Positions 1 through 23,755 of a DNA stretch of 23,755 nucleotides are shown piece by piece (the first letter of the stretch is position 1; every line of letters starts with the position of its first letter). Made by a program: the position numbers and the translations under genes. The notes under the pieces were generated by a model. The model ran no database searches and was not told the DNA's origin. It worked only from the letters and a program-made list of their open reading frames with translations. The DNA is from a virus. The DNA lies in the IMG/VR virus record IMGVR_UViG_3300036944_000917, positions 1 through 23,755 of that record; one strand, given 5' to 3'.

Positions 1-1300
1 CCATTTCCCACCCGAATGATGGAACATAATTCGTGAGATCTTCTGCCTGGATGCTCATTTCGAATTGCAGCGGATCTACAAGTCTCTTCTTCCTGCGTTT
101 CATTTCCTGCAGCATCTTGGCCAAGGCTTCTTCTCTCTCTGCTACTACATCGCTGGCAGCCTTTACTTCCGCTACTTCCAGGTCCATAGGCATTCCTGCA
201 GCTTCGATATTCTCTGTCATCTTCTTGGCCACTTCTTCGTTCTGTGCGATCAGGTGAGCAGGGTGACACAGTTCATGGCGTTCTGTATGCCAGAGGAAAT
301 CCAATAACAGGAGGTCCTTCTTCCCTGGTGATAGCCTTGTACCTCTACCGACCATTTGACTGTAGAGTGATCTTATCTTTGTAGGTCTGAGGACTACGAT
401 GCAGTCCACGGTGGGGCAGTCCCAACCTTCGGTGAGTAACATGGAGTTGCAGAGTACGTCGTATTTACCTTCGTCAAAATCTGCGAGGATTTCAGCTCTG
501 TCTTCCGAGTTTCCATTGACTTCTGCAGCTCTGAATCCTTTTTCTTCCAGGATGTCTCTGAACTTCTGTGATGTTTTAATCAGTGGAAGGAATACTACGA
601 TTTTTCTGCCCTGGCAGTGTTCTATCATCTGGTCCGCTATCTGATAAAGATATGGATCCAGTGCGCCTCCCAGGTCCGCTGCTTTGAAGTCTCCAGCTTG
701 CTGGCCTACAGTAGATAAATCCAATGTCAATGGGATTGTGAGCGCCTTGATTGGTGCCAGGAACCCTTCCTTGATTGCCTTGGGCAGTGTGTACTCATAT
801 GCAAGGCTTTCAAAGTATGTGCCCAGGTTCTTCATATCGCCCCTGTCAGGGGTTGCAGTAACGCCAAGTACTCTTGCCTGGTCGAAATAGTTAAGGACTC
901 TCTGATATCCATCTGAGATGCAGTGATGCGCCTCATCGACTACGATGGTGCCGAAGTGATCAGGAGCGAATTGTTTCAGTCTCTTTTCTCTCATTAATGT
1001 CTGTACGGATCCTACGACTACCCGAAACCAGCTGTCTAAGCTTGTCTGTTCCGCTTTTTCAGTAGCTGTCATAAGTCCTGTTGCTGTGGCCAGCTTATCA
1101 GCTGCCTGGTCTAACAGCTCCCCTCTGTGTGCAAGGACCAGCACTCTGTTGCCGGTCCTGACTTCTTCTTCAATTACTTTTGAAAAGACAATGGTCTTTC
1201 CTGTGCCTGTGGGGAGTACAAGCAGCGTTTTCTTTATACCTTTATCCCATTCGTTCAGAATGGCTTCCTTGGCCTCGGCCTGGTATTTTCTCAGCTGCAT
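1..1300 (-). CDS. Phage SF2 DEAD/DEAH helicase, 3' end cut by window edge
   Basis: Reading the minus strand from the ATG at 1300 gives an open frame of 433 codons to the window edge; the C-terminus is missing. Helicase motifs are clear: Walker A PTGTGKT at residues 30-36, DEAH box at 122-125, VTATPDR (motif III) at 147-153 and QMVGRGTR (motif VI) at about 315-322. This is the layout of superfamily 2 helicases of the type III restriction/RAD3-like phage group, which unwind DNA using ATP. A strong TAAAGGAGG site sits just upstream of the start. It follows the ssDNA-binding protein gene by 13 bp, so the job is probably phage replication or recombination. Role is inferred from family and operon. 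Confidence 0.9.
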   Translation of the reverse strand, partial: MQLRKYQAEAKEAILNEWDKGIKKTLLVLPTGTGKTIVFSKVIEEEVRTGNRVLVLAHRGELLDQAADKLATATGLMTATEKAEQTSLDSWFRVVVGSVQTLMREKRLKQFAPDHFGTIVVDEAHHCISDGYQRVLNYFDQARVLGVTATPDRGDMKNLGTYFESLAYEYTLPKAIKEGFLAPIKALTIPLTLDLSTVGQQAGDFKAADLGGALDPYLYQIADQMIEHCQGRKIVVFLPLIKTSQKFRDILEEKGFRAAEVNGNSEDRAEILADFDEGKYDVLCNSMLLTEGWDCPTVDCIVVLRPTKIRSLYSQMVGRGTRLSPGKKDLLLLDFLWHTERHELCHPAHLIAQNEEVAKKMTENIEAAGMPMDLEVAEVKAASDVVAEREEALAKMLQEMKRRKKRLVDPLQFEMSIQAEDLTNYVPSFGWEM

Positions 1301-1313
1301 TTAGTTTCCTCCT

Positions 1314-1766
1314 TTAGAATTTTCCTGGTGTGAATCCTCCGGTCTGCTGGCTGTCTTCCATGGGAATGAATCTCTTTACTTCGTTGTACGTTTTACCTTC
1401 ATGGGTTCTGTTCCCGATTTCACAGCGCCCTCTGGCACCTGTGACCATATTCCAGTTCATTCTTAGAGGTTCACCTTTTTTCTTCTGGCCGATACTGGCG
1501 AAGAATGCTGATAATGCCCATTCCGTCTTAGTGTGCAGGAAGATGTTATTCTTCAGGACTACTTCGCCTTGGGGTGTATTGATCTGCACGTGGATCGTTG
1601 CCTGCGCACAAGGTGGCATCTTCTCGGATCCATTGAAGCGTCCTCTCTCGTACATTTTGACTATGAAGTCATATTCGCCTGGATCCAGAAGTATGAATGC
1701 GTCGTCTTTGACAATGGTATCGTCCCAGCTCAGTTCTCTTTCAGTTGCGTTGTTATCGTTCATCAT
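1314..1766 (-). CDS. DUF669-like phage ssDNA-binding protein
   Basis: A 150-aa protein with the small beta-rich layout of DUF669-type phage proteins: an opening ELSWDDTIVKDD segment, then PGEYDFIVKMYERGRF and a KTYNEVKRF strand towards the end. These proteins are usually placed in phage recombination cassettes beside Sak4-like ATPases and helicases and are thought to coat single-stranded DNA. Here it sits between exactly those two. The C-terminus is GGFTPGKF; the last four residues PGKF recur at the end of the RecF/SbcC-like ATPase of the same operon, whereas typical SSB tails end in an acidic DDxPF. Ribosome site GAGGAG lies 12 bp before two consecutive ATG codons, so the start may shift by one codon. 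Confidence 0.7.
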   Translation of the reverse strand: MMNDNNATERELSWDDTIVKDDAFILLDPGEYDFIVKMYERGRFNGSEKMPPCAQATIHVQINTPQGEVVLKNNIFLHTKTEWALSAFFASIGQKKKGEPLRMNWNMVTGARGRCEIGNRTHEGKTYNEVKRFIPMEDSQQTGGFTPGKF

Positions 1767-1787
1767 AATTAATCAATCTCCTCTTTT

Positions 1788-2909
1788 TTAGTTGAATGGT
1801 ATTGTCATCTGTTCTTTGTTTACTTTGATAAGACCGTATACCTGTTCCCAAGCCCCTACGAGCACTCCAGAAATGAATCCTGGATCATAGTTTTCGATCG
1901 GTGTGTCAGCTGGATAGTATCCCTTCTGACCGACGACTTCCTGGATTTCCGGAACAGATACATGATTGGCCCTCATGAGATCTGCAAGCGCCGGAGGTGT
2001 AGTTGGTTTGATTCCTAAGAGGACATCATCGTCATTCTTAGGTGCTTGCGTAGCTTGTGTAGTCTGAGGCGGTGTTTGAGACATTGGTTTCTGTTCAACC
2101 TGTTTAGGTGGTTCCTGCTGCTTTGGAGGCTCTACCTGTACCGTCTGCTGCACTTCCGGTTGCGTTTGTTTACTTTCGCCAACGATGTGAGCAATGTGTC
2201 TGAAGTCGAAGGGGAGTTCATCTGGCAGATCGTGACGGTTCTTTCCATCCCACCAAGGTGTCCTCGTCGTGTACATGACTCTCTGATTGCCCTGGGCTTT
2301 GTTCTTACCTTTGGCAGCTCCCTGATTATCCACATTGATAACCATGGTCTTGTAATTTGCGAAGAGCAACACGTCCGCCCATTCCTTCAGAAGTGGCATG
2401 GTCTTCTTCTCCAGTTTCATCTGCCAGTGATCGTAGCCTCCGACTTCTTCCGGCTGCTCAATCTTTTTGATTTCAGCATGGGCAGTGATCACGATGTTGA
2501 TTCCTATTTCAACCAGGTCCTGCAGGTCGTTGAGGAATCTTCCGAACTCTTCTTCCAGATACACATATCCTTTGCCATAACCAAAGTCTTCAATGCCTTT
2601 GATGTTGCCATTCGTGGACTTACTTGCAATGATGTGCTCTATGGCCAGTCTCTCGGCCCAGTCCGCGGTGTCTACTGCAAGAGTCTTGCAAATTGTTGGA
2701 TTAGATTTGATGTAAGCTACCTGCTGTCTTAGCATGGTCCATGATGTGGGCTTGTCGAACCTTGCCACGTCCATGTGGGTGGTTGAGTCTTCAGTGTCGA
2801 TGAAGACCACTCCAGGCGCCTGAGCGGCAAAGGTGGATTTACCGATGCCTTCTGGACCGTAAATGACGATCTTCTGCGGTTTCTTGATTACTCCTCTATT
2901 GATATTCAT
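1788..2909 (-). CDS. Sak4-like RecA-fold ATPase, recombination/annealing protein
   Basis: A 373-aa protein whose N-terminal 240 residues are a RecA-type nucleotide-binding fold: Walker A GPEGIGKST at 18-26, VVFIDTED at 34-41, a Walker B-like TLAVDTAD at 76-83 and INIVITAHAEIKK at about 137-149. This pattern is that of phage Sak4-type proteins, which work with SSB in single-strand annealing. A Gln/Pro-rich linker (about 247-300) joins a small C-terminal domain of roughly 70 residues ending MTIPFN. The linker and tail are longer than in minimal Sak4 proteins. Strong AGGAGG site upstream; the DUF669-like gene follows after 21 bp, which fits a recombinase-SSB pair. Confidence 0.8.
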   Translation of the reverse strand: MNINRGVIKKPQKIVIYGPEGIGKSTFAAQAPGVVFIDTEDSTTHMDVARFDKPTSWTMLRQQVAYIKSNPTICKTLAVDTADWAERLAIEHIIASKSTNGNIKGIEDFGYGKGYVYLEEEFGRFLNDLQDLVEIGINIVITAHAEIKKIEQPEEVGGYDHWQMKLEKKTMPLLKEWADVLLFANYKTMVINVDNQGAAKGKNKAQGNQRVMYTTRTPWWDGKNRHDLPDELPFDFRHIAHIVGESKQTQPEVQQTVQVEPPKQQEPPKQVEQKPMSQTPPQTTQATQAPKNDDDVLLGIKPTTPPALADLMRANHVSVPEIQEVVGQKGYYPADTPIENYDPGFISGVLVGAWEQVYGLIKVNKEQMTIPFN

Positions 2910-2922
2910 ACTTTCCTTCCTC

Positions 2923-3297
2923 CTATATTTTTAATTTCATCTGATTGCTTGGGATCTCAAAGAGAGCATATGAATCTTCCGTCTCTCTGATCTCTACTTT
3001 GTTGGATCCGAACGAGGATTCTTCCTTTTCGACCTTTTTAAGTGTTGTTGTTACTAAGTTGTCGAAAACAGGTCTCTTGAAGTCGTAAGGCATACCATCT
3101 GGAACTCCAGGGGTATCGATGTAAGTGGTCGTATCCTCAATTGAAACTTTAATTTTTAGTGTGATTTCTCCTCCGGAAAAATTACCTTCATAGACATTCT
3201 TGATCACATTTCTAATGGCACTATCCAGAGATGGACGGATTGCTTTGAATGGTATGGATTCGAAGGTGATTTCCGAATCAATTTCTCTTTCTCTCAT
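2923..3297 (-). CDS. Hypothetical early phage protein, 124 aa
   Basis: I do not recognise the family. The protein is soluble, with alternating beta-type segments (GGEITLKIKVSIEDTTTY, NKVEIRETEDSYALFEI) and no cysteine clusters, membrane segment or nucleotide-binding motif. It has a good AAGGAGGAAG ribosome site, follows the RecF/SbcC-like ATPase gene by 12 bp and precedes the Sak4-like gene by 13 bp. Position suggests a replication or recombination accessory protein, but that is context only. Confidence 0.75.
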   Translation of the reverse strand: MREREIDSEITFESIPFKAIRPSLDSAIRNVIKNVYEGNFSGGEITLKIKVSIEDTTTYIDTPGVPDGMPYDFKRPVFDNLVTTTLKKVEKEESSFGSNKVEIRETEDSYALFEIPSNQMKLKI

Positions 3298-3309
3298 TTC
3301 TCTTCCTCC

Positions 3310-4635
3310 TTAAAATTTTCCTGGCTGCCAGGTAGGGGTTGCGGTCTGTATTGCTGGGGTTTCTTCTGGTTCAATTACAGTAGGTTTCCCTTCCTTGTCC
3401 AGACTGTATCCGTCTTCGATTATGATCTGGCACTCTTCTCCACGGCTGACTCTTGTGGCAATCGCTTGAAGTCCTTCAGCTTCCAGCCATTTGCCAAAGT
3501 CATTCAGAGTTTTCATGTCCATCTGCTCCAGCTTGTCCAGGAGTACAAATCCACAGTCAGGATTGAGCTTACGGACGATGGCAGTCGCTACTTTAAGCTT
3601 GTCTGCTCCCGACATTCCGTCCCACTTGAAGCCGTTGTAGAGCAGGTCGCCCTCAGCTACGGTGAGTCCAGGAAGTGGAAGATCTGCATCTTTAAGCAGG
3701 TCTGTCTTAGCTTTTCTGATTTCGTCCAGCTCCAGAGACAGTTTTTTATACTGATCTTCGTAAGCTTTCGCATCATCTTCAGCTTTTTCTTTGTCCAGGT
3801 TCGCTCGCACCTTTCTGTTGATTTCTTCAATGTTTTCGATGGACTTCTCCAGCTCCTCAGTGGATTCGTCATGGAGATCCACCGCGCTTTTTTTCGCAAT
3901 CTCCAGATCAGAGAGAATGTCCTTCTGCCTTTCAAGAGCTTCCTGCAGCTTGCGGTTGAGATCATCAATCACGCTCTGGATATTGGATGCCTGACCTTCG
4001 ATGTATTCCAGGTTCCTACGTTTCTTCTGATTCTCACCGTTCCTGGCAAGTATTTCCTGCTGCTGGTTGAGTAGGTCCTTTACTGATACAGGTTCCTTGG
4101 GGGCATCCGTGTAATAAGGCTGCTCCTTCGCAAACTTCTTCTTCTGGTCAGCGATCTGGCCGATGGTGTGCCTTTTGTTATAAACTGATGCCTCTTCCTG
4201 CTCCAGTTCATAAAGCTTGTCACCTACACCGATTATCTGAAGAAGCGTATTGGCCTTTTCCTTACTCGTAGAGTCCAGGAACTTCGGAAGGTCGAGAGCA
4301 AACTGTTCGATGAATGAATCCAGAAGCTGCTGTCCTGCTTTCTGCCCTGCGGGATCAATGACCTTGAGATCACTGTTCTTTCCTTTGCGCTCTACCACAA
4401 GTCCGTTATTCATAATAATCTTGAGCGATGGTGGGATTGTAGAGTCTTTACGCTGTGGATCTGACGGTTTATATCTATTACCTCCAAGCGCCCACGCTAT
4501 AGCATCCAGCACCGAAGTCTTACCTTGATTATTATCTCCACCGATGATGGTCAATCCTGACTCAGTAGGCTGTATCCTTACCGCCTTGACTCGTTTGACG
4601 TTCTCAATTTCGAGCTTATTGATTTTTACGCTCAT
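3310..4635 (-). CDS. RecF/SbcC-like AAA ATPase with short coiled coil
   Basis: A 441-aa SMC-type ATPase. The N-terminus has the typical KINKLEIENVKRVKAV strand and Walker A GGDNNQGKTS at 32-41. A charged coiled coil spans about 140-315. The C-terminal half carries a signature-like MSGADK at 341-346 and Walker B FVLLDK at 363-368. At 441 aa it is far shorter than SbcC or RecN and resembles phage 'AAA family ATPase' proteins found with Sak4 and DUF669. Oddities: Lys replaces the usual catalytic Glu after the Walker B Asp, and the protein ends TWQPGKF, sharing PGKF with the DUF669-like protein. Its start overlaps the previous gene's stop by ATGA, suggesting translational coupling. Likely role: DNA end processing or recombination. 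Confidence 0.85.
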   Translation of the reverse strand: MSVKINKLEIENVKRVKAVRIQPTESGLTIIGGDNNQGKTSVLDAIAWALGGNRYKPSDPQRKDSTIPPSLKIIMNNGLVVERKGKNSDLKVIDPAGQKAGQQLLDSFIEQFALDLPKFLDSTSKEKANTLLQIIGVGDKLYELEQEEASVYNKRHTIGQIADQKKKFAKEQPYYTDAPKEPVSVKDLLNQQQEILARNGENQKKRRNLEYIEGQASNIQSVIDDLNRKLQEALERQKDILSDLEIAKKSAVDLHDESTEELEKSIENIEEINRKVRANLDKEKAEDDAKAYEDQYKKLSLELDEIRKAKTDLLKDADLPLPGLTVAEGDLLYNGFKWDGMSGADKLKVATAIVRKLNPDCGFVLLDKLEQMDMKTLNDFGKWLEAEGLQAIATRVSRGEECQIIIEDGYSLDKEGKPTVIEPEETPAIQTATPTWQPGKF

Positions 4636-4829
4636 TCTGCTTCCTCCTCTTCAATCAGCATCCTATTAAGCAAGTTAATATTTCTCGCTCTGTAAGACGT
4701 TTCCATGAACAGCTCATCATTTTCACGATTCAAAATCTGTAGTTGCTCATTGATCTTCTCCTGCTTCTTTGCCGCCTCATTGAACTTCTCCTTTTCTCTT
4801 GCGAGCAGTGCTTCAATATGATTCTTCAT
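4632..4829 (-). CDS. Small coiled-coil protein, 65 aa
   Basis: A short, highly charged helical protein (ALLAREKEKFNEAAKKQEKI... repeated heptad-like Leu/Ile spacing) with an acidic EEEEAE end. No enzymatic motif is present. It overlaps its neighbours by 4 bp on both sides (ATGA junctions) and has a GAGGAGG ribosome site, which supports it as a real gene in the tightly packed early operon. Function unknown; a structural partner of the downstream SMC-like ATPase is possible but unproven. Confidence 0.75.
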   Translation of the reverse strand: MKNHIEALLAREKEKFNEAAKKQEKINEQLQILNRENDELFMETSYRARNINLLNRMLIEEEEAE

Positions 4830-5059
4830 CCTCTTTCCTCCTCGTCTCGTTCAGGCATTTCATATACGTCGCCTTGGTATCTAGCTTCCCATTTCAGATC
4901 GTTCATCACTTCTTCAGCTTGCTTCTTCTGATAGCTACCAAGCTGCACTGTTTCTCTGTCAAGCTTTGCCAAGACAATAACCGTTCCATTATCCAGCGAA
5001 AGCAGCTTGATATGTTTTACCTCAAGAAGTGCATCTCCTCTTTGTGTTTGAATCCACAT
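4826..5059 (-). CDS. Hypothetical small early protein, 77 aa
   Basis: The sequence starts MWIQTQRGDALLEVKHIKLLSLDNGTVIVLAKLD, a beta-rich segment, and ends in an acidic helix EMPERDEEERG. Proteins of this form, beginning MWIxTxxG and containing a short-loop beta sheet, are common small proteins in Gram-positive phages, with no function known to me. Its stop overlaps the next start by ATGA and its own start follows the previous stop directly, so translation is probably coupled along the operon. Confidence 0.75.
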   Translation of the reverse strand: MWIQTQRGDALLEVKHIKLLSLDNGTVIVLAKLDRETVQLGSYQKKQAEEVMNDLKWEARYQGDVYEMPERDEEERG

Positions 5060-5278
5060 TTATTCTTCCTCCTCCATTTCTTCATCCGGCGCTTCGTGTA
5101 CTTCAGTGCCGCAGAATGGGCAGTGGGTGATCCGCTTGATGTTCGTCTGATCGTAATAACTAAAGTCGATGACTGTCCTTAATTCATTTCCAAGGATGTA
5201 ATTGTAGACTGCGATAGTAGCTGTTACTGGGATCCACTGGAAGCGCTTGCCATTTTTACAGAAATTACATCCGTCCAT
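5060..5278 (-). CDS. Small zinc-ribbon protein, 72 aa
   Basis: Two cysteine pairs frame the protein: CNFC near the N-terminus and CPFC at about residues 52-55, a classic four-Cys zinc ribbon. The tail is very acidic (DEEMEEEE). The ATG at 5278 shares a TGATG overlap with the stop of the upstream gene and has an AGAGGAAG site; a GTG one codon earlier is possible but less likely. No catalytic motif. Probably a small nucleic-acid or protein binding factor of the early region. Confidence 0.75.
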   Translation of the reverse strand: MDGCNFCKNGKRFQWIPVTATIAVYNYILGNELRTVIDFSYYDQTNIKRITHCPFCGTEVHEAPDEEMEEEE

Positions 5279-5439
5279 CACTTGTCTTCCTCTCTTTCAT
5301 TCATTTCGAATCTCAGCTTACTGATCTTGTAGTCGCAGTCTCTTTTCTTCTGCTGCAGGTCTTGGATCTCCTGCATGATGTGAGCTCTCTCCAGGATTAG
5401 ATTGTCCAGTTCCATTTCTTTCTCAGTTTTTAACTGCAT
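5278..5439 (-). CDS. Small coiled-coil protein, about 53 aa
   Basis: The sequence MQLKTEKEMELDNLILERAHIMQEIQDLQQKKRDCDYKISKLRFEMNEREEDK reads as one amphipathic helix or coiled coil and is described here by its ends only: it begins MQLKTEKEME and ends MNEREEDK. I chose the ATG at 5439 because a GGAGGG site lies 6-7 bp upstream. The frame stays open further up, and an ATG at 5529 overlapping the stop of the preceding gene would give 83 aa, but that extension is basic, low in coding character and contains the ribosome site. Function unknown. Confidence 0.6.
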   Translation of the reverse strand: MQLKTEKEMELDNLILERAHIMQEIQDLQQKKRDCDYKISKLRFEMNEREEDK

Positions 5440-5522
5440 TTTCTTCCCTCCAATTTCGTGATATAATTGTGCTAGAAACATTTCCCATCGGGGCCTGGCA
5501 GGGCTCCTTTTTTCTTTGTCTT

Positions 5523-5693
5523 TTACCATGGCCATGACCCCTGAAGCGCATATCCGGCTCCGAACATCAGCCAGGTGAAGATAATCACTACAGGTACAGC
5601 GGCCAGGCACTGAAGCATCAGTATGGCTAGTTCCTTGTCAGTGAGTTCTTCTGCAAATAAGATTTCTTTCTTGATCCATCTCCAGGTGTTCAT
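5523..5693 (-). CDS. Small single-span membrane protein, 56 aa
   Basis: This gene was found by direct reading. The ATG at 5693 overlaps the previous stop by ATGA and is preceded by GGAGGAAGAAAGG. The protein begins MNTWRWIKKEILFAEELTDK, then has one hydrophobic segment (about residues 21-50, containing AAVPVVIIFTWLMFGAGYA) and ends GSWPW. It is probably inserted in the cytoplasmic membrane. Tiny membrane proteins in phage early regions often act in host takeover or exclusion, but nothing here proves such a role. Confidence 0.6.
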   Translation of the reverse strand: MNTWRWIKKEILFAEELTDKELAILMLQCLAAVPVVIIFTWLMFGAGYALQGSWPW

Positions 5694-5839
5694 TTCCTTT
5701 CTTCCTCCTCCGGTTTTATGTCTTCCTTGATCCAGTCAATAAGTTTCTTGTAACCCAATCTGGTACTGGTCTTGTTGAAATACAGGTACATGGCCAGGTC
5801 GGTATCTGATAGTGATCTGATGTAATCTCCTCTTGTCAT
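5690..5839 (-). CDS. Hypothetical small protein, 49 aa
   Basis: Starts at the ATG at 5839 and ends by ATGA overlap with the membrane-protein gene. The sequence begins MTRGDYIRSLSDTDLAMYLY and continues with a basic then acidic helix (LIDWIKEDIKPEEEERK). The 'IRSLSDTDLAxYL' form is common in small phage and plasmid proteins of Gram-positive bacteria; no function is known to me. The spacing to the upstream Myb/SANT-like gene is nil (stop at 5840), as expected for one compact operon. Confidence 0.65.
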   Translation of the reverse strand: MTRGDYIRSLSDTDLAMYLYFNKTSTRLGYKKLIDWIKEDIKPEEEERK

Positions 5840-6118
5840 TTACGTATTCACCTCACTTACAAAGCCTCTATGAGCTTCTCTTGGCCGATAAACCTTTTTA
5901 TCAGGCTTTCTCATCATGTTGTTCTTTCTAAGGGTCATAACCTTGTTCTGCACCGTTCCCATGGTCCTGCTCAGAGCAAAACTCATTTCTTCAGCTCCAA
6001 TGATGTCGTACCATTGAATCAAGTATTGGATCTCTTCCATGGTCCAGTACTTTCCTGTATTCTCGTGATAGACCGGGTTATATTTCATCCGACCCCAACG
6101 ATCATACTCAACCTCCAT
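5840..6118 (-). CDS. Myb/SANT-like helix-turn-helix protein, 92 aa
   Basis: Centre of the protein reads YWTMEEIQYLIQWYDIIGAEEMSFALSRTMGTVQNKVMTLRK, an arrangement of three helices with the WTxEE opening and the 'A..L.RT...V..K...L' third helix typical of Myb/SANT-like DNA-binding domains in phages. The flanks are basic, fitting DNA binding. Start chosen at ATG 6118 with GAAAGGAGAA upstream. The adjacent upstream gene codes for a second protein of the same type, so the two look like paralogues. A transcription or packaging-related DNA-binding role is possible; target unknown. Confidence 0.7.
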   Translation of the reverse strand: MEVEYDRWGRMKYNPVYHENTGKYWTMEEIQYLIQWYDIIGAEEMSFALSRTMGTVQNKVMTLRKNNMMRKPDKKVYRPREAHRGFVSEVNT

Positions 6119-6120
6119 AA

Positions 6121-6363
6121 CTATTCTCCTTTCTCACTTTTCTTCAACCTGTTCCTTTTAATCTGAATTGCCTGCACACTTCTCTTGATTACGTCCGAAA
6201 GCTCCATATCTGTCATCGTGCTCGTCATGAGCATGTCTATTTCTTCTGACGTCCAGAGCCGCCTTTCATGTCCTTGAGTTTTTCTGTAATACCTTAGTCT
6301 CTGTGCATTTCGAGTTTTTACGAACTTTTCCATGTCCGAATACAATTCTTTTCTGTTTGTCAT
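6121..6363 (-). CDS. Second Myb/SANT-like helix-turn-helix protein, 80 aa
   Basis: Residues about 34-74 read RLWTSEEIDMLMTS...ELSDVIKRSVQAIQIKRNRLKK, with the same WTxEEI opening and third helix as the next gene, preceded by a basic, helical arm (RNAQRLRYYRKTQGHERR). It is very probably a DNA-binding protein. A TAGGAGTG site precedes the ATG at 6363. The gap to the next gene is only 2 bp, so both are made from the same early transcript. Which sequence they bind cannot be told from here. Confidence 0.7.
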   Translation of the reverse strand: MTNRKELYSDMEKFVKTRNAQRLRYYRKTQGHERRLWTSEEIDMLMTSTMTDMELSDVIKRSVQAIQIKRNRLKKSEKGE

Positions 6364-6373
6364 TTTTTCACTC

Positions 6374-6742
6374 CTAGACTATTCTCACCTCAATTCCCAT
6401 TTCATCCAGGATCCTAAACACTCTAGCGATCTGCACGTTCTCGCCTGCGAAGAATCTTCTGGTCGTCGATTCCGGAATCACAGTAGGTTTTCTGCTTGGC
6501 TGCACTGATTTTGCATAGTCGAGCATGTCCTGATGACAGGTGATCACCTGATCATTCAGTCTGAGCTCCAACCCGATCTCCTCAATAAAATCCAGGAACA
6601 CATACATCATGGTTGAGTTGCCTTTGATCAGCTGTCTCATGGTGGATGGGGATGTGTTGAGTCTCTCTGTCATCTCCTCGATGTCTATTTCTGTCCTTTG
6701 GACATTTTCCTTGATCCGGTTCGATACTTCTCTAAAAGTCAT
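6374..6742 (-). CDS. XRE-like helix-turn-helix protein, 122 aa
   Basis: I place the start at ATG 6742, which has a perfect AGGAGG site; the open frame further upstream overlaps another small gene and is not coding-like. The first half (DIEEMTERLNTSPSTMRQLIKGNSTMMYVFLDFIEEIGLEL) matches the five-helix XRE/Cro DNA-binding layout. A second, less clear segment (IARVFRILDEMGIEVRIV) resembles the last helices of the same fold. It is presumably an early regulator in the leftward operon. Function inferred from fold only. Confidence 0.65.
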   Translation of the reverse strand: MTFREVSNRIKENVQRTEIDIEEMTERLNTSPSTMRQLIKGNSTMMYVFLDFIEEIGLELRLNDQVITCHQDMLDYAKSVQPSRKPTVIPESTTRRFFAGENVQIARVFRILDEMGIEVRIV

Positions 6743-6756
6743 TCTTTCCTCCTTCC

Positions 6757-6849
6757 TTAATGGAATCCAAGTAGCATCATCCAGCTGACAAGCATCCCAG
6801 TGATAAAAACGAATACGATCAGTGAGGTCATCCATACTAAGAACTTCAT
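6757..6849 (-). CDS. Possible membrane peptide, 30 aa
   Basis: A 31-codon frame from ATG 6849, with an AGGTGAT site upstream, encodes an almost entirely hydrophobic peptide (begins MKFLVWMTSLIVFVFITGML). It fills the gap between the excisionase-like gene and the XRE-like gene, ending 14 bp before the latter's start. One transmembrane helix is predicted by composition. Such short frames can arise by chance; the good spacing and packing are the only support. Confidence 0.45.
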   Translation of the reverse strand: MKFLVWMTSLIVFVFITGMLVSWMMLLGFH

Positions 6850-6854
6850 TGCGA

Positions 6855-7052
6855 TCACCTAAACGTAGTGCGCTTGATCTGCACTGTCTTCCCTTCATGA
6901 TCTTCCAGCCACTTGAGCGCCTTATCCTTGTAGATATGGACTCTCTTACCAATCCGAATACAAGGGAAGCCTCTAGCGAAGGTGAGATCTCTTACCTGTC
7001 CTTCCTTGATACCTGTGAGTTCTACGAACTGCCGTACAGAAACGGTTTCCAT
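6855..7052 (-). CDS. Excisionase-like winged helix-turn-helix protein, 65 aa
   Basis: The ATG at 7052 has a strong AAAGGAGTG site; a longer frame starting 39 bp upstream lacks one. The protein begins METVSVRQFVELTGIKEGQVRDL, then GFPCIRIGKRVHIYKDKALKWLEDHEGK. This is the MerR/excisionase-type winged helix: helix, turn-helix, then a beta wing with 'R.G.R..I.K....WL'. Such proteins bind attachment DNA and bias the integrase towards excision, or act as small regulators. Its place just behind the Cro-like gene in the early operon suits either job. Confidence 0.7.
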   Translation of the reverse strand: METVSVRQFVELTGIKEGQVRDLTFARGFPCIRIGKRVHIYKDKALKWLEDHEGKTVQIKRTTFR

Positions 7053-7095
7053 GTTTACACTCCTTTCACATATGTAATTTTTGTTAATCACAAAT

Positions 7096-7113
7096 TGTTC
7101 ACTCTTGTGAACA
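7096..7113. promoter_or_regulatory. Operator O1, perfect inverted repeat
   Basis: TGTTCAC-TCTT-GTGAACA is an 18-bp perfect dyad (7-bp arms, 4-bp loop). It lies between the Cro-like and the excisionase-like genes. Three relatives of the same length occur in the switch region (7357, 7399, 7440). No good promoter overlaps this copy, so it may be an auxiliary or looping operator. Confidence 0.65.
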
Positions 7114-7135
7114 CTTAGAGAAAAATAAAAAGGTC

Positions 7136-7336
7136 TTAAATTTCCAAAAAGTTCTCTACATGTTCATTTGGGAAAACAAGTTTTAGACCGAAAATGAATT
7201 TGTTTCCCGGTTGTTTCTTGCCTTCGAGAACTTCCCAAAGATAAGATCGGGATATGCGCATTTTTTCAGATACTTCAGTAAAGTTCAAGTTGTAAACATT
7301 CATGTACTTTAAAAATTCATCTTTTTTTACCTTCAT
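7136..7336 (-). CDS. Cro-like helix-turn-helix regulator, 66 aa
   Basis: The protein has a compact XRE/Cro fold: NLNFTEVSEKMRISRSYLWEVLEGKKQPGNKF contains the helix-turn-helix (ISRSYLWEVL as recognition helix). The ATG at 7336 has an AAGGAGGTG site. It is the first gene of the leftward operon, divergent from the repressor, and is driven by the promoter at 7386-7414. This is the position and size of phage Cro proteins that shut off the repressor and favour lytic growth. Specific DNA targets are probably the four 18-bp operators, by inference. Confidence 0.75.
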   Translation of the reverse strand: MKVKKDEFLKYMNVYNLNFTEVSEKMRISRSYLWEVLEGKKQPGNKFIFGLKLVFPNEHVENFLEI

Positions 7337-7356
7337 GGTTCACCTCCTTCATGGCA

Positions 7357-7374
7357 TGTTCACTTTTGACAACA
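7357..7374. promoter_or_regulatory. Operator O2
   Basis: TGTTCACTTTTGACAACA, an imperfect 18-bp dyad of the same class as O1. It lies just downstream of the expected start point of the leftward promoter and upstream of the Cro-like gene, where a bound repressor would block early transcription. Confidence 0.6.
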
Positions 7375-7385
7375 CCCATGCATTT

Positions 7386-7414
7386 AATATACTAGTCATG
7401 TTCGCGATTGTCAA
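7386..7414 (-). promoter_or_regulatory. Leftward early promoter
   Basis: On the minus strand a consensus -35 TTGACA (7414-7409) and a -10 TATATT (7391-7386) are separated by exactly 17 bp. This is the best promoter in the window. It points into the Cro-like gene and the replication operon. Operator O3 covers the -35 element and O2 lies just past the start point, so repressor binding should silence it. Confidence 0.75.
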
Positions 7415-7416
7415 CA
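7399..7416. promoter_or_regulatory. Operator O3
   Basis: TGTTCGCGATTGTCAACA, an 18-bp imperfect dyad overlapping the -35 box of the leftward promoter. Its start is 42 bp from O2 and 41 bp from O4, near four helical turns, so all three lie on about the same DNA face. Confidence 0.65.
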
Positions 7417-7439
7417 CTTTATTTAAAATATTTTTATTT

Positions 7440-7457
7440 TGTATGCTATTGCGAACA
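7440..7457. promoter_or_regulatory. Operator O4
   Basis: TGTATGCTATTGCGAACA, an 18-bp degenerate dyad with a good right arm (GCGAACA). It covers the region where the -35 element of the repressor promoter should be, so it is placed for autoregulation of the repressor gene. Confidence 0.55.
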
Positions 7458-7472
7458 CTTAACGTATATAAT
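7444..7472 (+). promoter_or_regulatory. Probable repressor promoter
   Basis: A perfect -10 TATAAT is at 7467-7472, 28 bp before the repressor ATG. No consensus -35 lies 17 bp upstream (TGCTAT at 7444-7449), which is usual for a maintenance promoter that needs an activator. O4 overlaps the -35 zone. Confidence 0.5.
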
Positions 7473-7499
7473 GGTGAAAAAAGTAAGGGAGAGCATCTG

Positions 7500-8147
7500 A
7501 TGACTATTAATGAGTATTTAAAGACATTGCGGGAATCTAGAGGTTTAAGTCAAAGAGGTGTAGCTTTGAAGATGGGTGTATCAAACTCTACTATTAGCCA
7601 GATTGAAAGCGATAGAAATAAACCCAGCATGGATATCCTGATTTTGTACGAAAAGCATTTAGGCGGAGATATGAATACAATGCTTAAATTATTTAAAGGC
7701 GAAGAACCCATGGACCTGCCATATACTATCGATGACGTCCAGGAAGTGGATATGACCCTGAAGGTACCTCTTGTAGGATCTGTGAGAGCCGGTCAGCCAA
7801 TACTGGCCCAGGACAATATAGAAGAGTACCTGCTGTTTGATAAGAAGAGATTCAATCCGGAAAACGTGTATTTTGCTCTGAGGGTTGTGGGCGACTCAAT
7901 GGATAAGCTTTTCAGGCCTGGGGACATCGTACTGGTGGAGAAGACTGAAGCCATAGAGACAGGTCAGATTGCTGTTGTAGGTATAAACGGCTATGAAGCT
8001 ACTGTTAAAAGGGTGACCCTAGGTGACGGAAACATCGCACTTATACCTGAGAGCAATAATCCTGCTTATACAACAAAGGTATACAGCATGAGTAAAGATG
8101 AGATCCACATCATCGGAAGAGTCGTACAGTCCACTACGTACTTTTAG
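7500..8147 (+). CDS. LexA/CI-like self-cleaving phage repressor
   Basis: A 215-aa two-domain repressor. Residues 4-60 form an XRE helix-turn-helix (GLSQRGVALKMGVSNSTISQIESDRNKPS). The C-terminal half is an S24 LexA-type peptidase: cleavage site Ala97-Gly98 in VGSVRAGQP, nucleophile Ser133 in VVGDSM and base Lys170 in YEATVKR. It should keep the prophage dormant by binding the nearby 18-bp operators, and be inactivated by RecA-stimulated self-cleavage on DNA damage. I use the ATG at 7500 (AAGGGAG upstream); the frame is open further upstream but runs through the operators. The integrase gene follows after 11 bp, so both may be co-transcribed in lysogens. Confidence 0.9.
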   Translation: MTINEYLKTLRESRGLSQRGVALKMGVSNSTISQIESDRNKPSMDILILYEKHLGGDMNTMLKLFKGEEPMDLPYTIDDVQEVDMTLKVPLVGSVRAGQPILAQDNIEEYLLFDKKRFNPENVYFALRVVGDSMDKLFRPGDIVLVEKTEAIETGQIAVVGINGYEATVKRVTLGDGNIALIPESNNPAYTTKVYSMSKDEIHIIGRVVQSTTYF

Positions 8148-8158
8148 GAGGTGTGATC

Positions 8159-9319
8159 ATGGCCAAGAAAAGAAGAAGAGCAAACGGAGAAGGGTCAATT
8201 TTTCATGACAAGAATAGAAACCTCTATATAGCAAAAATCAAAGTAGGGCGCAATCCTGAAACAGGCGCAGCCATCTATAAGAGATTCGCTTCAAGGTCCA
8301 GGGAAACTGCAAAGCAGAAAATGGATGAGTACCTCCAGGCCAATCCTGAGTACGATCCACACGCTGATCAGACAGCGCTAGACATCTACATAAGAAAATA
8401 TCTTTACATCCTTAAAAAGCCGATAGTAAGCCCTAAGACGCTCCAGCGGTATGAAAGCATCTATCACACGCATATTACTGAAACTGAGAAGTCAAAGCAT
8501 ATATGTCCTTTCCTTTACTCCCCTATGAGAGAGATCCAGAGCACTCAGATCCGGTCCTGGTATGGTGATCTTTCCGTGAGTCCAGGTACACTTAAGCTCA
8601 TCCACATCATAATCAAGGGAGCGATGAACCTGGGCGTGGAGGACCGTGTGATAGAATACAATCCAGCTCATGTGATCACCATGAAGAAGGAACAGATAAG
8701 TGAAGAAGATGCCACCGCTGTATTGTCTCAGAAAGAGCAGAAAATCCTGGTGGAATCCTTGGATCTGTCTGATCCGGTCCATAGACTGCTGTACTTTGTC
8801 CTGGGCACAGGATTAAGGCTTGGAGAAGCTCTGGCACTGCGCTGGAATGATTTTAAGATGATTAGTGGGCAAAAGCATGTCAGAGTGAAAAGATCGCTCT
8901 CAAGGGTCAAAATGGAAGATGGTACATACCAGGATATAGAGGGAGACCCGAAGACGAACGCATCAAAGCGATCCGTACCTTTATCAAATAAGCTGCATCA
9001 GGAAATCAAGAAATGGGAGAGCAAAACAAAAAACGGACTGGTATTTCCCAATCCGAACAGAAAAGAAGAGACCTATATTTTTAACAAAACCCCTGTAAGG
9101 CATCTGGAGAGGCTCTGCAAAGAGAACGAGATCACAGAGGTGACCGTAAGAGGACTTAGGCACTCCTATGCAACCAGACATTTTGAAGCAGGCACACCAA
9201 TCAAGACAGTCCAGAAGCTTCTGGGGCATGAGAAGTTTGAAACCACGATGAATATCTATACCCATGTTATGCCTGATATTAAAATCAAAGGCGTGAAAAA
9301 TATAGATAAGTTCCTATAG
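8159..9319 (+). CDS. int: Tyrosine-family phage integrase
   Basis: A 386-aa tyrosine recombinase. The N-terminus (GEGSIFHDKNRNLYIAKIKVG, residues 10-60) is an AP2-like arm-binding domain; a SAM-like core-binding domain follows (about 70-175). Catalytic residues: Arg220 in GTGLRLGEAL, Lys266, Arg334 in GLRHSYATR, His357 in LLGHEKF and Tyr367 in NIYTHV. The position of the usual box-II histidine is Arg331, a modest deviation. The ATG at 8159 has AGGAGG 7 bp upstream, preferred over a GTG at 8153 lying within that site. The gene ends 169 bp before the predicted attP core, the usual int-attP arrangement, and is likely to integrate the phage at a tRNA-Ser gene. Confidence 0.93.
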   Translation: MAKKRRRANGEGSIFHDKNRNLYIAKIKVGRNPETGAAIYKRFASRSRETAKQKMDEYLQANPEYDPHADQTALDIYIRKYLYILKKPIVSPKTLQRYESIYHTHITETEKSKHICPFLYSPMREIQSTQIRSWYGDLSVSPGTLKLIHIIIKGAMNLGVEDRVIEYNPAHVITMKKEQISEEDATAVLSQKEQKILVESLDLSDPVHRLLYFVLGTGLRLGEALALRWNDFKMISGQKHVRVKRSLSRVKMEDGTYQDIEGDPKTNASKRSVPLSNKLHQEIKKWESKTKNGLVFPNPNRKEETYIFNKTPVRHLERLCKENEITEVTVRGLRHSYATRHFEAGTPIKTVQKLLGHEKFETTMNIYTHVMPDIKIKGVKNIDKFL

Positions 9320-9349
9320 TACACCTTTTACTAGGGGGTGCACTATTTT
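9318..9349 (+). terminator. Weak hairpin after the integrase
   Basis: AGTACACC (9318-9325) pairs with GGTGCACT (9337-9344) with one mismatch, followed by ATTTT. It could terminate integrase transcription. It also holds an inverted GTACACC copy of the attP repeat unit, so it may be a recombination site instead. Confidence 0.35.
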
Positions 9350-9356
9350 AAAGTTA

Positions 9357-9383
9357 GTGTACCAACGGGTGTACCAGTAATCA
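9357..9383. repeat. attP direct repeat A (possible arm-type site)
   Basis: GTGTACC, 5 bp of unrelated sequence, then GTGTACCAGTAATCA. The 7-bp unit occurs twice, 12 bp apart. The same 27-bp arrangement recurs at 9557 with only the central 5 bp different. Paired direct repeats on both sides of an attP core are typical of integrase arm-binding sites. Confidence 0.6.
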
Positions 9384-9433
9384 CATAAGAAAAGGCTAAA
9401 GAAGGCTAAACATCAGAAAATAAAAACAAAAGA

Positions 9434-9477
9434 AAACCGCTTATAATCAGGCTTTGAGCCTTTGATATAAGCGGTTT
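9434..9477. terminator. Bidirectional terminator hairpin inside attP
   Basis: A 12-bp perfect stem (AAACCGCTTATA / TATAAGCGGTTT) is extended by an inner stem with GGCT/AGCC. On the minus strand it is followed by a U-rich tract (TTTTCTTTTGTTTTTATTTT), so it should end transcripts from the zinc-ribbon gene; on the plus strand a TTTTT follows a few bases later, so it may also stop integrase transcripts. It lies 10 bp 3' of the tRNA-like CCA. Confidence 0.75.
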
Positions 9478-9487
9478 AGGGTGTTTT

Positions 9488-9505
9488 TGGCGGAGAACGA
9501 GGGAT
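9488..9505 (-). other. attP: attP core: 3' end of a tRNA-Ser
   Basis: On the minus strand the 18 bases ATCCCTCGTTCTCCGCCA equal the end of a bacterial serine tRNA: last T-loop bases AT, T-stem CCCTC, acceptor strand GTTCTCC, discriminator G and CCA. Upstream the match breaks (no TTCGA T-loop), so this is a fragment, not a tRNA gene. Phages that integrate into tRNA genes carry just such a 3' fragment in attP, to restore the gene. It sits 169 bp past int and between two identical-type repeats. The identity may extend beyond these 18 bp. Confidence 0.75.
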
Positions 9506-9556
9506 ACTTGTTCACTTTAGCCATGGATGACTTTAATCAACGCTCTGAGAAGTGTG

Positions 9557-9583
9557 GTGTACCTTCAAGTGTACCAGTAATCA
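9557..9583. repeat. attP direct repeat B (possible arm-type site)
   Basis: Second copy of GTGTACC-N5-GTGTACCAGTAATCA, exactly 200 bp from copy A and on the other side of the tRNA-like core. The two copies match at 22 of 27 positions, all differences being in the central 5 bp. Confidence 0.6.
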
Positions 9584-9588
9584 TGGGG

Positions 9589-9810
9589 CTATACGTTCCA
9601 GGATTTTCCGCAGTCCTGACAGATCGCCTGTTTCTTGGTCTTGGATTTTGTCTTGCTGTTGGTGATCGCTGGGATAATCAGGATAAGTCCGAAGGTGCAG
9701 ATCGCAAGCAGGATCCACAGGGACCAGGCAAGGCAGCCTCTTCTTTTTGTTTTCACTTCGGTGACGGCCTGTACAGATATGTTTTCACTTCCGCATTTAG
9801 GGCATTTCAT
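9589..9810 (-). CDS. Zinc-ribbon single-span membrane protein, 73 aa
   Basis: The N-terminus has CPKCG and the C-terminus CQDCGKSW: a split zinc ribbon. Between them, a hydrophobic segment of about 20 residues (LAWSLWILLAICTFGLILII) follows a basic patch, predicting a membrane-anchored protein with both ends cytoplasmic only if the segment is a hairpin, otherwise with the ends on opposite sides. A good AGGAGG precedes the ATG at 9810. It lies next to attP, behind the amidase terminator, and has a TATAAT at 9842-9837 on its strand, so it may be expressed separately, like a moron (accessory prophage gene). Similar small zinc-ribbon proteins are frequent beside phage lysis genes; function unknown. 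Confidence 0.75.
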   Translation of the reverse strand: MKCPKCGSENISVQAVTEVKTKRRGCLAWSLWILLAICTFGLILIIPAITNSKTKSKTKKQAICQDCGKSWNV

Positions 9811-9836
9811 ATGCGTGATGACCTCCTAATATTTTT

Positions 9837-9842
9837 ATTATA
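9837..9842 (-). promoter_or_regulatory. Possible promoter of the zinc-ribbon gene (-10 only)
   Basis: A perfect TATAAT lies 27 bp before the start codon, between the amidase terminator and the zinc-ribbon gene. No convincing -35 box is seen at 16-18 bp. Confidence 0.35.
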
Positions 9843-9881
9843 GTATAGCATTAAACATAATCGATTACTGCAGATATAAAT

Positions 9882-9914
9882 AAAAAAGGGGTATCTATTA
9901 CGGATACCCCTTTA
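9882..9914 (-). terminator. Rho-independent terminator of the lysis operon
   Basis: Minus strand: AAAGGGGTATC, 7-base loop, GATACCCCTTT (11-bp perfect stem, 9885-9913), then a T-run (TTTTTTATTT counting the stem end). It sits 13 bp past the amidase stop and should end the late transcript. Confidence 0.9.
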
Positions 9915-9926
9915 AAATGCTCTTAT

Positions 9927-10928
9927 TTACTTCTTTTCGGTATAGGCTAGAGATATCCAGCCAGCTCCGCTTTTCAGCTTTCCCCAGCCATCCTGCTCGT
10001 CTACGATAGTGTAAACTCCACCCTTATAGATCTTGCCATTTATGCTGTGCTGCATCCCCGGTCCTGATCTGTAGTGCAGCGCGTCTGCGGTCACTCTGAT
10101 GACGTACTGCTTGTTTGGGATGTATTCCACCAGGTTCTCGTTCTTGGCCAGATACAGGCCCGATTTGAGCTTGTAGAAACGGTCAGTCTCACCAACCACG
10201 GTAAAGACCTCACCATGCTCTACGACCTGATCAATGTTATCACCGAAATCAGGCGTTTTTCTCACGTTGACTCCGTCCTCACCTGCGTAGATGATTTTAA
10301 CAAGCCCGCTTGCGAATTCCACATCAACTGGCGCCGGCTTCTGCTCCTGGACTGGGTTGAGTTTATGATCTACGTCCTTTATAAAGTCAGCCCAGTGATC
10401 CAAGATATAGATAGGACAGTTCTTTCTCGCCCCTGCAACAACCTTATCGACACCGTGCATCCACCAGTTATGGGTATAGACATCTAGCATCGGATCAAGC
10501 TTATGCCTCTTGCAAAGGAGAGCGACCAGCTTCTTTCCGGTCTCTTCAGATTCCGGATCATCGCCTATGATCTCGATGGAGATCGTGTTGCGGTTTCCAC
10601 CCATAGCTTTACCTCTGTGATTCTGCCGGATTGTTCCGCCTGCATGCCAGCCCTGCTCGTCATCTCTCAGCTGCTGCCAGATGATACCCTTATGTACCCA
10701 GTAATGGACCGCTACCCAGCCCATGTTTCCGTTTGGATAAGTAGCCCTGGCATACTGCTCTGCAGGGTTTGTGCTCTTCGAAGTGCTGATGCTGCCAGTG
10801 TTATGGACGGTTACGCCCTGTATGTTCATTTCTCGATTAGGTTTCTTATGGTATCCGTCTGGAGTGAGCTTCTGGTTGATCACCAGGCCGCCTTCTTTTA
10901 TGATTTTATCAGCTATTAAATATGCCAT
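9927..10928 (-). CDS. N-acetylmuramoyl-L-alanine amidase (endolysin) with two SH3-like domains
   Basis: A 333-aa endolysin. Residues about 30-180 form an Amidase_2/PGRP domain: zinc ligands His42 (GVTVHNTG), His153 (YTHNWW) and Cys171 (KNCPIYI), with VAVHYWVHK and QLRDDEQGWHAGG as typical segments. It cuts the bond between N-acetylmuramic acid and L-alanine in peptidoglycan. Two bacterial SH3-type repeats follow (about 205-268 with GVNVRKTPDFGD, and 274-333 with ALHYRSGPGMQHS), probably wall binding. No signal peptide, so export depends on the holins encoded just upstream. A terminator follows directly, making this the last gene of the late operon. Confidence 0.93.
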   Translation of the reverse strand: MAYLIADKIIKEGGLVINQKLTPDGYHKKPNREMNIQGVTVHNTGSISTSKSTNPAEQYARATYPNGNMGWVAVHYWVHKGIIWQQLRDDEQGWHAGGTIRQNHRGKAMGGNRNTISIEIIGDDPESEETGKKLVALLCKRHKLDPMLDVYTHNWWMHGVDKVVAGARKNCPIYILDHWADFIKDVDHKLNPVQEQKPAPVDVEFASGLVKIIYAGEDGVNVRKTPDFGDNIDQVVEHGEVFTVVGETDRFYKLKSGLYLAKNENLVEYIPNKQYVIRVTADALHYRSGPGMQHSINGKIYKGGVYTIVDEQDGWGKLKSGAGWISLAYTEKK

Positions 10929-10930
10929 TC

Positions 10931-11311
10931 CTATTCCTCCTTCGGATTGTCTAATGCCTCTCTGCCGCGATTGATCTGTCCGGCAATAGTCTGCCTTAAA
11001 TAATCAAGATCCTCTTGTGTGAGTGATGGGATCCTGTCTAAAAGCATGTTATTAAACATGTCTATCTTGTCATCTACCGTATGTATAATTAAATCATTGA
11101 CCCGGAAATGCTCATCCACAATGCCCCATATGTCGAAGGCTGTAGCAAGCCGCTTTTCATACTCAGCCTGACCGAGCTTTGCGATAGCTTCTTCTTTCTT
11201 TGTCTGCAGGTATTTTATGGCTACGTCTCCGACAGCCTTTATTACTACTGCAAGTACACCTAAGATCGCGGTGATGAGTATGGGGATGATTTGACTGATT
11301 AATTCATTCAT
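10931..11311 (-). CDS. LL-H-type phage holin, 126 aa
   Basis: One strong N-terminal hydrophobic segment (IIPILITAILGVLAVVIKAVGDVAI) is followed by a charged cytoplasmic helix region (YLQTKKEEAIAKLGQAEYEKRL... LDRIPSLTQEDLDYLRQTIAGQINRGREAL). This layout matches the holin LLH family. The protein is expected to open the membrane for the amidase, whose gene starts 2 bp after this one ends. Its start overlaps the previous small holin-like gene by 4 bp. Confidence 0.8.
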   Translation of the reverse strand: MNELISQIIPILITAILGVLAVVIKAVGDVAIKYLQTKKEEAIAKLGQAEYEKRLATAFDIWGIVDEHFRVNDLIIHTVDDKIDMFNNMLLDRIPSLTQEDLDYLRQTIAGQINRGREALDNPKEE

Positions 11312-11523
11312 TTTTTACCGTCTCCTTTAAAATACTTTTTGAGTTCCTCGATATCAGCCTTAATCGCGTCAACGATGGAGAGCTTATCAACGAGTTTGTC
11401 GATTGTGTCCTGGTACTTTTTCTCGCGCATCCGGCTGTCCTTGATCACGTAGACCAATAGAGAGACAAACAAGAGAGCCCAGGGTCCTTGTTGTATCCAG
11501 AAATTGACTTGGTTTGCGTCCAT
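11308..11523 (-). CDS. BhlA/UviB-like small holin, 71 aa
   Basis: One N-terminal membrane segment (QQGPWALLFVSLLVYVI) and a highly charged coiled tail (REKKYQDTIDKLVDKL...IEELKKYF) give the typical form of BhlA/UviB-type holin-like proteins. I start at ATG 11523 (MDANQVNFW), spaced from an AGGGTGG site; a GTG at 11535 would add four residues but overlaps that site. Two holin-type genes in tandem before an endolysin are common in Bacillota phages, one often a modulator. Confidence 0.75.
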   Translation of the reverse strand: MDANQVNFWIQQGPWALLFVSLLVYVIKDSRMREKKYQDTIDKLVDKLSIVDAIKADIEELKKYFKGDGKK

Positions 11524-11580
11524 GTGAGCCACCACCCTTTTTAAGTTTTCGTGACCTCATGGGTTCTTACAGTATGGGAA

Positions 11581-11602
11581 AGGACCCCTTTTCAGAGGTC
11601 CT
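11581..11602 (-). terminator. Hairpin between tail and lysis genes
   Basis: Minus strand AGGACCTC, 6-base loop, GGGGTCCT (8 bp with one G-T pair), followed by only TTCCC. The weak T-run means partial termination or processing. It lies between the XkdX-like gene and the holins. Confidence 0.4.
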
Positions 11603-11622
11603 GCAGTCAGTTAGTGGTCTCA

Positions 11623-11754
11623 TTACGCCATCTGAGGGGTTGCGAGTATCATTTCAGCTTCTTCCTTGGTGATGGTTCCTTTTGTCTCATAAGCTCTCAC
11701 GTGGGCTTCTGTGATACGCTTCATGATCCACATGTTGAGAATAAATCCGTACAT
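11623..11754 (-). CDS. xkdX: XkdX-family phage protein, 43 aa
   Basis: Found by reading the minus strand: ATG at 11754 with a TAGGAGG site. The protein starts MYGFILNMWIMKRITEAHVR and continues with an AYETKGTITKEEAEMILATP segment. The 'I..MW....IT...V......G.IT..E...I...P' pattern is characteristic of the XkdX family, tiny proteins encoded just before holins in Gram-positive phages and PBSX-like elements. Exact function unknown; the position between baseplate and lysis genes is exactly the usual one. Confidence 0.85.
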   Translation of the reverse strand: MYGFILNMWIMKRITEAHVRAYETKGTITKEEAEMILATPQMA

Positions 11755-11755
11755 T

Positions 11756-12076
11756 TTACATACCTCCTAACGTTAAAAATAAAAGAGCCTCTTCGACCAT
11801 GGAGATCCGATCTTCAACCTTCGGAGCCTCCGCGTGAGGGGTTCCTTTTTGCTTAGCAATGGAAAACCAATCCTCGAAATTATCTGCGATGGTACCTTCC
11901 AGCCCTGGCCTGTTCCTGATCCCTGTGAGACGGTAAAGATCGTACTCATAGTGTTCTTCTCTTTCCTCTGTTGCGGGCACCACTTTTACATCATCGTAAA
12001 AAAGGATATCCACAAAATCGCCAGAGACCTCGACCTCAAATGGATGCTGCGGCATCACGTTGCTTTCTGTCTTCAT
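11756..12076 (-). CDS. Small tail-associated protein, 106 aa
   Basis: A beta-rich first half (HPFEVEVSGDFVDILFYDDVKVVP...YEYDLYRLTGIRNRPGL) is followed by a helical end (DRISMVEEALLFLTLGGM). Proteins of this form, with the EDRISxxExAL end, commonly precede XkdX in phage genomes and are thought to accompany receptor-binding tail parts. It overlaps the reverse transcriptase 3' end by 41 bp. An AAAGGA site lies 12 bp before the ATG at 12076; a second ATG at 12055 could also serve. It is not an Avd-type four-helix protein, being beta-rich and acidic. Confidence 0.7.
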   Translation of the reverse strand: MKTESNVMPQHPFEVEVSGDFVDILFYDDVKVVPATEEREEHYEYDLYRLTGIRNRPGLEGTIADNFEDWFSIAKQKGTPHAEAPKVEDRISMVEEALLFLTLGGM

Positions 12077-13244
12077 TTCTGATCACGTCCTTTATCTTTT
12101 TGATTTTTACATTTGGCTTTATGTTTTTATGGTAGTAATTATAAGAGTTGCAGTGCCTTAGCCAGCCTATCCGGGCCATAAAGCTTCTTGCGTTCCGCGC
12201 CGATATAATCTCTTGTTTCCCGAGTTTTCTACTCTGCCTGCTGATTTTGAGGGACAGCCACTTCCGGAGGATGGTTTTATCGCGGAAGAATCTAAGGCCT
12301 AGGAAATCCAGGTCTCTGCCTCTTCTTTTGCCGTGGCGGTCAATGTAGTCAAACCTGTACACCTGCCAGTTGTCTTTTATGAGTATTCCTTCTTTTGCGA
12401 GCAGATCTGTAATAAGAGCTACCTGTCTGTGCAGCTCCTTTTTATTCCGACCCCATAGCACCATGTCGTCGATGTACCGGATAAAATAAGGGACCTTGAG
12501 ATCATGCTTGATGTAGTAATCAACCGGGGTAAGGGAGAAATTACAAAACCATTGAGATGGTGAGTATCCGATAGATAGACCTATCTTCTCGCCATCCACA
12601 ATCTTGGCGTGGTAGCTGTCCAGGATCCTGAGACAAAGCTCAATATAAAACCAGCCCCGGAATTTCTTCCGGAGCAAGCTCTCAATGTATTTATGCGGGA
12701 TGCTTGGATAGCACTTTGTGATGTCGAGTTTTGCAATGTACTTTATCGCTGACTTGTCTATGTAATTATGTCTGTTGATGATTTTCTTTACTGTCTTTTG
12801 CCCTCTGTGAGATCCTTTGCCCGGTACGGATCCGTAAGAGTGGTAATAAAACCCACTCATTAACGGCTTGCTGCCGGATTCGATGATCAGCTGATGGACC
12901 ACTTGATCCGGATAAAGAGGCACGCTTACGATATCTCTTTCTTTCCCGGATGGGCCATCTTTTATTCTAAATGCTTCACACTTCTTCGGGATGTACATCC
13001 TGGATAAAATATGATCACTTATCTTGAGGCCTTTGTGTTGTAGGATATAGGCTTCTTTAGTGGCCAGCATGATGCTGTGCATGTCTTCCACATAAAAATC
13101 TATATTCTTCAGGATCTTCTGCGCCTTTTTATATTTATGGTTATTGCCTTTATTTTTCTTCTTTTTCGATTTACATACTGTGGTAAGCGCCTTTTTAATT
13201 GTCTCTCTGTCAGTCAATAGACTGTCCACGTTGTAAGATTTCAT
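12036..13244 (-). CDS. DGR reverse transcriptase
   Basis: A 402-aa reverse transcriptase. Motif A reads KLDITKCYPSIP with Asp173; the segment IGYSPSQ at 225-231 fits the [ILV]GxxxSQ signature that sets DGR enzymes apart from group II intron and retron RTs; the catalytic motif is YIDD at 257-260 and DLDFLGLRFF at 311-320 is the later palm motif. No maturase or nuclease domain follows. It copies the template repeat RNA with errors at adenines, and the cDNA replaces the variable repeat of the tail gene. I start at ATG 13244 (TAGGAG upstream, 135 bp beyond the template repeat). The same frame is open upstream through the template repeat to GTG 13493, but that part is template RNA. Confidence 0.92.
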   Translation of the reverse strand: MKSYNVDSLLTDRETIKKALTTVCKSKKKKNKGNNHKYKKAQKILKNIDFYVEDMHSIMLATKEAYILQHKGLKISDHILSRMYIPKKCEAFRIKDGPSGKERDIVSVPLYPDQVVHQLIIESGSKPLMSGFYYHSYGSVPGKGSHRGQKTVKKIINRHNYIDKSAIKYIAKLDITKCYPSIPHKYIESLLRKKFRGWFYIELCLRILDSYHAKIVDGEKIGLSIGYSPSQWFCNFSLTPVDYYIKHDLKVPYFIRYIDDMVLWGRNKKELHRQVALITDLLAKEGILIKDNWQVYRFDYIDRHGKRRGRDLDFLGLRFFRDKTILRKWLSLKISRQSRKLGKQEIISARNARSFMARIGWLRHCNSYNYYHKNIKPNVKIKKIKDVIRNEDRKQRDAAASI

Positions 13245-13378
13245 TGTCACTCCTAAGATGTTCTTTTTTATCGCTTTACGTATCCTGGGGTCAAGCCTTA
13301 CTAACACGTACCGTTGCAGCAATTTTTGCCAAGGGGCACGGAAGAGAGCGCGCAATACTAAAGATTTTTTGCTGCAGC
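13245..13378 (-). other. DGR spacer between template repeat and RT (initiation region)
   Basis: A 134-bp stretch without a separate gene. In the Bordetella phage DGR a spacer of similar length and place is part of the RNA on which cDNA synthesis is primed. It begins with a 12-bp perfect palindrome TTGCTGCAGCAA (13369-13380) at the template border, and a near copy (TTGCAGCAA, 13314-13322) recurs about 55 bp on, giving possible internal pairing. It ends with the RT ribosome site. Confidence 0.6.
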
Positions 13379-13497
13379 AAAGACGCGCGAGACGATTGAT
13401 GTTCGAATTCGACGGGGCGTTATTCAGGTTGAAGTAGACTGGAGAACAATTACGGCCACCCGACCAGACACCGCCCACGAACACAGCGCTCACTGCG
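13379..13497 (-). repeat. DGR template repeat (TR), 119 bp
   Basis: A 119-bp sequence matching the variable repeat at 13572-13690 with a constant offset of 193 bp and 106 identities. Of 13 differences, 12 fall where the template has A on the coding (minus) strand; 12 of its 19 adenines differ against 1 of 100 other bases. The adenines are concentrated in AAC/AAT codons of the same frame as the tail protein (seven Asn plus one ATC), the usual TR design for maximum amino-acid change without stop codons. The 17 bp at the RT-proximal end (13379-13395) have no adenine and stay identical. Confidence 0.95.
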
Positions 13498-13529
13498 CGC
13501 TCAATCCCTATATTTTATTTTCTAATGAT

Positions 13530-13545
13530 GGGGGCTACCGCCCCC
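13530..13545 (-). repeat. GC-rich hairpin between VR and TR
   Basis: GGGGGC-TACC-GCCCCC: a 6-bp perfect stem with a 4-base loop, 4 bp from the VR-proximal hairpin. On the minus strand no T-run follows, so it is not an obvious terminator. It could protect the tail mRNA end, or form part of the DGR target structure. Confidence 0.6.
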
Positions 13546-13549
13546 AAAC

Positions 13550-13565
13550 CCCCGTTAAGACGGGG
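13550..13565 (-). repeat. Hairpin/cruciform just after the variable repeat
   Basis: CCCCGT-TAAG-ACGGGG: 6-bp perfect stem with a 4-base loop, 6 bp beyond the 3' end of the variable repeat; the tail gene's stop codon TAA lies in the loop and stem edge. DGRs of the Bordetella phage type have a short-stem, 4-base-loop hairpin at this place that increases retrohoming, so this is probably its equivalent. Confidence 0.75.
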
Positions 13566-15474
13566 ATACAAAAAGACGCGCGAGACGAAAGAGGTCCGAA
13601 CCCGACGGGGCGTAAAGCAGGAAGAAGTAGACTGGAGACCAACTACGGCCACCCGACCAGACACCGCCCACGAACACAGCGCTCACTGCGTATCTGCCGT
13701 AATAGTAATATGAGGCGTAGTACGTTGTACTTGCCCCGCCTACTGCCGTAGGCATCCTGACAGCTGGAGACTTAGGATCCTTACCCATCTGCGTAACGTA
13801 GCCGTCGGACGGGCTTAGGTTATAGTCAACCTTCTTCCAGTTATCGTCAATAGCGCCGTTGCTGTAGAGAGTAGGATCCGACAGCTGATAAGCGTTATAG
13901 GTATAAGGGTCTTCTACTGTTCCAGATCCAAACCTTTGGATTAGTACATCCGATATGCCAGAGTAGGCCATAGCCCAAGGGTCAACCTTACCTCTCCATA
14001 TGCAAGGGTACCTTCCGTTTGAGTTGCTCACAGGTGATCCGGAGGACGCTTTGACAATGTCCGTTGCGCCGTTTCTCCACGCTCTTGTAGAGATAAAAGC
14101 GCCCAACGGGATATTGAGTGGAGGACCATCAAAGGATATTGCCTTGTTTGAGGCATCGTACACGTCAATCGCTGTAATCACTACTCTTGTAGCGATATTG
14201 CTTCCGTTTTTCGTGGTTCCGATGCAGATGGTCTGACCGACCACGAATTGATCCGCTGAGGCGTTGGCCATAACAATTCTGTTTACGCCATCCTCTGCAA
14301 AGATAGAGATATCATCTCCATTATAGCGATTGGACATTGCGCCAGTCATTACGTTCTGCACGTCTCTTGTGGCAAACTCCACAAGCTGCAGCACGTACTC
14401 ACTGATTCTCACAGCCATGGTCTCAAGATGAGCCCTAGCGTGATAAGTCCTGGCGGTAGCCATACTTCCATTGATGGAGTTGTATTCCGGATGCGTACCA
14501 GACAAAGAGCACGCTTTGCCATTGTCCAAGCCTAGCCAGTAAGATGGCAGATAGACCTTATCCACTGGATTTTTAAACATCGGTGCAAGTTCAAACCCCT
14601 CTAGAGGTGTTGCTGATACTTGAGGCCAATCAAGGCTTCCGTTCCAGTAAAACGGCTTCTGTTCGTAAAATACCTGGGCTTTTTCCGTGTATGGGGCAAA
14701 GACTGCACCCCCCAGATCAAAACCAGGCTCGCCTTCATAAGTCATTACCTGAGCCTTACCTGCAGAGTCATGATAAACAAGGCATCTTGGGCGCTGGAAG
14801 AATGACACATCGTCGAAGTCATTTTGGACCAGCTGATCATCTACTCCCACATTCGCGATCATTCCGATTGCATCATGAGTTCTCACCCCTTCGGCATTGG
14901 ATCCGGAAAACTGCACGCCGTATATTTTAGATTTTTGAGAGATCTTCGTTGTCATGTTGTCCAGTCTGTCTTTCAAAGTCCCGAAACCACCCCTTGCAAG
15001 GATAACCTCAGAATCTACCGTGAGACCTGCGACTATCGCATCGAAGTCATTTCTGATGCTCTGGATATCCAGGAAAGCCTGATCGATTGCAGGGTATTCA
15101 TCCACGCTCTCAGTGTTAGGATCATCAACGCCAGGCTGCACTTCCATGGTAAAGATAAAGGACTTGGCCACGCCTGCATCGCCAAGTACCTCGACAATGC
15201 CGACTACGGCGCCAGAGAAGAGGAGTACCTGGTTCGTGAGTTTGACCTCTGCGATTCCTGCGGCGGCGTTTGTGATGACTCCGGGCAGAAGGCTGATTGT
15301 GCCATCTTTCTTCCGGAACTTCACATTGACCGTGGTTCCAGTGATCGGAAAAGGCTGCGCGTTGTGGACAAGAGTAAATTCAATTTTGACTGCCGACTCG
15401 CCTTGTACGGGTTTTATCGGCAGCCTGTTTTCTTTCGTAAGATCCAGTCTTACTTTAAAAAGTTTATAGTCCAT
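13555..15474 (-). CDS. DGR target: BppU-like baseplate/receptor-binding protein with variable lectin-type end
   Basis: A 639-aa tail protein. Residues 1-115 (DYKLFKVRLDLTKENRLPIKPVQGE..., SFIFTMEVQPGVDDP) match the N-terminal domain of BppU-type upper baseplate proteins; a helical linker (130-190) follows, then a large C-terminal domain. The last 45 residues (SAVFVGGVWSGGRSWSPVYF, then a variable segment, then RLARLFVSPS) are the C-type-lectin-like fold end typical of DGR targets. The variable repeat covers about 595-634. Residues set by template adenines are 611, 618, 620, 621, 625, 627, 628 and 629; these should form the receptor-contact surface. It follows the DUF859-like gene by 10 bp and is the last large tail gene before the retroelement. 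Confidence 0.92.
   Translation of the reverse strand: MDYKLFKVRLDLTKENRLPIKPVQGESAVKIEFTLVHNAQPFPITGTTVNVKFRKKDGTISLLPGVITNAAAGIAEVKLTNQVLLFSGAVVGIVEVLGDAGVAKSFIFTMEVQPGVDDPNTESVDEYPAIDQAFLDIQSIRNDFDAIVAGLTVDSEVILARGGFGTLKDRLDNMTTKISQKSKIYGVQFSGSNAEGVRTHDAIGMIANVGVDDQLVQNDFDDVSFFQRPRCLVYHDSAGKAQVMTYEGEPGFDLGGAVFAPYTEKAQVFYEQKPFYWNGSLDWPQVSATPLEGFELAPMFKNPVDKVYLPSYWLGLDNGKACSLSGTHPEYNSINGSMATARTYHARAHLETMAVRISEYVLQLVEFATRDVQNVMTGAMSNRYNGDDISIFAEDGVNRIVMANASADQFVVGQTICIGTTKNGSNIATRVVITAIDVYDASNKAISFDGPPLNIPLGAFISTRAWRNGATDIVKASSGSPVSNSNGRYPCIWRGKVDPWAMAYSGISDVLIQRFGSGTVEDPYTYNAYQLSDPTLYSNGAIDDNWKKVDYNLSPSDGYVTQMGKDPKSPAVRMPTAVGGASTTYYASYYYYGRYAVSAVFVGGVWSGGRSWSPVYFFLLYAPSGSDLFRLARLFVSPS
13572..13690 (-). 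repeat. DGR variable repeat (VR), 119 bp
   Basis: Second copy of the repeat, inside the end of the tail gene. Its stop-proximal 17 bp (13572-13588 on the plus strand, with GACGCGCGAGACGA) are the probable initiation-of-mutagenic-homing element, GC-rich and identical to the template. Relative to the template, N becomes S, F, L, Y, G, D and F and one I becomes L. Thus this copy has been through at least one round of mutagenic homing. A thirteenth difference (template TGT, variable TGG; Cys to Trp612) is not adenine based. Confidence 0.95.
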
Positions 15475-15484
15475 ATTAGACCTC

Positions 15485-17302
15485 CTATGCTATCGCGGTC
15501 GTAATCGTACCGCTGTCATTTACTTTGAGTATGTACCTGGTGCCATTCGGAGATTCCAGGATGATGCCCTTGTTATCGAGCAGCTCCAGATTCACACCTG
15601 CAATTATTTTCTCTTTCATGATTCTTAGTATCGCGATACCTTCTGGAAGTTCCAAGAGGGTGCTCACCCAGGTCGTGAACTTGTCACTGATCTGCAGCTC
15701 CACCGTATAGCTCTTGGTGTTCGGGTAGTCTGCCATGTACTGATCCACCGCAATGGCCTTCCAGAGTCCGGATACGGATCCATCCGTTTTGGTAAGATCT
15801 ATCCATGCCCCGTAGGCGCCGGAAGGATTCTCTTTTATCCTGTACCTCAGATAGACCTCATTCACATCTACCGTGGAGGGCTTCACTGTGTACCTTCTGC
15901 CCTCAATGATCATCGTTGTAGGCTCCTCGTAAGAGTTAAGCCTCTGAGGGACGGCCTGCAGTATCTGAGGCGCCTGGTAGTCAAGCATCTGCACGGTGAA
16001 TGATCTCGTGACCGCGTTGCCCCTGGAGTCAGTCACGGTCAGCACAGCGGTCTGATTCGCTGACTGATTGACTGCCCCGACATTGATCTCCTTATCCGTC
16101 TCCGTTGTAACGGATACAGCGGCGTTGACGCTGTAGTTGTTCCCGCCGATCGACACCTTGTAATTTTTTAGAGTGGCGCCCTTTTGTGATACCGCGGTTC
16201 CTGCGACCACTCTTAAACTGGACTTATTTCGGAGGATCTTCTGATTGTTTCCGAGTATCGCCTGCACCGCGCTCGATGTATCAAGGTAGGAAACGGATGA
16301 TATCGTAGGATTGGCGTTTACGATGCTTGCGGTACCCGTCTTGTAGATCGTGCCCTGGATAGTCCCTGACGACCCCCACCTGACAACCATCTTGACTCTT
16401 ACACTTACTGTCTTTGATGTGGGGTGCTTCGAGAACAAAGTATTTAAAGCTGATGTTGTAGGGCTGATGCTTCCCGAAGTAGTCCTATTACTCTGTGCGG
16501 TGTTAAGTGCCACAGCCCTCCAGGCGCTGTCATAGTATGCCTCAAGCGTCAGATCATGATAGAGGCTTGCGCTAGGCCTGTAAATCGATACTGCAAGAGC
16601 AGACTCAAGATTAAAGTCCGCGCTGGAGGATATGCTGGACAAGGCTACAGTGGTCTTTGATAGCTCGCTGCTATAGGTCCAGAGCTGAGAGGCGGTAGCC
16701 TTGACCCTTATCTTGACCTTATAATTCGTTCCAGGAGACCTTCCGGTGATGATTCCTCCGGAGGGGATATTAGTCCATGAACCTCCGTTTAAGCTGTACT
16801 CTGCGTCATCTATAGCTCTGTCTACCGCGTAATTGATCTTAAACTGTACACAGGTAATATCCGTAACCGTAAAGCTTGTAATGGCTGCGTATCTGGGGAT
16901 CGTAGTAAGCGCCCAGTTGTAAGAGGGTACATACCCATCATAAAGAGAGGAGGGGCCATTGATGTCGAATCCGGAGGATACTGCTATGGTAAGCTCTCCA
17001 TTATCTGCATGTGTAACCCAGCCCTCGTAAAAGCCAAGCTCGACAATCTTCAGATCTCTGAAGTCCATGGACTTCGTGCCGCTCACCACATTAGTACCAT
17101 TTATTTTTATCCAGTACGGATTTGTCTCAGATCCGGACCAAGCTTGATACGTTGTACTGGTTGAGTAAGCATATTGCCTTAATCGGATCCGGCTTTTATT
17201 GTTTGCGATGTCCTGTTCCAGGATAGTGAGCTCAAGTTTGAGATAGTACGTATGATTGACATAGGGGCTATTCATCACGCCGTTTCTTGTTATATCTGCC
17301 AC
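15485..17302 (-). CDS. DUF859-like phage minor structural (tail) protein
   Basis: A 605-aa, beta-rich protein. The N-terminus (residues about 10-150: YYLKLELTILEQDIANNKSRIRLRQYAYST..., then GFDINGPSSLYDGYVP) matches the start of DUF859-type siphovirus structural proteins, which describe a jelly-roll-like segment. Fibronectin-type repeats are likely at 155-215 (ITSFTVTDITCVQFKINYAVDRAIDDAEYSLNGG...), and the C-terminus (LELLDNKGIILESPNGTRYILKVNDSGTITTA) is a short fibre-end motif. It lies between the Tal-like and the BppU-like genes, which places it in the baseplate or tail tip. Function beyond that is not visible. Confidence 0.75.
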   Translation of the reverse strand: MADITRNGVMNSPYVNHTYYLKLELTILEQDIANNKSRIRLRQYAYSTSTTYQAWSGSETNPYWIKINGTNVVSGTKSMDFRDLKIVELGFYEGWVTHADNGELTIAVSSGFDINGPSSLYDGYVPSYNWALTTIPRYAAITSFTVTDITCVQFKINYAVDRAIDDAEYSLNGGSWTNIPSGGIITGRSPGTNYKVKIRVKATASQLWTYSSELSKTTVALSSISSSADFNLESALAVSIYRPSASLYHDLTLEAYYDSAWRAVALNTAQSNRTTSGSISPTTSALNTLFSKHPTSKTVSVRVKMVVRWGSSGTIQGTIYKTGTASIVNANPTISSVSYLDTSSAVQAILGNNQKILRNKSSLRVVAGTAVSQKGATLKNYKVSIGGNNYSVNAAVSVTTETDKEINVGAVNQSANQTAVLTVTDSRGNAVTRSFTVQMLDYQAPQILQAVPQRLNSYEEPTTMIIEGRRYTVKPSTVDVNEVYLRYRIKENPSGAYGAWIDLTKTDGSVSGLWKAIAVDQYMADYPNTKSYTVELQISDKFTTWVSTLLELPEGIAILRIMKEKIIAGVNLELLDNKGIILESPNGTRYILKVNDSGTITTAIA

Positions 17303-17306
17303 TCTC

Positions 17307-19148
17307 TTACACCCCCGTCCATACTAAGTCTACTGAGTCATTGGTCTGCACAAATTTTATAGGTCTCATCCAAAGGCCTTTGCCCTTGATTTCCAGCCCC
17401 ATTACTTCAGTGATATCACCGTTGAGCGTAAAGATCTTCTGATTATTGTAATATCCGGCAAACTCTTCCGGGCTCATGATCGTGTATCCTTTGCCGTCCG
17501 CATAAAATACCTTTATCCCGTCTGCATCAGTCTGCACTCTAAGTGTATAGACCTCACCATTGGCCTGGGACCAGTAATTCACATTGGATCCTTTGGCCAG
17601 CATCAGATCAGTATATTCAACTGCAGAGTCCACTGAGACTATCGAGAGCACTGGGTCAATCGCATTCCCGTCATACTCAAATTCAAAGCTTACGATTCCG
17701 TCGTATTCTTCTCCGTCAGGGATATCTAATATTTCATAGAGATAGGCAGACATGAATTCGTCTATGCTCAGTGCGAATTGCCCTGCGACCCCTTTTTTAA
17801 GTTTCATTGAGAGCGTGTATGTTTCTCCTGCCACAAGATCCAGGTGGTTGAAAAAAGCATTCAGACTGCCTTCCATTTTCACGCCATGCTTCGCTTCACC
17901 CTGCAATACCCAGGTACTCTGAGAGGGTATCATTTCGCCTGAGAATACTTCCCAGTACTTGTCGCCTGCGTACCCTACAGAGTTTCTGATGAGATTGTTT
18001 CCGCCACCGTCCTGGACTGTAACCGTAAAGTTATCGAACTCCAGCTTAAAGGCTGCGTAGTCTTCTTCCATCTGTTCTTTGTCTGTGTTGTACTCGTTCT
18101 GAGAGACCTTACCCTCTACCGATTCTTCAAGCAGCTGGAAGTTTGCACGGATCACCGAGAAATCCTGCTTGATGCCGTCAAATTCCTCTCGGTTCGAGTC
18201 TGAGAGCTGTCTCATTCTATTGGCTATAGTGATCGTGTCTTTCTTCGGTTCATCCGGATATTTCTTCCGGACGATAATCCTCTGCTTTTCTCGGATGCCG
18301 GATTCCTTATCAACGATCTCGATTGTATCTCCAGGTTCATATGCCAGGATGTCTATCCCGGATATTCTGGCCAGGTCATATACCTTGGCAGAGAAGTTCT
18401 TCAGAACCTTGCTCCACACGTCCAGTTTCTTCTGTGCTGCTTCCTTCAGATTTTCGACCACAGTGTATCTCTCATCGGACCAGTACCTGGTTATGATCTT
18501 GCTGCTATAGGTCAGATTTTCCAGGTAGGGGAGACCGTCGTTGATTGCTTCGATGGACAGCCCATCCTTACCGCGCGGAATGATTCTTGTGGCAAAATCG
18601 TAGGTGTCAGCGTCCACCTTTATTTCATCCAGATTAACTTCGTCGTGGAAGTAGACTCCTTTGTCTTCGCCAAGCTCGGACTCTGCATAGATTACCTTTG
18701 CCTGATTGTCAAACCTGATCTCCAGTTCAAAGGTATCTCTCAAAATCACATAGATCAGGTCCAGTCTGTCTATTGTTACACCCGTGGCAGTCCTGACTTT
18801 ATCGTCCGATGTTTCAAAACTCCATCCGGTTCCTGTAAGCAGATCATCCATCATCTGTTGAGCGGTCAGAGAGACATAGGCCTTTGATTCAATGTACTCC
18901 TGCAGCTCTTCCAGATCGTACATTCCAACAATCTCATAAAAGTCCTTATTAAGATTCTTTTCTTTGATGACGTACTTTCCATCCCCTTCGACTTCCACAT
19001 ATCCTTCATGCTCGATAAGATATGATAGATCTAAAGGGATATCAAAGTGCAGCACATTCATCTGACTTACTTCTTCCTCAATCATGAGGTCTTCGTACTT
19101 GTCAAGGTTCGCTATGTGATCTCCGGAAGCATTATATATTTTCAGCAT
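17307..19148 (-). CDS. Tal-like tail-tip protein (prophage tail/endopeptidase type)
   Basis: A 613-aa protein. Its first 370 residues match the N-terminal hub domain of phage minor structural/Tal proteins: MLKIYNASGDHIANLDKY, YVIKEKNLNKDFYEIVGMYDLEELQEYIE, DFATRIIPRGKDGLSIEAIN and GDTIEIVDKESGIREKQRIIVRKKYPDEPKKDTITI. A coiled segment (about 315-365) leads to a carbohydrate-binding-like jelly-roll domain (about 375-530) with GGGNNLIRNS and YTLSMKLKKG, and a C-terminal domain. No Cys/His peptidase motif is seen, so it may lack cell-wall cutting activity. It follows Dit by 10 bp, in the standard Dit-Tal order, and forms the tail tip hub. Confidence 0.8.
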   Translation of the reverse strand: MLKIYNASGDHIANLDKYEDLMIEEEVSQMNVLHFDIPLDLSYLIEHEGYVEVEGDGKYVIKEKNLNKDFYEIVGMYDLEELQEYIESKAYVSLTAQQMMDDLLTGTGWSFETSDDKVRTATGVTIDRLDLIYVILRDTFELEIRFDNQAKVIYAESELGEDKGVYFHDEVNLDEIKVDADTYDFATRIIPRGKDGLSIEAINDGLPYLENLTYSSKIITRYWSDERYTVVENLKEAAQKKLDVWSKVLKNFSAKVYDLARISGIDILAYEPGDTIEIVDKESGIREKQRIIVRKKYPDEPKKDTITIANRMRQLSDSNREEFDGIKQDFSVIRANFQLLEESVEGKVSQNEYNTDKEQMEEDYAAFKLEFDNFTVTVQDGGGNNLIRNSVGYAGDKYWEVFSGEMIPSQSTWVLQGEAKHGVKMEGSLNAFFNHLDLVAGETYTLSMKLKKGVAGQFALSIDEFMSAYLYEILDIPDGEEYDGIVSFEFEYDGNAIDPVLSIVSVDSAVEYTDLMLAKGSNVNYWSQANGEVYTLRVQTDADGIKVFYADGKGYTIMSPEEFAGYYNNQKIFTLNGDITEVMGLEIKGKGLWMRPIKFVQTNDSVDLVWTGV

Positions 19149-19158
19149 AAAATCCCTC

Positions 19159-19848
19159 CTACGCCCATCGAGGGCTGAATCTCACAGTAATATCAAGAGT
19201 GTCCTCAGACAGGGCTATATCATTTTCTCCTGGTGCCAATTCAGGAAACCCCCAGGAGTCATAATCATTCCATTTGTTCATCTCATTTTCTGTCACGATT
19301 CCTTTTTCTCCGTCAATGATCACAGGTACTCCCGCGGTCAGATTTTTCAAGATAATATCTCTTCCGAATCCCGTGATGGTTACACTGGCCACATGGTTCG
19401 TGGGCAGTATCTCAAGAATTACAGGTGTTTCATGATTGCTCTCAAGATAGATCGTGCTGATATCGGTCTGATTGAGCTCAAGTATCTGCTCATCCTCATG
19501 TTCGTAGACAAGCATGTCCACTTTCAACACTTCAAATCCGTTCACCTGGTCGCCTGTGCCAGCATAATCAATCACGCCAGTGTAATTATGCTCCAGTTTC
19601 CCAAAGGCCACAGAGGCGCTCGTAAGCGCCTTAATGAGCCTGCTCTTGTTTATCTGTATTTCCTGTGGAGATCCTTTCAGCTCGATCTCCATCTTCAGTT
19701 CTTTATAGTAGTATCCGATATCTTTACTTATGTGAGGCCGTAGTGCCTTCTTCGCCCAGAAGGTGGATAGACCGATATCGGGGGAGGAGATCACTCTTTT
19801 TAAAAGCTTCCCGCCGTAATCGCTGAGCGGTATGTCATTGATGTACAT
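19159..19848 (-). CDS. dit: Distal tail protein (Dit)
   Basis: A 229-aa protein beginning MYINDIPLSDYGGKLLKRVISSPD, the typical opening of sipho-tail Dit proteins, with ELKMEIELKGSPQEIQINKSRLIKAL and VKVDMLVYEHED-type strands of the N-terminal ring domain, then a galectin-like C-terminal half ending TLDITVRFSPRWA. The ATG at 19848 has GGAGGAAG upstream; the longer open frame extends into the tape measure gene and is not used. Dit forms a hexameric ring linking tail tube and tip. It directly follows the tape measure gene. Confidence 0.85.
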   Translation of the reverse strand: MYINDIPLSDYGGKLLKRVISSPDIGLSTFWAKKALRPHISKDIGYYYKELKMEIELKGSPQEIQINKSRLIKALTSASVAFGKLEHNYTGVIDYAGTGDQVNGFEVLKVDMLVYEHEDEQILELNQTDISTIYLESNHETPVILEILPTNHVASVTITGFGRDIILKNLTAGVPVIIDGEKGIVTENEMNKWNDYDSWGFPELAPGENDIALSEDTLDITVRFSPRWA

Positions 19849-19849
19849 G

Positions 19850-22399
19850 TTACTTCCTCCTCTTTTTCTGCTTCTCCAGTTCCTGTGACGAGAACTCCGC
19901 GGTTGTCTTTCCGACTTCCTTGCCGTCAATCACTACAGGGACCTCTATTACGTATCTGTCACCAGTGCCTTCTTCTGCTCTAGCCTTGGTCTCTTCGTTG
20001 AGTCTTGTGGATGTTCCGCTTGTAACGACTGCACCCATCTTCCCAGCTTCCGCATTCACGGTGTATTCCATCTCGGATGTAAGATCTTCAAGTTCGTGGT
20101 CTACATCTTTCTGCAGATCTGGCATCGCCTTTTCAAATCCTCTGCTGATTCCTGGCGGGAGGAATCTACCTACTTCTTCATCCATTACTTTAGACGGGGA
20201 GTTGATTCCGAAAATACCCTTGATTCCACTGAGGATTGCTCCACCGAATCCCTTGATTTTTCCGAGGACCCAGTCTTTAGCGCTATTGATACCGTTCCAG
20301 ATACCGATGACAAGATTCTTACCGATTCCTAAGACTCCGTTTCCGGATAAGACTCCCTTGAACCAGTTTATGATATTGGTTCCGAACCCTCTGACCCACT
20401 GGAACATCGAAGTGGCCATGCTCTTGATTCCATCACCCATACGAGTAATGAGGCCTTTACCTACGCTGAGCATATTAGCCAGGGTAAACACGTTTATGAT
20501 TGCAGTGATGATCTGTCCGGCATTTGCAAGGATAGTAGGTATCGCGTTTATGAGACCTTTTCCGATCTCTACGAGCATCTTTATACCGGCTTCTAAAAGC
20601 TTCGGAAATTGCCTGTAGATCGCATCGGAGAACTCATTGATGATTCGTGGTACTTCTTCTATGAGCTTCGGCAGGTTTTCGATGATTCCGTCTATGAGAG
20701 CAAAGATGATCTCTATGCCTGCATCTACAAGCATATCTATGTTATCAATCAGGTTATCAACGATCAGGATCACCAGGTCTATGGCCATAGTGATCAGATC
20801 TGGCAGCATCTCAGTGATACCCTCAAGCAATCCTAAGAGGATATCCATACCACCCTGGATGATCATCGGCAGATTCTCCATCAGTCCATCCGCTAAAGTC
20901 TTTATGAGACTCATGGCCATGGTGATGATCTGCGGTAGATTCTCAAGGATTCCGTCAATCAGTGCCTGTATCGCTTTAAACCCTGCATCCAGGATAAGAG
21001 GGAAGGCTGAGACTATACCAGTGGCCAGACTCATCACGATATCGATTCCCATAACGATCAGGTCAGGGATTCGCTCCACGATGGCCATACCGATGTTGGA
21101 CATCATCGTGCCGACTGCTTCCATTATCATCGGTAAGCTGTCTATAAAGCCATTGAGCATCTCTTCAACGATGACCATGGCCTCTTCTGCGAGCTTCTCG
21201 AAGCCTCCGGATGCCTCTTCCACATCAAAGCCCATATCCTGGGCTGTCATGCCGATGGCTTCCATGTCAGCAATCATCTTGTCTTTTCCGGAGAAGGCTT
21301 CTGTCAGTCGGTTGATGTATTCCGTGCCTTTTTCCGCAAGCTCCTTGAGTGGGGTTTCACCTGACTGGAAGATTGTGATCTGCAGTGTTTCAAATGAGCC
21401 GCTCAGCTCTTCCAGTGCGCCCTGCAGATTGTTAAGCATGGTATTGGCCATGTCCTTTGCAGCGCCGTCAGAATTGATCAGAGAGCCTGTCAGGGCATCC
21501 AGTTTATCAGGGCCCGCCTCGATGAGTGCAAGCATACCCGATAGAGATTCCTGACCGAATAGAGTTACAAGTGCATTATTCTTCTGCTCCTGGGTGAGAC
21601 CTGCTGTCTTGTCCTGGAGCATTGCGATCGTATCAGCCAGCGGCAGCATATTGCCGTCTGCATCGTAGAAACTCAGGCTTAACTCATCCATGGTCTCTTT
21701 CATGATCTTGGTAGGTTTAGCCAGTCTTGATAAAGCACCTCTCAGTGCTGTACCGGCCTGTCCACCCTTGACACCTGCATCGGACATAATACCGATGGAT
21801 GCTGCGGTCTCTTCCAGGGATAATCCCATAGCTTTAGCTACAGGCGCAACATACTTCATTGCCTCTCCCATGTCGAGTGCTTCTGCATTTGTGTCAGCGG
21901 CTGCTCTTGCGAATACATTGGCCACATGCCCCGCTTCAGTAGCTTCAAGCCCGAAAGCGTTCAAAGCACTTGCAGCGATTTCAGATGCATTGGCAACGTC
22001 TCCTCCGGATACAGCTGCAAGGTCTAATAGACCAGGCATAGCCGACATGATATCATTCACAGAGAAACCTGCGGATGCAAGATTCTCCATGCCAGCGGCT
22101 GCCTCTGATGCGCTGAATGCTGTTTCTGCTCCTAGATCGATAGCAAGCTGATTGAGTCTTTTGAGTTCGTCTCCTGTGGCGCCTGCGATAGCCTGCACTC
22201 TTGACATCTGGGCCGAGAATTCACTGCCTGCTTTTATCGCAGAGACCCCGAAGGCGGTTAATGCGGCTGTAGTTACGGCTGTAGCCACTCCGATTCCTTT
22301 AAGTGCGGTTGTACCTATGCTGTTGAGTTTACTTAGACCTTTCCGGACACCGGAATCATCAAGCTTGGTATCAAAGAGTAAAGAGCCGTCTGCTGCCAT
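19850..22399 (-). CDS. Tail tape measure protein
   Basis: An 849-aa protein starting MAADGSLLFDTKLDDSGVRKGL. Residues about 65-290 are a TP901-type tape measure domain (SAQMSRVQAIAGATGDELKRLNQLA, TAFSASEAAAGMENLASAGFS, LSRLAKPTKIMKE). Residues about 422-641 consist of ten 22-residue repeats of the LPxIIxxxxxIIxxLxDGIIEN type, hydrophobic and probably membrane-active or tube-lining. The C-terminus is helical and charged (EELSQEKQ-like end). The start at 22399 has AGGTGAG. Tail length is set by this protein, inside the tail tube, and it is ejected with DNA. Gene order (chaperones, tape measure, Dit, Tal) is typical siphovirus. Confidence 0.92.
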   Translation of the reverse strand: MAADGSLLFDTKLDDSGVRKGLSKLNSIGTTALKGIGVATAVTTAALTAFGVSAIKAGSEFSAQMSRVQAIAGATGDELKRLNQLAIDLGAETAFSASEAAAGMENLASAGFSVNDIMSAMPGLLDLAAVSGGDVANASEIAASALNAFGLEATEAGHVANVFARAAADTNAEALDMGEAMKYVAPVAKAMGLSLEETAASIGIMSDAGVKGGQAGTALRGALSRLAKPTKIMKETMDELSLSFYDADGNMLPLADTIAMLQDKTAGLTQEQKNNALVTLFGQESLSGMLALIEAGPDKLDALTGSLINSDGAAKDMANTMLNNLQGALEELSGSFETLQITIFQSGETPLKELAEKGTEYINRLTEAFSGKDKMIADMEAIGMTAQDMGFDVEEASGGFEKLAEEAMVIVEEMLNGFIDSLPMIMEAVGTMMSNIGMAIVERIPDLIVMGIDIVMSLATGIVSAFPLILDAGFKAIQALIDGILENLPQIITMAMSLIKTLADGLMENLPMIIQGGMDILLGLLEGITEMLPDLITMAIDLVILIVDNLIDNIDMLVDAGIEIIFALIDGIIENLPKLIEEVPRIINEFSDAIYRQFPKLLEAGIKMLVEIGKGLINAIPTILANAGQIITAIINVFTLANMLSVGKGLITRMGDGIKSMATSMFQWVRGFGTNIINWFKGVLSGNGVLGIGKNLVIGIWNGINSAKDWVLGKIKGFGGAILSGIKGIFGINSPSKVMDEEVGRFLPPGISRGFEKAMPDLQKDVDHELEDLTSEMEYTVNAEAGKMGAVVTSGTSTRLNEETKARAEEGTGDRYVIEVPVVIDGKEVGKTTAEFSSQELEKQKKRRK
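20477..21136 (-). repeat. Ten 66-bp (22-aa) repeats in the tape measure gene
   Basis: The encoded units start at residues 425, 447, 469, 491, 513, 535, 557, 579, 601 and 623 in the numbering from the longer start at 22408 (three less from 22399). Each begins with L/F/I-P or a variant and contains a hydrophobic helix and often DGIIEN. DNA units are diverged. Confidence 0.75.
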
Positions 22400-22454
22400 A
22401 TATCTCACCTGCCTTTATAGGTTGTGTGAGGATACTGGCTCAGAGGCTCTCATC

Positions 22455-22604
22455 CTAATCTATCTTTATTTCGACTTCTTCCTTGCAGTTCTTGCACTTC
22501 AGGTACACCCGCTCGGATTTAGCCATCTGTGGATTGTATTTGAGTAAGTTCTTCCCGCAATGGGGACAAACATACCACTTCTTTTCTTCTTTTCTTTCTG
22601 CCAT
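22455..22604 (-). CDS. Com-like small zinc-ribbon protein, 49 aa
   Basis: Read directly from the minus strand: ATG at 22604, stop TAG at 22455. The protein has YVCPHCGKNLLKYNP and VYLKCKNCKEEVEIKI, i.e. CxxC-N21-CxxC, the form of Com/cysteine-rich zinc-ribbon proteins. In phage Mu, Com is a translational activator of mom; here no modification gene is adjacent, so the role is open. It is in the gap between Gp15 and the tape measure gene; an AGGAGTTCGC site lies before the start. Confidence 0.7.
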   Translation of the reverse strand: MAERKEEKKWYVCPHCGKNLLKYNPQMAKSERVYLKCKNCKEEVEIKID

Positions 22605-22612
22605 GCGAACTC

Positions 22613-23197
22613 CTAGAAGCCGAGCATTTCAGCGAATTCAGATTCCTTCTCTTCTTCGGTTCTGTTGTCAGGCAGGGCATATAGAAGTTTCATTTTTCTG
22701 TAGAATTTCTGTTCCGACTTCGGCATGTCCGATGTGATCACTGTAGATCTGTAGCTCATAATCTTACTTATCTTGCAGCTGTCACTTAGACTCCTGAAAA
22801 GTGCTCTGAATTTCCACCAGTGGAGATCATCCTCCGCAAGATCTATACCGTACTGCTCGATAAAAGCAGCATAGATATAATCGTCATCTTGATCGTACGA
22901 AAAAATCGCTCCTCCGGTGTTACCAGATTCACCGTCAGACTTATTATTCTCCTTCTCTTCTTCTTTGCCTGCCCTGTAGAACCAGAGTGCCTGTCTCAGG
23001 GCTTCTTTTTTAAGCTCATCTGGCACAGGCTCCGGATAGTATAGATTCAGGGTTTCAGCCACCTTGTGTTCCACTTCAAGATCTCTGTCCTGCCATAACA
23101 TGTGGAATAAGATGGATACCCTGAAATCCGTATTGATTTCGAACTCTTCATCGCCCAGCATCACCGTTTCCGGCAATGCATCAATGATTATGCTCAT
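22613..23197 (-). CDS. Gp15-family tail assembly protein, 194 aa
   Basis: The sequence fits the bacteriophage Gp15 family: SIIIDALPETVMLGDEEFEINTDFRVSILF at the start, YYPEPVPDELKKEALRQALWFYRAGKEEE, an acidic loop, then YIYAAFIEQYGIDLAEDDLHWWKFRALFRSL and a basic end. Gp15 proteins are encoded between tail tube and tape measure and probably act with the smaller chaperone in wrapping the tape measure protein during tail assembly. The start overlaps the previous gene by 4 bp. Confidence 0.85.
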   Translation of the reverse strand: MSIIIDALPETVMLGDEEFEINTDFRVSILFHMLWQDRDLEVEHKVAETLNLYYPEPVPDELKKEALRQALWFYRAGKEEEKENNKSDGESGNTGGAIFSYDQDDDYIYAAFIEQYGIDLAEDDLHWWKFRALFRSLSDSCKISKIMSYRSTVITSDMPKSEQKFYRKMKLLYALPDNRTEEEKESEFAEMLGF

Positions 23198-23631
23198 GCC
23201 TTTTTCTTTTTCGTTGCCGCTCGTTTCTGAGCCCTATTTGAGTACTGGGAAGACCTTTCTGCCATCATGTCTGCATTTGCCTGTTTAACTTTCGAGACAA
23301 CATGATCTAAGACATCCATAGCGTCATAGTAATCTTTCCTTCTACCCTCGAAAATCTTGTCTACCGCGCCTTCGCCGAGCATTTTATCAATTGCCTCCAG
23401 AGTGAAGATTCCGGCCTGGTTAATCACATCCAGTGACTTCCTTGCCTTTTCTTCCGCTGTACCTGTGATAGGGATTTTCTTTAGTTCTGCGGCCTTAGAA
23501 ACTGCCTCCGAACCAACATCAAGAAGGGCATCAATAGCGCCTTCTTGAGCTAGATCTATTACGAATTCCTTGTCTGCAATCAGCAGTTTAAGCTCTCTCG
23601 ATTTAAATTGAAATCCTGTGTTGTTATTCAT
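23194..23631 (-). CDS. Tail assembly chaperone-like protein, 145 aa
   Basis: An alpha-rich protein beginning MNNNTGFQFKSRELKLLIADKEFVIDL, with long helices (ALLDVGSEAVSKAAELKKI, VINQAGIFTLEAIDKML, YYDAMDVLDHVVSKVKQANADMM) and a basic tail ending TKKKKA. This layout, just after the major tail gene and just before Gp15, matches phage tail assembly chaperones. I see no sure frameshift site between this gene and Gp15; the two overlap by 4 bp in an ATGA junction instead. A TAGGAGG site precedes the start. Confidence 0.75.
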   Translation of the reverse strand: MNNNTGFQFKSRELKLLIADKEFVIDLAQEGAIDALLDVGSEAVSKAAELKKIPITGTAEEKARKSLDVINQAGIFTLEAIDKMLGEGAVDKIFEGRRKDYYDAMDVLDHVVSKVKQANADMMAERSSQYSNRAQKRAATKKKKA

Positions 23632-23656
23632 GGGATTCTATCCTCCTAAGTAATTA

Positions 23657-23755
23657 TTAGCCTACAGGTGGTACGAAAGTACAGTCGGAAACGAATTCGT
23701 CTGTGGATGTGGCTGTTCCGACCACTCTGGTTCCTGCAACGGCTTTCAGTGTGCC
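23657..23755 (-). CDS. C-terminus of the major tail protein, partial
   Basis: Only 32 codons lie in the window: reading inwards, GTLKAVAGTRVVGTATSTDEFVSDCTFVPPVG then TAA. The text is Gly/Thr/Val-rich, as in the Ig-like or end segment of tail tube proteins. It precedes the tail chaperone gene, the usual place of the major tail tube gene. Identity is inferred mainly from order. Confidence 0.55.
   Translation of the reverse strand, partial: GTLKAVAGTRVVGTATSTDEFVSDCTFVPPVG

Follow-up and report, generated by a model that had tools for sequence, protein, structure and literature searches.

The virus fragment studied here (IMG/VR record IMGVR_UViG_3300036944_000917; 23,755 bases, called the window when the whole stretch is meant) almost certainly carries a diversity-generating retroelement (DGR) without avd, of the sort known from phages of Firmicutes, in the genome of a temperate siphovirus. 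A complete DGR acting on a phage receptor-protein gene had been proposed for this DNA, and the proposal is borne out by an adenine-specific difference between variable repeat (VR) and template repeat (TR), a DGR-type reverse transcriptase (RT), a target with a predicted C-type-lectin domain, a hairpin past VR and 51 related loci that are built the same way.

Downstream of the tail module on the minus strand lie TR and RT, then a small ORF, an XkdX-like ORF and the genes of a BhlA-type holin and an amidase endolysin; a tyrosine integrase and a CI-like repressor are encoded on the plus strand. The siphovirus tail module, also on the minus strand, includes a tape measure (22408-19850), a Dit protein (19929-19159), a Tal-like endopeptidase tail protein (19148-17307) and a DUF859 protein (17302-15485). 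The siphovirus context assumed by the original prediction agrees with the presence of Dit, Tal, the tape measure and the BppU_N domain of the target described below. Homologues of the small ORF (12076-11756, minus strand) are found directly after RT in many relatives; the ORF matches no known family and had no match in the phage records compared. We considered it as a possible DGR accessory protein and rejected this in favor of an XkdW-like tail/lysis neighbor; it is probably an XkdW-like gene because a 43-aa XkdX-like ORF comes next, 3′ of it on the same strand.

Repeat pair, target protein and reverse transcriptase

VR (13690-13572, minus strand), at the end of the tail gene, and TR (13497-13379, minus strand), between the target gene and RT, form a gapless match of 119 bp whose similarity has sharp edges at both ends. 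Twelve of the 13 mismatches are found at template adenines (12/19 adenines vs. 1/100 other bases; odds ratio 170, p = 6.5e-11), where the substitutions are 6 T, 4 G and 2 C. TR adenines lie largely in AAY codons and number 9, 8 and 2 at codon positions 1, 2 and 3, respectively. The adenine-derived changes affect eight target codons, those of Asn611, 618, 620, 621, 625, 627 and 629 and of Ile628, and the single non-adenine difference is located in codon 612 [TGT (Cys) in TR, TGG (Trp) in VR]. Our recount returned the same repeat lengths, the same share of adenine differences and the same eight codons (seven Asn, one Ile) as the original prediction, and the minus-strand order of tail gene with VR, TR and RT was correct. 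Its distance of 74 bp from the stop codon to TR is in reality that from VR to TR, the stop-to-TR distance being 57 bp. No second VR was found in the 23,755-base window.

DNA folding past VR revealed two GC-rich hairpins (z -4.3, 0/200 shuffles). Hairpin 1 (CCCCGT-CTTA-ACGGGG; 13550..13565, minus strand) is located directly 3′ of VR, over the stop codon and beside hairpin 2 (TGGGGGC-GGTA-GCCCCCA; 13529..13546, minus strand), which has a GC-rich stem of 7 bp and a 4-nt loop. Hairpins downstream of VR in phage DGRs follow a GRNA consensus in their four-base loop (PMC3240598), with which the GGTA loop of hairpin 2 agrees, and hairpin 2 is likely the target-site cruciform. GC stems with a 4-5-nt loop follow VR in 33/51 loci, the window included, vs. 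0.5 expected in shuffles. In many relatives a poly-G stem carries a five-base GGNCA loop and not a four-base GRNA loop (L007, L008, L011, L020, L027, L035, L036, L061, L065, L074 and L075).

The DGR target is a tail protein of 639 aa (13555..15474, minus strand) with matches to PHROG tail families and, over residues 7-137 only, to BppU_N (PF10651; E 1.9e-11), in line with the BppU-like tail gene with VR at its end that had been proposed. The AlphaFold model of residues 165-639 (mean pLDDT 75.9, with modest confidence of about 53-80 at the VR end) has as its best match the Thermus aquaticus DGR variable protein TaqVP (PDB 5vf4; Z 16.5, 248 residues aligned, rmsd 3.4), the next entry being at Z 9. 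With TaqVP so far above all else, VR is predicted from the model to lie in the C-type-lectin domain of the target, a TaqVP-like part of about residues 227-638 (13561..14796, minus strand); C-type-lectin domains are the usual targets of DGRs (PMC8144416). Alignment and structure matches place a beta-barrel of about 87 residues (381-467; 14074..14334, minus strand) as an insert within the lectin-like part; it is also found in some relatives and is missing in others. The eight variable sites may form a host-binding surface.

The RT gene (12036..13244, minus strand) belongs to PF00078 and phrog_1423 (E 4e-66). Homologues set its start at the ATG at about 13244, and with the stop at 12036 it encodes about 402 aa; the RT of 485 aa given previously corresponds to a longer reading that begins inside TR and has to be abandoned. 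The motifs IGYSPSQ and YIDD had been correctly recognized and conform to the class [ILV]GxxxSQ plus YxDD; the enzyme retains 32 of the 35 residues that are near-invariant in its family, among them the catalytic YIDD. In a PDB search with a profile of the window RT and three phage relatives, the closest solved RT was that of the Bordetella DGR (8ub7; E 1e-36), followed by a group IIC intron RT (E 2e-24). A tree of 93 rows, including phages LBR48, Arawn and Epona, IMG/VR relatives and three group II intron RTs, groups the window RT with the three phages and the IMG/VR relatives at 100% support and keeps the group II intron RTs apart; this was the tree that had been proposed for placing the enzyme. 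The nearest neighbor in the tree is L085, and this exact placement is unsure because the branches of both RTs are long. The window RT did not reach the cut-off of the group II intron RT family (TIGR04416; 72.5 bits vs. 300), and no group II intron RNA was matched in 13150-13750. A group II intron or retron enzyme is ruled out by the sub-cut-off profile scores, the PDB match and the tree.

Related loci and the spacer RNA RT-18

Single-protein scans of IMG/VR with RT and target returned no close relatives, and a scan of GTDB contigs returned one distant relative only. A profile of four RTs yielded 80 IMG/VR loci. Not counting the window, 51 distinct loci contain a VR/TR pair, and in these 766 of 793 mismatches (97%) are at TR adenines, with 57% of TR adenines changed vs. 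0.6% of other bases; the 51 were kept by a loose adenine criterion (at least 60%), and the unfiltered list agrees. The adenine-site excess in related genomes, the lack of which would have counted against the original prediction, is present across the 51 loci. In all related loci except L002, a distant bacterial contig, the VR/TR pair lies upstream of RT in the order VR-TR-RT.

The spacer between TR and RT contains a match to the Rfam RNA family RT-18 (RF03021; 13263..13338, minus strand), which at 45.7 bits (E 8e-7) is above the gathering score of 41.3. RT-18, reportedly described by Weinberg in 2017, is a family of unstated function that was named only for its proximity to RTs and that may now be assignable to DGR template RNAs. 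Of 50 relatives' records, 47 have it, in one copy each (over the cut-off in 35), and an Apilactobacillus plasmid carries it next to a related RT. Searches of Bordetella phage BPP-1, crAssphage LMMB, Versailles and Perkons found none, and RT-18 was not detected in Epona; at the same spacer position, the Butyrivibrio phage Arawn (L004) has a sub-cut-off match to another family, RT-4 (RF03025). A search of IMG/VR with the RT-18 motif alone yielded 75 contigs, 58 of which have a DGR-type RT adjoining it; the 17 matches of the DNA pattern without RT are attributed to chance, zero having scored with the covariance model. By these matches, the RT-18 family is part of DGR cassettes throughout the RT clade of the window. 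No link between RT-18 and DGRs was found in the literature searched, the scope of which did not extend to the original description of the family, and the link is not established as new.

When the spacer was folded thermodynamically by itself, no signal emerged (z 0.37), and the evidence for the predicted structure of the spacer RNA is covariation: among 60 distinct sequences, the RT-18 helices covary strongly, scoring 0.74 vs. 0.26 when shuffled (0/500), with slid controls at or below 0.14, in an alignment that was fitted to the model and is in consequence biased toward structure. In addition, TR pairs through its 3′ end with the bases at and just past the RT-18 terminus in 46 loci, for example UCUUAUCC/GGAUAAGA, CUUGUUUG/CAAACAAG and CUUUCUGA/UCAGAAAG, with a mean score of 16.75 vs. 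12.9 ± 0.35 when partners are swapped between loci (swap maximum 13.9, n = 300). In the window this long-range helix is weak: its 5′ strand UCUUU, the last 5 nt of TR (13379..13383, minus strand), and its 3′ strand AAAGA, at the end of RT-18 (13262..13266, minus strand), form 5 bp only, which is not above swapped partners. A CGAAA-like motif, kept in about 58 of 64 aligned RT-18 sequences, is missing in the window, where CCAGG replaces the CGAAA of most relatives.

The spacer RNA of BPP-1 has two tasks, bringing in the complex of RT and Avd and providing the adenine used for priming (PMC12875486), and RT-18 would be rightly placed for such a recruitment and priming role. We lean, with some caution, toward a model in which RT-18 would serve, across a large clade of avd-less phage DGRs, as 3′ scaffold for the template RNA: the spacer fold, clamped to the TR 3′ end by a conserved long-range helix, would recruit and position RT, and perhaps prime cDNA, replacing the BPP-1 spacer together with Avd. 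The helix between TR and RT-18 is a defined pairing, open to a mutational test, and avd-less elements, being compact (one protein and one RNA), would suit studies of mechanism and the directed diversification of laboratory proteins.

Proposed mechanism and present activity

We infer that the element is active at present and that it works, from its transcription and cDNA synthesis to retrohoming and receptor binding, along the following lines. TR and the structured RT-18 RNA 3′ of it would be transcribed together, and RT would copy TR into cDNA, inserting bases at random where the template has adenine. This cDNA would then replace VR in the 3′ part of the tail gene, helped by the hairpin just past VR, and each such replacement could alter at least 8 residues of the terminal lectin-like domain, so that host binding may shift.

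It is unlikely, in our judgment, that the element was once active and is now decaying, its VR differences being relics of earlier rounds. The one VR/TR mismatch off adenine would fit such a decay, but amounts to just 1 change per 100 non-A sites. The loss of the near-invariant CGAAA from RT-18 points the same way, although the window copy is still over the Rfam gathering score and the relative L076, likewise without a CGAAA-like motif, has 16 of 17 mismatches at adenines. The weak helix between TR and the spacer and the long branch of the window RT could be added to these signs, but the RT frame is intact, its catalytic residues and 32/35 near-invariant residues are kept, and the target frame is intact as well. 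Loss of CGAAA, the short helix, the long RT branch and the non-adenine mismatch could mean weakened activity today; the reading frames and catalytic residues are all intact. A plain sequence duplication beside an unrelated RT of group II intron or retron type, with VR diversified by ordinary selection, has practically no probability and is refuted by adenine bias, PDB match and tree, since the weak matches to group II intron and defense RT profiles that would favor it are far under their cut-offs (72 of 300 bits), selection would not pick out template adenines, and both the tree and the PDB match lead to DGR RTs.

Comparison with known systems

As an avd-less DGR, the window element is one further phage DGR beside thousands, and it is of an already known kind because avd-less DGRs with the same layout have been published; Avd is absent from most DGRs of Faecalibacterium phages, and the layout seen here has been described, e.g., in Epona (PMC5883640). 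No match to Avd (phrog_3206) was found in the window record, itself a fragment, in a search whose BPP-1 positive control matched, and Avd is absent by the same family from 33 of 35 other relatives' records. Avd-like ORFs occur in two relatives, not between TR and RT: L037 (record G024, 100,996 bases; G024:91185-91556) and L053 (G032:16699-16953). Not being universal, Avd is not a defining trait of DGRs.

The DGR of BPP-1 (mtd/avd/TR/brt) shares with the window element a tail receptor gene with VR at its 3′ end, a TR between target and RT, the adenine bias, a GRNA-loop hairpin past VR and a structured spacer between TR and RT. It differs in that the window has no avd between VR and TR, its spacer is RT-18, which is missing from BPP-1, and its target combines BppU_N with a TaqVP-like part, whereas that of BPP-1 is Mtd. 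The window copy of RT-18 itself conforms to the Rfam family (RF03021) in sequence and structure over the gathering score, but without the near-invariant CGAAA. With TaqVP the target shares the C-type-lectin variable domain (Z 16.5) at 15% identity, and differs by the inserted beta-barrel and a phage tail N-terminus. The closest parallels are the DGRs of Epona (Faecalibacterium), Arawn (Butyrivibrio) and LBR48 (Lactobacillus), which likewise have no Avd, belong to the same RT clade and share the order tail gene-VR-TR-RT-small gene(s)-lysis genes (for LBR48, the RT and lysis side was seen), although their RTs are only 30-37% identical to that of the window and their tail proteins are different.
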